Notes under the pieces: generated by a model
What the model was told of the DNA's origin: nothing
What the model saw: the letters and a program-made list of their open reading frames with translations, nothing else
Database searches by the model: none
Shown here: positions 1 to 64,000 of the stretch, one piece after another
Layout: the number at the start of each line of letters is the position of its first letter
Position numbering within the stretch: position 1 is the stretch's first letter
Translations under genes and position numbers: made by a program
NCBI RefSeq assembly: GCF_021389935.1
Contig: NZ_CP089979.1
Span: 6,348,501 to 6,412,500, forward strand
Reading direction: 5' to 3'
Source: Fulvivirga ligni
GTDB lineage: Bacteria > Bacteroidota > Bacteroidia > Cytophagales > Cyclobacteriaceae
DNA length: 64,000 nucleotides

Positions 1-138
1 ATAAGAGCGTTGATTCATCCTATGATTTCAATGTATGAATATATTTTGAAACTTGAAAACGATTGCAGTATAAAATGTAAAACTTACGGTTATTATTTTA
101 TTTTTCTAACTTTCTATTATACAAATCCTATAAAAAGG

Positions 139-172
139 AAACAGGCCAGCCATTTACATGACCAGCCTGTTT
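139..172 (-). terminator. Rho-independent terminator of the PUL operon
   Basis: Read on the minus strand just after the GH2 stop, an 8-bp perfect stem (AAACAGGC / GCCTGTTT) is followed by CC and a run of five T. It would end the long minus-strand transcript that begins at susC or at internal promoters. Nothing else is recognisable in the first 138 bases. Confidence 0.75.
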
Positions 173-196
173 GTCCAAACTAAACCTACTTACTAC

Positions 197-2002
197 TTAG
201 TCTTCAATGCTTTGTATCACTTTTTCATTGGCCTCACGTACTCTGTCTTCGTCCACTTTAATCACCTTTCTATCGTAAGTTAAAAGGCCATTTACCTCCA
301 CCTCTACATCAGTGGTTTGTGTATAAACAGCTGCTGAAAATCCTCTTTTAGCTAGTTCTGCTAATTTCTCAGCATATTTTACATATTCATCAGTTACTGC
401 TTTAGAGTTTTTAAACTGTACATATCCCCAGTTCTTATCAGGCACCCATAGATGACCTTCAAGCGCCAGGCCTATACCTCCATACTCTCCAAGTACGGTA
501 GATCTCATACCATCATATAAGTACATATCTGGTCCCGGGTAATTGTGAAGATCCAGCATATCTCCTGTTTGGAAGTGATTACCACCACTAGCAGGGTTCA
601 CTAGTCTTGATGGATCGTACTCCTTAGTCCACTCTACAATTTCTTTAGTTTTAAACTGTCCCCATGCCTCGTTGAAAGGCACCCAAACTACTATACTTGG
701 ATATGAGTAGAGATAATCCATAATTTCTTTCCACTCTTTTCTATAAGTAGCTTCTGATTCAGCTGATCTCTGTAGTTCTTCGCCCTGGAAGTAATGGTGG
801 TTATCCCATCTTTGGAATCTCTCGCCGCTAGGCATATCTTGCCATACTAATATTCCAAGCTTATCACAATGCGTATACCATCTTGCTGGCTCTACTTTTA
901 CGTGCTTTCTGATCATGTTGAAACCAAAGTCTTTGGTTTTTTTGATGTCATATACCAAAGCTTCATCAGTAGGAGCAGTGTATAATCCATCAGGCCACCA
1001 GCCCTGATCTAAAGGACCAAACTGGAATACGTCCTTGTTATTCAGTTGCAAACGCACTATGCCGTGCTCATCTCTTTTCTGAGATATTTTTCTCATAGCA
1101 AAATAGCTTTTCACATTATCCAGTGCTTTGCCATTTTGTACCAACTTCACTTCTATATCATATAAGAAGGGTGAATCCGGAGTCCATAATTTTGCATCAG
1201 CTATAGAGATTTCTACTGCCTGATTTGCAGCAGCTTTCGCAGTAGTTACTACCTTACCATCAGCCTTAACAATCACCTCAGCAATGTCAGCATATTGCTC
1301 ATCATTGGTTTCTACCTTAATAGAAACACTGTTGTTATCGATGTTTGGAGTAGTTTTTAAGTTAGTGATATAGTGCTCAGGCACAGGCTCTAACCATACT
1401 GTTTGCCAGATACCAGTTACCGGAGTATACCAGATTCCTTCCGGATTTTTCACCTGCTTACCTCTTGGCTGATGACCTCTGTCTGAAGGATCCCAAACTT
1501 TCACCATCAGCTTCTGGCTGCCAGATTTGTTAATAAATGGAGTAATATCGAAAGAGAAAGGCGTGTATCCACCTGTGTGCTCACCTACTTTGATATCATT
1601 AACCCAAATTTCTGTTTTCCAATCTACCGCTCCAAAATGAAGTAGCACATGATTTCTCTTCCAGCTGCTAGGCACTTCGAAAGTTCTTTTATACCAAAGC
1701 TCATTTTGCTCGCCTACAGTCTTTTGCACGCCAGAAAGGCTAGACTCCACTGCAAATGGCACTAATATTTTTCCATCAAATCCTGCTGGTTTTTCACCTT
1801 TTGGCTTTATGGCATAATCCCATAGGCCGTTAAGGTTTTTCCAGTCAGATCTTTCCATGATCGGTCTTGGGTATTCGCCAAGTACATTATTCGGGTCTAC
1901 TTTCTCAGCCCATTCAGTTTTTATTTTATCGCCAGCCGGCTTCCATTGAGCCTGTGCTGTTATCATTACAAAACAGGCCGCTACAGCTAGTAGTCTTTTC
2001 AT
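197..2002 (-). CDS. Exported glycoside hydrolase family 2 (beta-galactosidase/glucuronidase-like)
   Basis: The 601-residue protein starts with a Sec signal peptide ending near residue 18 (AQAQ). The GH2 order is visible: an N-terminal sugar-binding jelly roll (about 45-200, with WYKRTFEVP and HFGAVDWKTEIWVN), an Ig-like middle (about 210-310) and a TIM barrel. In the barrel, FNEAW places the acid/base at Glu445 and LGEYGG places the nucleophile at Glu506. It is probably periplasmic and attacks beta-linked galactose, glucuronate or similar residues on PUL-derived oligosaccharides; the sequence alone does not fix the sugar. It is the last gene of the minus-strand PUL, 40 bp after its upstream neighbour. 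It is shorter than LacZ because the C-terminal domains are absent, as in many Bacteroidota GH2 enzymes. Confidence 0.85.
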   Translation of the reverse strand: MKRLLAVAACFVMITAQAQWKPAGDKIKTEWAEKVDPNNVLGEYPRPIMERSDWKNLNGLWDYAIKPKGEKPAGFDGKILVPFAVESSLSGVQKTVGEQNELWYKRTFEVPSSWKRNHVLLHFGAVDWKTEIWVNDIKVGEHTGGYTPFSFDITPFINKSGSQKLMVKVWDPSDRGHQPRGKQVKNPEGIWYTPVTGIWQTVWLEPVPEHYITNLKTTPNIDNNSVSIKVETNDEQYADIAEVIVKADGKVVTTAKAAANQAVEISIADAKLWTPDSPFLYDIEVKLVQNGKALDNVKSYFAMRKISQKRDEHGIVRLQLNNKDVFQFGPLDQGWWPDGLYTAPTDEALVYDIKKTKDFGFNMIRKHVKVEPARWYTHCDKLGILVWQDMPSGERFQRWDNHHYFQGEELQRSAESEATYRKEWKEIMDYLYSYPSIVVWVPFNEAWGQFKTKEIVEWTKEYDPSRLVNPASGGNHFQTGDMLDLHNYPGPDMYLYDGMRSTVLGEYGGIGLALEGHLWVPDKNWGYVQFKNSKAVTDEYVKYAEKLAELAKRGFSAAVYTQTTDVEVEVNGLLTYDRKVIKVDEDRVREANEKVIQSIED

Positions 2003-2042
2003 TGAGTCTTAATTTTTATGATTTTCTTCTTAATTGTATTTC

Positions 2043-4472
2043 TTAGTTATCCATCATTTTGATGAAATAGCCACCCACAACGCTACGTGCCTGAAAGCCA
2101 ATATGCTTTCCGTTTGTAGTTTCATGCCAGTCGCTTAAAGGTATTCTGTCTGATGTCTCTGTGGCGAATTTGTATATTGGCTTTACCAGAGCTTCAAAGT
2201 CTTTTTGATTATCAGCTAAAGTGGCTGTCCACATGATCCAGTCAGACTTGGTGTAAGTTTTACGGCTATCTAATGGCAAGCCATAGTTATTTTGATGGCT
2301 TAGATAATAGGCCATTTCTTTTTCGTAAACCTCCTCAGGGAAAATATTTAGGTCTAAAAGCTTATCCCATACCAGATTGTATTTTTGGCTCCAGGTACCT
2401 GGATTCTCAAAGGTTAGCGAGTAATGATCACCGTCACCAGCCAGTTTCATCCATTTTTGAGCAAAGTCTTTAGCCATCTTATCATACTGCTGATAGGTAT
2501 CTTCTTCGCCTAGCATTTTGGCCAGCTTAGCATAACAGCCAATACCCACAATAGCCTTCACTGATAGGTTAGCATTTCTTGCTATATGACCAGCAAAATC
2601 ATCTGTACACAGCTGATTTTCAGGATCAAAGCCATCTCTTTCAAGGAATTTCACCCACTGTGTTAATGACTCCCAGTGCTTCTTGGCATAGTCTGCATTA
2701 CCTTCTGCATCTGCTATAGCCGCAGTAAGTATAATCATGTTTCCAGATTCTTCTACTGGCATATCACCACCGTAAACCTGACCATTAGCTTTTGGATAAG
2801 TACCTAAATCATGTGCAGCAAAAGGCTTTTTCCACTTTCCACTTTCGCTGTAGTAGAAAATACCGTTGAGCATTCCTTTTAATAAATCAGGGTTATAGAT
2901 AAGGAAAAGCGGTGCAGATGGATAAGTAACGTCTACTGTGTTAATACAACCATTACTATAATTTTCTTTAGATAAGAAAAGTATCTCACCATCAGGGCTC
3001 TTGACTAATTTGTGAGCAGAAATAGCTTGTCTGTAAGCTATAGCACAAAGTTTAGCATACTCCACGCCGCCTGCTTTCTCTGCTTTTTTATAAAGACTTT
3101 CGTCGAATGACTGGCATTGTTTTATGATGCTTTCGTATTCTTTCGACGCAGCAGTTAGCTCACCTTCAATGGTAGCTTTACCATCGTTATTCCACCATGG
3201 TCTGATTTCCTGCTCGAAATATTCTACAGCATATTTATCATCATAGCCAAGTAAAAACAGCCCTTCAGACTCCTTTTTACTTACACTTCCTAAATCAATA
3301 GATGTACTTAAAATGGTGTTAAGTCCTGTTTCAGAACCTTTGCTATCCACCTTATTTACAGACTGTTTCACATTGCTCCCACTTTTTGTAGCCACGTACA
3401 TGTATCCCCAGTCTATTCGAAGGTCATCTCCTTTTTTCTTTAATACCGGCTGCGCTTGTGTTCCTGCTTTCAGAATTGTTAAGCCACCCTCAGTTAAAGT
3501 CTCTGCCTCCACCTTTTGAGCTGGAGTGTTTACGGCAATCATGGCCGAAGCATCTAACCTTACTTTTACCTTATGCTCTTTACCATCATTAGATTTCACG
3601 GCATAGTTGATGTATGAAACCGGTCTTGACATTAAATCAAGATTGTCCATTAACAATGGCGATGTGAAAGTTAACCTAGCATCTACGCCTCCACAGGTAA
3701 AGTCATAAATGGTTTGAGTGGGTGTTATGCTCACCCCTTTTTGTACACCTACTAAATCATTGGTGTTTTTTTCAATTCTTTCGCTAACCAAACCGGCATC
3801 TAACCAGGCTCCGCCAGCTGTATTTAATATATGTATGGCTAGCACGTTTTTGCCTACCTTCAGACTTTTCTTAGCAGCCGCTTTCAGATCCACAAAATTA
3901 TATTTGGTATCCCAGCCTACCTTTTCAAATACTTGCTCTCCGTTTATAAAGATCTTAATATTATCATCATGGCTGATTTTTAGCTGCCAATTACTTGCAT
4001 CGAAACCTTTTTTTAGAGTAAACTCTCTTCTTACATATAAGTCATGGCTTTTCCATACTGTTTTAGCAGTAGAAGGGTTATCACCAAAAGGAGCTTCGGT
4101 CGTTTTCCAGCTGCTGTCATCAAAATCAACTGCCTTCCAGCCTTCTGCAGGCTTAGACTCTGTGAATTTACAGGTGTAATCCTGCATGTCTGAAGTAGGA
4201 AGAATAGCATCATAAGCTACCGGCTTTTTACCTAGTACTCTATATTCCTTTCCATCTACCTCTACATAGCCAATTAATGGCTGATCAGATCCTGTCCAGT
4301 GCCTGGTAGAAGCATCTGTAAGCTTATCATTAAAAGACCAAATACTGAAATATGGATCATGAGCCACTAACGGATAAGCCGGTGCTTTCTCAGCCTGTGC
4401 CTGAGCCATATTGCTTATGAAAATGAGTAATAAGAAAGAAGGAATAAATCCTAAAACTAGTTTTTTGTTCAT
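2043..4472 (-). CDS. Glutaminase-like multidomain glycosidase candidate (DUF4964/DUF5127/DUF4965/DUF1793)
   Basis: This 809-residue exported protein has a signal peptide of about 26 residues ending AQAQA. The opening (PAYPLVAHDPYFSIWSF, then TRHWTGSDQPLIG) is typical of the GtaA/glutaminase-A-like family, and the C-terminal half is the expected alpha-helical hairpin barrel (DTYQQYDKMAKDFAQKWM, SHQNNYGLPLDSRKTYTKSDW). Residues about 95-235 look like a galactose-binding jelly roll inserted after the N-terminal domain (AEGWKAVDFDDSSWKTTEAPFG). Family members are often called glutaminases but in PULs more likely act on glycans; no activity can be assigned here. It sits between GH43 and GH2 genes in the same operon. 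Confidence 0.7.
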   Translation of the reverse strand: MNKKLVLGFIPSFLLLIFISNMAQAQAEKAPAYPLVAHDPYFSIWSFNDKLTDASTRHWTGSDQPLIGYVEVDGKEYRVLGKKPVAYDAILPTSDMQDYTCKFTESKPAEGWKAVDFDDSSWKTTEAPFGDNPSTAKTVWKSHDLYVRREFTLKKGFDASNWQLKISHDDNIKIFINGEQVFEKVGWDTKYNFVDLKAAAKKSLKVGKNVLAIHILNTAGGAWLDAGLVSERIEKNTNDLVGVQKGVSITPTQTIYDFTCGGVDARLTFTSPLLMDNLDLMSRPVSYINYAVKSNDGKEHKVKVRLDASAMIAVNTPAQKVEAETLTEGGLTILKAGTQAQPVLKKKGDDLRIDWGYMYVATKSGSNVKQSVNKVDSKGSETGLNTILSTSIDLGSVSKKESEGLFLLGYDDKYAVEYFEQEIRPWWNNDGKATIEGELTAASKEYESIIKQCQSFDESLYKKAEKAGGVEYAKLCAIAYRQAISAHKLVKSPDGEILFLSKENYSNGCINTVDVTYPSAPLFLIYNPDLLKGMLNGIFYYSESGKWKKPFAAHDLGTYPKANGQVYGGDMPVEESGNMIILTAAIADAEGNADYAKKHWESLTQWVKFLERDGFDPENQLCTDDFAGHIARNANLSVKAIVGIGCYAKLAKMLGEEDTYQQYDKMAKDFAQKWMKLAGDGDHYSLTFENPGTWSQKYNLVWDKLLDLNIFPEEVYEKEMAYYLSHQNNYGLPLDSRKTYTKSDWIMWTATLADNQKDFEALVKPIYKFATETSDRIPLSDWHETTNGKHIGFQARSVVGGYFIKMMDN

Positions 4473-4514
4473 AAGGGTAGCTTTGAGGTTGTATTAATAG
4501 GTTATTGGTTTAAA

Positions 4515-5549
4515 TTATTTGTCTGACGGAATAGGTAGCTCTTCACCCTCTTTTACCGGGGTACCAAAATTTGGAGTACCATCAGTGTTCCAGGTAAACT
4601 TTTGAGCTCTAGGTGATCTTTTAGGACCACAACCTAAGCCTGACTCTGAATTAGCATGGTATAGAATCCAATCTTCAGTACCATCTGCAGATTTGAAGAA
4701 TGAATTGTGCCCCGGGGCATATACTCCATTTTCAGGTGCCTGCTCGAATACCGGATCTTTTGATTTTTTCCAGTTATCCGCATTCATCAGGTCCTGATCA
4801 TTATCTACAGCCAGCATTCCAAGTGCATAATAATCTGTCCAGCAAGCACTTGCAGAATAGATTATAAATATCTTATTACCATGTTTTAACGGCTGAGGAC
4901 CTTCATTTACATAGATGTGCTCCATGTCCTCTCCTTCCCATGTAACTTTACCATGCTTTTCCCAATCATAGGTAGGAGTAGAAATCATGGTTCTTTTCCC
5001 CTCTAGAGTCCAGGGGTTTTTCATTCTAGAAATGTAAATGTCCTGGCGGCCATTCCTGGCTCCTTCCCAGCCCGACCATACCATATAAAGCTGGCCATTG
5101 TTTTCAAACACTGAACCATCGATAGCCCAGTGATCTCCGTTATCCTGAAGCTTTCCTTTTACGGTCCAGTTTCCCTTTAGCGGATCCTGACTGTCGCACT
5201 CCAGCACCCACATTCTGTGGTTAATGTTTTTACCGTTATCAGCGGCTACATAGACATACCATTTGCCCTGCAGGTAATGAATCTCCGGAGCCCAAAGCTC
5301 TTTTGAGTTCATGCCTTCCGCCGGTGGGTTCCACACTACTTTACTTTCTGCAGTAGGTATATCAGCAATGTTTTTAGTTTTCCAGATTTTAATATTTCTA
5401 CCCATGGTATGGGTGTAGTAGTAATATCCATCTTTATAAATCACCCATGGATCTGGACCGCCAGGTAATATTGGATTAGTGAAGGTTTTAGACTGCCCCC
5501 ACGCAAGCGCAGGGAACAGAACTAAAACTAATAAATACCTTAATTTCAT
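4515..5549 (-). CDS. Exported GH43 enzyme, probable alpha-L-arabinofuranosidase/arabinanase
   Basis: The 344-residue protein carries a Sec signal peptide ending near Gly18 (ALAWGQ). The five-bladed GH43 propeller follows, with the three acidic residues in standard contexts: the base in GGPDPWV, the pKa modulator in WAIDGSVF and the general acid in NEGPQ. The GPDPWVI...YYYTHT pattern resembles exo-1,5-alpha-L-arabinofuranosidases (family knowledge), so release of arabinose from arabinan or arabinogalactan side chains is a reasonable inference. Its start overlaps the stop of the upstream galM gene by 4 bp, so the two are translationally coupled. It is a paralogue of the GH43 at 10053-11135 but lacks the lipoprotein anchor, suggesting a periplasmic rather than surface location. 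Confidence 0.85.
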   Translation of the reverse strand: MKLRYLLVLVLFPALAWGQSKTFTNPILPGGPDPWVIYKDGYYYYTHTMGRNIKIWKTKNIADIPTAESKVVWNPPAEGMNSKELWAPEIHYLQGKWYVYVAADNGKNINHRMWVLECDSQDPLKGNWTVKGKLQDNGDHWAIDGSVFENNGQLYMVWSGWEGARNGRQDIYISRMKNPWTLEGKRTMISTPTYDWEKHGKVTWEGEDMEHIYVNEGPQPLKHGNKIFIIYSASACWTDYYALGMLAVDNDQDLMNADNWKKSKDPVFEQAPENGVYAPGHNSFFKSADGTEDWILYHANSESGLGCGPKRSPRAQKFTWNTDGTPNFGTPVKEGEELPIPSDK

Positions 5550-6709
5550 TTGGTAGAGAACTTGTAGGTGGTAGATGTGTGATACGTCTCACCAGGATTT
5601 AACTCAACAGACGGGAAGTCTGGCTGGTTAGGAGAATCCGGGTAGTGCTCTGTTTCTAAAGCTATACCCCATCTGTATTTATAAGCTACACCACCTTTAC
5701 CAGTTAAAGAGCCATCCAGGAAGTTTCCAGAATAGAACTGTAAGCCAGGCTCTGTAGTAAAGATCTCCATTAATCTACCGCTCTTAGGCTCGTAAACGCT
5801 AGCCGCTTTGGTCATACCTTCACCATCAGCATTTAAAACCCAGCAGTGATCATAACCACCACCGTATGTAAGCTGCTGATTATCTTCACCAATTCTAGCT
5901 CCGATAGCTGTGGGCTCTCTAAAATCAAATGGAGTGCCATCCACAGATTCCAGCTGACCTTCAGGAATAAGCGTGCTATCTATAGGCACAAACTTATCTG
6001 CATTGATCATTACCTCATGACCTAAAATATCACCTTTTACTCCGCCAGTAAGATTGAAGTAAGAGTGGTTAGTTAGGTTTACTATTGTTTTTTTATCAGT
6101 AGTAGCGGTGTAATCGATTTTAAGACTGTTATCATCTGTAAGCACGTAAGTAACTTCTACTTTTAGCTCACCAGGATAACCTTCTTCCATATCAGGGCTT
6201 ACATAGTTTAGCTTTAGTCCCTCACCTTCATCTGTAGTGATTTTTTCAGCATCCCAAACTACTTTATCAAACCCTTTTTTTCCACCGTGCAAAGTGTTTA
6301 CACCATTATTCACTGCCAAAGTATATTCCTCACCATCTAAAGTGAATTTACCTTTAGCAATACGGTTTCCATATCTACCAATTAGGGCACCAAAATAAGG
6401 GCTATCCTTTTGGTAATCAGCAAGATTATCATACCCTAGCACTACATCTTCTAACTTACCAGTTTTATCAGGTACCATTAAAGACGTGATGATACCTCCG
6501 TAATTAGTAATGTGTGCTTCCACACCATGGCTGTTTTTAAGGGTGTACAAAGACACCTTCTTTCCATCAGCTTCACCAAATTCTTTAGGTTCATTACTTA
6601 CAGCAGTAGTATCTGCTGTTTCTGTTTCATTATTCTCTTTCTTAGGACCACATGCCAGTACGCACACAAAGGCTACTAACAATAGTCCCAGGTTTAGTTT
6701 TGATTTCAT
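5546..6709 (-). CDS. galM: Lipoprotein aldose 1-epimerase (galactose mutarotase)
   Basis: The 387-residue protein begins with a type II signal peptide (VLAC, Cys20), followed by an acidic linker. The rest is a complete mutarotase: FGALIGRYGNRIAKG substrate loop, NNGVNTLHGG with a catalytic His, TNHSYFNLTG with the second His, and GLQFYSGNFLDG with FALETEHYPDSPNQ-like C-terminal elements carrying the catalytic Glu. It interconverts alpha and beta anomers of free sugars such as galactose, here in the envelope as sugars are released by neighbouring hydrolases. Its last codons overlap the following GH43 start by 4 bp. Confidence 0.88.
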   Translation of the reverse strand: MKSKLNLGLLLVAFVCVLACGPKKENNETETADTTAVSNEPKEFGEADGKKVSLYTLKNSHGVEAHITNYGGIITSLMVPDKTGKLEDVVLGYDNLADYQKDSPYFGALIGRYGNRIAKGKFTLDGEEYTLAVNNGVNTLHGGKKGFDKVVWDAEKITTDEGEGLKLNYVSPDMEEGYPGELKVEVTYVLTDDNSLKIDYTATTDKKTIVNLTNHSYFNLTGGVKGDILGHEVMINADKFVPIDSTLIPEGQLESVDGTPFDFREPTAIGARIGEDNQQLTYGGGYDHCWVLNADGEGMTKAASVYEPKSGRLMEIFTTEPGLQFYSGNFLDGSLTGKGGVAYKYRWGIALETEHYPDSPNQPDFPSVELNPGETYHTSTTYKFSTK

Positions 6710-6730
6710 TATTATTAAGTAGTATTAGTT

Positions 6731-7915
6731 TCAATTATTAGCTTCGGCAGTCATCTTTTTAATAAGCGCTACCTCTTCTTCTTTGTATGGTTTTCCGTCA
6801 GTATGTAATACTTCGTGGAACCATACATCTGGCTCAGCAGTGTATTGCTTATCCCAGCTGTCCCATGGGTACTTGGTCTGAGTTTTTCCATCTACAAAAC
6901 CCCAGTTATACATAGCTATATTGTATTTTCTGGCAATGGGAAGGAAAGCTTCGAAAGTGCTACCTCTAGGTCTGGCCATGTATTCTGTACACATTAAAGG
7001 CTTACCATATCTCTGCAACCAGTTGATTCTTTTTTCAAACTCAGCGGCATCGTCATAATTATGGAAAGAGATTACATCAGACTGTGAAATCTGTGTTTTT
7101 TGAAGCTCTGACATTTTATCTTCAGAAGACCAATCTCCTAACCACACCCCTGAAGTAAGTGGCTGAGCAGGATTTACTGATCTGGCCCACACAAATGATT
7201 TCTTTAATAAAGGCAATACATAATCTACCTTATTCTCTAGCTCTACTTTACCGTAAGCTCTATCATTAGTGTTATCAGGCTCATTCCAAACGTCCCAACC
7301 AAGGATTCTCTCATCGTTAGCAAAATGTCCTACCACACCCTTTACATATCTTTCCAGTCTGGGATATTGAGTGCTGTCTGTTAAAGCCTCCTTTCCAGGG
7401 CTTTGCAACCAACCTGAATTATGTACATGTGGCTTAGGATCTCTCTGATCACCTAATTCTGATGATGGATCCCAGCAAGAGTCAAAAAGAACGAATAAAG
7501 GCTTTATTCCATGATTATCCGCCATTACCAAAAAGGCATCTAATCTATCTATGAAGCCAGCAGAATCTGCCTTCCACAATAGATCATGGAGATACACACG
7601 GGCCGTATTCATACCCAACTCCTGAGCCCAACCTAGTTCTCGATCAATGGTTTCTTTGTCGAAACTAGATGCCTGCCACATTTCTAATTCATTAATGGCA
7701 GTACTTGGATTGAAATTGCTACCTACCAGCCATGGCTGAGATTTATACCATTCGTTAGCCTGTTCTTTAGACCATATTTCTCTTGGTGCCGATGATACTT
7801 TTTCCACAGAAGCAACTTCCGTAGTGTCTTTATCTTCGCTTTCGCCTTCCTTAGGAGCATTGCAGCTTTGGAACATCACTACAGCTGCGAGTAAAGAGTA
7901 TTTAAAAAATTTCAT
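6731..7915 (-). CDS. Clan GH-A (GH5-like) lipoprotein glycosidase
   Basis: This 394-residue lipoprotein has its lipobox at Cys18 (FQSC) followed by an acidic stretch. The TIM barrel has clan GH-A signatures: LGMNTARVYLHD (strand 2), DVWNEPDN with the acid/base Glu (strand 4), and LMCTEYMARP with the nucleophile Glu (strand 7). Related proteins are often annotated as cellulase family or 1,4-beta-xylanase, but the substrate is not proven. It lies in the PUL between galM (21 bp gap) and the unassigned 674-residue protein. Confidence 0.75.
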   Translation of the reverse strand: MKFFKYSLLAAVVMFQSCNAPKEGESEDKDTTEVASVEKVSSAPREIWSKEQANEWYKSQPWLVGSNFNPSTAINELEMWQASSFDKETIDRELGWAQELGMNTARVYLHDLLWKADSAGFIDRLDAFLVMADNHGIKPLFVLFDSCWDPSSELGDQRDPKPHVHNSGWLQSPGKEALTDSTQYPRLERYVKGVVGHFANDERILGWDVWNEPDNTNDRAYGKVELENKVDYVLPLLKKSFVWARSVNPAQPLTSGVWLGDWSSEDKMSELQKTQISQSDVISFHNYDDAAEFEKRINWLQRYGKPLMCTEYMARPRGSTFEAFLPIARKYNIAMYNWGFVDGKTQTKYPWDSWDKQYTAEPDVWFHEVLHTDGKPYKEEEVALIKKMTAEANN

Positions 7916-7982
7916 ATGTCGTATACTAAATTAGTTTAGCTTGATTATTACATAAGAGTAAGGTGAGTTAAAAAACTCACCA

Positions 7983-10007
7983 TTATTTTTTTAAATATTC
8001 TTCAGTTCGTCCTACTGTTAGTAATTCCCATAGGGAAGCTACCGTCCAGCCTGGAGCGAAGTGTAGGTTATAGAAGCCTTTTCCAAAGTGACCATAATCC
8101 CATTCGGTATGCTGAACCACCTCTGGGTAATAGCCCACCTTAGCAATGCCTGACATATGACCTTCATAAGGCAACAGTTGCTCTCGCATAGATGATTTTA
8201 TTACTGCAGCGAAATCATCAAATCTCTTTTCGCCAGTTTCATCAGCCAGCCAGTTAAGCACTTCGTCAAATTCAAAAATGAACACATCAATGTGATTATT
8301 TTCTACCGATACGTTACCCCAGCCTCTGCTTTTAAGGCCCAGGTCTCCCAGCATCTGACCTTGAGCAAATGGCACATCCCAGGTGTAATACCATGAAAGG
8401 GTGAAATAAGCCACTTGCTTGGCTAGTTCAGTGTAGTGCTTCTGCTCTTTACCTTTAGTAACCATAGCCATGTAATACAAAGCAGTGGCTGCATAAAGTG
8501 ACGCCTCTTTGTCTTCACAATCTGCATCTAAAGTAGATGAGAAGTAATCTGATTTCGAAATAATGGCGGTTTCTAGATATCCCACTACTTTACGGGCAGC
8601 ATTGAGATAGGTCTTATCTTTAAAGTATCTGTAGGCCATAACTAATGGAAGTACGCTAGATGGTGAGCTACCACCTGTTTCATCAACTAATGATAAGTCA
8701 CCCTTAAATTTTCTAGGGAAACTTCCATCCTCTTTTTGCAGCTCAAGTGTTTTAGCTAATAGCTTCTTTATATGCTGCTCATATTCAGGGTGTTTTCTGC
8801 CATTTTTTCTCTCGTAATCCAGATAAAATAGGATAGCATAAATTCCTTCAGACTGTCTTCTGATAGAATATACATCAGCCGCAGTGTGCTTATTAATATC
8901 TGCTGTTTCTTTAAAGAAGCCATTATCAGCAAAACCGTATTTTTCATAGCTATCTAAAGTAGCTTGAGCAATTTCTTTCAGTTCATTATCTCCTTTTGCC
9001 TCAGCATATTCTAAAGCATTGAAAGCATTTAATAATACTCTTCCTATGAAGCCTACTTCCAGGAACGGAAGCTTTTCACAAAGGTGTGTTTGCAAGTGAA
9101 TACCACTGAAGCCTTTCAGCTCATCACTAGTTACATAAGACTGTTTGAAGAACTCAGTTAAGGTAGTCTTGATTTCATCATCAGTCAGCTTATTATCGGC
9201 TACGGGCTCAGGCTTGAATAAATCGAAGCAGGCTGTCCATGCTTTTGCTACATAATCTGCATAATTTTCAGCATTGAATGTGCTCAGCTGATAAGTAAGC
9301 TTCACTTCCTCCCCTTTTTTCAGGAATAGGAAAGAAGTAACAGGTTCACCCATAGTTAACTTTCTGAAATAACTATGTGGTGCCTCTGCATAAGGATACG
9401 CGAACTCTAAATAAGGCGTGCCATTTTCCTCACCAAAACCAATGGCTCCCAAATCTGAAGGGCCACTAAGTACTACTTCACCATGAGCCAAAGGAGCTAA
9501 TGAATGTTCTTTGATCTCATCCACTCTGGCTAAAGAGTAGCTTTGCTTTTTATCATTATCATAAACGCCAACCCAGGGAGAGCTTACTCTATCTTCTCTC
9601 ACCAACCAATTGTGGCTCAACCTGGCAGAAGGAGCATTATCAGGTGATCTTAAATTTTTTCTGTACCAGAATCCTGGTAAATAAAGGTATGAGTTATCAT
9701 AGTTCAATCCTTGAGCCAAATACTTACCATTTAAGTTAAAGTAAGTATCTTCTTTAGCTTTTACAGTAATGGTAAGCTGCTGATTACCATTTACTGGCTC
9801 ACTTTTATATTGTAGTGTAAGTGGCAAGTTGGCGCCTTGTAGCTGGCCTCCATAGGCCTTTAGCTGAATAGCCTGAGCATCGTTGCCCGGCTGCTTTATT
9901 TTTAATGTATAGTTCATGCTTTCCGCAAAATCATCAGCAGACTGGGCCATGACTGATAAGGATAGAAAGCATAAGCATATGAGGCTTAAATATTTCATTG
10001 ATATCAT
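7983..10007 (-). CDS. Exported protein of unassigned family, probable six-hairpin glycosidase
   Basis: I do not recognise a named family for this 674-residue protein. It has a signal peptide ending near residue 22 (VMAQ), a beta-rich N-terminal part to about residue 265, and a helical C-terminal part (about 275-674). Aromatic and acidic repeats such as SIRRQSEGIYAILFYLDYER, LFNAFNALEYAEAKGDN-type helices and ALYYMAMVTKG suggest an alpha/alpha-toroid. This beta-plus-toroid layout is common in polysaccharide lyases and inverting glycosidases. Its place between GH43 and GH5-like genes supports a carbohydrate role. An upstream hairpin at 10021-10045 separates it from the GH43 gene, so it may be expressed at a lower level. 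Confidence 0.6.
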   Translation of the reverse strand: MISMKYLSLICLCFLSLSVMAQSADDFAESMNYTLKIKQPGNDAQAIQLKAYGGQLQGANLPLTLQYKSEPVNGNQQLTITVKAKEDTYFNLNGKYLAQGLNYDNSYLYLPGFWYRKNLRSPDNAPSARLSHNWLVREDRVSSPWVGVYDNDKKQSYSLARVDEIKEHSLAPLAHGEVVLSGPSDLGAIGFGEENGTPYLEFAYPYAEAPHSYFRKLTMGEPVTSFLFLKKGEEVKLTYQLSTFNAENYADYVAKAWTACFDLFKPEPVADNKLTDDEIKTTLTEFFKQSYVTSDELKGFSGIHLQTHLCEKLPFLEVGFIGRVLLNAFNALEYAEAKGDNELKEIAQATLDSYEKYGFADNGFFKETADINKHTAADVYSIRRQSEGIYAILFYLDYERKNGRKHPEYEQHIKKLLAKTLELQKEDGSFPRKFKGDLSLVDETGGSSPSSVLPLVMAYRYFKDKTYLNAARKVVGYLETAIISKSDYFSSTLDADCEDKEASLYAATALYYMAMVTKGKEQKHYTELAKQVAYFTLSWYYTWDVPFAQGQMLGDLGLKSRGWGNVSVENNHIDVFIFEFDEVLNWLADETGEKRFDDFAAVIKSSMREQLLPYEGHMSGIAKVGYYPEVVQHTEWDYGHFGKGFYNLHFAPGWTVASLWELLTVGRTEEYLKK

Positions 10008-10020
10008 TGATTAGTATTGT

Positions 10021-10045
10021 GAAAAAGAGGCCTTTCAGGCCTCTT
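10021..10045 (-). terminator. Intra-PUL terminator/attenuator
   Basis: On the minus strand, 8 bp after the GH43 stop, a 9-bp perfect stem (AAGAGGCCT / AGGCCTCTT) with a GAA loop is followed by a T run ending TTTTTC. It has all parts of an intrinsic terminator and lies between the susC-susD-GH43 segment and the distal hydrolase genes. Confidence 0.75.
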
Positions 10046-10052
10046 GGATGAT

Positions 10053-11135
10053 TTATTCTTCTCCTGCTGGTTTTTCAATAGCAGTGTTAATGCTTACAGG
10101 TTCTCCGAAGTTTGGAGTACCGTCTTCATTCCAGGTAAATTTCTGAATTCTTGTACTGCGGTTCCCGCCACATCCTTGACCAGGCTGTGGGTTAGCATGA
10201 TAGATAATCCAATCTTCTGTACCATCAGGCGACTTAAAGAAGCTGTTGTGGCCAGGGCCATAGGCGTTATGCTCGGGCTTCTTAGTGAATACAGGCTCAG
10301 ACTGCTTGGTCCAATCTTCTGGATTAAGCGGATCACCACCTTCTTTTAGGGTAATCATACCAAGCTTGTAATCATCTGTCCAGCAGCCACTTCCTGAATA
10401 AATCAGGAATACATCACCTTCGGCATTCTTTAATATTTCGGGTCCTTCATTTACAAGGCCATTTTTTTCCCAATCATAAGTAGGTTCACTGATCATTACG
10501 CGGTCACCTTCTAAAGTCCATGGGTTAGACATTTTAGCGATATAAAGCTGCTGAATACCCGGATCGTTATCTCCTCTCCAACCTGACCAGATGAAATAGT
10601 TGCTGCCATCATATTCGAAAACAGTACCATCGATAGCCCACTTATCAGTTTCTGTGGCAATTTTACCTTTAAATTCCCAGGTGCCGCTGGTAGGATCTTC
10701 GTTGCTGTTTTCTACCACAAACATTCTGTGGTTAGCATCATCTCCATCATCTGCAGCAAAGTAGAAGTACCATTTACCATCTACTTTGTGAAGTTCAGGA
10801 GCCCAAAGGTTTTTAGAGTAAGGCTGGTTTGGCTCAGGAGTCCATACAGTTTGGCTATTTACATTTTTAAGTTCCGAAACGGCAGTGGTTTTATAAATAC
10901 CTAACCTGTTTCCCATGGTATGGGTGTAGTAGTAGTTGTCTCCATCCTGAATTACCCAAGGATCAGGACCGTTACTAATAATGGGGTTGGTGAAAGTGCT
11001 ATTATCTTCTGGTTCTTCCGGAGTGGTTGGCGTTTGTGGAGTCTGAGAGCCAGATCCACCATCCTCATCGCCACAGCTGGACAGCGCCAGACATACGCAT
11101 AATGGAAGGGCCTTTAAAATAGATTTGATATACAT
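10053..11135 (-). CDS. Surface lipoprotein GH43 enzyme, probable alpha-L-arabinofuranosidase/arabinanase
   Basis: I start the gene at the ATG at 11135 because the reading frame upstream runs into susD and has no signal, whereas this start gives a type II signal peptide (LSSC, Cys21) followed by GDEDGG. Acidic residues after Cys are a surface-export signal in Bacteroidota. A Thr/Pro/Glu-rich linker precedes a GH43 propeller with GPDPWVI (base), WAIDGTVF and NEGPEIL (acid). It is 360 residues and a close paralogue of the GH43 at 4515-5549. Being the first enzyme after susCD and probably surface exposed, it is the best candidate for initial attack on the polymer. Confidence 0.85.
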   Translation of the reverse strand: MYIKSILKALPLCVCLALSSCGDEDGGSGSQTPQTPTTPEEPEDNSTFTNPIISNGPDPWVIQDGDNYYYTHTMGNRLGIYKTTAVSELKNVNSQTVWTPEPNQPYSKNLWAPELHKVDGKWYFYFAADDGDDANHRMFVVENSNEDPTSGTWEFKGKIATETDKWAIDGTVFEYDGSNYFIWSGWRGDNDPGIQQLYIAKMSNPWTLEGDRVMISEPTYDWEKNGLVNEGPEILKNAEGDVFLIYSGSGCWTDDYKLGMITLKEGGDPLNPEDWTKQSEPVFTKKPEHNAYGPGHNSFFKSPDGTEDWIIYHANPQPGQGCGGNRSTRIQKFTWNEDGTPNFGEPVSINTAIEKPAGEE

Positions 11136-11168
11136 TTTTATACTTTTTGGTGAGAAGGTTAAAACCAA

Positions 11169-11200
11169 AGAAGCTGGCAGGTAAAATACCTCCAGCTTCT
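11169..11200 (-). terminator. Strong hairpin after susD (attenuator)
   Basis: Between the susD stop and the GH43 start is a 14-bp stem with a single bulge: AGAAGCTGG plus AGGTA pairing with TACCT plus CCAGCTTCT around a 3-nt loop. On the minus strand it is followed by a T-rich CTTTGGTTTT. Partial termination or transcript stabilisation here would keep susCD mRNA above that of the enzymes. Confidence 0.65.
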
Positions 11201-11215
11201 CTGCTTTAATTATGT

Positions 11216-12742
11216 TTATTTCCAAGCATCATGCTGAGTAAGATTTGGATTCAAATCTATCTCCGCTGTTGGAATAGGCAATATTTCATCTTTACCCACT
11301 TCGAAATTAGCAAACCCAGCATCTCTGCTAGCCAAGTCAGGACCAAGATCTCCCCAACGAGCCAGGTCATTCCATCTGTGACCTTCACCGCTAAGCTCAG
11401 TTACTCGCTCATGCTTTAACTGCTCTAAGAAAGCCGCCTGGCTAAGCCCTGGCTTTGCTGTAGAAAGCGCTGCCAATCCTGCTCTTTGTCTCACTCTGTC
11501 TACATACTGGTAAGCTTGAGTAGTTTGACCTTCTTCATTAAGACACTCTGCGTACATTAGAAGTACATCAGCATATCTTAAGAATCTCCAGTTATTTGGA
11601 GATCGGTAGCCTTCTTCATTTTTCCAGTGATCATTTTGGAATTTTCTGAACCACACACGGTTGTTATTAGTACCATAGCGAGATGCAAATGTTTGACCAT
11701 AGATCATAGTCTGCTCAGGGCCACCTACATCAGTAGAATCATATAAGAATGAGGCTGCTATTCTTGGGTCTCTATCACCTGTAGTGGTAGTTTCCTCCAT
11801 CATTTCCCAGATTGGCCATCTTCTAGCCTCACCATCTGACCAACCAATACCGCTTGGTCCGAAGAATTGAGCTAATGAAGTACCATAGTTATGGTTTGGT
11901 GTAGCTGCATCATCATCAGTAAATTCTGTTGGGTTGATAGCAAACTGCCACTCAAATACAGATTCTCTATTGTTTTCTGTAGTGATAAGGAAGTTATCTC
12001 TATAATTATCTACAAGGTCATAAATACCAGCTCCTTCACCTTCTACCATCCATCTAAGAGGAGTTAAAGCCTCATCATATTTATGCTGCTGCATAAGTGC
12101 TTTAGCTAATAAAGTTTGAGCGGCACCTTTAGTGGCTCTACCCAGGTTTTCAGAGCTATACTGAGCTGGTAATTTATCAATAGCCATACCTAGATCTAAC
12201 TCTATAAGTCTCCAAACCTCTGCCATTGGTGTTGTAAATGGCTTATCTTCAGGAGTTGAAGGGTCTATTAACACTGGCACATTACCCCATAAAGAAACTA
12301 AGTTATAGTAGAAGAAAGCTCTCATAAAATAGGCTTCACCTTCAGTTCTATTCTTAATCTCCTCGCTAATTTCCATGTCTGGAACATAGTAAATCACCTG
12401 ATTAGCACGGAAAATACCGGTATATAAGTCGCCCCAAATACCGTAAGCGTTTCCATAATTATAATCTGTAACCACAAACTGGTCCATGTTATTCACAATA
12501 TCAGTAGCCGGGCTGGTGCTCCAACCTTCGTCTGAACGAACAATGTAATAGAAAGGCATCCATCTTGAAATAGCACCTCTATGTAGGGTACTGTAAACAG
12601 CGTTAACACCATTTATAGCATCCTGCTCTGTTTTCCAGTAAGACTCCCTACTCAGTCTGTTTGGATCTGGTATAGTTAAGTCTGAATCGCAGCTAATTAA
12701 TACATAACATGCAGCGATAAACATTAATAATATCTTTTTCAT
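11216..12742 (-). CDS. susD: SusD/RagB family nutrient-binding outer-membrane lipoprotein
   Basis: The 508-residue lipoprotein has its lipobox at Cys18 (LISC) followed by DSD, an acidic surface-export signal. SusD features include an N-terminal TPR-like part (YWKTEQDAINGVNAVYSTLHR), EGEAYFMRAFFYYNLVSLWGNVP, FLRYADVLLMYAECLNE, and the C-terminal SGEGHRWNDLARWG and NPNLTQ block. It forms the lid of the SusC transporter at the cell surface and captures oligosaccharide ligands. Its start lies 22 bp after the susC stop, so the two are co-transcribed. The ligand cannot be read from sequence because SusD proteins diverge with substrate. Confidence 0.93.
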   Translation of the reverse strand: MKKILLMFIAACYVLISCDSDLTIPDPNRLSRESYWKTEQDAINGVNAVYSTLHRGAISRWMPFYYIVRSDEGWSTSPATDIVNNMDQFVVTDYNYGNAYGIWGDLYTGIFRANQVIYYVPDMEISEEIKNRTEGEAYFMRAFFYYNLVSLWGNVPVLIDPSTPEDKPFTTPMAEVWRLIELDLGMAIDKLPAQYSSENLGRATKGAAQTLLAKALMQQHKYDEALTPLRWMVEGEGAGIYDLVDNYRDNFLITTENNRESVFEWQFAINPTEFTDDDAATPNHNYGTSLAQFFGPSGIGWSDGEARRWPIWEMMEETTTTGDRDPRIAASFLYDSTDVGGPEQTMIYGQTFASRYGTNNNRVWFRKFQNDHWKNEEGYRSPNNWRFLRYADVLLMYAECLNEEGQTTQAYQYVDRVRQRAGLAALSTAKPGLSQAAFLEQLKHERVTELSGEGHRWNDLARWGDLGPDLASRDAGFANFEVGKDEILPIPTAEIDLNPNLTQHDAWK

Positions 12743-12764
12743 AATCTATAATGATTTGAATTTA

Positions 12765-15700
12765 TTAAAAATTGAACTGAAGACCTGCAGAATACACTCT
12801 ACTTGAAGGCCAGTTTCCAGAATCTAAACCTCTTTGTAGAAGTCCACCGCCTGTAACGTCAGGATCATATCCAGAGTAATTAGTGATGGTGAATAAATTC
12901 TGACCACTCACATATATCTGGGCATTTTGAATACCTGCTTTTGAAAGGAATGACTCTGGCAGTTTATAAGAAAGCTGAATGTTTCTCAATCTTACGTAGG
13001 TTCCATCTTCTAACCATCTATCAGTATTTCCCCAGTTGTTTTCAACTATTCCTTGATCTACTGAAGCAAGGCCTAAACGTGGATCACTTGCATTAGTATT
13101 TTCTGCTGTATATGGGTCAAGATCGCTTCTGTAGTTAGTATTTTGATAGCTATCTAAGGCTCTTCTCACATCATTGTAAATCTCAGTACCGAATACACCT
13201 ACAAACTGCATATTTAAGCTGAACTGCTTGTAGCTCACGTTGAACTGAGCACCCGCCTGAAGTGATGGCCATGGAGAACCTGAGAACACACGGTCATCAG
13301 CGTCTATGTTACCGTCACCATCTGAATCTACATATCTGATATCACCAGGCTTTGCATTTGGCTGAATTAAATTTCCATCTCCATTAACATAAGCATCAAC
13401 TTCTGCCTGGCTTCTGAAAATTCCGTCAGTTTTAATCAAGTACCATTCACCTAGTGCTCTTCCTTCTTTTGATCTGGTATTTCCAGCCTGGATATAATCG
13501 TTTCCTTCTCCTCTTTCACCTACATCTTCTACAGTATTCTTAATGGTAGTGAAGTTCAATGAGGCATCCCATTTTACTTCAGACTTGTAACTTCTATAAG
13601 TAGCCGTTACTTCAAGACCTTTGTTTCTTATAGATCCGGCATTTACAAATGGAGCTCCGTTAGATCCTAAGTATCCTGGAAGTGGTAATGCTAATAAAGC
13701 ATCATCAGAAAGTGAGTTGTAAGCTTCAACTGAAAGTAGAACCTTATCATCTAAGAATCCTGCTTCTAAGCCGACGTTTTGCACTTTTCTTTCTTCCCAT
13801 CTTAGATCGTCATTTGCTAATCTTGTTTGAGTAGCACCTACATTAGCAGCCTCATCAGGTCCAAAAATAGCTCTCGGATTAGAGTTAATGTAGGCTGTGT
13901 ATTCCCAAGAACCAATCGGGTTTATACCTAACTCTCCATAACTTGCTTTCAACTTTAAATCAGAAATCCAATCTACGTTAAAGAAGTCTTCAGAGCTTAT
14001 TCTCCAGGCACCAGCTATAGAAGTGAAATAACCAGTTCTGTAATTCGACCCAAATCTTGAATCACTATCTTGTCTACCTGTAAGCGTTAAGAAGAATCGG
14101 TCATCATAAGAGTAGTTTATTCTACCTAAGAAACCTCTGATCTTGTAGTTTGAGGTTACACCACCTGCAGCGGCAGCATCTCCTGTGGCACCATCAATAG
14201 TCTCAAAGTATTCTCCAAGTCCATTAACCTGCACATTAGTACGAGAAGCTGAATTGTAAGATCTTTTAAATTCTTGCTCACTGATACCCAATACTCCATT
14301 GATGCTATGAGCACCGAAAGTCTTATTAAAATTCAAAGTATGCTCTAACAATAGGCTGCTATAAGTAGCTCTGTCTTCAGTGATTTTAGAAGGGTAAACG
14401 GCTGCGTTATATGACCAGATACCATCTTTTCTCAGCACATTGATTACATCAAAACTAGCTTCGACACCTACGTTGAACTTATAGTTTAACCAATCTAAAA
14501 TTCTAACATTAGCGTAAGCGTTACCCACTATTTTAGAATATGTGGACTCTCTTGGGTTCAAATCATTAACCGCAACAGGGTTCCATGCATAGGTCACTGT
14601 GTCTATAGATCCAATTCCGTAGCCCATAGGATTGTTAGCCGTAACATAAGCAGAGCTTTGTACCGGAATGATAGGTAGCATTTGTGGTACATCATAGAAT
14701 GGATTTCCTGCATCTGGCTGCTTGTCTCTGGAATGTGTAAGAACGATATTCTCACCAAAAGTTACTCTGCCAATATCAGCAGAAGTGTTTATTCTTAAAC
14801 TTGCTCTATCAAAGCTGTTTCCAATAAGTACCCCTTCGTTTTTGAAGTAACTCCCTGATACTAAGTATTTGCTATTTTCAGATCCGCCTGAGATAGAAAC
14901 ATTATAATCTTGCATGTTTCCTGTTCTCATAGCCTCATCTTCCCAGTTAGTTCTGAAAGATGGATCTTTAGTTACACTAGAAGGTGGTGTTACACCAGAG
15001 TTTTCATACTGCTGTCTTTGTGTAGCCACAAATGCATCAGCATCCATTACATCATAGGTTTTGTAAATCTGCTGAACACCATATTTAGCTGAAGCACTAA
15101 CTTTAGGCTTTCCTTTTTCACCTTGCTTAGTAGTGATGATGATAACACCATTAGCCGCACGTGAACCATAAATGGCTGATGCAGAAGCATCTTTCAATAT
15201 TTGCACTGACTCTATATCGTTAGTATTAATAGTAGAGTTAGCATCTGATATCATTCCATCAATCACATAAAGCGGGTCCGCATTGGTAAAACTGGCTACA
15301 CCACGAATGTCGATAGCAGCACCGTCACCAGGGCCTCCACTATTTCTTACTGTAACACCTGCAGATAAACCTTGAATAGATTCTGCCAAAGAGTTTGAAG
15401 TTGTTTTAGAAATTTCACTGGCGTCTACCCTTTGGATAGCACCTGTTAAATCTTTCTTTTTCACAGTTTGGTATCCGATAACCACCACTTCATTTAGTGA
15501 TTGTACGTCTTCTGTTAACTGTACATCTATAGTAGTTTTTCCAGCGGCATTAACTTCCTCGGTGATATAACCTACGTAGCTAAATTGTAATACTGCGGCA
15601 GGATCAGACACCTTAATAGTATAGTTACCATCCATATCAGTAATGGTACCTGTAGAGGTTCCTTTTACAAGGATGTTTACTCCGGGAAGGCTCTCACCTT

Positions 15701-15827
15701 CCGTAGTGCTGGTAACCTTACCAGTGATACTGATATCTTGTGCTGATGCATAGGATACCTGACAGATAAGTGGTATAATAAATAACCACCATCTGAATCT
15801 TTTCAGTAGCTTTTGTTTCATGTTCAT
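12765..15827 (-). CDS. susC: SusC/RagA family TonB-linked outer-membrane transporter
   Basis: The 1020-residue protein has a signal peptide ending near residue 29 (SYASAQ). A carboxypeptidase-regulatory-like beta-sandwich follows (ISITGKVTSTTEGESLPGVNILVKG), then a TonB box region, the plug (LSAGVTVRNSGGPGDGAAIDIRG, VLKDASASAIYGSRAANGVIIITTK) and a 22-strand barrel ending in aromatic FNF. It imports oligosaccharides through the outer membrane with SusD and TonB/ExbBD energy. There is no N-terminal STN domain, so signalling is not through an anti-sigma factor, consistent with control by the divergent hybrid two-component system. Two Met codons two residues apart could start the protein. Confidence 0.94.
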   Translation of the reverse strand: MNMKQKLLKRFRWWLFIIPLICQVSYASAQDISITGKVTSTTEGESLPGVNILVKGTSTGTITDMDGNYTIKVSDPAAVLQFSYVGYITEEVNAAGKTTIDVQLTEDVQSLNEVVVIGYQTVKKKDLTGAIQRVDASEISKTTSNSLAESIQGLSAGVTVRNSGGPGDGAAIDIRGVASFTNADPLYVIDGMISDANSTINTNDIESVQILKDASASAIYGSRAANGVIIITTKQGEKGKPKVSASAKYGVQQIYKTYDVMDADAFVATQRQQYENSGVTPPSSVTKDPSFRTNWEDEAMRTGNMQDYNVSISGGSENSKYLVSGSYFKNEGVLIGNSFDRASLRINTSADIGRVTFGENIVLTHSRDKQPDAGNPFYDVPQMLPIIPVQSSAYVTANNPMGYGIGSIDTVTYAWNPVAVNDLNPRESTYSKIVGNAYANVRILDWLNYKFNVGVEASFDVINVLRKDGIWSYNAAVYPSKITEDRATYSSLLLEHTLNFNKTFGAHSINGVLGISEQEFKRSYNSASRTNVQVNGLGEYFETIDGATGDAAAAGGVTSNYKIRGFLGRINYSYDDRFFLTLTGRQDSDSRFGSNYRTGYFTSIAGAWRISSEDFFNVDWISDLKLKASYGELGINPIGSWEYTAYINSNPRAIFGPDEAANVGATQTRLANDDLRWEERKVQNVGLEAGFLDDKVLLSVEAYNSLSDDALLALPLPGYLGSNGAPFVNAGSIRNKGLEVTATYRSYKSEVKWDASLNFTTIKNTVEDVGERGEGNDYIQAGNTRSKEGRALGEWYLIKTDGIFRSQAEVDAYVNGDGNLIQPNAKPGDIRYVDSDGDGNIDADDRVFSGSPWPSLQAGAQFNVSYKQFSLNMQFVGVFGTEIYNDVRRALDSYQNTNYRSDLDPYTAENTNASDPRLGLASVDQGIVENNWGNTDRWLEDGTYVRLRNIQLSYKLPESFLSKAGIQNAQIYVSGQNLFTITNYSGYDPDVTGGGLLQRGLDSGNWPSSRVYSAGLQFNF

Positions 15828-16131
15828 TCGGTTTTTGTTAAGTACAATCCGAAATCGATTGCAAGCCGTGTGAAAAAAAAGTGAATCGGAAAGAAGAGCC
15901 CGTCACCCTTCTGACGAACTCTATTGATTCAACTATTTCCCTATCACACCGCATTTCTATCGATTGCGGATTTCGAAGTAAGCCATAACGGTTGATTAAG
16001 TACCCTCTATTCTTTATCAGAATTTCTACAATTTGTATCAACCATCGTTTTTAACCGATTTGAAGGCATTTTTTGAAACAAATTGCATAACATTGAGAAA
16101 ATTTGAGAGAAGTTCTGTCATGGGGCACTAA
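15828..16131. promoter_or_regulatory. Divergent susC / HTCS intergenic region
   Basis: This 304-bp region separates the divergent susC and regulator genes and should hold both promoters and the regulator's operator. The 9-mer ATCGATTGC occurs twice in the same orientation, at 15854-15862 and 15959-15967, 105 bp apart (ten helical turns). Both copies are next to related sequence (CCGAAATCG and GGATTTCGAA). A 67-codon minus-strand reading frame across it looks spurious. Confidence 0.4.
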
Positions 16132-19100
16132 TTGGGGTTAGAATTGATTAATAGGATACGACACTACTTTATTTTGGATAAAAGAGCACTCTTATCGGTA
16201 CTATTTTGCTTGCTGCTGGCTACATCAGTATCAGCACAGTCATATTACTTCCGTCACTACCAGGTGGAGAATGGTTTATCTCATAATACCATTACTTGCT
16301 CGGTGCAGGACCATGAAGGCTTCATGTGGTTTGGCACTAAAGACGGGCTGAACAGGTTTGACGGCTATAGCTTTAAAATATTTAGAAATGATCCTCAAGA
16401 CTCCACCACTATAGGGAGTAATTTCATTCAAAATCTCTATGAACTCAATGGCACTTTGTGGGTAGGCACAGATGGAGGACTTTATAAATATAATCCGCAG
16501 CTGGAGACTTTTGAAATCCTGCCCATTACTCTAAATCATACCATAAGAGACATCACCTCAGACCATGAAGGCAACTTGTGGTTTATCGCAGGCTACACGC
16601 TTTATAAATATCAAACCTATAATGCTCAACTCATTGAATATGAAACAGAAGAGCATTTCTTTGCTACTTCTGTATGTTCTACCCCTAACGGAAGCATTTG
16701 GGTATCTACCAGGGAAGGATTTATTCAGAAATATGATCCAAAGTATAATCATTTCACTGCTAAAAACCTGTTTGATCACTCACCACCTACACCAACACAT
16801 TGGATAGAGCGCCTGTACAGCACCACGGATAATACTATTTATGCAGGTACGCAAAGCCAAGGTATAAAGGTTTATCATGCTGATTCAGGTTCATATGAAG
16901 ATCTGAAAATGTACGACGAAGAACGCTCAGCACTATTTGTCAGGGATTTCGTACAAAGCACAGAAAATGAACTTTGGATCGCCAGTGAGTCTGGTATCTA
17001 CATTTATAATATATCCACTGGTAGCTTTACCAATCTTACTAAAAGCTATAACAACCCGTATAGCTTGTCTGATAATGCCATTTATACCGTTACAACTGAT
17101 AGGGAAGGTGGCGTGTGGGCAGGAACATACTTCGGCGGCCTTAATTATTACCAAAAACAATATACCTCCTTTGAAAAATACTTCCCAAAGATTGGCGAGA
17201 ACTCCATTAGTGGTAATGCTGTGCGTGAAATTTGCGAAGACAAATACGGCAATATATGGATAGGCACAGAAGATGCCGGTCTCAATAAGCTAAATCCTGA
17301 TACGGGAGAATTCACGAATTTCATGCCTACTGGCCAGCCTGGAGGCCTTGCTCATTACAATATTCACGGACTATTGGCCACTGGTGATGAACTATGGGTA
17401 GGAACATTTCATCATGGGCTGGATGTATTAGATATAAGAACTGGAAAGGTTATTCGCCATTATTCTGCTGGCAGCCAGCCTGGAACATTACAAAGTAATT
17501 TCATTTACAGCATCATAAAAAACGCCAATAATGAGATAGTTATAGGCACTTCTAATGGTCTATTTAAATACAACGAAAGTGAAGATAACTTTCTGGTTAT
17601 CCCCGCCTACCCTGACACCTATGAGTACACAGTATTTATCATGGAAGACCACGAGGGGATTATTTGGGCTGGAACCTATAATCAGGGCGTTTACTATGTA
17701 GATCCGAAGGCGCAGAAAAAAGGGTATTTTGTCAGCAAGTCGGCTGATACCACCAGCTTAAGCAGTAATTTCATCAATAGCATTTTTGAAGACAGTCACC
17801 AGCAGCTTTGGTTTGCCACCAGTGATGGCCTTTCAAGGCTTAACCGACAAGATAGTACTTTCAAGCGCTTCACCACGGCTAATGGACTTCCTAGTAATGT
17901 TATTTATTCTATAGAAGAGGCTGGCAATCAAGACTTATGGGTAAGTACTTCTAAAGGCCTGGTGAAATTCAACCCTAAAGAAGGAAAAACCAGAATTTAC
18001 ACCACTGCCAACGGACTGCTTAGTGATCAGTTTAACTATAACTCCTCTTACAAAAGCCCGGAAGGCGATATGTATTTCGGGAGCGTTAAAGGTATGATTC
18101 GCTTTAACCCTACTTCTTTTAAAGTCAATCAATATATTCCGCCAATCCATATTACTGGCTTTCAGATTAATAACAAGGAAGTTGAAGTAAATCAGAATGA
18201 ATCCCCATTAAGCAAGTCCATCACTCACACTTCTAAAATTACTTTAGATCATAATCAGTCCTCCTTTAGTATAGATTTCGCCGCCTTAAGTTATACTGCA
18301 CCTACCACATCAGAGTATGAATATCAGATGCAGGGGCTCAGTGACGAGTGGACTTATTTAAAAACCAACCGAAAGGTCTATTTCACTGAATTGGCCCCTG
18401 GAAATTATACTTTCAAGGTGAAAGCCTCTAATAGCAGCGGCATTTGGAACAAGAAAGCCACCATTTTACATATTAAAATTCTCCCCCCTATCTGGGCTAG
18501 CACCTGGGCTTATATCTTATATGTAGCTATTATCATTGTCATTCTTTACTTCGCCTTTAAATACTATCACCAGGTAAACGATGATAAAAACCAGCAAAAG
18601 ATCAACCACCTGGAAAATGAGAAGGAGAAAGAGATTTATGAGGCAAAAATTAAGTTTTTCACCAATGTGGCCCATGAAATAAGAACGCCACTTACTCTCA
18701 TAACCGGTCCTTTGGAGAAAGTGCTGAACTCAGCCCTTGAAAACCCAGAGACCAAAGATAGCCTGGTGATCATGAAAAAGAACACCAACAGGCTGCTCGA
18801 GCTGACCAATGAACTGTTAGATTTCAGAAGAACAGAAATAAAGCAGTTTAGCCTCACATTTATCAGAGCAAATGTAAAAAAGGTGGTGGAAGAGGTAGTT
18901 TCCAGGTTTAAATCTGCCATAGAAGAAAGAAACCTTCAGGCCAGCATTAATTTACCTCATAATGATGCATTTGCATATGTAGATCCGGAAGCGCTGACCA
19001 AAATAGTGAGCAATTTGCTGAACAATGCAGTGAAGTATGCAGACCAGAACATTTCTATTCAGCTAAGTCCATTCACAGAAAAAGATCCGAAGTTCTTCAT

Positions 19101-20160
19101 TACCGTATCTAACGATGGACATATTATACCCCTTGACTTAAGAGAGAAAATTTTCGAGCCATTTATGAGACTTGAAGAGGATCAAAAAGGTACAGGAATT
19201 GGATTATCTCTAGCAAGATCTTTAGCAGAACTTCATAAAGGAAACTTGTTCATGGATATGGAGCAAAAGTCATTAAACAGCTTCATTCTCTCACTCCCTG
19301 TGCATCAGGAAAAGGAGTTTAAGCTATTCGAAGATGTACAAGAAGCACCGAAAGAAGTTGATATTGAGGAGATTGTAGAAGAAGTGGAGCCTGAAACATC
19401 TACTGATAAGCCAATGATTCTAATTGTAGAGGATCATACAGATATGAAAGCTTTTGTAACTCAACAGCTGGAAGGGATGTACCAAATTTTGGGTGCGACG
19501 AACGGGAAACAGGCTTTGGAAGTGTTGAGTAATCATAACGTAAGCCTGGTTATCAGCGATATCATGATGCCAGTAATGGACGGTTTACAGTTATGCCAGC
19601 AAATTAAAACCAATGTGGAGTACAGCCACATTCCTATTATCTTACTTACCGCCAAGAATAGCTTGCAATCACGAATAGAAGGCTTGGAAACAGGTGCTGA
19701 TGCTTATATTGAGAAGCCTTTTTCAGTGGAACACTTAAAGGTACAAGTAGCGAACTTGCTGGCTAATAAAGACAAGGTAAAGCAGTATTTCTCCAGCACG
19801 CCTTTAGCACATATTAAAAGTATGGCTCACTCTAAGGCGGATGAACAATTTTTAGAGAAGCTTAATAATGCTATATATGCGAATATCTCAGATTCTGAAC
19901 TAAATGTGGACTACATAGCTGATACGCTCAACATGAGCAGACCTACATTATACAGAAAAATTAAGGCAGTGTCTAACCTTACACCTAATGAACTGATTAA
20001 CCTTGCCCGCCTTAAAAAAGCTGCAGAACTACTCAGTAATGGTGATTATAAGATATATGAAGTGGCAGAAATGGTAGGCTACAACTCGCAAACCAGCTTC
20101 GGAAGAAATTTCCAAAAGCAATTTGGAATGACTCCTTCAGAGTTTATTACTAAAAATTAA
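16132..20160 (+). CDS. Hybrid two-component system regulator (HTCS: sensor kinase, receiver and AraC domain in one protein)
   Basis: The protein has about 1340 residues. After a signal peptide (ATSVSAQ) come about 14 Reg_prop repeats of the LWVGT.dGL.ky type, forming two seven-bladed periplasmic propellers (about 40-680). Then follow a Y_Y_Y domain (about 690-785), one membrane helix (about 790-812), a HisKA domain with phospho-acceptor His848, an HATPase domain (N-box near NNAVKYA), a receiver with Asp1143, and an AraC helix-turn-helix pair (about 1235-1342). It senses a PUL oligosaccharide in the periplasm and activates divergent susC. No ATG lies near the 5' end: an ATG at 16120 hits a stop after three codons. 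TTG at 16132 or TTG at 16174 (better signal peptide) must be the start. Confidence 0.92.
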   Translation: MGLELINRIRHYFILDKRALLSVLFCLLLATSVSAQSYYFRHYQVENGLSHNTITCSVQDHEGFMWFGTKDGLNRFDGYSFKIFRNDPQDSTTIGSNFIQNLYELNGTLWVGTDGGLYKYNPQLETFEILPITLNHTIRDITSDHEGNLWFIAGYTLYKYQTYNAQLIEYETEEHFFATSVCSTPNGSIWVSTREGFIQKYDPKYNHFTAKNLFDHSPPTPTHWIERLYSTTDNTIYAGTQSQGIKVYHADSGSYEDLKMYDEERSALFVRDFVQSTENELWIASESGIYIYNISTGSFTNLTKSYNNPYSLSDNAIYTVTTDREGGVWAGTYFGGLNYYQKQYTSFEKYFPKIGENSISGNAVREICEDKYGNIWIGTEDAGLNKLNPDTGEFTNFMPTGQPGGLAHYNIHGLLATGDELWVGTFHHGLDVLDIRTGKVIRHYSAGSQPGTLQSNFIYSIIKNANNEIVIGTSNGLFKYNESEDNFLVIPAYPDTYEYTVFIMEDHEGIIWAGTYNQGVYYVDPKAQKKGYFVSKSADTTSLSSNFINSIFEDSHQQLWFATSDGLSRLNRQDSTFKRFTTANGLPSNVIYSIEEAGNQDLWVSTSKGLVKFNPKEGKTRIYTTANGLLSDQFNYNSSYKSPEGDMYFGSVKGMIRFNPTSFKVNQYIPPIHITGFQINNKEVEVNQNESPLSKSITHTSKITLDHNQSSFSIDFAALSYTAPTTSEYEYQMQGLSDEWTYLKTNRKVYFTELAPGNYTFKVKASNSSGIWNKKATILHIKILPPIWASTWAYILYVAIIIVILYFAFKYYHQVNDDKNQQKINHLENEKEKEIYEAKIKFFTNVAHEIRTPLTLITGPLEKVLNSALENPETKDSLVIMKKNTNRLLELTNELLDFRRTEIKQFSLTFIRANVKKVVEEVVSRFKSAIEERNLQASINLPHNDAFAYVDPEALTKIVSNLLNNAVKYADQNISIQLSPFTEKDPKFFITVSNDGHIIPLDLREKIFEPFMRLEEDQKGTGIGLSLARSLAELHKGNLFMDMEQKSLNSFILSLPVHQEKEFKLFEDVQEAPKEVDIEEIVEEVEPETSTDKPMILIVEDHTDMKAFVTQQLEGMYQILGATNGKQALEVLSNHNVSLVISDIMMPVMDGLQLCQQIKTNVEYSHIPIILLTAKNSLQSRIEGLETGADAYIEKPFSVEHLKVQVANLLANKDKVKQYFSSTPLAHIKSMAHSKADEQFLEKLNNAIYANISDSELNVDYIADTLNMSRPTLYRKIKAVSNLTPNELINLARLKKAAELLSNGDYKIYEVAEMVGYNSQTSFGRNFQKQFGMTPSEFITKN

Positions 20161-20163
20161 TGA

Positions 20164-22863
20164 TTAAGCTGGTTTTTCTTCGGAAGCGCTTCGGTATTTG
20201 CTAAGCGTCTGTTTCAAAATAGCCTTGTCTACAGGTTTAATTAGATGTTCATGAAAACCAGCCTCTCTGGCTTGCTGAATTTTATCCTTATTACCCCAGC
20301 CGGATTGTGCAATGAAAATAGTGTTGGCTGCTTCAGGCGTATTTCGAAGCGTTTCACAAAGCTCAAAGCCGTCCATATCTGGCATTCCAATATCAAATAA
20401 AGCAAAATCAGGCTTAAACTCTTTAAACTTATCAATAGCATCAGCTCCATTGTAGGCTGTGCAAATTTTGAAACCTTCACTGAGAAGCATCATCTCGTAC
20501 ATGTCTACCACATCTACATTATCATCCACTATCATGATTTTGATCTCCTCATTATCAGTACCATTTTCAGATATGGTGGTAACGCTATTTAAGCTGGTAC
20601 CATGTGAAATGATGGGTAACAACACTTCGAATTCGGTTCCCTGACCTAGACCAGCACTCCGTGCATGAATATGACCACTATGCAGAGCTACAAGTTTTTC
20701 CACTAAAGTAAGACCAATACCTAAGCCACCTTTAGTTTGAGTAGAATGAGCATCAATTTGGGTAAACATAGTAAAAATAGATTGAAGCTTTTCTGCCGGT
20801 ATACCTACACCGTTATCAATTATTTTCACTGATACTTCTGTATCCCTCTTCTCTACAATTATTCTAATTAAACCACCATCTTCCGTGTACTTGGCGGCGT
20901 TATTGATGATATTAACAAACACCTGGGTCAGACGAGTAGAATCTCCATAGAGCTCGGCATCATGCTCCTCCAGATGTAAATCAATATCGTGGTTTTTCTC
21001 TTCAATTAGCCTTTGACAAGTTTCAACGGCATTTCTAAGGATATCATTAATTTTAATATTTTCCTTCTCTAGTTTTACCTTGCCCTGGGTTATTCTGGAA
21101 ACATCCATTAAATCATTAATGAGCGTATTCATATGAGCCAATTGCCTTTTCATGGTGCCAATGATCTTGGTTTGCATAGGATCATTATCACCCTCTTCCA
21201 GCAAACTTACACCTACAGTAAGTGGTGTAAGTGGATTTCTCAATTCATGGGCCAAGGTAGCCAAAAACTCATTTTTATATTTGCTCTGCAGCTCCAGCTG
21301 ATTGATATTCTTCCGCATTTGCTCCTGAATTTCCAGCACATGAGCCATGAACACCTTATTGAAACGGTTGGCAGATTCTATATCAGTGTTATCCCACTCC
21401 TTGCCCTTATCTTTAATAAGTCTTTTGTGTACCTGAAAAGATGACCTGGGTGATAAGCGCTCCTTTTTGGGAGCAAAGGCTGATTTCTCTTCCGGTGTGC
21501 CAGCCCATTTCTCTTCTACTACATGTTCCTTTCTGAACCAGGCAGTGAAATACCTTTTATTTTCAACCAATGGAATGAGCAGTACACCACGAATTCCGTT
21601 GAGCTTAGACACATCACTCACACATTCTCTAACATCCTGTTTTACAAGGGTTTCCTTTCCATTTTCACAGCAATTATCATACATCTCCACCAGAGCTTCC
21701 ACTTCAGGAGTGGCCCCTAGTCGGATTTTTTCAGCTTCCGTATAAAACAAAAAGCCATCAGTATCAGTAATCTCCAGTATTTCCTTTTCATTCTGCTTAA
21801 ACACATCCACTATAGGAGTACTGACAGAGGTCTTATCTAACATACCGTTGATAGCTTTTTCAGTTACTTCCTTGCGTCTGATCAACAGTTCCTCCTCCTT
21901 CGCATACAAGTGCCAGCTGAAAAGCTGGCTTAAATTCTCACATTCCAGCCTCACGTTTTGAGGGATATATTTCGCCTCACGATTATGACATGAAATAATA
22001 CCCCACAAATGATCATGTGTGACTAATGACATAGACATTGAAGCCTTCAAACCTTGATTTCTCACATATTGCAAATGAATGGGCGACAGGCTCCTAAGGA
22101 TCGACTTGGTCATATCCAAAGGCTCGCGATCCTTGTCTTTGGTAGAAGGTATAATCGGAGATGCTTTTAAATTAACATCGGGAGTTAAACGCACCCAGTT
22201 TTTCTTATACAGCGCACGGGCTTGTTTAGGAATATCTGATGCAGGATAGAGTAAATCAAGATAAGACTCCATTTCATCTTCCTTAGCTTCCGCCAGTACG
22301 CGACCTGTATTATCAGCATTGAATCTATAAAGAACTACCCTATCATAACCACTGATATACTTAATGGTGGATACAATCTCCTCAGCCATCTGAGCCAGGG
22401 TTTTATAGGCCTTAAACTTAGGCGCAACGCTGGTGGCATAAAGTTTCATAAACTGAGTGGCACTATAAACATCTCTAAACTCACCGGCCGGCTCAAGTTC
22501 CACCACCATATACTGATCGCTCTGATAGACTACCGCAAAATAGTCTATAGCCACCTCGTCCTGAAGTTTTTCTTTTTTTAGATTAAACTGAATGGGCAAT
22601 CGCACACCTTGCTTGCGTGCTTTCTGGTAAGTCTCTTTTAAGAAATCTATATATTCCTCACCATCAACCAGATCATAAAAATTAGATCCAAAAATATCTC
22701 CTGAGTTTTTAAGAAGACTATCTATATTTTGGCTGATTAGCTCAATTTTTCCTGTTTCAAAATTAAGTGCAAAAAGATAACCATAACCTTGAATCGACTC
22801 TGGTATATGTATTTGTTCATCTTCACATTTGTCAAAATCAAGGGCATCAATATTCAGTTGCAT
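20164..22863 (-). CDS. bphP: Bacteriophytochrome hybrid sensor histidine kinase
   Basis: The 899-residue protein has the phytochrome photosensory core: Cys13 followed by IHIPESIQGYGYL, the biliverdin-attachment position of bacteriophytochromes. A GAF domain (about 145-320) carries PASDIP, the SPIHLQY His and the CHNRE His, and a PHY domain has the PRSSF tongue motif (about 475). The output is HisKA with phospho-acceptor His539 (AHELRNPLTP), HATPase (NIINNAAKYTEDGG, GLGIGLTLV) and a C-terminal receiver with Asp824 (LFDIGMPDMDG). It should sense red/far-red light in the cytoplasm. No heme oxygenase or separate output regulator is adjacent. It converges on the HTCS gene with only 3 bp between stops. 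Confidence 0.92.
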   Translation of the reverse strand: MQLNIDALDFDKCEDEQIHIPESIQGYGYLFALNFETGKIELISQNIDSLLKNSGDIFGSNFYDLVDGEEYIDFLKETYQKARKQGVRLPIQFNLKKEKLQDEVAIDYFAVVYQSDQYMVVELEPAGEFRDVYSATQFMKLYATSVAPKFKAYKTLAQMAEEIVSTIKYISGYDRVVLYRFNADNTGRVLAEAKEDEMESYLDLLYPASDIPKQARALYKKNWVRLTPDVNLKASPIIPSTKDKDREPLDMTKSILRSLSPIHLQYVRNQGLKASMSMSLVTHDHLWGIISCHNREAKYIPQNVRLECENLSQLFSWHLYAKEEELLIRRKEVTEKAINGMLDKTSVSTPIVDVFKQNEKEILEITDTDGFLFYTEAEKIRLGATPEVEALVEMYDNCCENGKETLVKQDVRECVSDVSKLNGIRGVLLIPLVENKRYFTAWFRKEHVVEEKWAGTPEEKSAFAPKKERLSPRSSFQVHKRLIKDKGKEWDNTDIESANRFNKVFMAHVLEIQEQMRKNINQLELQSKYKNEFLATLAHELRNPLTPLTVGVSLLEEGDNDPMQTKIIGTMKRQLAHMNTLINDLMDVSRITQGKVKLEKENIKINDILRNAVETCQRLIEEKNHDIDLHLEEHDAELYGDSTRLTQVFVNIINNAAKYTEDGGLIRIIVEKRDTEVSVKIIDNGVGIPAEKLQSIFTMFTQIDAHSTQTKGGLGIGLTLVEKLVALHSGHIHARSAGLGQGTEFEVLLPIISHGTSLNSVTTISENGTDNEEIKIMIVDDNVDVVDMYEMMLLSEGFKICTAYNGADAIDKFKEFKPDFALFDIGMPDMDGFELCETLRNTPEAANTIFIAQSGWGNKDKIQQAREAGFHEHLIKPVDKAILKQTLSKYRSASEEKPA

Positions 22864-23103
22864 AACTCCAGGTTAGGGGATTAACTTTGATAACACGCTG
22901 ACAGGCTCATGGTTATGATAAATGTGCATTCTTTTGACACAATAAAAACAAAACCCTCACAACCAGTCACTTAAAGCAAAAACTCTTTTTTATTAAATGT
23001 AATGTTAAACCCGCAAGCTCCAGCAGACAAGTAAAACACTATACTATTGTATGAATGGTAAATAAGACCTAAATTATGGTCAAACCTACTATTACTTAAA
23101 CCT

Positions 23104-23925
23104 ATGAATTCAAGACGCTCATTTCTGGGAAAGTCTCTACTTGCCCTCTCTTCTGGATTAATTACTAAAAATGCTTTTGCCAAAGGACTTCCTCAAAGTA
23201 CTGTCGATGCTCTTCCGTCTTTAAAAGGACGAAAAATACTTTTCACCTATGGAGGATGGGACGGCCATGAACCAGAAAAATTCCTTAATTTTCTCAAACC
23301 CTGGATGCAGAAAGAAGGTGCTGAAGTAATGGTTTACGATAACTTAAGCCCATACGAAGATGAATCTATTATGAATCAAATAGATCTTATCGTTCAGGTA
23401 TTTACTATGTCTAGCATTACAAAGGAGCAGGAAGCAGGCCTACTTAAAGCGGTTAAAAATGGCGCCGGAATGGCTGGCTGGCACGGAGGTATGTGCGATG
23501 CTTTCAGGCCAAACACAGAGTATCAGTTTATGACTGGTGGGCAGTGGGTGGCACATCCTGGCGGTGTAATAGAGTATAAGGTAAACATCATCGACCATGA
23601 CGACCCTGTAACTAACGGACTTAAGGACTTTGCTATGCACAGCGAGCAATATTATATGCATGTAGACCCGAATGTTAAGGTAATGGCTACCACCACATTC
23701 AATGGTGATCATTCGCCCTGGATAGATGGCTGCACCATGCCGGTATGCTGGAAAAAGATGTATGGCAAAGGCCGGATCTTTTATACCTCACTAGGGCATA
23801 ATCTTGACCATGTAACTACAGTGCCAGATGCCTTAAAAATTATCCAACGCGGCATTCAATGGGCCAGCGCTAGCAAATACCAACCCGCAGAGAAGTGGAT
23901 TAGCCCTATGTATGCCAAACAATAG
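23104..23925 (+). CDS. ThuA-like protein with Tat-type signal
   Basis: The 273-residue protein starts with SRRSFLGKS followed by a hydrophobic stretch and an AFAKG cleavage region, a probable twin-arginine signal. The mature part is a ThuA-like, glutamine-amidotransferase-like fold (KGRKILFTYGGWDGHEPEKF, GAGMAGWHGGMCDAF, VNIIDHDDPVTNGLKDF, HSEQYYMHVDPNVKVMATTTF, GRIFYTSLGHNLDHV). Members are linked to sugar metabolism but their reaction is generally unproven. It is a single gene divergent from the phytochrome and ahead of a LysR regulator. Confidence 0.8.
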   Translation: MNSRRSFLGKSLLALSSGLITKNAFAKGLPQSTVDALPSLKGRKILFTYGGWDGHEPEKFLNFLKPWMQKEGAEVMVYDNLSPYEDESIMNQIDLIVQVFTMSSITKEQEAGLLKAVKNGAGMAGWHGGMCDAFRPNTEYQFMTGGQWVAHPGGVIEYKVNIIDHDDPVTNGLKDFAMHSEQYYMHVDPNVKVMATTTFNGDHSPWIDGCTMPVCWKKMYGKGRIFYTSLGHNLDHVTTVPDALKIIQRGIQWASASKYQPAEKWISPMYAKQ

Positions 23926-23988
23926 TTTCATCTTAAGCTTTAACTGATAGAAATTGACTTATTTTACAGCCAGTCATTTGTAAACAAT

Positions 23989-24882
23989 ATGTTCGATTTC
24001 AGATTACAGGTTTTTAAAACGGTAGCCAAACGGCTAAATTTCACCAAAGCTGCTCAGGAGTTATCCATTACTCAGCCTGCCGTAACCAAGCATGTAAAAG
24101 AGATAGAACAACACTATCAGGTAAAGCTATTTGATAGAAATGGCACTAAAATCAAGCTTACTCCTGCCGGAGAAATGCTACTACAATATGCAGAGCAGGT
24201 ATTCGAGGTATACCGGCATCTGGAAATAGATTTGAACGCATTGGCCAGCAAGCATGGCGGCAAACTGAGAATTGGCGCCAGCACCACAGTAGCACAATAT
24301 GTTTTACCTCCAGTAATGGCCGCCTTCCATGAAAAGTTTAAGGAGGTGCATATAACATTGGAAACAGGTAATACTGAGAAAATTGAACAGCACCTACTCC
24401 AAAGAAACATCGATTTGGGAATTATAGAGGGCCACTCAAAGTCAGCGGGCATTAAATACTCCACCTTTCTCAACGATGAAATAGTGCTGGTAGCTAATAG
24501 CAAATCAGAACTAGCTAAACGATCAGCCATCAATGCTCAGGAACTTTATGACATACCATTGTTGATGCGAGAGCATGGTTCGGGCACTCTTGATGTGATC
24601 AATCATGCATTGAAAGAAAACGGCATTAACCCAGCTCTGCTGAAAGAAGAAATGCAACTTAGCAGCACTGAAAGCATAAAAATGTACTTACTCAATTCTC
24701 AATGTGCCTCTTTCCTATCAATACATTCAGTACTCAAAGAACTGAAAAACAATGAATTGGCCATTGTCGATATGCAGAACTTTAGTATTGAAAGAAACTT
24801 CAATTTTATTCAACCGCAGGGCCAAAATGACCAGCTGGTTGAATTATTTATCAAATTCGCCTCTCGCTATAACTTCAGGTAA
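23989..24882 (+). CDS. LysR family transcriptional regulator
   Basis: The 297-residue protein has the LysR winged helix-turn-helix at residues 1-60 (FDFRLQVFKTVAKRLNFTKAAQEL, ITQPAVTKHVKEIE) and a substrate-binding domain from about residue 90 (KLRIGASTTVAQYVLPPVMAAF, NIDLGIIEG). It resembles the CysB/YeiE/CbbR branch. It lies 70 bp upstream of a YeiH-type exporter on the same strand, the same partnership seen with E. coli yeiE/yeiH, so it probably controls that gene. Confidence 0.88.
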   Translation: MFDFRLQVFKTVAKRLNFTKAAQELSITQPAVTKHVKEIEQHYQVKLFDRNGTKIKLTPAGEMLLQYAEQVFEVYRHLEIDLNALASKHGGKLRIGASTTVAQYVLPPVMAAFHEKFKEVHITLETGNTEKIEQHLLQRNIDLGIIEGHSKSAGIKYSTFLNDEIVLVANSKSELAKRSAINAQELYDIPLLMREHGSGTLDVINHALKENGINPALLKEEMQLSSTESIKMYLLNSQCASFLSIHSVLKELKNNELAIVDMQNFSIERNFNFIQPQGQNDQLVELFIKFASRYNFR

Positions 24883-24952
24883 TAGCTCATCACTAATTGT
24901 AATTTCTACGCGGGCCTGATTATCCTCAAGTTTGTATCATAATTTCAAGGAT

Positions 24953-25930
24953 ATGAACTGGAATACAGCCCAAAAACACAGAATTACAGCACAACTCAAT
25001 CATCTATTAGAAAAGAGCATCTCATTACGAGAAGTAATATTCCTGTTGGCTGCATTGCTATGTTTATTTCCCATCATATCTCCGCCTTTGGCACTTCTTA
25101 TAGGCATAATAACGGTGCAATTCATAGGAAATCCCTTCTTAAAACTCAATCACAAAGCCACACATATCTTACTTCAAGCTAGCGTAGTAGGCTTGGGATT
25201 CAGCCTTAACTTTTCAGAAGCGCTACAGGCCGGAGCAAGCGGTTTTAGCTTCTCCATTTTCTCTATAGCAGGCACTTTACTACTCGGCTTTATCTTGATG
25301 AAAGTGCTGAAAATAGAAAAAACTACTGGTTATCTGATTGTCATTGGCACCGCCATATGCGGTGGAAGTGCTATTGCAGCAGTTTCTCCAGCCATTAAAG
25401 CTAAAGAAAATCAAATCTCGGTGGCTCTGAGCAACGTTTTTATATTGAACGCAGCAGCCTTATTTATCTTTCCTTTCATAGGCAACACACTGAGCCTCAG
25501 CCAACAGCAATTCGGCATGTGGAGCGCCATAGCTATTCATGACACCAGCTCAGTAGTAGGAGCAGCAGCCAAATATGGCGCAGAAGCATTAGAAATAGCG
25601 ACTACCGTAAAACTGGCCCGCGCCTTATGGATTATTCCTGTGACCATCATCTCTGCCATTGTTTTTAAAAGCGATAAGAAGAAGATAAAACTTCCTTATT
25701 TCATTCTGCTTTTTATCGTTGCTGTTATTATCAACAGCTACAGTCCCTGGGTACAGCAATATCACAATCACATTATTTCTATTTCTAAAACTGGCTTTAC
25801 GCTCACTCTCTTTCTTATAGGCAGCAGCTTATCTAAAAAAGTACTTCAACAGGTAGGCATGAGACCTTTATTAATGGGGACAATCTTATGGGTAACCATC
25901 TCCGCGACCACTTTAGCGGCTATTATATAA
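24953..25930 (+). CDS. YeiH family putative sulfate exporter
   Basis: The 325-residue integral membrane protein has about ten hydrophobic segments and the Cons_hypoth698 signatures: SVVGLGFSLNF, GTAICGGSAIAAVSPAIKA, AIHDTSSVVGAAAKYG and KLARALWIIP. The frame can be opened at a TTG 21 bp upstream, but the ATG at 24953 (AAGGAT just before it) is the more natural start. The family is called sulfate exporter by analogy; transport of sulfur-containing anions is plausible but untested. It follows the LysR gene by 70 bp. Confidence 0.83.
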   Translation: MNWNTAQKHRITAQLNHLLEKSISLREVIFLLAALLCLFPIISPPLALLIGIITVQFIGNPFLKLNHKATHILLQASVVGLGFSLNFSEALQAGASGFSFSIFSIAGTLLLGFILMKVLKIEKTTGYLIVIGTAICGGSAIAAVSPAIKAKENQISVALSNVFILNAAALFIFPFIGNTLSLSQQQFGMWSAIAIHDTSSVVGAAAKYGAEALEIATTVKLARALWIIPVTIISAIVFKSDKKKIKLPYFILLFIVAVIINSYSPWVQQYHNHIISISKTGFTLTLFLIGSSLSKKVLQQVGMRPLLMGTILWVTISATTLAAII

Positions 25931-25998
25931 TTGTAACTGATCCTTTCAAACATTCTTACCTATTCATGGTTTTATGAAGACACCAAAAGCCTGCCCAT

Positions 25999-26958
25999 AT
26001 GATTGTAGACAGAAATCTAAAATGGAACCATATTTTCCACTACACCTGGAGAAGTATGTTATATTTCTTCATTCTTTCTGTATCGGTTTATACACTTCAT
26101 GTAGAGTTTGATATTGAGAAGCTGACTCTTCCCTTTAATGCAGTGGCCACCTTAAGTACAGCGCTAGCCATTTACCTAGGCTTTAAAAGTAACAATGCCT
26201 ATGATCGCTGGTGGGAGGCAAGAAAAATATGGGGCCTATTAGTAAACTACAGTAGAGCTTGGGGGCGACAGGTGATTTCATTAGCTATTCCGGCAGATTA
26301 CGAGGATGCCCAAGCACTGAGAAAGTGGCAGTTTAAGGTTATTGAAAGGCATATTGCTTTTGTTCATGGATTAAGAGTTTTTCTAAGAAAAAAACATGCT
26401 TATAATGAAACTAGTGTGACAGAGGTTATTGAAGATTTCAACCGATATGAAGACCTAAAAGACTTTCTTTCTCCTGAAGAATACGAACTGGTGATGGATA
26501 AGAAAAATCCACCTAACTACTTACTACAGCTGCAAAGCAACGACCTGCAAGTAGCTTATAAAAATGGGTGGCTTTCTGATTACCGCTTTGTAAGGCTTGA
26601 TGAAACGCTTACCGAATTTAACAACCATCAGGGTATGAGCGAAAGAATTAAGAACACACCATTCCCAAGGCCTTTCAGTTTCTTTTCCAGAATGTTTGTG
26701 CTCATCCACGGCACATTAGTTCCATTCGCCTTTGTGGAAGAACTGGGCTGGATTAACATACCTCTTTCATTGCTCATCAACTTTGTATTCCTGGCACTTG
26801 ACCTAGTAGGTGAGCGCCACGAAGACCCTTTTGAAAATAGAATGGATGATACTCCGCTCACAGCCATCAGCGTGACTATTGAAGAAAACCTGAAAGAAAT
26901 GCTGGATAGAGATGATCTGCCAGTAAAACCAGAACCTATAGAAGGAGTAGTATTTTAG
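25999..26958 (+). CDS. Bestrophin family ion channel protein
   Basis: The 319-residue protein shows the bacterial bestrophin (UPF0187) pattern: an N-terminal membrane hairpin (YFFILSVSVYTLHVEF, LSTALAIYLGFKSNNAYDRWWEARKIWG), a conserved HIAFVHGLR segment, a second membrane pair (MFVLIHGTLVPFAFVEELGW, INFVFLALDLVGERHEDPFE), and the family hallmark acidic GERHEDPF. These proteins form pentameric anion or cation channels in the inner membrane. It is monocistronic and ends at a bidirectional terminator. Confidence 0.88.
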   Translation: MIVDRNLKWNHIFHYTWRSMLYFFILSVSVYTLHVEFDIEKLTLPFNAVATLSTALAIYLGFKSNNAYDRWWEARKIWGLLVNYSRAWGRQVISLAIPADYEDAQALRKWQFKVIERHIAFVHGLRVFLRKKHAYNETSVTEVIEDFNRYEDLKDFLSPEEYELVMDKKNPPNYLLQLQSNDLQVAYKNGWLSDYRFVRLDETLTEFNNHQGMSERIKNTPFPRPFSFFSRMFVLIHGTLVPFAFVEELGWINIPLSLLINFVFLALDLVGERHEDPFENRMDDTPLTAISVTIEENLKEMLDRDDLPVKPEPIEGVVF

Positions 26959-26967
26959 AATAGGAAT

Positions 26968-27019
26968 AGGCTGTCTTAATATCCGCAGCTTTCACAGCTG
27001 GCACCTCTTAAGACAGCCT
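26968..27019. terminator. Bidirectional terminator
   Basis: A 12-bp perfect inverted repeat (AGGCTGTCTTAA / TTAAGACAGCCT), with a smaller CAGCT/AGCTG hairpin in its loop, lies between the convergent bestrophin and dehydrogenase genes. T-rich sequence follows on the plus side. Confidence 0.75.
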
Positions 27020-27030
27020 AAATCGTTATT

Positions 27031-27876
27031 TTATTTTTGCAAATGCTTTATGATTGCCATCACATCTTCATCACCATATGCGGCTCTGGCATCCTGAAAA
27101 GAATCATGAGTATCCAGCCCGGTCTTGCCTTGTAATCCGCTAGCCTTGGCGTAACGTAAATCCTTAGAAAGATGCTCCAAGGTAAAAGCCGCGTTGTAGT
27201 TATCCTGCAACACTGCATCACTCTTTATCTTAATATAAGGACTACCTAATGCACTGTTATTCAAGATACTTAGAAAATCCTCTGTCTTTACTCCCATAGA
27301 TTTACTGAACTCTATGGTTTCAGCTAATCCTTGCGTTACTATACCCAGAAAGGTGTTTACCGCCAACTTAGCTGCATTACCAGTTCCAATTTCACCAATA
27401 TACACCACAGCCTTTCCAATCAATTCCAGTTGAGGCTTCACCTTCTCTACCACATCCTGTTTACCGCCTGCAATGATTACTAAAGTAGCTTCTTGCGCCT
27501 GCTTCACACTACCCGATACCGGAGCATCCACATAGTCAATGCCTTTTGCCTCGCATTTCTCCGCCATCGCCTTGCTCATATCAGGAGTTATGGTGCTCAT
27601 GTTTATGACCACTTTCCCTTCAGCAGAGCTCTTCAGCAAGCCATCTTCTCCTGTGAACACATCCTCCACTGCCGCATCATCAGATATCATAAGGAACACT
27701 ACATCACTCTGGTCCAGCAAATCAGCTGGAGATGATGCTGTGCTGGCTCCCTGATCAGTAAGTGGTTTCATTTTGTCCGCAGTGCGGTTATATACAATCA
27801 GGTCATGACCTGCATTAATTAACTTTTCTGACATAGGCACTCCCATTTTGCCTAAGCCTATCCATCCTAGTTTCAT
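27031..27876 (-). CDS. NAD(P)-dependent beta-hydroxyacid dehydrogenase (3-hydroxyisobutyrate dehydrogenase family)
   Basis: The 281-residue protein begins with the Rossmann motif GLGKMGVPMSEKLINAGH. It has the family substrate-binding DAPVSGSVKQAQEATLVIIAGG and the catalytic Lys region GTGNAAKLAVNTFLG (Lys about 166-170), then an all-helical C-terminal domain. The family oxidises or reduces small beta-hydroxyacids, succinic semialdehyde or glyoxylate; which one is not clear. It lies 54 bp downstream of the HxlR gene on the same strand and may be co-transcribed with it. Confidence 0.85.
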   Translation of the reverse strand: MKLGWIGLGKMGVPMSEKLINAGHDLIVYNRTADKMKPLTDQGASTASSPADLLDQSDVVFLMISDDAAVEDVFTGEDGLLKSSAEGKVVINMSTITPDMSKAMAEKCEAKGIDYVDAPVSGSVKQAQEATLVIIAGGKQDVVEKVKPQLELIGKAVVYIGEIGTGNAAKLAVNTFLGIVTQGLAETIEFSKSMGVKTEDFLSILNNSALGSPYIKIKSDAVLQDNYNAAFTLEHLSKDLRYAKASGLQGKTGLDTHDSFQDARAAYGDEDVMAIIKHLQK

Positions 27877-27930
27877 ATGTATGTTGATTATTTTTAAAAA
27901 GATTTCATTGTAAAAACGGGCTCATTACAG

Positions 27931-28290
27931 TTACGTTTTGTCGCCCATGATACGTTTACGATGATTTACGCCCCATTGTCTGAGCGAATCAATCACATTT
28001 TCAAGAGATTGGCCGTATTCCGTAAGTGAATATTCTACTGTAACTGGAAAAGTATCATGCACCGTGCGCTTTACCAGCTGGTTAAGTTCCAAATCTCTTA
28101 GCTCCTTGGAAAGCATTCTATCCGTAATACCAGGAATTTCTCTAGACAGCTCTGAAAAGCGCTTTACGCCAAAGGTTAGTGCTATAATTATCGGTAATTT
28201 CCACTTTCCGTTAATGACATCCAGAGCATCTCTCACCGGCAAAATCATGCCTCTACATTCGGTGTGGTTTCTTTCATGCTTCTTTTCCAT
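27931..28290 (-). CDS. HxlR family transcriptional regulator
   Basis: The winged-helix protein has about 119 residues from the ATG at 28290 (an earlier ATG at 28308 is possible). HxlR features are the short Cys-containing N-terminus (ECRGMILPVRDALDVINGKW), KRFSELSREIPGITDRMLSKELRDLE, and VEYSLTEYGQSLENVIDSLRQWG. It is divergent from a DoxX-like gene with a palindromic operator between them, so it probably represses both; the Cys may sense electrophiles or oxidants as in the HypR/YodB group. Confidence 0.87.
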   Translation of the reverse strand: MEKKHERNHTECRGMILPVRDALDVINGKWKLPIIIALTFGVKRFSELSREIPGITDRMLSKELRDLELNQLVKRTVHDTFPVTVEYSLTEYGQSLENVIDSLRQWGVNHRKRIMGDKT

Positions 28291-28328
28291 AAGTGCAAAT
28301 ATGGCCAATTGAGCCTAAACTATAAGAG

Positions 28329-28375
28329 AGTATAGCGCTATACTTTGGTATAGTACTTACAAAAGTATAGCGCTT
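28329..28375. promoter_or_regulatory. Candidate HxlR operator
   Basis: A perfect 16-bp palindrome AGTATAGCGCTATACT (28329-28344) is followed by two more related sites, GGTATAGTACTT (28347-28358) and AAGTATAGCGCTT (28363-28375). All share the AGTATAG core and lie in the divergent HxlR/DoxX promoter region. Confidence 0.65.
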
Positions 28376-28419
28376 TTAAATAGGTTTGCTTTAAATATTA
28401 TTACTGAAAATTCAATATA

Positions 28420-28770
28420 ATGAAGAACAAAATCATTTTTTGGGTCTCTACAGGACTCATATCTCTCATGATGTTATTTAGTGCTTATGCCTATTTCACT
28501 AACCCTGAAATGGAAGCCAACTTCAAGCATGTCGGCTTTCCAGATTATTTCAGAATAGAACTAGCTGTAGCTAAAATTATAGGTGTGATAGTACTATTAA
28601 TTCCTGCGCCTAAAATGATTAAAGAATGGGTTTATGCTGGATTTGGAATCACCTTTATATCAGCATTTATCGCTCACTCAGCCGTAGGAGATCCAATTTC
28701 TGGTAAGGTTATGCCTTTAGTAGCCTTAGCTCTACTGGCGGTGTCAAGAATTTATTTAGATAAAAAATAA
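28420..28770 (+). CDS. DoxX-like membrane protein
   Basis: The 116-residue protein has four membrane segments (FWVSTGLISLMMLFSAYAYF, IGVIVLLIPAP, WVYAGFGITFISAFIAHSAVG, PLVALALLAVSRIYL) and DoxX_2 features such as NFKHVGFPDYFRIELAVAKIIG. Small DoxX proteins are linked to quinone/redox homeostasis and thiol-stress defence. It is divergent from HxlR and followed by a 12-bp-stem terminator. Confidence 0.8.
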   Translation: MKNKIIFWVSTGLISLMMLFSAYAYFTNPEMEANFKHVGFPDYFRIELAVAKIIGVIVLLIPAPKMIKEWVYAGFGITFISAFIAHSAVGDPISGKVMPLVALALLAVSRIYLDKK

Positions 28771-28774
28771 ACAT

Positions 28775-28818
28775 CAAACAGAGTTGTGATGATTTATTAG
28801 ACATTGCAACTCTGTTTG
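28775..28818. terminator. Bidirectional terminator
   Basis: A 12-bp perfect inverted repeat (CAAACAGAGTTG / CAACTCTGTTTG) with a 20-nt loop separates the convergent DoxX-like and MarR-GNAT genes; T-rich sequence follows. Confidence 0.72.
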
Positions 28819-28825
28819 AATGCTT

Positions 28826-29776
28826 TTATAAAATCAATTCCATTTGAATATTACATCTTTCATAAGGTGTAGTATGTCCTACCACTTTCTTAAAACCCAG
28901 TTTTTCATAAAGTGAAATAGCAGGTTTTAGTATAGTGTTACTCTCCAAATACAGATTAGTGGCTCCCAGGCTTCTGGCTTTAGTTTTAATGGCCTCGCCC
29001 AAAATATTTCCTATACCTTTTCCCTGAACTTTTGGAGAAACTGCCATTTTAGCCAACTCGTAATCATACACCTCATCCTCCATTTTTACCAAGGCGCAAA
29101 CTCCAACGGGTTCATCTTGATAGAGCGCAACCAGTATACTGCCGCCCTTATTTAAAATATAACCTTCAGGGTCTTCGAGCGCCTTCACATCAGGCAGCTC
29201 CATTTTAAAAAACTTAGAGATCCATTCTTCATTCAGATCTTTAAAGGCCTTTTTATATTGAGGTGAATATTCTACCACAGAAACCTCTTTGCTTTCGCGT
29301 ATTTTCTTCTGCTCAATTACACGCCGTAATAAAGGTTTTTGCTCCAATAAATACTCCCACTCCTCAATAGCCTGCCATAAATCATTACGTGTTTGCGACA
29401 TAATATCTTCCACAGCGTTAGTCACATCTTCATATTGATCTTTCATTTTTTCTGCTATTTCCTCTCCTTTTGAGGATAGAGAAATTACATTCCTTCTGCC
29501 GTCAGTCTTATCCTTCATCTCCTTCACTAAGCCTGCCTTAGACATTTCTCTCACAATCTTACTCACAGATGGATGTGAGTGGCCAATTTCCTTCGAAATA
29601 GTTGTGATGGCTTGCGGCTCTCCTTGTGATAGTACATAGAACACAGGAAACCATTTAGGCTGAATATCAGTGCCATAGAGCTGATATAAACTTGTAGCAT
29701 CTGTGGTTATTTTTTCGGTGAGTAATCTTAACCTACTCCCTATAGCCATCTTTCCGGTATTATTAAAAAACTCCAT
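28826..29776 (-). CDS. MarR-type regulator fused to GNAT acetyltransferase
   Basis: The 316-residue protein has a MarR winged helix in residues about 1-140 (QAITTISKEIGHSHPSVSKIVREMSKAGLVKE, DGRRNVISLSSKGEEIA). A GNAT domain fills about 160-316 (MAVSPKVQGKGIGNILGEAIKTKARSLGATNLYLESN with the acetyl-CoA loop, then AISLYEKLGFKKV). Such fusions are known but their targets mostly are not. It is divergent from an OsmC gene across a 20-bp palindrome, which it may bind. Confidence 0.87.
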   Translation of the reverse strand: MEFFNNTGKMAIGSRLRLLTEKITTDATSLYQLYGTDIQPKWFPVFYVLSQGEPQAITTISKEIGHSHPSVSKIVREMSKAGLVKEMKDKTDGRRNVISLSSKGEEIAEKMKDQYEDVTNAVEDIMSQTRNDLWQAIEEWEYLLEQKPLLRRVIEQKKIRESKEVSVVEYSPQYKKAFKDLNEEWISKFFKMELPDVKALEDPEGYILNKGGSILVALYQDEPVGVCALVKMEDEVYDYELAKMAVSPKVQGKGIGNILGEAIKTKARSLGATNLYLESNTILKPAISLYEKLGFKKVVGHTTPYERCNIQMELIL

Positions 29777-29814
29777 ACATACATAATTACGTAACTGATT
29801 ACATAAATCTAAAT

Positions 29815-29834
29815 CATTTCATTTTAAAATGAAA
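29815..29834. promoter_or_regulatory. 20-bp perfect palindrome between divergent MarR-GNAT and OsmC genes
   Basis: ATTTCATTTT followed by AAAATGAAAT forms a perfect 20-bp palindrome centred in the 106-bp divergent spacer. A second palindromic site TTACGTAA lies at 29786-29793, close to the MarR-GNAT start. Both are candidate operators. Confidence 0.6.
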
Positions 29835-29882
29835 TAAAAGACTATCTGTTTTTTTAGTTTTACAAAAAATCAAACAACACCC

Positions 29883-30356
29883 ATGGCCAAAACACACCTA
29901 TATCAAACTCAGCTAAAATGGACAGGAAATACCGGAGAAGGCACTGCCAATTACAGATCATACGAGCGCAGTCATATCATCTCCGTAAGTGGTAAACCAG
30001 ACATTCCCGGCTCTTCTGATCCTTCTTTCAGAGGGGATAAATCAAGATATAATCCTGAAGAAATGCTGGTTTCATCTCTATCTTCATGCCATATGCTATG
30101 GTATCTGCACTTGTGTTCAGAAGCTGGAATTATTGTAGAAAGCTACGAAGATGAGGCTGAAGGCGTTATGCAAGAGACTGCTGACGGTGGCGGACACTTC
30201 AGTGAGGTTACGCTAAAGCCTGTGGTAACAATTTCAGATTCATCTATGATTAACACAGCCAATAAACTTCACGAACAGGCCAATAAACTCTGTTTCATTG
30301 CCAACTCATGTAACTTCCCTGTTAAGCATTCTGCCAAGTGCTTAGTGAGCGAATAG
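29883..30356 (+). CDS. OsmC family peroxidase-like protein
   Basis: The 157-residue protein has the OsmC/Ohr fold signatures: YNPEEMLVSSLSSCHMLWYLHLC with the first active Cys and KLCFIANSCNFPVKH with the second. The pair reduces organic hydroperoxides using thiols or lipoyl partners. Its spacing and NSCNFPV motif place it among YhfA-like OsmC proteins rather than classical Ohr. It is divergent from the MarR-GNAT gene and about 1 kb from the OhrR-like regulator. Confidence 0.87.
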   Translation: MAKTHLYQTQLKWTGNTGEGTANYRSYERSHIISVSGKPDIPGSSDPSFRGDKSRYNPEEMLVSSLSSCHMLWYLHLCSEAGIIVESYEDEAEGVMQETADGGGHFSEVTLKPVVTISDSSMINTANKLHEQANKLCFIANSCNFPVKHSAKCLVSE

Positions 30357-30375
30357 AAAAAATATAAGATTATCA

Positions 30376-30405
30376 TAGTCCGCGGCTCCACTGAGCTGCG
30401 GACTA
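30376..30405. terminator. Bidirectional terminator
   Basis: TAGTCCGC plus GCTC pair with GAGC plus GCGGACTA around a 4-nt loop with one internal mismatch. The hairpin lies between OsmC and the convergent reductase gene and overlaps the stop codon of the latter. Confidence 0.7.
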
Positions 30406-31065
30406 CTTGCCTAGCATAATAATATCATCTCCCTCTAATACCTTTTTTTCATACCCAACTTTCACCAGCCTGATCATAGCTCTGGCTAGCTCGTCTAGTT
30501 TACAAAAGCCCTTGGCATAGATTAACCTACCCATAGGAAACATCCATGAAATGTACTTATAATAAGTGTGAACATTTGGCTGACCTTTAATCGGCAAGAT
30601 AAAACCAGGCCTTAATGCAAATACCCTTTTAAAGGGCAGTTCCAACAGGTCATTCTCAGTTTTCCCTTTTACTTTTGCCCAGTGCATCTTACTTGTTTTC
30701 TCAGTACTATCAGTGCCAGCTCCCGAATAATAGCAAAAGGTCATATCGGAATTTAGCCTGCTCACTAATTCCGCCATATGCATGGTAAGTGTATAAGTAA
30801 TTCTGAAATAATCTTCTTTCGATAAACCCACAGAAGATATTCCTAAACAGAAAAAGCATGCATCATAACCTACTAATGAATTTTCAATAGGCCTTAAATC
30901 ATTAAAATCTTTATGAATTATTTCTTTTAATTTGGAAGACTCCACACCACAAGAACTTCTATTAATGACTAAAATCTCCTCTACATTAGGATCTTGCAGA
31001 CAATAGTGGAGCACTCCCCCTCCCACCATACCAGTACTCCCGGTGATAATAACTTTAATCTTCAC
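30403..31065 (-). CDS. NAD(P)-binding Rossmann protein (atypical SDR, HTATIP2-like)
   Basis: The 220-residue protein begins with GSTGMVGGGVLHYCL, a dinucleotide-binding loop, and has CFFCLGISSVGLSKEDYFRI, YYSGAGTDS and FALRPGFILP. This matches small atypical short-chain dehydrogenases annotated as epimerase or oxidoreductase. The substrate is unknown and the usual YxxxK catalytic pair is not clear, so a binding or quinone-related role is possible. Confidence 0.75.
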   Translation of the reverse strand: MKIKVIITGSTGMVGGGVLHYCLQDPNVEEILVINRSSCGVESSKLKEIIHKDFNDLRPIENSLVGYDACFFCLGISSVGLSKEDYFRITYTLTMHMAELVSRLNSDMTFCYYSGAGTDSTEKTSKMHWAKVKGKTENDLLELPFKRVFALRPGFILPIKGQPNVHTYYKYISWMFPMGRLIYAKGFCKLDELARAMIRLVKVGYEKKVLEGDDIIMLGK

Positions 31066-31292
31066 TACGCTTATCTCTTACTTTGAAGACGTAAAAGCCA
31101 GCTAGATATTTTAAGTGAATCAGTTACAAAAGATTAATTTTTGGAATCTATTGGTACAAGAGAATTCGTAGATCAAATAGTATTTCAAAAAAAATTAATT
31201 GATCGGAAAACAAATTTTATTTTATTTTGTTTGAACCTCTTTTCGCAAATTTGCATTTATAAGACTGTAACGACTTTTTAAACTATTTAATT

Positions 31293-31448
31293 ATGATCAA
31301 GTCCGAAATTATCTGGTTTCATTTACTACTAGGCTTAGGCATCATCTTTTACGAACTAGCTATGAATAATATGTTCGAAGTTACTATCTGGACTATGCTT
31401 ACTGGTGGAGAGTGGTTTGTGTTTAAGAGACTAGGCCTCATCAGCTAA
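31293..31448 (+). CDS. Small membrane protein candidate (51 residues)
   Basis: An ATG at 31293 opens a 51-codon frame, unrecognised, with a hydrophobic segment at about residues 5-20 (EIIWFHLLLGLGIIFYEL) and a basic C-terminus. It sits after an AT-rich spacer that is otherwise empty, and its last 18 bp overlap the 3' end of the opposite-strand OhrR-like gene. No homology can be claimed; length and position alone support it. Confidence 0.4.
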   Translation: MIKSEIIWFHLLLGLGIIFYELAMNNMFEVTIWTMLTGGEWFVFKRLGLIS

Positions 31449-31907
31449 TTGCTGAAACTTCTGCAATAACTTATCAAGCACTTTTTTAAAGATCAAAGCT
31501 TCTTCAGCATTCACATCATCTGACTGCAGCTGAGAAAATATGGCTTCAGGTATACAAGCAGCTTTATCCTGAAGTTTTACTCCTTTAGCAGTAAGAGAGA
31601 TTATAACTTGTCTTTCATCGGCATTAGATCTATTCCTTTTAACTATTCCTTTCTGCTCCATCCTTTTTAGTAAAGGCGTGAGCGTATTAGATTCCAAAAG
31701 CAGCAAATCGCTGATCTGATTCACAGTTTTCATATCTTCTCTCCATAATACCAATAAAACCAGATACTGCGGATAAGTAAGATCAAGCTCCTTGAGTAGC
31801 GGAGCATATAGCTTTGTCACCATTCTTGAGGTAGCATATAGAGGAAAGCAAATTTGATTTTCCAACCATAATTGTGGCTGACTTTCAGTTTTACTCTTTG
31901 ACATCAT
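31431..31907 (-). CDS. ohrR: OhrR-type MarR regulator of organic peroxide stress
   Basis: The 158-residue protein matches the OhrR branch of MarR: LWLENQICFPLYATSRMV with the reactive Cys at position 20, LDLTYPQYLVLLVLW, LLLLESNTLTPLLKRME and SNADERQVIISLTAKG. A second Cys near residue 125 could resolve the oxidised form. It should lose DNA binding when Cys20 reacts with organic hydroperoxides. It follows a DoxX gene by 7 bp in one operon, and an AATCGTGCACGATT palindrome stands upstream of that operon. Confidence 0.85.
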   Translation of the reverse strand: MMSKSKTESQPQLWLENQICFPLYATSRMVTKLYAPLLKELDLTYPQYLVLLVLWREDMKTVNQISDLLLLESNTLTPLLKRMEQKGIVKRNRSNADERQVIISLTAKGVKLQDKAACIPEAIFSQLQSDDVNAEEALIFKKVLDKLLQKFQQLADEA

Positions 31908-31914
31908 TTGAACC

Positions 31915-32337
31915 TTACTTTTTTGAGAACCAAACCTTTAGAACGCCCGCAGACCACAGTGCCCATAAAATAAGCACAGGCTGAAAGAACAATCGGATTA
32001 ATCTCTTCTTATCGGTATCTAAACCAAAGGCATCAATCCCATTTGTATACTGAGCAATATTTCCTGGAAAAATTAGCACATAGAATATAGCCAGAGCCAA
32101 ACCGGCCCACACTTTATAACGAGTGATGAACACCATGGCTACACCAAGCATTAATTCGGCTACTCCAGACAGAATTACCACAAGATCCTTACTTAACGGC
32201 ACCCATTGCGGCACCTGAGCCTGAAACTCTTCCCTCTGAAAAGTCATGTGCCCTATGGCCGCCAGTATCATAAACAACCCCAGGATGATCCGAAGTACTT
32301 TTTGCAAGGTAGAAGTCTCTGTATTTTTTGGTAACAT
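31915..32337 (-). CDS. DoxX family membrane protein
   Basis: The 140-residue protein has four membrane segments (ILGLFMILAAIGHMTF, LVVILSGVAELMLGVAMVFI, AGLALAIFYVLIFPGNIAQY, FFQPVLILWALWSAGVL). The GHMTF, SGVAELMLG and FPGNIAQY patterns are typical of small DoxX proteins. Co-transcription with ohrR and the palindrome 22 bp upstream suggest induction by organic peroxides. Confidence 0.83.
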   Translation of the reverse strand: MLPKNTETSTLQKVLRIILGLFMILAAIGHMTFQREEFQAQVPQWVPLSKDLVVILSGVAELMLGVAMVFITRYKVWAGLALAIFYVLIFPGNIAQYTNGIDAFGLDTDKKRLIRLFFQPVLILWALWSAGVLKVWFSKK

Positions 32338-32358
32338 ATTTTAAATCTTTAGTGAATT

Positions 32359-32372
32359 AATCGTGCACGATT
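32359..32372. promoter_or_regulatory. Candidate OhrR operator
   Basis: The perfect palindrome AATCGTGCACGATT, extended by TT and TAA flanks, lies 22 bp upstream of the DoxX-ohrR operon. Its position fits autoregulation by the OhrR-like protein. Confidence 0.65.
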
Positions 32373-32476
32373 TAAATAACCTATAGAGATTAAAAAAGTT
32401 ATCTTTATCAAACTTATTTTACAAGCCCGAGTTAAACTTATAATCAATAACAGGCCGTTGCCTCAACTTGAAAAAC

Positions 32477-33334
32477 ATGACCTATACCATAGAAAATCAA
32501 TACCTAAAAGTTTCCGCCAAATCACAAGGAGCGGAACTTACATCGATCTTTAATAAAATCACTGGTAAAGAAATGCTCTGGGAGGGAAATCCAGAATTCT
32601 GGGGTAGACACGCACCCGTTCTGTTCCCCTTTGTAGGTAAGCTAAACAATAACAGCTATACATATAACGGTAAGAGTTTCGCAATGGGTCAGCATGGTTT
32701 TGCCAGAGACATGGACTTTGAACTCATTGAGCAAAGTGAAAATAAAATACAATTTAGCCTTAAGTCATCTCAGGAAAGCAAGGAGAATTATCCTTTCGAT
32801 TTCGAACTTATACTAGGCTATGAACTAGCTGCTGAAACCATTATTCATACTTATGAGATAAAAAACGGCGGCACCACCGACATGCTTTACTCCATTGGCG
32901 CTCACCCTGCATATAATATAGAAGGAGAGTTTAGCGAGTATGAGCTACTATTTGAAAAGCCAGAACCACACTTACAAAGAACTTATCTACAAGCTGGCTT
33001 ATTAGATACACAAAAGGCTTATACTCTAAATAATGAGAGGATCTTAGCACTCAACCATCAACTATTTGCAGAAGATGCTTTAGTTTTTGAAAACCTGGAA
33101 TCAGATGAAATTACCCTGGTTAGAAATGAAGAAAAAGTCCTTACAATGAATTTTAAAGGCTTCCCATTTTTTGGTATTTGGACCAAGCCAGGAGCACCCT
33201 TCTTATGCATGGAACCATGGTTGGGCATAGCCGATGTTCATAATTTCAATGGCGATCTTTCAGAGAAAAAAGGCATAATGACGCTAAAAGCCGATGATAA
33301 AATCAATTTCGACTATTCAGTATCATTTTATTAA
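32477..33334 (+). CDS. Cytoplasmic aldose 1-epimerase family protein
   Basis: The ATG at 32477 is preferred to the TTG at 32468. The 285-residue product has no signal peptide and carries LacX/YeaD-like mutarotase features: GAELTSIFNKITGKEMLWEGN, FWGRHAPVLFPFVGKL, GQHGFARDMDFEL, SIGAHPAYNI with a catalytic His, and FLCMEPWLGIADV with the catalytic Glu. It probably interconverts anomers of hexoses or hexose phosphates in the cytoplasm. It is monocistronic and unrelated in position to the lipoprotein GalM of the PUL. Confidence 0.82.
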   Translation: MTYTIENQYLKVSAKSQGAELTSIFNKITGKEMLWEGNPEFWGRHAPVLFPFVGKLNNNSYTYNGKSFAMGQHGFARDMDFELIEQSENKIQFSLKSSQESKENYPFDFELILGYELAAETIIHTYEIKNGGTTDMLYSIGAHPAYNIEGEFSEYELLFEKPEPHLQRTYLQAGLLDTQKAYTLNNERILALNHQLFAEDALVFENLESDEITLVRNEEKVLTMNFKGFPFFGIWTKPGAPFLCMEPWLGIADVHNFNGDLSEKKGIMTLKADDKINFDYSVSFY

Positions 33335-33441
33335 ATTTATTACCACTTACATAAAATTTAATATATAATTTTCATTTAAATGTTAGAATAAGCATATTTC
33401 GAAGATTTTTTTATCTTATAAAAAAGACCGCTTTTTCTACC

Positions 33442-35559
33442 ATGAAGTTTATCCATTATCCTCTATCTCCTAAATTAGAGAATACTGATTTTTTAAAACC
33501 CAGCGCTTCTTTCAAGAAAATAGCTGTATCAGTGGTTTTATCTATCATTATGTTCTTCCTATTTTACCTACTCTTGGTAGCATTAGGTGCTGGCATTCTA
33601 GTAGGTTCAGTATACGCAGGGCTGGGGATGATGTCAGTAAGAATCATGTGGTTCACGGTGGTGGCCGGAATAGGCATAATGGCTTTAGGTTTGATGTTTT
33701 TCATATTCCTGGTCAAATTTATTTTCGCAAGAAGCAAAGATGAAAATCCTTACCGAATGCAAATACATGAGTCTGAGCACCCTGAGCTTTTCAGCTTTAT
33801 AAAACAGCTTAGCCTTGATACAAAAACTAAGTTTCCTAAGAAAATCTTTATATCTCCAGATGTTAATGCTAAAGTATTTTACAACTCTAGTTTTTGGAGT
33901 TTGTTCTTTCCAGTCCGTAAAAATCTGGAAATAGGCTTAGGACTTATTAATACCTTAACCATCAGTGAATTAAAGGGTGTTATCGCACATGAATTTGGCC
34001 ATTTCTCACAGCGCAGCATGAAGCTTGGGAGTTACATTTACACGGTAAACAGAGCAATCTATAACCTGGTATACACCCATGATAGCTGGGATAACTGGCT
34101 CGCACAATGGGCCTCCGCCGGCGGGCTCTTTGGTATTTTTGCTGGCCTCACCTTCTGGATGGTAGAAAGAGTGAGAGACTTACTTAAAGTAGCTCATAAC
34201 CTGATCAATATTAACTACATGAAGCTTTCGCGAGAAATGGAGTATCATGCTGATCTGGTAGCAATAAGTGTAAGCGGCAATGAACCTTTCAAAAATGCCC
34301 TAAGAAAAATAGAATTTGGAGGAATAGCTTACGGCTTAACCACTGGCCACCTGGACAAATTGGCCAATCATAATTTAGCCACCAAAAACCTTTATCACAA
34401 CCATATTGACAGCCTGGCATTCCTCGCCGAAAAGAATAATATACCATATCACAATCATCAGCTCACATTATCCGATGAAGACATTAAAGATCATATTGTA
34501 AAAACCAGGGTAAATTACAAAGATCAATGGGCATCGCACCCCACTTTAGAAGAAAGAGAAGCAAGCATTGCGAGAGTTAACATCCAAACTGAAACTGCGG
34601 AAGAAAGTGCCTGGCAATTGTTTCGTGAGCCAGCAAGTCTTCAGGAAACCGTTACCAAAAAGCTTTATGAGATCGGCTTTAATAATACTGATTTTGAGGA
34701 GATCACTACTGAAGAATATAAAGCCTATATGACTTCTGAAGCAGACATTTATACTTTAGCGGATGAATACAACGGCTACTACGACGGAAGGATGTTCAGC
34801 AAATTCAACCCTGCTGACACTAATGCCTTACCAGTGGCTTATTCTACCTTTGATGAGGCCTATGCCCAGGAAAATATTGATCTCATAAAAAGCCTAATTG
34901 CTAATAAAACTGATTTGGAAACTTTAAACCTGATCAATGACAAAAACATTTCAGCCAAGCACTTTGAATTTGATGGTGTTCAATACAAGCGAAAGCAGGC
35001 CAAACCACTGATTCAACGCCTGGAAAAAGAAGTTCAGGAACAGGAGCAACAGCTTCTAAAGCAAGATCAAAAAGTATTTGGATATCACTTACTGATGGCC
35101 AAAATCAAAGAAAAAGAGGGATCTCTAATATCTGCCTACAGAAAATACACTGGTTATGTTACTAACATGAATGAACTAGAGGGCTATGCTTATAGGATTG
35201 GTAGCCTCAACCAAAGGTTATACTCTAAAATGAATTGGACTGAAGATGAAATAAAAATAGTGGCCACAGACATAGCTGGTATTGAGAAAGAGTTTAAGCT
35301 TTATATTTCCGACGACAGCCTCAAAGAGATAAGCCAGTATATAGATGTAGCTAAAGACCAGGAATATTTGGAGAATTACATTCATTCAGACACCTATCTA
35401 AACAGGTCATATGCTTTTTCTCATGAACATTTCCAGGCCTTTATCAATCTATTTAATCTGGTTCATAGTGCAGCTAGTGTAGCTACCAGTAAACAACTTA
35501 AAACATTAACAGACTTTCAGCTTACTCTGGAGAGAAGTGCTCAGTACGTTACTGAGTAG
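33442..35559 (+). CDS. M48 family membrane zinc metallopeptidase
   Basis: The 705-residue protein has two N-terminal membrane helices (about 30-95) and the M48 active site: HEFGH at residues 183-187 (zinc ligands His183, His187; base Glu184) and the third ligand Glu267 in REMEYHADLVA. The domain resembles HtpX/Ste24-type proteases, but the C-terminal 400 residues are a charged, helix-rich extension with no recognised fold. A role in membrane-protein quality control is likely. It converges on the MBL-fold gene with one base between stops. Confidence 0.85.
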   Translation: MKFIHYPLSPKLENTDFLKPSASFKKIAVSVVLSIIMFFLFYLLLVALGAGILVGSVYAGLGMMSVRIMWFTVVAGIGIMALGLMFFIFLVKFIFARSKDENPYRMQIHESEHPELFSFIKQLSLDTKTKFPKKIFISPDVNAKVFYNSSFWSLFFPVRKNLEIGLGLINTLTISELKGVIAHEFGHFSQRSMKLGSYIYTVNRAIYNLVYTHDSWDNWLAQWASAGGLFGIFAGLTFWMVERVRDLLKVAHNLININYMKLSREMEYHADLVAISVSGNEPFKNALRKIEFGGIAYGLTTGHLDKLANHNLATKNLYHNHIDSLAFLAEKNNIPYHNHQLTLSDEDIKDHIVKTRVNYKDQWASHPTLEEREASIARVNIQTETAEESAWQLFREPASLQETVTKKLYEIGFNNTDFEEITTEEYKAYMTSEADIYTLADEYNGYYDGRMFSKFNPADTNALPVAYSTFDEAYAQENIDLIKSLIANKTDLETLNLINDKNISAKHFEFDGVQYKRKQAKPLIQRLEKEVQEQEQQLLKQDQKVFGYHLLMAKIKEKEGSLISAYRKYTGYVTNMNELEGYAYRIGSLNQRLYSKMNWTEDEIKIVATDIAGIEKEFKLYISDDSLKEISQYIDVAKDQEYLENYIHSDTYLNRSYAFSHEHFQAFINLFNLVHSAASVATSKQLKTLTDFQLTLERSAQYVTE

Positions 35560-35560
35560 A

Positions 35561-36691
35561 TTATTTCACTGCCTCCCACCACTTTTCAAATTTCTGGTCA
35601 GGATCATCTAACCTTACTACCTGCCCGATCTTCGGCGTTACAAGGGGAAAGTTATAACTTTCGTTTAACCTGGAAACTTCAGAAAGTGGCTCATCCCATG
35701 GGTGAAGTGCAAGCACAAACTTAGATGAATGCACAGGGAAAACTCTCTTAGCACCCAGATCATTAGCTGCCATTAATGTTTGCTCAGGTAGCATGTGAAT
35801 AGCCTCCCAGGCTTTATTGTATTGGCCATTTTCCAGAATAGCAAAATCTATCGGCCCGAACTTCTTCCCTATATCTGCGAAATGAGTATCATATCCGCTG
35901 TCACCACCTATATATATCTTTCTATTGCTAAACTCCAGCACATAGGAGGTCCAAAGCGTATTATTTCTTACAAACCCTCTACCTGAAAAGTGCCTTGTTG
36001 GCGTAAAATGAGCTTTTAAACCTGGCGCCAGACTTACTTCATCGTACCAATCGCCTTCTATGATTTGATCAGCAGAATAACCCCACTTCTCAAAATGAGA
36101 GCCTACACCCAATCCACAAAGCACCTTACCCACTTTGTTTTTAAGAGCCACTATGGTTTCGTAATCCAGGTGATCATAGTGATCATGGCTAATGAATAGA
36201 TAATCTATTTCAGGCAGTTCACTCACTCCATAGTTATTCGCTCCCGGGAAAGCCGTAACAGAACCTGGCACTGGCGATGCATTGCCACTGAACACAGGAT
36301 CTACCAAAATTCGCTTACCCTCATTCTGAATGAAATATGATGAGTGCCCAAACCAAATCAACACATTCTGATCTGGAGACAAGTTCTGAATATCAGTAGT
36401 TTCTGATGGAATAACATCTTTTGGATTTAATCTTGGATGCTTCTTAAAAAACCTGTCATAGGCTATTCCTAGCATACTGTACCCCTCTGTAAGAGTAGGA
36501 GTGAAATGGAAATTTTCAAACTTACCATCCTTAAAATGGCCAGACTTTTTCATAGCATCTAATCTCTCCCCTTCTGGCTTCTGCCCAAACTTATCCTGAC
36601 GCATATAGAAATAAGTAGTTATGACTAAGGCCACTGCCACACCAATAATTACAATCATCGCACGCTTTATAATTTTAAAAATTCGCTTCAT
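35561..36691 (-). CDS. MBL-fold metal-dependent hydrolase (NAPE-PLD/UlaG-like), membrane anchored
   Basis: The 376-residue protein has an N-terminal membrane anchor (about 8-27, MIVIIGVAVALVITTYFYM). The metallo-beta-lactamase fold shows FISHDHYDHLDYETI (HxHxDH), FTPTRHFSGRG, YIGGDSGYD and FPVHSSKF with the remaining metal ligands. The layout matches the NAPE-phospholipase-D/lipoprotein-anchored MBL group in bacteria. The substrate is unknown; a phosphodiester or lactone are options. Confidence 0.82.
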   Translation of the reverse strand: MKRIFKIIKRAMIVIIGVAVALVITTYFYMRQDKFGQKPEGERLDAMKKSGHFKDGKFENFHFTPTLTEGYSMLGIAYDRFFKKHPRLNPKDVIPSETTDIQNLSPDQNVLIWFGHSSYFIQNEGKRILVDPVFSGNASPVPGSVTAFPGANNYGVSELPEIDYLFISHDHYDHLDYETIVALKNKVGKVLCGLGVGSHFEKWGYSADQIIEGDWYDEVSLAPGLKAHFTPTRHFSGRGFVRNNTLWTSYVLEFSNRKIYIGGDSGYDTHFADIGKKFGPIDFAILENGQYNKAWEAIHMLPEQTLMAANDLGAKRVFPVHSSKFVLALHPWDEPLSEVSRLNESYNFPLVTPKIGQVVRLDDPDQKFEKWWEAVK

Positions 36692-36762
36692 TGCGTCTAT
36701 AGACGTAAGCTTGCAAATTATATTTTAAGCAAATTGAAAATTTTTGATTTTTATTTCTGAAG

Positions 36763-37299
36763 TCATTTAGGCCCAGTGGCTATGATCTTCTGGTGAACTA
36801 CACAATCTTCATCATGTGCACCCGGCAAGTAGCCAATACTCATTAAAAATTCACCTACTATTTCACCTCCGGTAAACTTAAAAGTCTTCTTAAAAAGCTT
36901 TACCCATTCTGGCTTGGTTTTGGGGTGATGGTGCTCGAGCCACTTTTCGAAAGAACCATGTTCCTTTTGTAGCTCAATTATCTTTTTGGCATTTTCAATA
37001 GCTGCATTCACCTTTAGTTTATTACGTATAATACCAGCATCTTGCAACAGCCTTTCCCGGTCCTGCTCTGTATATGCAGCGATCTTTTGAATATTAAAAT
37101 CATCATAGGCCTTTCTGAAAGATTCTTCCTTCTTCAGAATTGTTTCCCAGCTCAATCCAGCCTGATTAATTTCCATGATTAGCCTGCCTAGCAGTTCGTT
37201 ATCATCATGAATAGGAAAACCGTAGTGGTGATCATGATATTTTTTATGTAGAGACTTTCTCGGCTCAGGCATGGTCTGGATCGCAGTGCAGTATGACAT
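36763..37299 (-). CDS. tag: DNA-3-methyladenine glycosylase I
   Basis: The 178-residue protein has TAG signatures: HDDNELLGRLIMEINQAGLSWETILKKEESFRKAYDDF, with the catalytic-pocket Glu and Trp, and DAGIIRNKLKVNAAIENA. The structural zinc would be held by Cys4, a His near residue 18, and the C-terminal GAHDEDCVVH His/Cys pair. It removes 3-methyladenine from alkylated DNA. The canonical N-terminal CxW motif is replaced by CTAI, a small deviation. Confidence 0.88.
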   Translation of the reverse strand: MSYCTAIQTMPEPRKSLHKKYHDHHYGFPIHDDNELLGRLIMEINQAGLSWETILKKEESFRKAYDDFNIQKIAAYTEQDRERLLQDAGIIRNKLKVNAAIENAKKIIELQKEHGSFEKWLEHHHPKTKPEWVKLFKKTFKFTGGEIVGEFLMSIGYLPGAHDEDCVVHQKIIATGPK

Positions 37300-37447
37300 G
37301 GTTTATGATTGGGTTAAATAAAAACATACGGGTTGACTGAAATGCTGTTTCGTTATTTCGGAAAACATAATTGATTCTGAGAAAAAGGATGCTGTGCTGC
37401 AGATGAAATCTGTCAAAACTAAGGCCTCATCCGATCTTAAACCCCAC

Positions 37448-37984
37448 CTATATTAATCGCTCCAACTTTACAGCCAGCCAACTGACAATAGTAAAATAAA
37501 CAACAGGCATAACAATGTAGAGATAATAAAAATATGGAGTATCTGCTGGCCAGAAAAACCCGTGTTCAAAACTACCTATCACAGACTTAAAAGAAAATAT
37601 ATTAATAGGAAGTGGATATAGCATAACAATCACCTTGAAAGCAATTGAAGAATTAGTAATTCGAAAGAAATATCCATGGTCATATTCCAAATTATAAAAA
37701 AATATAATATTCAGAATAAGAAAAACTACCACTGGAAAAACAAAGATCCTAAACTTCTGAAGAGGAAACCAAATCACTGTTGCAATAGAAAATAAAAGTA
37801 ATACGGCCTGCAATAAAATAGGGGTGAGAAACTCCCATGCATCAAATCCAAAATATAGCTCATCCGATGCAATATATACAAACTCCATCATTACGTTCAG
37901 GATAAAGTTTAATACTATGCATACAAAAGCTATATTAAGGTCTTTTTTTAATGTGAAGGCCTGTTGCTTTAAAGAATATGACAT
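37448..37984 (-). CDS. Integral membrane protein of unknown function
   Basis: I do not recognise this 178-residue protein. It has five probable membrane helices (about 17-40, 50-68, 72-92, 108-128, 152-172), no signal peptide and few conserved polar residues. It is monocistronic, divergent from a Crp/Fnr regulator. Confidence 0.6.
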   Translation of the reverse strand: MSYSLKQQAFTLKKDLNIAFVCIVLNFILNVMMEFVYIASDELYFGFDAWEFLTPILLQAVLLLFSIATVIWFPLQKFRIFVFPVVVFLILNIIFFYNLEYDHGYFFRITNSSIAFKVIVMLYPLPINIFSFKSVIGSFEHGFFWPADTPYFYYLYIVMPVVYFTIVSWLAVKLERLI

Positions 37985-38126
37985 GATGTTAAAAATAACA
38001 TAAATCTTTCAGCTATTCTTAAAGATTTTCTCAAGCCCCGTAAGTCTTCACCAACAGAACAACAATCCTTTAACCCATTTAAAATGAATTAATTAGATTT
38101 AGGCTTACTCTGTTTTAATCACACTG

Positions 38127-38696
38127 ATGCAAAATTTCGAAACTTACCTCCACGACTTCGTAAAACTTCCCGCCGATGCTATGCAGGCTTTATTAGATCT
38201 CTTTACTCCGGTGAGCATGGAAAAGCAGTTTCATTTTGCCAGAGAAGGCGAATATTGTAAAAAGCTCTGCTTTATTCAGGAAGGGATTATGCGTGCATAC
38301 TATAGAAACCCAAAAGGAGAAGAGTTCAATAAGTTGTTTTTTGTTAACCCCGCCATAGTAGGAGGATACTCGTCTCTGATCACGGGCAACAAAAATATGA
38401 TCAACATCCAATGCCTCACCGAATGCACTTTACTCCAGGCTAATTTTCAAGACATTCTGGACCTGTACGAGGAGTTTCCACTTGTAGAGAGACTGAACAG
38501 GATCATTGCTGAAGACTTCTTTGTGAAAAAAGAAAGAAGAGAAATGACGCTGGTAATGAATGACGCCTCTGAAAGATATAAGATATTTAAAGAGGAATAT
38601 CCACAACTGGAAAATCAGATTGCCCAGTATCATGTAGCCTCTTATTTAGGTGTAACACCCACGCAGCTCAGTAGGATTAGAGCAAAAAGAGCCTAA
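38127..38696 (+). CDS. Crp/Fnr family transcriptional regulator
   Basis: The 189-residue protein has a cyclic-nucleotide-binding-like beta-roll (about 15-125: KQFHFAREGEYCKKLCFIQEGIMRAYY, FFVNPAIVGGYSSLITG) and a C-terminal helix-turn-helix (QYHVASYLGVTPTQLSRIRAKR). The residues that hold cAMP in Crp are not evident, as in most small Bacteroidota members, so the ligand is unknown. It precedes the YiaA/B gene by 77 bp on the same strand and may control it. Confidence 0.85.
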   Translation: MQNFETYLHDFVKLPADAMQALLDLFTPVSMEKQFHFAREGEYCKKLCFIQEGIMRAYYRNPKGEEFNKLFFVNPAIVGGYSSLITGNKNMINIQCLTECTLLQANFQDILDLYEEFPLVERLNRIIAEDFFVKKERREMTLVMNDASERYKIFKEEYPQLENQIAQYHVASYLGVTPTQLSRIRAKRA

Positions 38697-38773
38697 AGTG
38701 TTTTCTTTACATATGTAAATGTTTCTCATCTCGGAGCCTTCCATATTTGCTTCATAATCAAATGATAAAAGTT

Positions 38774-39247
38774 ATGAATCAAAGCACATTCACAACTCCG
38801 ACAGAAGATAGCTCTTCTACAAAAAGAGATTTCAAAGGAAAGAAGCTAAATGTAAGCAAACCATCAAATGCTTTCGTGGCAGTATCCTGGTGTACCCTCA
38901 TTGTCGGAATGACGGCCTATTTTATTGGTCTTTATAATGCTGAAATGCTATTGAACGAGAAAGGATATTACTTTTCAATAATAATGTTTGGCTTATTTTC
39001 AGTGGTATCAGTACAGAAAAGTGTCCGCGATAGACTAGAAGGTATTCCTGTGACGGATATCTATTACGGCATCAGCTGGTTCTCCGCCTTATTATCGGTA
39101 ACCCTGCTTATAGTAGGTCTATGGAATGCCGACTTAACCCTAAGCGAAAAAGGCTTCTACGGCATGAGCTTTCTGCTAAGTATGTTCTCTGCCATTGCCG
39201 TACAGAAAAATACCCGCGACCTGCAGAGTTATCCGGATAATGACTAA
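38774..39247 (+). CDS. YiaA/YiaB family inner-membrane protein
   Basis: The 157-residue product (ATG at 38774; ATG at 38762 and TTG at 38747 also in frame) has two tandem YiaAB units. Each has a helical pair with a GLYNAEMLLNEKGYYFSIIMFGLFS or GLWNADLTLSEKGFYGMSFLLS hairpin and a V/A-VQK-x(2)-RD end. The function of the family is unknown. A strong terminator follows. Confidence 0.83.
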   Translation: MNQSTFTTPTEDSSSTKRDFKGKKLNVSKPSNAFVAVSWCTLIVGMTAYFIGLYNAEMLLNEKGYYFSIIMFGLFSVVSVQKSVRDRLEGIPVTDIYYGISWFSALLSVTLLIVGLWNADLTLSEKGFYGMSFLLSMFSAIAVQKNTRDLQSYPDND

Positions 39248-39258
39248 AAATAATATTA

Positions 39259-39287
39259 AGAAAGACTTCCTTGAAGGAGGTCTTTCT
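39259..39287 (+). terminator. Hairpin terminator after the YiaA/B gene
   Basis: A 12-bp stem with one G-T pair (AGAAAGAC and TCC against GGA and GTCTTTCT) around a TTGAA loop begins 12 bp after the stop. The T tract is inside the 3' arm rather than after it. Confidence 0.6.
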
Positions 39288-39295
39288 GCCTTAAA

Positions 39296-39420
39296 TTGTT
39301 GGTGATAGCACAAGCAGTTTATAAATATCTCTTGCCTCTTAGCCTCTGTTGGTGTCATCAACTACAATAGCGTAAAACTACAATACTTAGCCTCTGTTGG
39401 TGTTATCACCAACAATGGCG
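39296..39420. repeat. Short interspersed repeat cluster (TGTTGGTGTTATCACCAACA family)
   Basis: Two 35-bp direct repeats (39338-39372 and 39386-39420, 4 mismatches, 48-bp period) begin CTTAGCCTCTGTTGGTGT. The second contains a perfect GTTGGTG / CACCAAC hairpin with a TTAT loop. A shorter related piece, TTGTTGGTGATAGCAC, lies at 39296-39311, and another is at 40338-40360 beyond the next gene. Confidence 0.65.
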
Positions 39421-39462
39421 AGGAATTACCAAAATCCATATCCGGATATAAAAACTAATGCA

Positions 39463-40287
39463 ATGAAGAATGGAACAAAAATAATTTTCGTGGTCGTTAC
39501 ACTAACACTTGCAATTTGTATTGGACACATCTTAAACGATCATGGTGGCTCAGCCCTGAGAAATATATTAGACACAATAACATTAGGTTCGTTAATAGTT
39601 TTTATTCTTTCTTTGAGCCTGCTCTCCTTTTCTTTCAAAAGATACGCTAAAAGTATCATCATTTGGATTTTACTGTTAATTAGCAGCCCATTAGCACTCA
39701 CCACTATAATTAATCTTCATAGGGAACTTACAGTAAGACTCTCCATAACAACAACCCCAAATGAGTTTCGCTATGAGCTAAATGTGACACCTAACTATAA
39801 GCAAGATATAGACATGTTGCAGAAGAAGGTTGACAGCCTAGTTGAACTTAAGACAATTGCCATCCCTTCAGAATACACTCGGCGATATTTCAACGGCAAT
39901 TTCTATAATGATAATATAGACAGACACTGGGCAATAGACATATCTACAAGTAACTACCAATCATGTCTTATTGATACTCTATTTTACGACAAAAATGGAA
40001 AAGATATTATTGCGGGCCTGCTTATAACCAAAACCACCAATTATAACAATGAAATAGAATATAATGGCTATGGATTTAGATATAACAAAACATCTATGAA
40101 ACCTTTTGAAATCTTAAAATATATCATGACGGGTTATGACAATGCGACATCATGCTCCCAACTCCTTAGATATTATTATTTAAAAAAAATAGGCTCTGAT
40201 GGAGAGGAATACAATATGAATGATATTAGGTTTCTAAACAGAAAAAATGATACACTGCTACCTGAACAAGCTCACATAAAAAAATGA
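39463..40287 (+). CDS. Membrane protein of unknown function flanked by repeats
   Basis: I start this gene at the ATG at 39463 (274 residues), because the frame upstream lies inside the repeat. The protein is not recognised. It has three N-terminal membrane helices (about 8-26, 40-60, 66-88) and a soluble part of about 180 residues rich in Asn, Tyr and Ile. Its codons are noticeably AT-rich compared with neighbours, and related short repeats lie on both sides, which suggests an acquired gene. Confidence 0.5.
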   Translation: MKNGTKIIFVVVTLTLAICIGHILNDHGGSALRNILDTITLGSLIVFILSLSLLSFSFKRYAKSIIIWILLLISSPLALTTIINLHRELTVRLSITTTPNEFRYELNVTPNYKQDIDMLQKKVDSLVELKTIAIPSEYTRRYFNGNFYNDNIDRHWAIDISTSNYQSCLIDTLFYDKNGKDIIAGLLITKTTNYNNEIEYNGYGFRYNKTSMKPFEILKYIMTGYDNATSCSQLLRYYYLKKIGSDGEEYNMNDIRFLNRKNDTLLPEQAHIKK

Positions 40288-40337
40288 TACTTGATTGAAT
40301 AATTAATATGTGTTACTGGCAAATCCGGTAGAATATA

Positions 40338-40360
40338 GGTGGTAACACCAACAATGACAT
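40338..40360. repeat. Distal copy of the GTTGGTG/CACCAAC repeat
   Basis: GGTGGTAACACCAACAATGA reproduces the core of the repeat cluster at 39296-39420 (ACCAACAATG shared) downstream of the AT-rich membrane-protein gene. Confidence 0.5.
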
Positions 40361-40412
40361 AATACCAATAACATTGAATTGAGAATCCTGCAACAATATG
40401 AAAGTGCGAGAA

Positions 40413-41939
40413 TTACTCTTTACATACCCTTCTCACCAAATCTCCCAACTTTATTACGTAAAATCCTGAATTTAAATTAGATACATCTATTATTAGCTGA
40501 GCATCATTATTTAAATTTGCTTTGGTTAAATGAGTCACATCATCTCCCAAGACATTAAATATTTTAAAATATTCGCCACCTGATATGGCGCCTTCAACAG
40601 TAATCTGATTAAAGACTGGATTAGGATAAATATTCAGTTGATTGATTTCCAGATAAGGAATACTTACATGTCTTATGGACGAGTAGTTAAATTGACCATC
40701 CATATCTGTTTGTTTTAGACGATAGTATGCTTTGCCAATAGGGTTTTGATCCTTAAAAGTATATCTTAATACTTCGGAAGAATTACCAGCTCCTTTCACC
40801 TTTCCTAGGGTCACCCAATTCATTCCATTTCCTGAACGCTCTACAGCAAAGTAGTCATTATTGATTTCCGAAGCAGTTTGCCACTCTAATAACACGCTCA
40901 ACTGATCAGTCAAGGAAGCTTTAAAATTTACCAGTTCTACTGGCAACACAGTAACAGTAGATGCAGCAACTTCAAATAAAGAGAATGAGGTTAAACTATC
41001 ATGTTCAACGGGCAAACTTTTAGCTACTCCGTCACACTTATCTCTCCCGGTAGCAGCACCATCTTTTAGAATGGTATAGGAGGTATAAGCATTATCGGTA
41101 TAATCTGCAGGATTTAAGGTAATATTATAGTTGGTGATACCCCCTCCCGGGTTGGTTATTTCCCAAGAACCATTACCAACCCTATATTGTACATCCTGAA
41201 AATCTCCTGTACCGCAGATCACTATATTATCCAAAGCGCCTACACCTGTACTATCATGAAAAATTGCCGAAATCACCCCGCTGCCAATGTTTGATTTAAT
41301 GGAAGCAAACTGAAGCCCGTCCCCTCCACCTGCATCCACATGTGTCCCTCCCACCGGAAAATCATAGGAAAAACCCTGAGCGACACTTCGGCGCACCTCA
41401 CCTTCTATCAACTTGTCCACATCTCCATTATTGCCCGAATTAAGAATTGCTGCAGGATCATTATTCTTTACATAAATATAATTGGAAGAAACAGCTTGCA
41501 GAACGCCCTGATCAAGGCTGACAACTCCAGATGCATCTACTTCCACGACACTTCCCAACTTTAATACCGCACCAACATCTTTCTTCACGATAACATTGTA
41601 AAAATCATTAACTCCTGTAAAAGATCCTGATATAATTTGCGTATTAGAACCTACAAAGACTTCATCTCCGGTGGTGGTGAAGGTTCCTGAATTATACATG
41701 CTTCCTGTAAGCTGCACTTCTGCCGCAGTATTCACATATGTTCCTTCAATTGTGATAGTGCTATCAACATAAACTGCAACATTTGCAGGCACTGTTTCTA
41801 CCGAAGCTAGTGTTCCTGAAGCTGTTCCTACAATATAAAGGCTACCACTCGTACCATCGTCAATGAAGATTTGGGCCTTGGCCTGAACACTATAAAAGGC
41901 AATTAGCATTAATGAAAAATATTTACTCATAGCCACCAT
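40413..41939 (-). CDS. Surface protein with T9SS type A sorting domain
   Basis: The 508-residue protein has a signal peptide (to about residue 22, AKAQ), a beta-rich repetitive body (STITIEGTYVNTAAEVQLTG and similar), an Ig/Fn3-like segment (VELVNFKASLTDQLSVLLEWQTASEINNDYFAVERS) and a C-terminal sorting domain (LNIYPNPVFNQITVEG ... SGFYVIKLGDLVRRV). It is exported by T9SS and probably attached to the surface. No enzyme motif is visible; adhesion is the likely class. Its start is 4 bp from the end of the extended frame of the upstream broken gene. Confidence 0.8.
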   Translation of the reverse strand: MVAMSKYFSLMLIAFYSVQAKAQIFIDDGTSGSLYIVGTASGTLASVETVPANVAVYVDSTITIEGTYVNTAAEVQLTGSMYNSGTFTTTGDEVFVGSNTQIISGSFTGVNDFYNVIVKKDVGAVLKLGSVVEVDASGVVSLDQGVLQAVSSNYIYVKNNDPAAILNSGNNGDVDKLIEGEVRRSVAQGFSYDFPVGGTHVDAGGGDGLQFASIKSNIGSGVISAIFHDSTGVGALDNIVICGTGDFQDVQYRVGNGSWEITNPGGGITNYNITLNPADYTDNAYTSYTILKDGAATGRDKCDGVAKSLPVEHDSLTSFSLFEVAASTVTVLPVELVNFKASLTDQLSVLLEWQTASEINNDYFAVERSGNGMNWVTLGKVKGAGNSSEVLRYTFKDQNPIGKAYYRLKQTDMDGQFNYSSIRHVSIPYLEINQLNIYPNPVFNQITVEGAISGGEYFKIFNVLGDDVTHLTKANLNNDAQLIIDVSNLNSGFYVIKLGDLVRRVCKE

Positions 41940-41943
41940 AAAA

Positions 41944-42711
41944 TTATAGTTTCTTAAATCTAAAGGAGCCTTTATAGGTGATCACATTATGTGCACTTAT
42001 TACGAAACTCCCACTACTTACGAAAAAGAAAGCGCTTACATCCATATTAACTATTCTGAAATGTGTTGCATCATAAGGGGCTATATAATTTCTATAGCTA
42101 TAGGCAGCATCCCCTTACAGTAAACCTGAGAGATGAATGAGCTTATGAACCTCAGTAGTGCCACTTACATTACTTGCTTGTGTATTTACTGGATGAACCG
42201 AGGTATCAAAAGAATAACCTTCAGGCAGTTTGAATATATAGGATCCAGACCCGGCTGTAGCTCCGGTGATGTTAGTATGTGAATACTCAAAGTTCACCGT
42301 TACCCATCCACCATCATCGGTAGCATAGATATAGTCGTTTATGGTTGTGGTTGCCTTGTTTGGAGCTGTGCCTGTTGCCGTGATGGTGAGCGTTTCTACT
42401 GGCGAAGTAACTAGCGTACTTACAGTCCTCCAGTTCGTGGCATCTTCGTCCGGTGTGACAGCAGTGTTGGTAGTGGTTAAGTGCTTGTATAAAGAGCCAT
42501 TATATAAAACCACATAATTAGCAGAGTAGGTAGCTCCCGAAGTCCATGTAGTTGAAAAAGCAGCATCTTTTATATTTCCATTCACTTCTAATTTTTCAGT
42601 AGGCGTGGTGGTGCCTATACCAACATTTCCCGTTTGAGCTTGAGCATTATATACAATAAACAATGATAACATCACAACCACATATATTAACTTCTTCATT
42701 TTTAGGTCCAT
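41944..42711 (-). pseudogene. Exported tail-fibre-like protein interrupted by an in-frame TAA
   Basis: From the ATG at 42711 (or 42699) a signal peptide (VYNAQAQ) is followed by GNVGIGTTTPTEKLEVNG, a motif typical of Bacteroidota fibre/S74-like exported proteins. The frame stops at TAA (42117-42115) after 198 codons. It then continues open in the same frame for 56 more codons to TAA at 41944, reading coherent beta-rich sequence (APYDATHFRIVNMDVSAFFF). One C-to-T change, CAA to TAA, would explain the break. The full length would be 255 residues, ending 4 bp before the T9SS gene start. Confidence 0.65.
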
Positions 42712-42922
42712 ATTATTCAGCTTTGTGTTAAAGAATTATCTAGATGAGACTTGTTATGAGCAGATGGCAATCAGTGTGCGCCTTTTTCACTAACATAATC
42801 GACTCCCATCGTTCGCTCATTCCATACCTAAAATAATCTCATTTTCAGACCGTTCCTACTTAAAAAAATGAAGGTATAATGCGTTTGTAATTTTTAATGA
42901 TTATTATGCCTCATAAAATGAA

Positions 42923-43891
42923 ATGATTCAATTCAATAAAACTATACTCATCCTTTTAATAATTTTATTTCATAAGTTCACTTGTTCTGCTCAAGCCATA
43001 CCCCCTTCCCCATTCTTCGGTCTGAAAGACAAAAAAGAGGCTTCTCAAATATTATTTCCTGAGTTAATCTGCAAGAACACATGGGAAACCAAAGGGACCT
43101 TTTCGCCTGACGGCACATTATTCATATATACTGTACAATGGCTCTACTCAGGAGGCACTTTGATGTACGTAAAACTTAAAAATGGCGAATGGACTACCCC
43201 TGAGATCACCCCGTTCTCAGGAGAATATGGTGGCGTAGATCCTATATTTTCACCAGATGGAAAAAAGATATACTTTACATCCAGAAGACCTATAGATGAA
43301 AAAGATACGACTAGAGACGATACCAACTTATGGTATGTTGAAGTTTCAGGGCATACATTTGGAACAGCTAAGGCTTTACACCATTCTCTTAACACAGCTG
43401 ATAATGAATTCCATACCTCTGTCTCGAACCGAGGCACGATATTCTTTCACACTAAGAATGAATCTTCAAATTCCATGGATATTTATAAGGCCAAGTGGAC
43501 AGATGACCAATACCTTGTAGAACCTTTAGATTCAGTCATAAATACATCGCACGGTGAATTTGATGTTTACATCTCCCCTGATGAAGATTATCTTATTTTC
43601 AGTTCTAACCGACCGGGTGGCTTTGGCAGCACTGATTTATATATATCGTTTTATGAGAATGGTCAATGGCAGGCTCCTATTAATTTAGGAGACAAAATAA
43701 ATACTAGCAGTAGTGAATATGCACCTTGCCTCTCATCCGGAATATTAACCTACGCTAGCAACAGGATGCTGGAACCATGGAGTTCTGAGAACAAAAAAGA
43801 TTACCAGACACTGATGCAAAAGATTAACAGCTTTGATAATCAAACAAATAACATCTGGTGGATTAATATTGATGTGGATCACTATAGGTAA
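42923..43891 (+). CDS. Exported PD40/TolB-like beta-propeller protein
   Basis: The 322-residue protein has a signal peptide ending near residue 24 (CSAQ) and several PD40 blades with FSPDG-type turns (GTFSPDGTLFIYTV, FSPDGKKIYFTSRRP, SPDEDYLIFSSNRPGGFGSTDLYIS, GILTYASNRML). The propeller resembles the N-terminal part of OmpA-linked TolB-like proteins but has no OmpA domain. It is probably a periplasmic or surface binding protein. Confidence 0.75.
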   Translation: MIQFNKTILILLIILFHKFTCSAQAIPPSPFFGLKDKKEASQILFPELICKNTWETKGTFSPDGTLFIYTVQWLYSGGTLMYVKLKNGEWTTPEITPFSGEYGGVDPIFSPDGKKIYFTSRRPIDEKDTTRDDTNLWYVEVSGHTFGTAKALHHSLNTADNEFHTSVSNRGTIFFHTKNESSNSMDIYKAKWTDDQYLVEPLDSVINTSHGEFDVYISPDEDYLIFSSNRPGGFGSTDLYISFYENGQWQAPINLGDKINTSSSEYAPCLSSGILTYASNRMLEPWSSENKKDYQTLMQKINSFDNQTNNIWWINIDVDHYR

Positions 43892-43896
43892 CGATT

Positions 43897-44427
43897 TTAG
43901 ATGGCGTACCAAACACATTCTTCCAATCTGGTGCAGTCGCTAAGCTTTGGATGTTTGAAATCACCTTGTTTTATCATTCCTATCCTTTTCATCACAGCCT
44001 CCGAAGGCTTGTTCACCACGGGGCAAACCGCTATTACTTTCTTCAACTTGAGCTCTTGAAAGGCAAATTGCATGCAGCGCTTTGCTCCCTCGGTAGCATA
44101 GCCCTTTCCCCAAGCAGACTTTTTTAGCCTCCAGCCAATATCCACGGCAGGATTAAAAGGCGACGGGTAATCTTGCCAACTCAGACCAATAAATCCGATG
44201 AAATTTTGATCGTTTAAGGTTTCAACCGCAAAATAGTTAAATCCGAAGCTTTCAAAATGTGCCTGCTGACGTTCTATGAAAGCTAAGGCATCATCCCTTG
44301 TTTGGGTTTGTGGGAAAAACCTCATCACCTCAGGATCCGCTATCATTTGCGCAAAGCCCTCCAAATCTCTACTATTCCAATTACGAAATCCCAGCCTCTC
44401 TGATGTAAATAAGTAGTTATTGCTCAT
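43897..44427 (-). CDS. GNAT family acetyltransferase (RimJ/RimL-like)
   Basis: The ATG at 44427 is preferred over the GTG at 44442. The 176-residue product has the acetyl-CoA region IGWRLKKSAWGKGYATEGAKRCMQFAF, plus VVNKPSEAVMKRIGM, and starts with FTSERLGFRNWNSRDLEGFAQM, typical of the acetyltransferase_3 group that modifies ribosomal-protein or small-molecule amines. It is monocistronic, converging on the PD40 gene with a 5-bp gap. Confidence 0.83.
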   Translation of the reverse strand: MSNNYLFTSERLGFRNWNSRDLEGFAQMIADPEVMRFFPQTQTRDDALAFIERQQAHFESFGFNYFAVETLNDQNFIGFIGLSWQDYPSPFNPAVDIGWRLKKSAWGKGYATEGAKRCMQFAFQELKLKKVIAVCPVVNKPSEAVMKRIGMIKQGDFKHPKLSDCTRLEECVWYAI

Positions 44428-44984
44428 TGAATTACCTAACACTTGATAGATTTTTATACTAAGTCTTCAAAACGTATCAAACAGATACTGGGTTACTGTA
44501 GCAAACACCTTCACCAACTTCGAAACAATTTTATACATGGAAGTAACTATTGATTATTCATTAAAATTTAATGACTTAATTAAGCTTTATACCCATGCAT
44601 TTACCTCAAATATTACATTAATAATTTTAGGTCATCATTCACTCTCCTTTCCTTCTCAAGAAGGAACCACTCTTACTCAAGTTATATCTTATCTCAATTA
44701 ATACCCCTCTATAAAACAGATTTTAATAGCAGAATAACACACTCAGGTACTATTTCGCAATAGTTAATTACTGACTTCTTAAACTCAGAAATATTATTAT
44801 TCCACAAACAATTCAGCAACGTAAGGTTTGCAATATTTTCATAAAAAAAAGCAACCGGCAAATGCTTAGCTTTTGTAATGTAACTGTAATAATTGAGGCC
44901 GGAACTTGGGAATAGTGTTGACTATCTAACTCCTCTTAAAACAGTTAAAACTAACTTTTTTAACCGAACATTTAGATTACGAAA
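44428..44984. other. Gene-poor AT-rich region of 557 bp
   Basis: I see no convincing gene. A 54-codon frame at 44537-44701 (plus) has no recognisable features. The region should carry the promoter of the following T9SS protein; TTAGCTTTTG at about 44866 is a loose -7-like match but no good -33 partner is visible. Confidence 0.4.
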
Positions 44985-47900
44985 ATGCCACTACTCCATA
45001 AAACCTTCTCGTCTAAAACTTCATTGACACTTAAAGGAGTGCTCATACAATCAATTATGATTGCCTTCACTTTAATTATAGCACCTTATCACATCCATGC
45101 ACAGACCCCAGGATTGATCATAGATCCGGCGGTGGGCGGCGCTCCTGTGCTAGATCCGAATGGCGATGGTTATGTCTCCTCAGACAATTCCGGTTTTGTG
45201 AGCAATGACAATGCTGAGAGCGAAATTCCATATCAAACCATTACTGTGCCTGAAATAGAACCTATCAGCGACGTAGCCTCTGGTCCTGCCTGCGGATTTA
45301 CAGATTTTGCCGATGACGCCACACGCTACGTGGCTGCGTCATATCTTGATGCCTCTAACAACTGGCTTTTCCGCTTCAGGTTAGGAGGATATGCTCCTAA
45401 TTCAAAGGGATATAGCGTTTTAATAGATACAGACAACTTATTCGGAAGTGGCAGTGACCCCAACCACGTGAGTGGCAACCCAGGCTTTGAAATTGAAATA
45501 GAATTAGTCACTAATTTTGGTGTAAGGCTCTATGATGTAGATGGCACCACATCGCCTACTTTAATGACCACATTGGCTTATGATGACTATGCTCAAAAGT
45601 CCATTGCTCAATCTACATCATGTTCCGATCCAGACTATTTCTATGATTTTTACATACCATTTTCCACCATTACCACCTTTTTCCCATCCATAACCACCTC
45701 CACCCCTATGCGCCTGGTAGCCAATACTGTAATTAATACACAAAGTGCTATCGGAGGCGGCATTTCCGACATTGGAGGTATAGATGACGATGCCTATGGT
45801 CATAATATTGATAAAATATGGGGCATTGTTATAGATAATCAAGTGGCTACTGCACCTGACGATATTAATTCAGGCTTTCCTCCCAGCCGCAGTGTGGCCC
45901 CTGCCATTACCAGCCCGGTATCAATTGGAGCCACTAGTGTTTCTGGAACATCAAGCGAAGCTGACGGCACCGTTATTGAACTTTTTGTAAATGGCATTTC
46001 AGTAGGTACCACTACTGTCACAGGCGGTAGCTGGACATTGTCTGGTTTAAGTGCATTAGCTGAAAATGACGCCCTTACCGCCACTGCTACTGCAAGTGGT
46101 GAATCTGTATCTTTAAGTTCGGAAGAAGTGAGTGTAGGCGCCTCTTGTAGCACCGCCCCCACCATTACCTGTGGCGGTAGAAAAGGTATAGAAATAAGTA
46201 CTGTCAGTACACTGCCAGTGGGCACAGTATTGAGGTCATACAACCCAAATGATGCCTCTTTCCCCAGCCCGGTTGGCACTTTCACTGTTACCACACCTGG
46301 AACATCTTTTGTCATCGCTTGTAATGGATCCAATTCAGGCTGTAATTCAGGTACCAACTGTCAACCCAACGGTAGTTACTGGGCTACGGTGCAGGAGCCA
46401 GGAAACTGTGAATCAGTACCTTCAGCTTCATTTTGCACGGGTGGTGGTAGCTCTGCCAGCACCACACCTACCGTAAGCACGGCATCGGTAACCACATCTA
46501 CCACTTCCATTAGCGGAACCTCCACCAGTGGGTTCAAAATATTTCTTTTTATTGATGGTGATTACACTAGTACTACCACTGCCGATGGCTCCGGAGCCTG
46601 GAGCTTTTCTGGCTTAAGCTTGAGTTTAGGTCAAGTATTGCAAGTGAAAGCACTACAATCTGGCCAGTGTTTATCAGCAGCCGTTAGCAGAACCGTAACA
46701 GAGCAATCTACAGCACCTATCATTAACGGCCCGCTGTCCAATGGCGCTACCAGCGTATCAGGAACAAGTACGGAGGCTGCTGGAACTGTAATCGACGTGT
46801 TAGTAGGCGGAGTTTCCGTAGGCACCACCACTGTAGATGCCAATGGCAATTGGTCGCTTACAGGCCTTTCTTTGAGTACAGGTCAGGTAGTAACTGCCAC
46901 AGCCACAGCGGCTGGTGAATTAGTTAGTGCGGCATCATCTGCTTTCACGGTTCTGGAGGTAAGCGCTACACCTTCCATCTCGGGCAGTTACACTGAAGGA
47001 GGAACATCAGTATCTGGAACCTCTCCCTCTGCAGATGGTACCGACATAGATGTTTACATTGACGGCGGCGAACTAGGATCCACAACCACCTCATCTGGAA
47101 GCTGGACCGTGGGTGGTCTAAGTTCTGCTAATAATGATTTATATGCCGGAGGTGTTATCACTGCAACCGCTACCGAAGCTGGCAAGGCAGAAAGCCCGGA
47201 ATCTGCCGGCACAACCGTGTCTTGCAACGCACCATTAACGGATCGCACAGTAAATGTGCTAAGTACAGAAGTATGCGAAAATACCACTGCACAGGTAGAA
47301 ATTTCCAACTCCGAGGCGGGAGTAATTTATACTTTACGAGACAATGCCAACACCGTAGATAGAAGTACAGCCCTGCTCGGCACTGGCGGTGCTATTATTT
47401 TTGACTCTTTTGAACTCTCTTCCACAGAAACATTACAAATAGAAGCACTGAAAATACCTGACCTCTCCTGCATTGGCCTTAACAGTAATTCTGCCGCCAT
47501 TACGGTATACAGTAACCCTGCTGATGACAGGACCGTTACCAGCACAGCTTCCACCATAGATTCGGGTGAATCTACTGACATTGAAGTGGCAAACTCAGAG
47601 GTGGGCGTAGATTATCTATTGAGAGATGATGCCGACGACTCGGCGATAGGAAGCTCCGTAGCTGGTACGGGTGGCACCATTCTTCTTCCTACTGGCACCA
47701 TCGGATCCACGACCACATTTAATGTGCTGGCCACCAAAACATCTCCCATCACTTGCACCATTGAACAGCTCAACACAGCCACCGTGACCGTAAACCCGGT
47801 GCTACCTGTAGAATTGATTAACTTCACTGCTGAAGAAGATGACAATAGCCATGCTATTCACTTAACCTGGGCCACTGCATCTGAACTTAATAATGACTAT

Positions 47901-48344
47901 TTTGTAATAGAGAGAAGTTCAGACGCAGCATCTTTTGATGCTATAGGACAAGTGCAAGGAGCTGGAGACAGCCAGGAAAGATTGGATTATAATTTTACCG
48001 ATACTAAACCAACCACTAACCTAAGTTATTACAGACTTAAACAAGTGGATTTTGATGGAAGCCATCATTATTCATCCATTATATCAATCACCAGCGATGG
48101 CAATTATCAAATTCTGGTAAACCCGAACCCATTTGAAACTTTTACTACTATAAAAGTTAATGGGCTACGAAAGGATCAACAGATCTCTGTAGTCATAACA
48201 GATCAATCAGGAAAACCAATAAAGCGAATAACAGGAGGATCTGAAGTGAAACTGTATAGAGATAACCTACCATCAGGCCTATACATATACCAGGTATACA
48301 TAGGCAAGCAATCTTTAAAAACAGGTAAGATCATTATCAAATAA
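44985..48344 (+). CDS. Large surface protein with Ig-like repeats and T9SS type A sorting domain
   Basis: The 1119-residue protein has a signal peptide ending near residue 40 (HIHAQ). Next come a beta-rich domain (about 45-300, DPNGDGYVSSDNSGFVSNDNA), four bacterial Ig-like repeats (about 305-385, 480-570, 570-665, 665-750; each with SVSGTS.eAdGT.idv.v.G and GSWT.sGLs), two further Ser/Thr-rich modules (about 755-925), an Fn3-like unit (VELINFTAEEDDNSHAIHLTW) and a C-terminal sorting domain (ILVNPNPFETFTTIKVNG). The repeats suggest a stalk lifting the N-terminal domain from the cell. The N-terminal fold is unassigned. Repeats are similar at DNA level, so copy number may vary. Confidence 0.83.
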   Translation: MPLLHKTFSSKTSLTLKGVLIQSIMIAFTLIIAPYHIHAQTPGLIIDPAVGGAPVLDPNGDGYVSSDNSGFVSNDNAESEIPYQTITVPEIEPISDVASGPACGFTDFADDATRYVAASYLDASNNWLFRFRLGGYAPNSKGYSVLIDTDNLFGSGSDPNHVSGNPGFEIEIELVTNFGVRLYDVDGTTSPTLMTTLAYDDYAQKSIAQSTSCSDPDYFYDFYIPFSTITTFFPSITTSTPMRLVANTVINTQSAIGGGISDIGGIDDDAYGHNIDKIWGIVIDNQVATAPDDINSGFPPSRSVAPAITSPVSIGATSVSGTSSEADGTVIELFVNGISVGTTTVTGGSWTLSGLSALAENDALTATATASGESVSLSSEEVSVGASCSTAPTITCGGRKGIEISTVSTLPVGTVLRSYNPNDASFPSPVGTFTVTTPGTSFVIACNGSNSGCNSGTNCQPNGSYWATVQEPGNCESVPSASFCTGGGSSASTTPTVSTASVTTSTTSISGTSTSGFKIFLFIDGDYTSTTTADGSGAWSFSGLSLSLGQVLQVKALQSGQCLSAAVSRTVTEQSTAPIINGPLSNGATSVSGTSTEAAGTVIDVLVGGVSVGTTTVDANGNWSLTGLSLSTGQVVTATATAAGELVSAASSAFTVLEVSATPSISGSYTEGGTSVSGTSPSADGTDIDVYIDGGELGSTTTSSGSWTVGGLSSANNDLYAGGVITATATEAGKAESPESAGTTVSCNAPLTDRTVNVLSTEVCENTTAQVEISNSEAGVIYTLRDNANTVDRSTALLGTGGAIIFDSFELSSTETLQIEALKIPDLSCIGLNSNSAAITVYSNPADDRTVTSTASTIDSGESTDIEVANSEVGVDYLLRDDADDSAIGSSVAGTGGTILLPTGTIGSTTTFNVLATKTSPITCTIEQLNTATVTVNPVLPVELINFTAEEDDNSHAIHLTWATASELNNDYFVIERSSDAASFDAIGQVQGAGDSQERLDYNFTDTKPTTNLSYYRLKQVDFDGSHHYSSIISITSDGNYQILVNPNPFETFTTIKVNGLRKDQQISVVITDQSGKPIKRITGGSEVKLYRDNLPSGLYIYQVYIGKQSLKTGKIIIK

Positions 48345-48497
48345 TGCATGCCACACAGCTAGCATATAGTCGTTGCGAGGGCGCGTTGAAATTATGTCAA
48401 TGAAACAGCAATTCAACAAAGGTATATTTTCATATTATCAATAAAATAACATTTATATTAAAAATATAATATAAATAAAGAAAAATGCTTATGAAAA

Positions 48498-48528
48498 TTT
48501 GAATAAATAAACCCTTTTATTAACTTTG
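48498..48528 (+). promoter_or_regulatory. Bacteroidota promoter of tRNA-like RNA copy 1, with leader hairpin
   Basis: TTTG (48498-48501), a 19-bp spacer and TAACTTTG (48521-48528) match the TTTG / TAnnTTTG consensus exactly. A 7-bp hairpin ATCAATT-AACG-AATTGAT follows at 48533-48550, just before the RNA body at 48557. Confidence 0.75.
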
Positions 48529-48556
48529 AAATATCAATTAACGAATTGATCTACAC

Positions 48557-48688
48557 TGTAGGGTGATGAAACAGGCAGACATGCCCTCCGGTCTCGGGGG
48601 TGGAGGTCACGGGATAAATTCTTTAGAGTATCCAATAACACTAAAAAGTACTAACCGCTCCGTGGAGGTTCGAATCCTCCCTCTACAG
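48557..48688 (+). tRNA. tRNA-like class II RNA gene, copy 1 (Leu-type D arm, anticodon not assignable)
   Basis: The 132 bases fold as a cloverleaf. The acceptor stem TGTAGGG pairs with CTCTACA, discriminator G. The D arm is ATG-AAACAGGCAGA-CAT, as in tRNA-Leu. An anticodon-like arm CCCTC-CGGTCTC-GGGGG has 7 loop bases but G instead of the invariant U33. A long variable arm (48602-48661) closes with GGAG/CTCC and CGG/CCG, with an inner GATA/TATC stem. The T arm is GGAGG-TTCGAAT-CCTCC. CCA is not encoded. It may be an RNA with a non-decoding role, a rare tRNA class or a decayed tRNA-Leu. Its own promoter and terminator, plus covariation with copy 2, argue for a functional RNA. Confidence 0.6.
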
Positions 48689-48695
48689 CAACAAG

Positions 48696-48726
48696 AAAGG
48701 CAGCTCAAATGGGCTGCCTTTTTTTA
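48696..48726 (+). terminator. Terminator of tRNA-like copy 1
   Basis: A 9-bp perfect stem AAAGGCAGC / GCTGCCTTT with an 8-nt loop runs into a T tract, beginning 8 bp after the RNA body. Confidence 0.8.
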
Positions 48727-48929
48727 TGTTATCAATTTCAAGGAAAGGTATTCATTCCATCAAAACACATCCACTAGATTCATACAAACCACATTCCTAC
48801 TTTAATCCTATGCTTCATTGTAAATTTCACAATAAATTCGCCGAAGATATAAGCGATTTTAAAATTCAATCAACAATAAAGAGTTAATATTAAAAATATC
48901 ACATAAATCAAGCTAATTACTTGCAAAAA

Positions 48930-48960
48930 TTTGAATAAATAAACCCTTTTATTAACTTTG
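48930..48960 (+). promoter_or_regulatory. Bacteroidota promoter of tRNA-like RNA copy 2, with leader hairpin
   Basis: TTTG (48930-48933), 19-bp spacer and TAACTTTG (48953-48960) are identical to copy 1. The ATCAATT-AACG-AATTGAT leader hairpin follows at 48965-48982. Confidence 0.75.
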
Positions 48961-48988
48961 AAATATCAATTAACGAATTGATCTACAC

Positions 48989-49120
48989 TGTAGGGTGATG
49001 AAACAGGCAGACATGCCCTCCGGTCTCGGGGGTGGAGGTCACGGGATAAATTCTTTAGAGTATCCAATAACACTAAAAAGCGCTAACCGCTCCGTGAAGG
49101 TTCGAATCCTTCTCCTACAG
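48989..49120 (+). tRNA. tRNA-like class II RNA gene, copy 2
   Basis: The fold is the same as copy 1. The T arm is GAAGG-TTCGAAT-CCTTC (G-C replaced by A-T on both sides) and the acceptor is TGTAGGG with TCCTACA (one G-U becomes G-C, one G-C becomes G-U). In the variable arm TA becomes CG, turning palindrome AGTACT into AGCGCT. The D arm and anticodon-like arm are unchanged, again without U33. Preserved pairing despite substitutions indicates selection on the folded RNA. Confidence 0.6.
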
Positions 49121-49160
49121 CTAATAGTAAAAATTCCTTGTATTGCACAGAATGTTTGAC

Positions 49161-49194
49161 AAACGACCTGCCCTCGGGCAGGTTGTTTTGTTTT
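49161..49194 (+). terminator. Terminator of tRNA-like copy 2
   Basis: AAACGACCTGCC pairs with GGCAGGTTGTTT (12 bp, one G-T) around CTCG, then TGTTTT. It ends 10 bp from the stop of the convergent SnoaL-like gene and may serve both strands. Confidence 0.75.
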
Positions 49195-49203
49195 AAGGCA
49201 TTT

Positions 49204-49941
49204 CTAAATCATTCCATTGTCATGCGCCATAGCCTCAGGAATTTTCTGCTTCACACTCCAATGCTCAGCAATCAATCCATCTTCCACAAGATAAATATTA
49301 TAAGCTACACAAGATTCATTGTTGCCAATAGTGCTACACTGACTCACTACAAAGTTTCCCTCAGCTAATACACGATAGCATTTTTCAGTCTTTTGAGAAG
49401 CAGCAAATCTTTTCCAGGCTAGGTTTCCATCTTCAACATCTGGTATATGCTGAATGAGATTAGTATGAACATACTTATCCCATTCATCTGTACCTCCAAT
49501 TAGCACTTTATTGATGAAATCTGCTACCAACTTTTTATTCCGATTGGTGGATTCATGCTCTTTTATCTCAACCGGACCTTCTACCATATTATCAATTCCT
49601 GATGGAATAATCTCAGAAGCATCCCAATGTTCAGCTAGTTTTCCATCTTCCAATCTAAACAGGTCCACTACTGCTCGCTTTTGCCCCATAAAGGAAATGC
49701 CTATATGAGCCACCACAAACTCACCATCACTAATGAATCGATAAAAGGGCTTATCAGGATTTTGTGATTTCGGCAGGCTAGCAAACATATCTATCATTTT
49801 CAGAATGCCTTGCTTACCGTCTTCAATGGTTGGGCTATGCTGTATATAATCATCTTTTATCAGTATATCTGCCAGTTCTTTATTGCTCTTACCTATTATT
49901 TTAGAGTAAAAATCAATTACTATTTCTTTATTATTCTTCAT
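49204..49941 (-). CDS. Tandem SnoaL-like (NTF2 fold) protein
   Basis: The 245-residue protein is an internal duplication. Residues about 1-120 and 130-245 each contain the SnoaL-like pattern (YIQHSPTIEDGKQGILKM / LIQHIPDVEDGNLAWKRF, then DGEFVVAHIGISFMG / EGNFVVSQCSTIG, then LEDGKLAEHWDASEIIP / VEDGLIAEHWSVKQKIP). The fold is used by polyketide cyclases, ester hydrolases and stress proteins; no catalytic assignment is possible. There is no signal peptide. It stands alone between the tRNA-like RNAs and the pst operon. Confidence 0.8.
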   Translation of the reverse strand: MKNNKEIVIDFYSKIIGKSNKELADILIKDDYIQHSPTIEDGKQGILKMIDMFASLPKSQNPDKPFYRFISDGEFVVAHIGISFMGQKRAVVDLFRLEDGKLAEHWDASEIIPSGIDNMVEGPVEIKEHESTNRNKKLVADFINKVLIGGTDEWDKYVHTNLIQHIPDVEDGNLAWKRFAASQKTEKCYRVLAEGNFVVSQCSTIGNNESCVAYNIYLVEDGLIAEHWSVKQKIPEAMAHDNGMI

Positions 49942-50033
49942 TTGAATTCTGTTATCGCGCGCCAGATAATGCGCGCAGGGTTATGAGTTGATATTGTTAT
50001 CAACTTTTTAAAATTATTAAAATTTGGATGTTG

Positions 50034-50088
50034 GAAGGCGGGCACACCTGTGACTTGTGCAAGGTCAGTGCTTTACTGAACCACCTTC
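50034..50088 (-). ncRNA. 55-nt miniature tRNA-like sequence (possible tRNA relic)
   Basis: On the minus strand a 7-bp acceptor-like stem (GAAGGTG with CGCCTTC, one G-U) closes three short hairpins: TCAG-TAAAGCA-CTGA (D-like), an anticodon-like TGAC-CTTGCACAA-GTCA and a shortened T-like CACAGGTGTG. The order GTTCAG..GCACTGACCTTGCAC..GTCACAGGT matches bacterial tRNA-Ala(TGC) with deletions in the D loop, anticodon stem and T arm. It may be a tRNA relic or a small structured RNA. It lies between the pstB 3' end and the SnoaL-like gene. Confidence 0.4.
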
Positions 50089-50177
50089 TTAAAAGGGTGC
50101 CTTAATGTAAGGCTTAGATATGTGAAGAATAAATAACAGAATATAAATTTAGATATATGAATGAAAGGATACAAGTC

Positions 50178-51002
50178 TTAATGTCCTAATAATAAATATT
50201 CCTTCAAAGTATCCGTTTTAGGATTTTCAAAAACCGAATTGGGTGTACCCTGCTCTATCACCTCTCCAAAATACATAAACACCACATAATCAGCTAACCG
50301 TTTAGCTTGCCTTAATATATGAGTTACTAAAATGATTGAGAACTCCTCGCTCAGCTCTTTAAACTGTTCCTCAATCCTTCTGCTGGAAATAGGATCCAGG
50401 GCAGATGTAGGCTCATCTGCAAGAATAACTCTTGGCTCTACCGCCAAACCTCTGGCCAAACACAAACGCTGCTGCTGCCCTATAGAAAGTCGACCTGCCG
50501 AGCTCTTGAGCCGATCCTTTACCTCTTCCCACAAGCTCACTTTCTTCAAATAAAACTCCACTCTATCTTCTAACTCGGACTTACCATTAATACCTTTTAA
50601 CTTTAGGGCGTATTTAATATTCTCACTAATTGTACCAGGCAGTGGCTGTGGCTTTTGAGATAATAATCCCATTTTTTGACGCAGATCATAAACATCAACA
50701 TTTTTATCAAAGATATTCTTACCCTCTAATAGAATCTGTCCTCGCTGGCTCACATCAGGGTAAAGGTCAGACAAACGGTTGAAGGTTTTTAGTAAAGTAG
50801 TCTTTCCACAACCAGAAGGCCCCAGCAGAACAGCTATACCTTTATCTTCTATATCAAGATTAATGCTTTTTAAAGTTTGTTGCGATCCATGCCAAAGATT
50901 TAAGTCTTTTACTCTAATTAGTGTCTTGTGTCTATGTGCGGCAGTTGCATGCAAATCCAACTCTGGAGCAGTGGCTATATGGTTATTTATAGTTTGTGTC
51001 AT
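50178..51002 (-). CDS. pstB: Phosphate ABC transporter ATP-binding protein
   Basis: The 274-residue protein has an ABC ATPase core: Walker A GPSGCGKTT (about 59-67), PstB-type LSQKPQPLPGTISENI Q-loop, signature LSIGQQQR, Walker B VILADEPTSALDP and the switch His in LVTHILRQAKR. It drives high-affinity phosphate uptake with PstA/PstC. The start overlaps the pstA stop by one base. No phoU follows, unlike many pst operons. Confidence 0.92.
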   Translation of the reverse strand: MTQTINNHIATAPELDLHATAAHRHKTLIRVKDLNLWHGSQQTLKSINLDIEDKGIAVLLGPSGCGKTTLLKTFNRLSDLYPDVSQRGQILLEGKNIFDKNVDVYDLRQKMGLLSQKPQPLPGTISENIKYALKLKGINGKSELEDRVEFYLKKVSLWEEVKDRLKSSAGRLSIGQQQRLCLARGLAVEPRVILADEPTSALDPISSRRIEEQFKELSEEFSIILVTHILRQAKRLADYVVFMYFGEVIEQGTPNSVFENPKTDTLKEYLLLGH

Positions 51003-51853
51003 TATATAATATTCTTTGATAGTTTTCTAGTAATTAATCGGGATGAGAGGCTTATTATCAAAATTATGATGGTAAGCACTACCGCTGCGGCGTAGGCTCT
51101 CGCTTTCACCTCAGGTATGGGTGAGCTAAGCTGAAAGAAAATGGCCAATGGTAGTGTAGCAGCAGGTTCTGAAAGACTTTCAGGAATGTAATCAGTATAG
51201 CCAGCTGTAAATAAAACTGATGCCGTATCACCTATTCCCTTTCCGAGCGCCAGCAAAAAGGCTGTAGCCACTCCTGGAAGAGACTGTCTCAACAGAAATT
51301 TATACCCTATTTCACCTTTAAAAAAGCCCAGAGAAATAGCAGATTCAAATAATGAATGTGAGACCTGCTGCAAGCTTTCATCCATTGTTCTGATCATAAC
51401 AGGGCAAATCAAAAATGCCACTGTGATGATAGCTGCCAACAATGAACTTGACCAACCGAACATAAGCATTAGATTAAACCCAAAAGCACCGTAAACTATA
51501 GGTGGAATGCCCCATAGCACATCAAGACTTAGCCTGATTCTTCTCTGCCATGCAGGGAATGAAAATAGATAAGTATGCATGAATAATGCTACCGGAACAC
51601 TGAGAACGATAGCGATTAATGAGGCACCAAAAGCGAGATAGATAGAACCAATGATAGCATTTAGAATACCACCTTCTTTCCCAAAGTAGTAACCTCCTTT
51701 GGGGACCTGGCTGATAATATCCCAGGTTAGAGCCGGCAAGCCTTTCATGAAAATACCTACTAATATGCTAGCAAGAACCACTACAACGAGAAAGGTAAAA
51801 AAAGCCAACACCAGCCTTGCCAGCTTTTCTTCCGTGTATTTATTCAATTTCAT
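51002..51853 (-). CDS. pstA: Phosphate ABC transporter permease PstA
   Basis: The 283-residue permease has about six membrane helices and the ABC permease EAA-type loop (LFESAISLGFFKGEIGYKFLLRQSLPGVATAFLLALGKGIGDTASVLFTAGYTDYIPESL). It pairs with PstC in the inner membrane. The gene lies 5 bp after pstC and overlaps pstB by one base. Confidence 0.92.
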   Translation of the reverse strand: MKLNKYTEEKLARLVLAFFTFLVVVVLASILVGIFMKGLPALTWDIISQVPKGGYYFGKEGGILNAIIGSIYLAFGASLIAIVLSVPVALFMHTYLFSFPAWQRRIRLSLDVLWGIPPIVYGAFGFNLMLMFGWSSSLLAAIITVAFLICPVMIRTMDESLQQVSHSLFESAISLGFFKGEIGYKFLLRQSLPGVATAFLLALGKGIGDTASVLFTAGYTDYIPESLSEPAATLPLAIFFQLSSPIPEVKARAYAAAVVLTIIILIISLSSRLITRKLSKNII

Positions 51854-51858
51854 AATTA

Positions 51859-52749
51859 TTATAATTTAGTGTAATAATGATTGACCAGTGTTCTTGCTAA
51901 TAGATTGAATACCAGCACTATCATAAAAAGAATTAATGCAGACAGCATAAGTGCGGCATCATATCGAGGTATAGTCATCATCTCCCCATAATTGTTGGCC
52001 AATAAGGCGGGTAAAGGGTAGCCAGCAGAAAACAGCCCCTCAGGAACCTTCACCATATTGCCCACCACCATGAGTACAGCTATGGTTTCTCCAAATGTTT
52101 TACTAACACCCAGAGTAAATGCTGCTATAATTCCTGGCCTGAGCTTTTTTAAAAGAACATCTTTTATCACCTGCCAATAACTGGCACCCAAAGCCAGGGC
52201 CGACTCCTTGAGGTCCGTACTTACTGACTCGAAAAGCTCCATAAGCATATTTAAAATATAGGGTGATACAGAGAAAGAAACTACCAGACCTGCGGCCAGG
52301 ATAGAATACCCTGTGGTATTAGTAGCTCCATAAGCTACGGCCAGGCTGGCTACCATAGGCACAATGGTTATCACACCCCACAAACCGAAGATAACAGAAG
52401 GAATACCTGCAAGAATATCAATAATGGAACGTAATGATCTTGACAACCAAGCAGGAGCAAATTGAGTTATAAAAATAGCGGCTGATAGACAGACCGGTAC
52501 CATGAATAATAAACCTATAAAGGATACGATGATGGAACTACAAATAAATGGCCATAGGCCAAACTTCCCTTGAACGGGTGACCATTCTGTACTCAAAAGG
52601 TTAGTGAATAATTCATTAGGCTGCAACAAAGGCCATGATTTATATACCAACGATAACCCAATAGCAATAGGCAGAATAACTATTAACCCGAGTGCTATTC
52701 TCATCCAAACACTTCTTAAGTGCTCTTGATAAAGTCGTGTAGCGATCAT
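51859..52749 (-). CDS. pstC: Phosphate ABC transporter permease PstC
   Basis: The 296-residue permease has six membrane helices and the EAA loop (LKESALALGASYWQVIKDVLLKKLRPGIIAAFTLGVSKTFGETIAVLMVVGN). IDILAGIPSVIFGLWG is a PstC hallmark. It begins one base after the pstS stop, so the operon reads pstS-pstC-pstA-pstB. Confidence 0.92.
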   Translation of the reverse strand: MIATRLYQEHLRSVWMRIALGLIVILPIAIGLSLVYKSWPLLQPNELFTNLLSTEWSPVQGKFGLWPFICSSIIVSFIGLLFMVPVCLSAAIFITQFAPAWLSRSLRSIIDILAGIPSVIFGLWGVITIVPMVASLAVAYGATNTTGYSILAAGLVVSFSVSPYILNMLMELFESVSTDLKESALALGASYWQVIKDVLLKKLRPGIIAAFTLGVSKTFGETIAVLMVVGNMVKVPEGLFSAGYPLPALLANNYGEMMTIPRYDAALMLSALILFMIVLVFNLLARTLVNHYYTKL

Positions 52750-52750
52750 A

Positions 52751-53701
52751 TTATAAACTATTTTTTTGAGTAGTCAACACTTCATCACTCAACAGGATGT
52801 AGCCATTTTCCTGAACAAAATTTTGACCTGAATCCAGTATCCACTGAAGAAATGTTACCATCAATGGATCAGTCGGCTTTTCCTTTGAAATCAGGTACAG
52901 CTCCCGAGCGGGTGGAGAAGGGTATCTCCCATCTGCTATAGCAGCAGTAATGGAATGGATATCATGATAAAAATCTTCCTCAACATCTATTTTACCATTA
53001 CCATTGATATCAATAGGAAGTACCTCTAGACCTGGATACTTCTTGCCACTAGTTAAGTCATACGCATAGATCACATTGTTATAGCCTATGGCCAAAGGAT
53101 CTTTCTTCACGGCTTCAGCCAAACCAGGATCACCATATACTGCCACCCCCTTAATAGCCTCCTGACTATCAGCCCCCAGATACTTTGCCCATGTATCAGC
53201 GGCTCCAGCAGCATCAGATCTGGTGAATACACTCACTTTATTGGATGAATTTTTCCATGTTTCATTACCCTCTTTTAAAAAGTAATTGATCAATTCACCC
53301 CTGGTAATTCCTTCTTTCTTTAACTGGCTCAATATTGGATTTTTATCACTGATAGTAGGCACTACCGCATCTTTGGCAACAGAAACCCACCACACTCCCT
53401 TATCTCTTTCTTCCGGTTTTATCTCTCTGGAAAACATTCCTAAATCTGTAGCCCCGGCTAATACATCAGCCATACCCTTTCCGGCACCACCTCCTGATAT
53501 GTTAATTTTTACCTTGGGATGTTCTTTTCTGAACTCCTCAGCCCAAACATTCATGAGTGGATACAGAGCAAAAGCGCCCGAAACTGAGATAGAGCCTTGG
53601 ATTTCATCAGAAGAACTTTGCTGCTGATCATTGGCAGTACGCTCACATGCCGTGGTTAAAGCCGTAACTACACAAGCTAAAATTAAAAATGAATTTCTCA
53701 T
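52751..53701 (-). CDS. pstS: Phosphate-binding lipoprotein PstS
   Basis: The 316-residue protein has a type II signal peptide (TTAC, Cys19) and PstS features: ISVSGAFALYPLMNVWAEEF, VKINISGGGAGKGMADVLAGATDLGMFSREI and FTRSDAAGAADTWAKYLG, the loops that hold phosphate. Lipid anchoring keeps it in the periplasm on the inner membrane. A C-terminal helix closes the second lobe. It is first in the pst operon and 47 bp downstream of a porin gene. Confidence 0.9.
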   Translation of the reverse strand: MRNSFLILACVVTALTTACERTANDQQQSSSDEIQGSISVSGAFALYPLMNVWAEEFRKEHPKVKINISGGGAGKGMADVLAGATDLGMFSREIKPEERDKGVWWVSVAKDAVVPTISDKNPILSQLKKEGITRGELINYFLKEGNETWKNSSNKVSVFTRSDAAGAADTWAKYLGADSQEAIKGVAVYGDPGLAEAVKKDPLAIGYNNVIYAYDLTSGKKYPGLEVLPIDINGNGKIDVEEDFYHDIHSITAAIADGRYPSPPARELYLISKEKPTDPLMVTFLQWILDSGQNFVQENGYILLSDEVLTTQKNSL

Positions 53702-53748
53702 CGTATTATTTATTTATTCTATAGGATTTATAGAGTATTAGAAAAAAA

Positions 53749-55059
53749 TTAATGTTTTGTATTGATTAATTCTGGAGACCATGTAACCATAACATATAAG
53801 AATTGACCTGTTTGATCCTTACTACCACCCTTTCCTGTATTCAACATCAAGATGGTTTCGCCTGGTATGAGAAACATATATGCTAGCTCTAGCTCGGTAT
53901 AATCATTAGGATTAAACCGACATCTGAAATCATTTTCCCAAGCATAAAACTTATCAAGCGAATTACTCACCCCATCGTTTTGCTGGTATATGGTTTTCTG
54001 CGTTTCCAGGATATGGCTTTCCCAACTGAGCTTGAATTTTGCCCCTAATTTATAATCGTGTATCAGATATGGATTTACTATTCCTTCATGTTCATTGGTT
54101 CTCACAGTTTTTTGAGTGTAATCCATACGACCATTATATCTATGAAAAGCTCCGTACTGAGCCAAAAATGCTGTTGATTTTGCATCATCTGGATTGGCAT
54201 CACCACTAAAAACCTGTGCCCCCACGCGTAGGGTGTAATGTGGGTTGATGGTCCATTTCATTTCAGGCTCTAGATAGTAGGCCTGATGCACTTTACCACT
54301 CTCAATTTCTCCCCATTGATAATATCCTGCAAAGGTAAAATATAGCTCTCCTTCTTCATATTCCACCCTACCGCCATTTGTAAATTTCCATCTTCCTACA
54401 TTATCACCACGGCCGGGGTCTGTATACTCATCAGTGAAGTTGATAAACCTTAAATTCACCTTTGCAGAAGGTTTGAAAGACACAAAGCTTGCTAACAAAG
54501 TCCGGTATTCATCCCATGGGATTTGGTAAGCAGTACCATATTCACTTTCTTTCTCCTGATTATAAGCGGCAACAACATCAGCTTGCCATTTATTCTTTTT
54601 GTAAATAAATCTCACTGCATCATGCTGCCCGCCTGCTTGCCGCCAGTTGTTTTCAGCAAATAATCTTTCATTATCATATTGAACTCTTTGGCGGCCTATT
54701 CTTACGGATAATGACTCACTAAGTATTGGTTCTACATAAAATTCATAAAATTGAGCCTTACCAGTAGCGTCTCTAGGGTCAGTATCTCCCCATACCCTGA
54801 TATCTTGAAAACTTGTATGGAAAATAAACTTATTCGATTTGTAGTCAAAATTCAAGCGAGCCCTGTGAGAGGTAAAAAAGGCAATTTGTGACGAATCATT
54901 GGGCAGACTTCTGTACCCTCTTCTTAACTCAGTTCTCGGTCTATACTCAAGACTTAAACTTATCTGTTTACTACTTTCTTCATTCGGTGCTAAACCCTGA
55001 GACTGTAGCGCGTGCGGAAGCCATACAGAGGCTAAAATTACAAGTTTGATAATCTTCAT
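53749..55059 (-). CDS. Outer-membrane porin, alginate-export-like
   Basis: The 436-residue protein has a signal peptide (to about residue 20, LQSQ) and an all-beta barrel of about 16-18 strands with alternating aromatics (ARLNFDYKSNKFIFHTSFQDIRVWGDT, SLSVRIGRQRVQYDNERLFAENNWRQAGGQHDAVRF). This matches the alginate_exp porin family. Position directly upstream of pstS suggests it admits phosphate or phosphorylated solutes rather than exporting polysaccharide (inference from context). It is transcribed in the same direction as pst. Confidence 0.78.
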   Translation of the reverse strand: MKIIKLVILASVWLPHALQSQGLAPNEESSKQISLSLEYRPRTELRRGYRSLPNDSSQIAFFTSHRARLNFDYKSNKFIFHTSFQDIRVWGDTDPRDATGKAQFYEFYVEPILSESLSVRIGRQRVQYDNERLFAENNWRQAGGQHDAVRFIYKKNKWQADVVAAYNQEKESEYGTAYQIPWDEYRTLLASFVSFKPSAKVNLRFINFTDEYTDPGRGDNVGRWKFTNGGRVEYEEGELYFTFAGYYQWGEIESGKVHQAYYLEPEMKWTINPHYTLRVGAQVFSGDANPDDAKSTAFLAQYGAFHRYNGRMDYTQKTVRTNEHEGIVNPYLIHDYKLGAKFKLSWESHILETQKTIYQQNDGVSNSLDKFYAWENDFRCRFNPNDYTELELAYMFLIPGETILMLNTGKGGSKDQTGQFLYVMVTWSPELINTKH

Positions 55060-55069
55060 TTCTTAGAAA

Positions 55070-55712
55070 TTAATAGTTATTAGATAAGATTGATGTATAC
55101 CTAAGGTAGGTAGTCACATTTTTGAATCCCTGTGGGAATTTTCTACTGGCCTCTTCATTTGATATTGAGTCTGGTATAATTACATCATCTCCTAATTCCC
55201 AATTAGCCGGTGTATTATTTGCTCGTATTCGTTTAACTGTAAGTTATCCAACACCCTCAATATCTCTATGAAATTTTTACCTACAGATGCTGGATAAGTG
55301 ATGATTAACCTTATTTGCTTTAAGGGGTCAATGATAAATACAGATCGAGTATTACAACCAGAGATGTTCTTTCGATGTGTACCCAAGAATAGTTGCGTTA
55401 CGCTTGCATCCTGATCTGCTATAATAGGAAAATATACCTTGGTCTGATGAATTGTATTAATGTCCTTGATCCATATTCGATGTGAATACAAGCTATCGAT
55501 GCTGCAAGCCAATACCTTGGTTCTTCTTAATTCAAATTCATTTTTAAGTTGTGTCGCTACACCTAACTCAGTGGTACAAACTGGCGCAAAATCACACGGA
55601 TGAAAAAATAAAAGACCCCAAGAGTCCCTATCCAGTCATACAGTTGAATGAGGCCATCAGTACTACTTGCCCTAAAATCCGGTGCATCCTGTCCTATTCT
55701 TAATTGATCCAT
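55070..55712 (-). pseudogene. 1-Cys peroxiredoxin (Prx6-type) gene with two frameshifts
   Basis: From ATG at 55712 the frame reads MDQLRIGQDAPDFRASSTDG. At the GGG run (55626-55628) a missing base shifts the frame to HPCDFAPVCTTELG, with the peroxidatic Cys, through IADQDASVTQLFLG. Near 55201-55207, in an A-rich ATAATA, a second missing base shifts it to TPANWELGDDVIIPDSISN...YLRYT and TAA at 55070. Restoring both bases gives about 214 residues, the normal Prx6 length. It would reduce peroxides. The break may be real decay or two homopolymer sequencing errors. Confidence 0.75.
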
Positions 55713-55892
55713 ATATAAAGGGTATAAAGTCTATAGTTTCAGTAGAGTATTTAAACAAAATAAAAACACATGATATATGTGCTTCCAATCTTGTTATAGA
55801 AAGACAAATGTAGAAAATAAAATTAATATTCCAATACCCTATAGATTTAATAGGGTAATAGTTTTAATTTAATTATTATGCCGTTAGCACCA

Positions 55893-56333
55893 TTAGGATT
55901 TCCTTTTAGAAAGTACGTCTTCTCTTTCTACTAAAGTTTTTAATGTATGATTTTTGAAAATTCGAACAGATTCATTTCGTACCTTTTGAAAGGCTTCACG
56001 AATGGAGCAGGTCTCCTCGTCCTTACATTCTTCACACCTTTCATAAAATCTAAAGGTTACACATGGTAGTAGAGCTATCGCACCATCGAATAATCTGAGA
56101 ATTTGAGCCACGTTTACATCCTCTGGGGGCTTCCTCAAATAGTAACCTCCACCTTTTCCTTTTTTACTACCCAAGATACCAGCATTCCGTAAATCGAGTA
56201 ATATGGTTTCCAAAAATTTCTGGGGTATATTTTCTTCCTCTGCTACAGTACTTATTAGCGTAGGTCCATCTCCGTATTTACGAGCCAGATGAACCAAGGC
56301 ATTCAGTGCATATTTTGCTTTTTTCGAAATCAC
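55893..56333 (-). CDS. Rrf2 family transcriptional regulator with Cys cluster
   Basis: The 146-residue protein has the Rrf2 winged helix (YALNALVHLARKYGDGPTLIS, IPQKFLETILLDLRNAGILGSKKGKGGGYYLRKPPEDVNVAQILRLFDG). A C-terminal Cys group, PCVTFRFYERCEECKDEETC, could hold an Fe-S cluster or act as thiol sensor. It is upstream of the broken peroxiredoxin on the same strand (180 bp), suggesting it controls peroxide defence. Confidence 0.87.
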   Translation of the reverse strand: MISKKAKYALNALVHLARKYGDGPTLISTVAEEENIPQKFLETILLDLRNAGILGSKKGKGGGYYLRKPPEDVNVAQILRLFDGAIALLPCVTFRFYERCEECKDEETCSIREAFQKVRNESVRIFKNHTLKTLVEREDVLSKRKS

Positions 56334-56434
56334 GTCACAAATATAACATATAGTCTATCTTCTTAATAGACTTCTATCTTTTATTGCTTAATGGTGAGCA
56401 GTCTACGCATTTGGCAGACTACCCTTATCAATAT

Positions 56435-57313
56435 CTATTTGTTATATACCTGACTAAATTTTTCTGCAAAATGTTCCAACTTCACCTTCCCAGTTGGCTT
56501 GTTTCCTTTTGCCACATAATCTTCCATCAATCTGCCATTGTGTAAACTGGCCCCCAGCACCACAAAATCTTCTACAATATGAGCTGGAAATGCGTATGAC
56601 AAGCCTTGCCTCATTTCCTCGTTTGTTAAGGTTTTCCACTCCAGTTGTGGTTTATCAATGGCTTTTCCTAAAACGGTTGCCACTTCACTGGCTGTTTTTT
56701 CATCGCTCACCACATACCTTATGGCTTCTGCTTGTGTTTTTTGCAACTCATCAGCCGCTGCTTCTGCTATATCTTCGGGGGCAACTAATGGAATTTTATC
56801 AGCTCCACCGTAATTGGCAGCCATCATTCCCTGATGCTTTATCACATCTATCTGACCAAATAAATTATAATAGAAATAGCCAGCTCTTAGGAAGGTTATC
56901 TCCACATTTTCGATGTCCTTTAAAATATTCTCAGCATAATGAGCTCCAAGAATAAAGCCCGTATCCTTGCTCAGATGAGCACCATAACTACTTAAATAAA
57001 CTACTCTTTTCACACTGCTAGCGGCAATGGCAGCAGCATATTTCTTTGCTATTCTTTCATAATAATCTACTACGCTCTTTTCAGAGAAATTAGGAGGCAC
57101 CATAGCAAATAAAGCGTCCTTTCCCCGAAGTGTAGCTGTAAGAAAATCGAGATCGTCTAGCGAGCCGATAGCAGGGTGAGCTCCTAAATCATAAATCTCC
57201 TCCGCCCTCTCCTTATTGCTGCTTACCACTGTAACCTGGTGGCCGGCATCTATTAAAAACTGTGTTAATGGTCTACCAATATGACCTAAAGAACCTGTGA
57301 TGACAATGTTCAT
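56435..57313 (-). CDS. NmrA-like NAD(P)-binding protein
   Basis: The 292-residue protein begins GSLGHIGRPLTQFLIDAGHQVTVVSS, an extended-SDR Rossmann loop, with RVVYLSSYGAHLSKDTGFILGAHYAENILK, a NmrA/QOR2-like pattern. The catalytic Tyr/Lys pair of classical SDRs is not clear. It may be a quinone or NADPH sensor/reductase. It lies 90 bp downstream of the MFS gene on the same strand. Confidence 0.78.
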   Translation of the reverse strand: MNIVITGSLGHIGRPLTQFLIDAGHQVTVVSSNKERAEEIYDLGAHPAIGSLDDLDFLTATLRGKDALFAMVPPNFSEKSVVDYYERIAKKYAAAIAASSVKRVVYLSSYGAHLSKDTGFILGAHYAENILKDIENVEITFLRAGYFYYNLFGQIDVIKHQGMMAANYGGADKIPLVAPEDIAEAAADELQKTQAEAIRYVVSDEKTASEVATVLGKAIDKPQLEWKTLTNEEMRQGLSYAFPAHIVEDFVVLGASLHNGRLMEDYVAKGNKPTGKVKLEHFAEKFSQVYNK

Positions 57314-57403
57314 AATCTTTGCATTTAGTTAAATAACAAACATCCTATGCAGACTTATCCCAGGTGTAGCTAATTCTCCGGTTGTTGTAGCCAATTATAT
57401 TTA

Positions 57404-58594
57404 TCAGGCTGTTTTTAGTGATTTTCTTAAAGCTAACAATCCTAAAATTGGACCTAAAACCAGCATCCAGAAGATATAAGGAGAGTCAAAGTTTTGCAAC
57501 AAAAGGGTTAGCAATTGAATGCTGAGGATAGTAATCACATAGCCGAGACAGTTGACAATGGTAAGAGCCGTACCTTTTACTTCAGGGTCAGCATTTTGTG
57601 CCACAAGGGTAGAAAACAGTGGCGAATCAGCCACCACGGCCATGCCCCAGATCAGAAGAAAGAAAATAAAGAGCCATTGACTGGATACAGCAAATAAAAA
57701 TGGACAAAGCAGACAGCAAACTCCTGATAATGAAAGTGCTCCAAAGGCCGTTTTAGCAGTTCCTTTGTTCTCCGCCACAAAACCACCGATAACACAAGCC
57801 GCACCTCCCACAGCAATAATCAAAAATGACCATAATGGAATATTAAGGTCAGCGTGACTGTGGCCTTCTAAATACTTTAATAAAACCACAGGAACAAAGG
57901 CCCAAAATGAGTACAACTCCCACATGTGACCGAAATAACCAAAGGCCGCAGAGCGAAAAGGGTCATTCTTAAACACCTGAACAAAAGAGGACAACTGCAC
58001 TTTCAGGCCGGGCTTCCTAAACGGCCCGTCTGGCACTAACAAAACCATCAATATCCCGCCAAGCAACGCCAATATAGAAGTAGTGACAATGACGGTTTTC
58101 CACGGAAACAATGACTGCATATTTTTCAATAAATGCGGAAAAGCAGTCCCCAACACCAGCGCACCTACCAGAAAGCCAAGTGACTTGTCCAGGCCTTTCT
58201 GAAAATAATCAGCGGCTATTTTCATGCCTACGGGATATATTCCAGCCAGAAAAAAACCAGTCAGGAACCTGATCACCAATAAGCTACCTAACTGATTACC
58301 AGACCAAACCATGCCAGCATTACAAAGTGCAGCCAGCAAAGCACAAGCAAAAAACACCTTTGAAGGAGAAAATCTATCGGCAATTGAAAGAATGGCAAAA
58401 AGCAGTGTACCGATGATAAAGCCGAACTGCACGGCTGAGGTAAGATAGCCCAGGGCATCTGGCTGAAGCCCAAAATTATGCACAAGCTCATCCATAACAG
58501 CATTACCAGCGAACCACACCGAGGTGCAGCAAAACTGAGAGACAATGATGACGGTAAGTACAGATCGATTCACAGAGAAAAAAGGTTTACCCAA
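57404..58594 (-). CDS. MFS transporter
   Basis: The 396-residue protein has about 12 membrane helices and MFS loop features (ADRFSPSKVFFACALLAALCNAGMVW; ENKGTAKTAFGALSLSGVCCLLCPF). The substrate is unknown; the overall pattern resembles the CynX/NimT-like branch. It follows an AraC regulator gene by 49 bp, on the same strand, so AraC probably controls it. Confidence 0.82.
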   Translation of the reverse strand: MGKPFFSVNRSVLTVIIVSQFCCTSVWFAGNAVMDELVHNFGLQPDALGYLTSAVQFGFIIGTLLFAILSIADRFSPSKVFFACALLAALCNAGMVWSGNQLGSLLVIRFLTGFFLAGIYPVGMKIAADYFQKGLDKSLGFLVGALVLGTAFPHLLKNMQSLFPWKTVIVTTSILALLGGILMVLLVPDGPFRKPGLKVQLSSFVQVFKNDPFRSAAFGYFGHMWELYSFWAFVPVVLLKYLEGHSHADLNIPLWSFLIIAVGGAACVIGGFVAENKGTAKTAFGALSLSGVCCLLCPFLFAVSSQWLFIFFLLIWGMAVVADSPLFSTLVAQNADPEVKGTALTIVNCLGYVITILSIQLLTLLLQNFDSPYIFWMLVLGPILGLLALRKSLKTA

Positions 58595-58643
58595 TATTAA
58601 TAAACCTAAGTCATTTGTTTGTCATCAGCAATACAAACTGCCT

Positions 58644-59555
58644 TTATTGAAATGATTGTCTGAAAGCTAGCGGAGAAAGGCTGGTTTTACTTTTAAATAG
58701 CTTACTGAAAGACTGAGAGTGTTCAAATCCCAAATCATAAGCAATTTCACTCACGGTTAAGTCGGTAGTAGAAAGCTTTTCTTTAGCTTTTTCAATCACC
58801 TTATTGTGTATATGCTGCTGTGTGCTTTGACCCGTAAGCACTTTCAGTAATCCACTGAGATAGTTAGGCGTGACATGCAGCTCTTCTGCTATCATTTGCA
58901 CCGAAGGCAGACCTTTTTTCAATGCATCGCTCTCGAAATAATCAGCCAATATTCGCTCTAAGCGGCCAAGAATTTTATGATTACTGATTTTTCGAGTGAT
59001 AAACTGCCGATGGTAAAACCGCTCAGCATAGGCCAGTAATACTTCAATCTGGGCAATGATTACAGTCTGAGTAAATGCATCAATATTTGCATGGTATTCG
59101 TGTTTTATATTTTCAATCACTCCTTTTATAGTCATCTCCTCTTTCTCAGATAAATGCAGCGCTTCATTCACCGCATAGTCGAAGAATTCATATTGTGCAA
59201 TGGTTTTGGCCAAAGGCGTATTCCAAAGAAAATCAGGATGGATGAGCAACAGATAGCCAGAATGCTTTAGCTTTTTATTATTCTCAATGTGTAATACCTG
59301 CCCGGGCGACATGAAGTTCATGACTCCTTCATCAAAGTCATATTCCTGTTGGCCATACTTCATTTTACCATTGAATCCCCGTTTCAGAGCAATAGAATAA
59401 AACCCCAATACCATATTAATATCTCGCTCATCGGATGCACTTTTGATGTCATCAAAATTAATAACACTTATTAAGGGATGCTCCGGTTTTGAAATGCCTA
59501 CCAGCTGATGATAGGCAGAAATTGTATTTATTTTTTCAGGTGTGGAATATTTCAT
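58644..59555 (-). CDS. AraC family transcriptional regulator
   Basis: The 303-residue protein has an N-terminal cupin-like sensing part (about 30-130) and the two AraC helix-turn-helix units at the C-terminus (IAEELHVTPNYLSGLLKVLTGQSTQQHIHNKVIEKAKEKLSTTDLTVSEIAYDLGFEHSQSFSKLFKSKTSLSPLAFRQ). The effector is unknown. It is upstream of the MFS transporter and probably regulates it. Confidence 0.88.
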   Translation of the reverse strand: MKYSTPEKINTISAYHQLVGISKPEHPLISVINFDDIKSASDERDINMVLGFYSIALKRGFNGKMKYGQQEYDFDEGVMNFMSPGQVLHIENNKKLKHSGYLLLIHPDFLWNTPLAKTIAQYEFFDYAVNEALHLSEKEEMTIKGVIENIKHEYHANIDAFTQTVIIAQIEVLLAYAERFYHRQFITRKISNHKILGRLERILADYFESDALKKGLPSVQMIAEELHVTPNYLSGLLKVLTGQSTQQHIHNKVIEKAKEKLSTTDLTVSEIAYDLGFEHSQSFSKLFKSKTSLSPLAFRQSFQ

Positions 59556-59797
59556 TATTCATAATTTATAATGCCTGAGAAGAAGTGCTTTTTCATTTAT
59601 TGTAAAAATGATAACACAAAATTCTGAAATTCAAAATTATTCTTTGTAGCTGTATCTCAGATCGATGTAGTCATTTCTCTCATGTAATAAATCCGGCTGC
59701 TTTGTTAAACATAATTTCCTTTTATTTGTCAAATGAAGGGGCGTTTATCGAGTTTGAGACTCTGCTCCTACATATTAGAAACAAGTAACCAATCTCT

Positions 59798-62365
59798 ATG
59801 AGTTCTATTAACAGTAAAATCCAAAACTACAATAAGCAGGTAGGTCTGAAATTCCAGCTGTATAACAGCTTATTTACAAACTTACCGTTTCACCGTGTAG
59901 AAAAAACCGGCGTTCTATTATCCACCTTTTTACTTCATTGCGAAGAAGGATTTAAGAATAAACAGAGCCCCACTGAGATTATTGATTCTTTTTTCAAACA
60001 AAACACGTCATACAATACTAAAGAGCAAATAGATCTGCTTTTTAGATTTATACAATATACAGAAAGGCAAATTGTACTGTTCGATGCCGTAGAAGAAGCT
60101 GCTTTCAGTGAAATCTACGATCTGAAAGGAATTGGTACATTGAAGCATTTGGAATCTGAAGTGATCCAGTCGAGAAAGCAGGAAGAGCTGGCCGAGAAGC
60201 TTAAGGACTTCTCTGTGAGGCTAGTGCTTACGGCTCACCCTACGCAGTTTTATCCGAATGAGGTGCTAGGTATTATCAATGACCTTTCAAAAGCCATTGC
60301 TAAAGACAATACTTCCGAAGTAAACAGCCTACTACAGCAGCTGGGTAAAACGCCCTTCTTCAAAAAGGAAAAGCCTACACCTTATGATGAGGCTGTGAAC
60401 CTGATCTGGTTCCTGCGCCACAGATTCTACCGTGCGGCAGGTAAGATTATGTCAGAATTTAAAGCACAATTCCCACAGGAAGTGAGCGAAACTAACCCAC
60501 TTATCCGCCTGGGCTTCTGGCCTGGTGGTGATAGGGATGGAAACCCTTTTGTAAATGTAGACATCACCAAAAGAGTGGCCACTGAGCTAAGAGCTGGGGT
60601 ACTGAAAGTGTATTATGAAGATGTGCACCATCTTAGAAGCAGGCTTACCTTCAAAGGTGTAGCCAACGTGCTTGCCTCTCTGGAAGCAAAAATTTCTGAG
60701 AACCTCGCTAACCCGGGTAATCCATCTACGCTGACAAAAGAAGAGATCATAGCTACGCTGAAGAAGATTCAGGATACCCTTTGGGAGCAACACAATGGCC
60801 TTTTCTCTGAAATGGTAGATGACTTACTTAGAAAAGTAGAGCTATTTGGGTTGTACTTCGCCTCATTAGATATCAGACAGGATAGCTCAGTGCATACAGA
60901 GCTGATGTCACAGGTTTCTAAAAAGACTTCTGCCCTACCTGATAACTACACTGACCTTTCTGACGAAGAAAAAATAGATATCATACTTAATATTGATCAG
61001 ACGGCGGATCCTTCAATTTTTGAAGATGATCTTTTAAAAGACACCATCAGATCGGTAAATACAATAAGAGAAATACAAAAGCAGAACGGTGAAGACGGTT
61101 GCCACCGTTACATTATCAGCCACAGCACCAGCGCATTAGACGTTATGAATGTGTATGGTATTCTAAAGCTAGGTGGCTGGCAAGATGAAACGATGAGCGT
61201 AGATATCGTGCCGCTTTTCGAATCTGTGGAAGACCTTAAAAATGCCTCTGAGGTAATGAATACCTTGTATAGCAACAAAGTTTACCGTGAGCATTTGAAG
61301 AAAAGAAATAACATCCAAACCATCATGGTTGGTTTCTCTGATGGAACCAAAGATGGTGGCTATCTAATGGCTAACTTCGGTATCTATAAAGCAAAAGAAG
61401 AGCTGACCAAGGTATCCAAAGAAAATGACATCCAAGTGGTGTTCTTTGACGGACGTGGTGGGCCTCCTGCCAGAGGTGGAGGTAGAACGCATCAGTTCTA
61501 TGCATCATTAGGAAACAACATTGCCAATAAAGAAATACAGCTTACCATTCAGGGACAGACCATTAGCTCTAACTTTGGAACGGTAGACAGTGCTCAGTTC
61601 AACATTGAACAACTGATGCATGCTGGTATTAGCAATGACCTTTTCTACTCTGATCAGGCCACGCAAACAGAGGAGGAAGACAATATTTTGTTGAGTCTTT
61701 CTGAAATCAGTTACAAGGCTTATGAAGACCTGAAAAATCATCCTGCATTCATTGAGTACCTGAATGAGGTGAGCCCGCTTAAATATTACGGACAGGCCAA
61801 TATCGGTAGCCGACCGTCTAAAAGAAAACCAGGCAAGCTTAACCTGGATGACCTGAGAGCGGTGCCTTATGTAGGGTCATGGAGCCAATTGAAGCAAAAC
61901 CTTCCTGGTTATTATGGGGTTGGCTATGCTTTTGAAAAAATGGAAGCTGAAGGACGTTGGGACGAGGTTTGCAACCTGTATAAAAACTCATCTTTCTTCA
62001 AAACCTTGCTAGACAACTGCGAGATGGCGATGACTAAATGCTTCTTCCCACTCACGGCTTATTTGGCTGATCACCCTCAATACGGTGAGCTATGGACATT
62101 AATCCATGAGGAATATGAGCGTTCTAAATCATATATGCTGAAGCTGGCGAACGCCAAAGAACTGATGGAAGACAAGCCTACCAATAGGGTATCCATCCAG
62201 ATGAGACAGCGCATTGAATTACCGCTATTGACCATCCAGCAATATGCTCTAAACAAAATACGTGAGATGCAGGACACCAATGCAGATGAAGAAGTAGATA
62301 CCTTTGAAAAAATGGTAGTAAGATGCTCCTTCGGAATTATTAATGCAGGGAGAAACTCGGCATAA
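59798..62365 (+). CDS. ppc: Phosphoenolpyruvate carboxylase
   Basis: The 855-residue enzyme converts PEP and bicarbonate to oxaloacetate to refill the TCA cycle. Signatures are VLTAHPTQ (catalytic His near residue 145), GFWPGGDRDGNPFV and FFDGRGGPPARGGGR (catalytic Arg loop). The C-terminus (NAGRNSA) matches the usual NTG-like ending used for aspartate inhibition. It is close to the normal length (about 880) and stands alone, followed by a clear terminator. Confidence 0.94.
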   Translation: MSSINSKIQNYNKQVGLKFQLYNSLFTNLPFHRVEKTGVLLSTFLLHCEEGFKNKQSPTEIIDSFFKQNTSYNTKEQIDLLFRFIQYTERQIVLFDAVEEAAFSEIYDLKGIGTLKHLESEVIQSRKQEELAEKLKDFSVRLVLTAHPTQFYPNEVLGIINDLSKAIAKDNTSEVNSLLQQLGKTPFFKKEKPTPYDEAVNLIWFLRHRFYRAAGKIMSEFKAQFPQEVSETNPLIRLGFWPGGDRDGNPFVNVDITKRVATELRAGVLKVYYEDVHHLRSRLTFKGVANVLASLEAKISENLANPGNPSTLTKEEIIATLKKIQDTLWEQHNGLFSEMVDDLLRKVELFGLYFASLDIRQDSSVHTELMSQVSKKTSALPDNYTDLSDEEKIDIILNIDQTADPSIFEDDLLKDTIRSVNTIREIQKQNGEDGCHRYIISHSTSALDVMNVYGILKLGGWQDETMSVDIVPLFESVEDLKNASEVMNTLYSNKVYREHLKKRNNIQTIMVGFSDGTKDGGYLMANFGIYKAKEELTKVSKENDIQVVFFDGRGGPPARGGGRTHQFYASLGNNIANKEIQLTIQGQTISSNFGTVDSAQFNIEQLMHAGISNDLFYSDQATQTEEEDNILLSLSEISYKAYEDLKNHPAFIEYLNEVSPLKYYGQANIGSRPSKRKPGKLNLDDLRAVPYVGSWSQLKQNLPGYYGVGYAFEKMEAEGRWDEVCNLYKNSSFFKTLLDNCEMAMTKCFFPLTAYLADHPQYGELWTLIHEEYERSKSYMLKLANAKELMEDKPTNRVSIQMRQRIELPLLTIQQYALNKIREMQDTNADEEVDTFEKMVVRCSFGIINAGRNSA

Positions 62366-62409
62366 GGGTTTAATAGATTTTAGACCTGAGATGTGAGATA
62401 TGAGATAAG

Positions 62410-62435
62410 AAGGCCGACTTTGTCGGTCTTTTTTT
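62410..62435 (+). terminator. Terminator after ppc
   Basis: AAGGCCGAC pairs with GTCGGTCTT (9 bp, one G-T) around a TTT loop, then a run of T. Confidence 0.8.
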
Positions 62436-62489
62436 GTTTCTTAACTTTTGATCAGCCTATTTTTTTTGAAATAACGAACTTTACCAACC

Positions 62490-63246
62490 ATGCGCAATCC
62501 AACCCGAAGAAATAGAAATATAGGAACCAGCAAGCAAGGACATGGTAAAGACAACAAACTTACTATACCGTATCCAGCAGTTGTAGAAAAATCATTTATT
62601 GAAAGGCTATCTGATTATCATAAGGAGAATCGCACAATAAATGGAAATAATTTCAAGTTCGTTATAGAAACTACCAGAGAGAATTCAGCACATGCATGTA
62701 CCGTGGATGATATAGCAGAGATTATCCGCCACATACCTCCGGAGGATTATCAAGATCTTAACCTAATTATTCTAAGGCAACCAAAAAGAAAAGAAGAAAT
62801 ACTAGCTTCGGTTTGGGGTAGGCTAATCTACTCTTATGATTTTGAAGGCACGAATGGCCCGGCCATTATGTTGGAAGCTATTGATTCTGACAAAACCCTT
62901 AAATGGACAAAACATCTGACCCCGGAAAAAAGATGGTCATGATTTTGTGGAAACCAAAAGGCACTACGAAGCTGAATATAATATTGAGAATGTTCGAAAC
63001 ACACAACTTTACCGCACACTTCCTCATGAATTCGGACATTACAAACATTTTTTAAAGGAAGTAGAAGACCCGGGAAGTGATGATGAACCGTTCGAAGAAT
63101 GGGAAAAAAGATATGACAGCTACTTCAGCATACCATCAGCTACTAAAGAGCAATTTGCTCATCAGTATGCAGACAAGCTCAGAAAAAAGTTAGAAGAAAG
63201 TAGAGTGATTCCATTTGAGAGGATAGAAGACAAACCAGAGTGTTAA
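62490..63246 (+). pseudogene. Putative zinc metallopeptidase-like protein split by a frameshift
   Basis: The first frame (62490-62942, 150 codons) ends just after an A6 run at 62926-62931. If that run held five A, the frame would continue through DGHDFVETKRHYEAE into the second frame (to 63246), giving 251 residues with the zinc-binding LPHEFGHYKHF. The N-terminal 60-130 residues look like a compact globular domain (TVDDIAEIIRHIPPEDYQDLNLIIL). I do not recognise the family. The split may be a sequencing error, a mutation or slippage at AAAAAAG. Confidence 0.65.
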
Positions 63247-63344
63247 CTCATAAAGTTAAATATCACATTCATAATTATAGGCCTAATAACACCGAGTTTT
63301 GTCCTCATTAAATACGAACCTGAATCAATAAAACTAGAAGACAC

Positions 63345-63731
63345 TCACCTCCTCCCCCAACACACAAAACCCGCAAACAACCCAAACACTAAATTAAATC
63401 CAATATCCTCAGCCTCACCTCTGGAGACATGAAAGACAATGGCACTAACCATTAATACCACTACACCCAGAGCTGCCCAGAAGGTAAGCGCGGGCTTAAT
63501 GTTTAATAATCCTGGTAATACTAATCCCAAACCTCCTAAGAAATCGATAATGGCTGTGGTGTATAAAAAGGCAGGTGATACTTCCGCCATCCAGGACCAT
63601 AAGTCAGACAGTTGAGGTTGTGGGGTGAAGATTTTCATGTATGCTCCCCAGACTAAAGTAAGGCACATGAGGATCTGAACGATCCATAAAATAATATTAA
63701 AGGCCTTTGATATATTTTTCTTAGCTGTCAT
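63345..63731 (-). CDS. DoxX family membrane protein
   Basis: The 128-residue protein has four membrane segments (FNIILWIVQILMCLTLVWGAYM, FLYTTAIIDFLGGLGLVLPG, LTFWAALGVVVLMVSAIVF, IGFNLVFGLFAGFVCWG). Residues such as ELSDLWSWMAEVSPAF and SRGEAEDIGFN match small DoxX proteins. It is divergent from a HxlR regulator across palindromic sites. Confidence 0.8.
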   Translation of the reverse strand: MTAKKNISKAFNIILWIVQILMCLTLVWGAYMKIFTPQPQLSDLWSWMAEVSPAFLYTTAIIDFLGGLGLVLPGLLNIKPALTFWAALGVVVLMVSAIVFHVSRGEAEDIGFNLVFGLFAGFVCWGRR

Positions 63732-63773
63732 GTTTTAAAGTTTAATTACAGCCTCAAAAGTATTTATCTTTAC

Positions 63774-63824
63774 TATCCATTGGATATTACTTTCCCATTG
63801 GATAGCACTACCCAAATGGAAAGT
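63774..63824. promoter_or_regulatory. Candidate HxlR operator
   Basis: TATCCA-T-TGGATA (63774-63786) is a perfect inverted repeat. ACTTTCC (63789-63795) and GGAAAGT (63818-63824) form a second, longer dyad around ATTGG / CCAAAT. Both lie between the divergent DoxX and HxlR genes. Confidence 0.6.
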
Positions 63825-63846
63825 ATGAGTAGAAATTGATAAAAGC

Positions 63847-64000
63847 ATGCTAACAAGAGAAGATTGCCCTGAAAACGTACTAGCCATTAAAGATGCTTTA
63901 GAAGCCCTGGAAGGCAGATGGAAACTTTTGATCTTACTTTCTCTTTCTATGCGGAGCATGCGATTCAAAGAGATATCAAGACAAATTTCTGGTATTACTG
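63847..64000 (+). CDS. HxlR family regulator (partial, cut by window end)
   Basis: The ATG at 63847 opens a frame of 51 codons that runs off the end. It reads REDCPENVLAIKDALEALEGRW and MRFKEISRQISGIT, the HxlR N-terminal Cys-Pro and helix-turn-helix signature. It is divergent from the DoxX gene, matching the HxlR/DoxX pair at 27931-28770. Confidence 0.85.
   Translation, partial: MLTREDCPENVLAIKDALEALEGRWKLLILLSLSMRSMRFKEISRQISGIT

What the first reader, a model, noticed from the sequence alone, without database searches (positions are those of the whole stretch)
48557..49120. Two tRNA-like class II RNAs with no U33 and a giant variable arm
Two 132-base RNAs fold as cloverleafs with a tRNA-Leu-type D arm, normal T loop and acceptor stem. 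The anticodon-like loop (CGGTCTC) has G at position 33, and the variable arm spans about 60 nt instead of 10-20. Each has an exact Bacteroidota promoter and its own terminator, so they look expressed and may not decode. Possible roles include amino-acid delivery outside translation, regulation or a trapped tRNA-binding protein.
Basis: partly seen in the sequence, partly recalled or inferred. Interest (0 to 1): 0.85.

Follow-up and report, generated by a model that had tools for sequence, protein, structure and literature searches.

The report
Non-decoding tRNA for making asparagine
A widespread, apparently undescribed family of tRNA-like RNAs in Bacteroidota and in phages looks like a carrier on which cells turn aspartate into asparagine, rather than a tRNA that reads the genetic code.

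Summary
The two RNAs are real: 133 nt each (48557-48689 and 48989-49121), with Bacteroidota-type promoters and terminators. They belong to an RNA family with no Rfam match. It is found in 122 of 147 genomes of this bacterial family, in other orders, in one other class, and on 54 viral contigs. A tRNA cloverleaf is supported by covariation.

Conserved in bacterial copies: U1-A72, G2-C71, G73, C74 (125 of 125), C38 (123 of 123), anticodon GUC (120 of 123). Not conserved: U33. Position 37 is a pyrimidine in 120 of 123.

This is the published aspartate identity set, less G10 and G1-C72, plus U1-A72, the mark by which GatCAB recognises tRNA-Asn. In a 60-genome panel GatB is in 26 of 26 RNA-bearing genomes. 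In same-class genomes with GlnRS, RNA and GatB coincide exactly (19 both, 24 neither). Genomes lacking both usually have AsnA or E. coli-type AsnB. A regulator closest to E. coli AsnC lies divergently upstream in 105 of 189 testable loci.

Best reading: AspRS charges the RNA, GatCAB amidates it to Asn-RNA, and the asparagine is used outside decoding. Charging, amidation and release are inferred. Host tRNA-Asn also has U1-A72, and most RNA-bearing genomes keep another AsnB-like protein.

The parts
48498..48528 (+). Promoter of copy 1: TTTG (48498-48501), 19 nt, TAACTTTG (48521-48528)
   Evidence: Sequence. Consensus recalled. TAnnTTTG lies 5-45 nt upstream of 62 of 164 bacterial copies, 4.8 expected from mononucleotide shuffles.
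48533..48550 (+). Leader inverted repeat ATCAATT-AACG-AATTGAT, copy 1
   Evidence: arms change together in L007-L009.
48557..48689 (+). tRNA-like RNA copy 1, position 1 to C74
   Evidence: cloverleaf by covariation.
48589..48595 (+). Anticodon loop CGGTCTC, copy 1: G33 48590, G34 U35 C36 48591-48593, U37 48594, C38 48595
   Evidence: conservation.
48602..48661 (+). Giant variable arm, copy 1: stem GGAG/CTCC, stem CGG/CCG, internal loop GATAAA/CTAA, variable hairpin 48619-48650
48693..48724 (+). Terminator of copy 1
48930..48960 (+). Promoter of copy 2: TTTG (48930-48933), 19 nt, TAACTTTG (48953-48960)
48989..49121 (+). tRNA-like RNA copy 2, position 1 to C74
   Evidence: compensatory T-stem change against copy 1.
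49161..49188 (+). Terminator of copy 2

Best explanation
The RNA is a dedicated, non-decoding carrier for tRNA-dependent asparagine synthesis. Aspartyl-tRNA synthetase charges it with Asp, reading G34 U35 C36, C38, G73 and G2-C71. GatCAB recognises its U1-A72 pair and amidates Asp-RNA to Asn-RNA. Loss of U33 in some lineages, loss of the purine at 37, and the giant variable arm keep Asn-RNA off Asp codons. The ester-bound Asn is released as free asparagine for AsnRS and metabolism. An AsnC-type regulator beside the RNA adjusts supply, as AsnC does for asnA in E. coli (recalled). Phages bring their own copy. Shown: family, structure, conserved identity elements, association with GatB, inverse association with AsnA / E. 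coli-type AsnB, linkage to the AsnC relative. Inferred: expression, charging, amidation, exclusion from decoding, release, AsnC control, benefit to phages.
For: (1) Identity elements: U1-A72, G2-C71, G73, C74 in 125 of 125 distinct bacterial copies, C38 in 123 of 123, GUC in 120 of 123, while stems and positions 33 and 37 vary. PMC9976931 (passages): G73, G34, U35, C36, C38 strong for Asp, G2-C71 minor; U1-A72 confers amidation of Asp-tRNA-Asn. Of 28 distinct own tRNAs only tRNA-Asn and tRNA-Gln begin with U1, and all 28 have U33 and a purine at 37. (2) GatB, 60-genome panel: RNA+ 26 of 26, RNA- 9 of 34 (Fisher 1e-9); same class with GlnRS: 19 both, 24 neither, 0 mixed. Family f1, 147 genomes: 120 both, 2 RNA only (assemblies 52% and 60% complete), 10 GatB only, 15 neither, p 3e-12; joint loss inside genera g15, g31, g36, g49. 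(3) AsnA or E. coli-type AsnB: 3 of 26 RNA+ against 22 of 25 RNA-/GatB- (p 3e-8). G616 (11 copies, GatB+, no synthetase over cut-off) against congeners G062 and G585 (no RNA, no GatB, E. coli-type AsnB pattern; G062 confirmed by NF006949). (4) AsnRS at E<=1e-30 in 60 of 60, 59 over cut-off. (5) A relative of E. coli AsnC (2cg4, E 1.6e-34) divergently upstream in 105 of 189 testable loci, including another class.
Against: Bacterial Asp identity also lists G10 and G1-C72; the RNA has A or U at 10 in 78 of 78 rows of A4 and never G1-C72, so charging could be weak. Host tRNA-Asn also has U1-A72, so the published route on tRNA-Asn is not excluded. Another TIGR01536 protein over cut-off is in 23 of 26 RNA+ genomes and could make Asn. 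Seven RNA+ panel genomes lack GlnRS, so there GatCAB has another use. AsnC orthologues persist in nine RNA- panel genomes, and none of the five f27 loci fetched has AsnC beside the RNA. Exceptions: 10 RNA-/GatB+ genomes in f1, three of them (G041, G050, G599) at least 98% complete; G206, G207, G240 with GatB and GlnRS but no RNA; G044 with RNA, GatB, AsnA and AsnB; CUC loops and a 77-nt AUC relative in genus g96; AUC in one copy each of L143 and L181. U33 is still present in 79 of 123 copies. No expression or charging data.
Confidence: 0.68

Rival explanations
1. Asn is made on ordinary tRNA-Asn by a non-discriminating AspRS and GatCAB, as in Bdellovibrio. The RNA is a helper or regulator of that route: it binds AspRS and GatCAB as a scaffold or competitor, under AsnC control, without itself carrying the Asn that is used.
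For: Host tRNA-Asn has U1-A72. PMC4206432 (passages) proposes this route for bacteria with AsnRS, GlnRS and GatCAB but no Asn synthetase. All co-occurrence results fit.
Against: Does not explain why a CCA-type end, G73 and the Asp anticodon with C38 are kept.
Confidence: 0.12
2. The RNA is charged and used on ribosomes, as a specialised Asp tRNA or for deliberate misreading of Asp codons as Asn.
For: GUC anticodon; U33 in 79 of 123 bacterial copies; carried by phages inside tRNA clusters.
Against: Position 37 is a pyrimidine in 120 of 123 and 33 is A, G or C in 44 of 123, against U33 and a purine at 37 in 28 of 28 own tRNAs.
Confidence: 0.06
3. Decoy for nucleases or toxins that attack the tRNA-Asp anticodon; phages carry it to protect translation.
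For: tRNA-Asp-like loop; viral copies; several copies per genome.
Against: Does not predict U1-A72, the link to GatB, or the AsnC neighbour.
Confidence: 0.05
4. Asn-RNA forms, but its Asn is transferred to a lipid, peptide or cell-wall product rather than released.
For: Same identity and GatB evidence; dedicated non-decoding tRNAs for cell-wall synthesis are known in staphylococci (recalled).
Against: No recurring transferase among bacterial neighbours; AsnA/AsnB are inversely distributed, which points to free Asn.
Confidence: 0.09

Closest known systems
tRNA-dependent asparagine synthesis on tRNA-Asn (non-discriminating AspRS + GatCAB; PMC4206432, abstract and passages seen)
   Same: Same proposed enzymes and chemistry, same U1-A72 mark, same genomic setting; Bacteroidetes are among the 18 genera listed there with AsnRS, GlnRS and GatCAB but no Asn synthetase.
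   Different: There the acceptor is the decoding tRNA-Asn and AspRS must be non-discriminating. Here a separate RNA with the Asp anticodon could let an ordinary AspRS do the first step, and it seems unable to decode.
Bacterial tRNA-Asp (GUC)
   Same: G34 U35 C36, C38, G73, G2-C71, encoded C74.
   Different: Class II body with giant variable arm; U1-A72 instead of G1-C72; no G10 in most copies; never A37.
Bacterial tRNA-Leu
   Same: D-arm pattern and class II layout; the ordinary tRNAs that score highest on the model include tRNA-Leu.
   Different: G73 instead of A73; Asp anticodon; members score about 80-134 bits against at most about 63 for tRNA-sized hits.
tRNA-Sec and allo-tRNAs (PMC7609411, passages seen)
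   Same: Long variable arm and unusual anticodons; allo-tRNAs with GUC are reported.
   Different: 7-bp acceptor and 5-bp T stem instead of 8/5, 8/4 or 9/3; 3-bp D stem.
Pseudo-tRNA tRNA-Other of Bacillus cereus (PMC3399842, start of abstract in a search listing)
   Same: A tRNA-like RNA said not to function in translation.
   Different: Reported for one strain beside a pathogenicity island; nothing on Asp identity or GatCAB in what I saw.

Membership tests
tRNA (Rfam RF00005, ARAGORN) | Recognised by tRNA models | tested here: not met
   No ARAGORN call in the window; no RF00005 hit at E<=1 for the window copies or for the RNAs in L126, L036, L201, L058.
tRNA (Rfam RF00005, ARAGORN) | Cloverleaf with U8, A14, G18 G19, T loop TTCRANN and tRNA 3' end | tested here: met
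   N73-C74 end as in tRNA genes of hosts and phages.
tRNA (Rfam RF00005, ARAGORN) | Decoding features U33 and purine 37 | tested here: not met
   33 is not U in 44 of 123; 37 is a pyrimidine in 120 of 123; own tRNAs 28 of 28 have both.
AspRS substrate | G73, G34, U35, C36, C38, G2-C71 | tested here: met
   125 of 125, 120 of 123, 123 of 123 and 125 of 125; set from PMC9976931.
AspRS substrate | G10 and G1-C72 | tested here: not met
   A or U at 10 in 78 of 78 rows of A4, G in some model-found clades; pair 1-72 is U-A in 125 of 125.
AspRS substrate | Aspartylation by the enzyme | not testable with these tools
   Needs purified enzyme.
GatCAB substrate | U1-A72, no U20a | tested here: met
   125 of 125 bacterial copies; D loop GGCAG in A4; rule from PMC9976931 and PMC4206432.
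GatCAB substrate | Amidation of the charged RNA | not testable with these tools
   Needs purified enzymes.
tRNA-dependent Asn pathway | GatCAB present and Asn synthetases absent | tested here: inconclusive
   GatB in 26 of 26 RNA+. AsnA or E. coli-type AsnB in 3 of 26, but another TIGR01536 protein over cut-off in 23 of 26.
tRNA-Sec / allo-tRNA | 8/5, 8/4 or 9/3 acceptor branch | tested here: not met
   7 + 5 pairs; base -1 varies (C 92, T 64, A 43, G 1 of 200) before a constant G73.

The most novel reading that the evidence does not exclude
A genome-encoded RNA whose only job is to be a covalent carrier in amino-acid biosynthesis: free asparagine is made on RNA in place of AsnA/AsnB across Cytophagales, Chitinophaga and Saprospiraceae relatives and other Bacteroidota, under an AsnC-type regulator, and phages import their own copy of this biosynthetic RNA.
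Probability: 0.5. Interest if true: 0.95.

Novelty: new variant of a known kind. Interest (0 to 1): 0.88.

Why it matters
If true, it explains why bacteria that already have AsnRS and GlnRS keep GatCAB, how Bacteroidota without classical asparagine synthetases obtain asparagine, and what a widespread unannotated RNA does. [quoted passage not shown] It makes a simple prediction: RNA + AspRS + GatCAB should cure an asparagine auxotroph. It also adds an unexpected metabolic RNA to phage genomes.

Tried and rejected
Single-sequence folding gave no signal. Dimerisation through palindromic apical loops looked attractive by eye but is at chance: 28 of 76 variable-hairpin types with a palindrome of 6 or more, 34.9 in shuffles. 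An origin as a recent mobile or phage element does not fit the AsnC neighbour kept in several clades. No phage protein recurs across unrelated phages; the largest cluster has 12 of 54 loci. INPHARED and PLSDB, blastn with one 110-nt copy, gave no match.

Bias and dropped rows. I therefore re-counted on copies from loci found by BLAST or the covariance model: identical sequences and hits under 100 nt were dropped (so the 77-nt L246 is out), and two L258 copies with an 11-nt loop region were left out of loop counts. The viral rows (n=43) are pattern-selected and include a few ordinary tRNAs and a truncated copy; I do not rest on them. In one search, 25 pattern hits could not be placed. No placed copy came from 15 of 119 named-genome loci: the 12 I looked at are chance matches or contig ends; L111, L141 and L151 were not looked at. 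The 15 unplaced viral loci were all hit by the model later, one (L077) as a fragment.

Calls made by judgement. RNA presence in the 60-genome panel is; G128 is counted as RNA+ on its odd 77-nt relative alone (without it 25 of 25). The panel was chosen by me, not drawn at random. One search printed 20 of its 25 genomes without the RNA; the other five were identified by comparison with the 147 handles. E. coli-type AsnB was called from the match pattern (profile 1 to about 385); NF006949 confirmed two. Genome tests used strict filters and are not corrected for phylogeny beyond within-genus contrasts.

Literature: ten text searches of a partial library returned no description of this RNA in the listings I saw.

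Full report
WHAT IS THERE. Two near-identical 133-nt RNAs lie in tandem. They are identical from the -33 box into the 3' part of the variable arm; the differences in the T stem and acceptor are compensatory. Each has TTTG-19 nt-TAACTTTG upstream and a terminator downstream. The own genome (6.52 Mb, one contig) has four copies; the one at 2176374-2176503 lies beside an AsnC-type gene at 2176640-2177113. The nearest named relatives are Fulvivirga (L117, L120), so the window is probably from Fulvivirga or a close relative (Cytophagales).

A FAMILY. BLAST matches at E<=0.01 occur in 150 of 194 relatives. A covariance model from 78 copies hits 122 of 147 genomes of the same family at E<=1e-18. In a phylum sample of 395 genomes it also scores high in other families of the order and class and in one other class (f67), while many families show only tRNA-sized hits. 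Members score about 80-134 bits, tRNA-sized hits at most about 63, and one 77-nt relative 68.8. Copy number reaches 11, in a tandem array of about 172 nt period (G616). Rfam 15 has no match. Named contigs with a placed copy (104 of 119 loci) include Cyclobacterium, Algoriphagus, Dyadobacter, Flammeovirga, Fulvivirga, Emticicia, Chitinophaga and Saprospiraceae.

VIRAL COPIES. A pattern with 18 fixed bases hits 54 IMG/VR contigs. The model scores above 80 bits in 53 of them and 55.7 in one contig-end fragment. In many the RNA sits among tRNA genes, in L048 and L058 next to a tmRNA; in 19 of 54 stretches ARAGORN finds no other tRNA.

STRUCTURE. Over 78 distinct copies 98.0% of cells pair and five of six helices have double changes; the weakest is the second variable-arm stem (86.8% paired). 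The anticodon stem varies little there, but in clades found by the model it changes in a compensatory way (CCCTC/GGGGG, CCCGC/GCGGG, CCTCC/GGTGG, CCGTC/GACGG, CCGCC/GGCGG) while the loop keeps GUC and C38. The variable arm has two stems, a fixed internal loop (RAUAAA/CUAA) and a hairpin of very variable length; a longer type carries a GGGUUGACCAC motif.

WHAT IS CONSERVED. Over 125 distinct bacterial copies found by BLAST or the model: U1-A72, G2-C71, G73, C74 in all; of 123 with a 7-nt loop, C38 in 123, GUC in 120, position 33 U 79, G 31, A 7, C 6, position 37 U 112, C 8, G 3. In the own genome (28 distinct tRNAs from the 30 best of 36 hits) tRNA-Asp has G1-C72 and loop CTGTCAC, only tRNA-Asn and tRNA-Gln begin with U1, and all 28 have U33 and a purine at 37; C38 also occurs in two tRNA-Arg and one tRNA-Val. 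These hosts and phages mostly encode N73-C74 without CA, so the RNA's GC end is the usual tRNA end. PMC9976931 (passages) lists G73, G34, U35, C36 and C38 as strong bacterial Asp determinants, G10 in its table, G1-C72 and G2-C71 as contributing, and U1-A72 as what lets Asp-tRNA-Asn be amidated. So the RNA joins the main AspRS marks to the GatCAB mark and drops decoding marks; G10 and G1-C72 are missing.

THE ASNC NEIGHBOUR. In 105 of 189 testable bacterial loci an Lrp/AsnC-family protein, 52-100% identical to the own one, begins 122-335 nt upstream on the other strand. Of 20 loci fetched from other clades 14 have it: f67 3 of 3, f23 6 of 6, f24 3 of 3, f11 1 of 1, f13 1 of 2, f27 0 of 5; other neighbours mostly differ between clades. 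Its nearest solved relative is E. coli AsnC (2cg4, E 1.6e-34; the next 3e-23). AsnC's role with asnA and Asn is recalled. Some loci without it are extra copies, like those of the window. The orthologue also persists in nine RNA-less genomes of the panel; in five inspected f1 examples the old neighbours remain without the RNA.

GATCAB AND ASN SYNTHETASES. In 60 chosen genomes: AsnRS at E<=1e-30 in 60 (59 over cut-off). GatB in 26 of 26 RNA+ and 9 of 34 RNA-. Six of those nine lack GlnRS and need GatCAB for Gln-tRNA; the other three (G206, G207, G240) lie outside the class. Seven RNA+ genomes lack GlnRS too. Within the class and with GlnRS, RNA and GatB agree in 43 of 43 genomes, 19 with both. 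In family f1: 120 both, 2 RNA only (assemblies 52% and 60% complete), 10 GatB only, 15 neither, Fisher 3e-12. Genera g15, g31, g36, g49 (and g9, with a poor assembly) hold both states with RNA and GatB lost together. AsnA or E. coli-type AsnB: 3 of 26 RNA+, 22 of 25 RNA-/GatB-. One genus shows the exchange: G616 has 11 RNA copies, GatB and no synthetase over cut-off; G062 and G585 have neither RNA nor GatB but an E. coli-type AsnB. G144 and G126 are further RNA+ genomes with no synthetase over cut-off. Caution: the other 23 RNA+ genomes hold a TIGR01536 protein over cut-off. The own one scores 508 bits on TIGR01536 but 343 on AsnB proper (cut-off 499) and matches an XrtA/PEP-CTERM amidotransferase model at 509 (cut-off 817).

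MECHANISM. AspRS -> Asp-RNA -> GatCAB -> Asn-RNA -> asparagine. Bdellovibrio AspRS + GatCAB does the same chemistry on tRNA-Asn, and a survey found 18 of 547 genera, some of them Bacteroidetes, with AsnRS, GlnRS and GatCAB but no Asn synthetase (PMC4206432, abstract and passages). A separate RNA with the Asp anticodon would spare the cell a non-discriminating AspRS. Loss of the purine at 37, of U33 in part of the family, and the giant arm would keep Asn-RNA from Asp codons. Release by ester hydrolysis and a scaffold role for the arm are guesses. Genus g96 (CUC loops; a 77-nt AUC relative; two of three genomes with AsnA) and the AUC copies in L143 and L181 may have drifted from this role.

LIMITS. 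No expression, charging or growth data; host tRNA-Asn could also be a GatCAB substrate; comparisons are not corrected for phylogeny beyond within-genus contrasts.

Noticed in passing
48533-48550 and 48965-48982: Leader inverted repeat with a constant AACG centre; in related copies (L007-L009) the arms change together, suggesting a 5' leader hairpin or an operator.
   Followed up: partly
L247, L327, L246 (genus g96): RNA with a CUC loop, and a 77-nt relative with a short variable loop and AUC: a lineage that may be losing or changing the role.
   Followed up: partly
L058, L048, L049, L044 and similar viral loci: Viral copies whose D-loop region holds an extra hairpin-like insertion.
   Followed up: no
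L143 3537-3655 and L181 5160-5275: A short-arm copy with AUC next to a long-arm copy with GUC; possible division of labour.
   Followed up: no
G531 C54 82131-84050: An AsnC relative directly beside AsnRS in a genome without the RNA.
   Followed up: no
L328 2195-4034: Eleven tandem copies of the RNA at about 172-nt spacing in G616, some with one base fewer in the anticodon stem.
   Followed up: no
window 44985-48344 and 50178-53701: A 1119-aa protein that looks secreted, and genes resembling a phosphate-type ABC transporter on the other strand (by eye).
   Followed up: no
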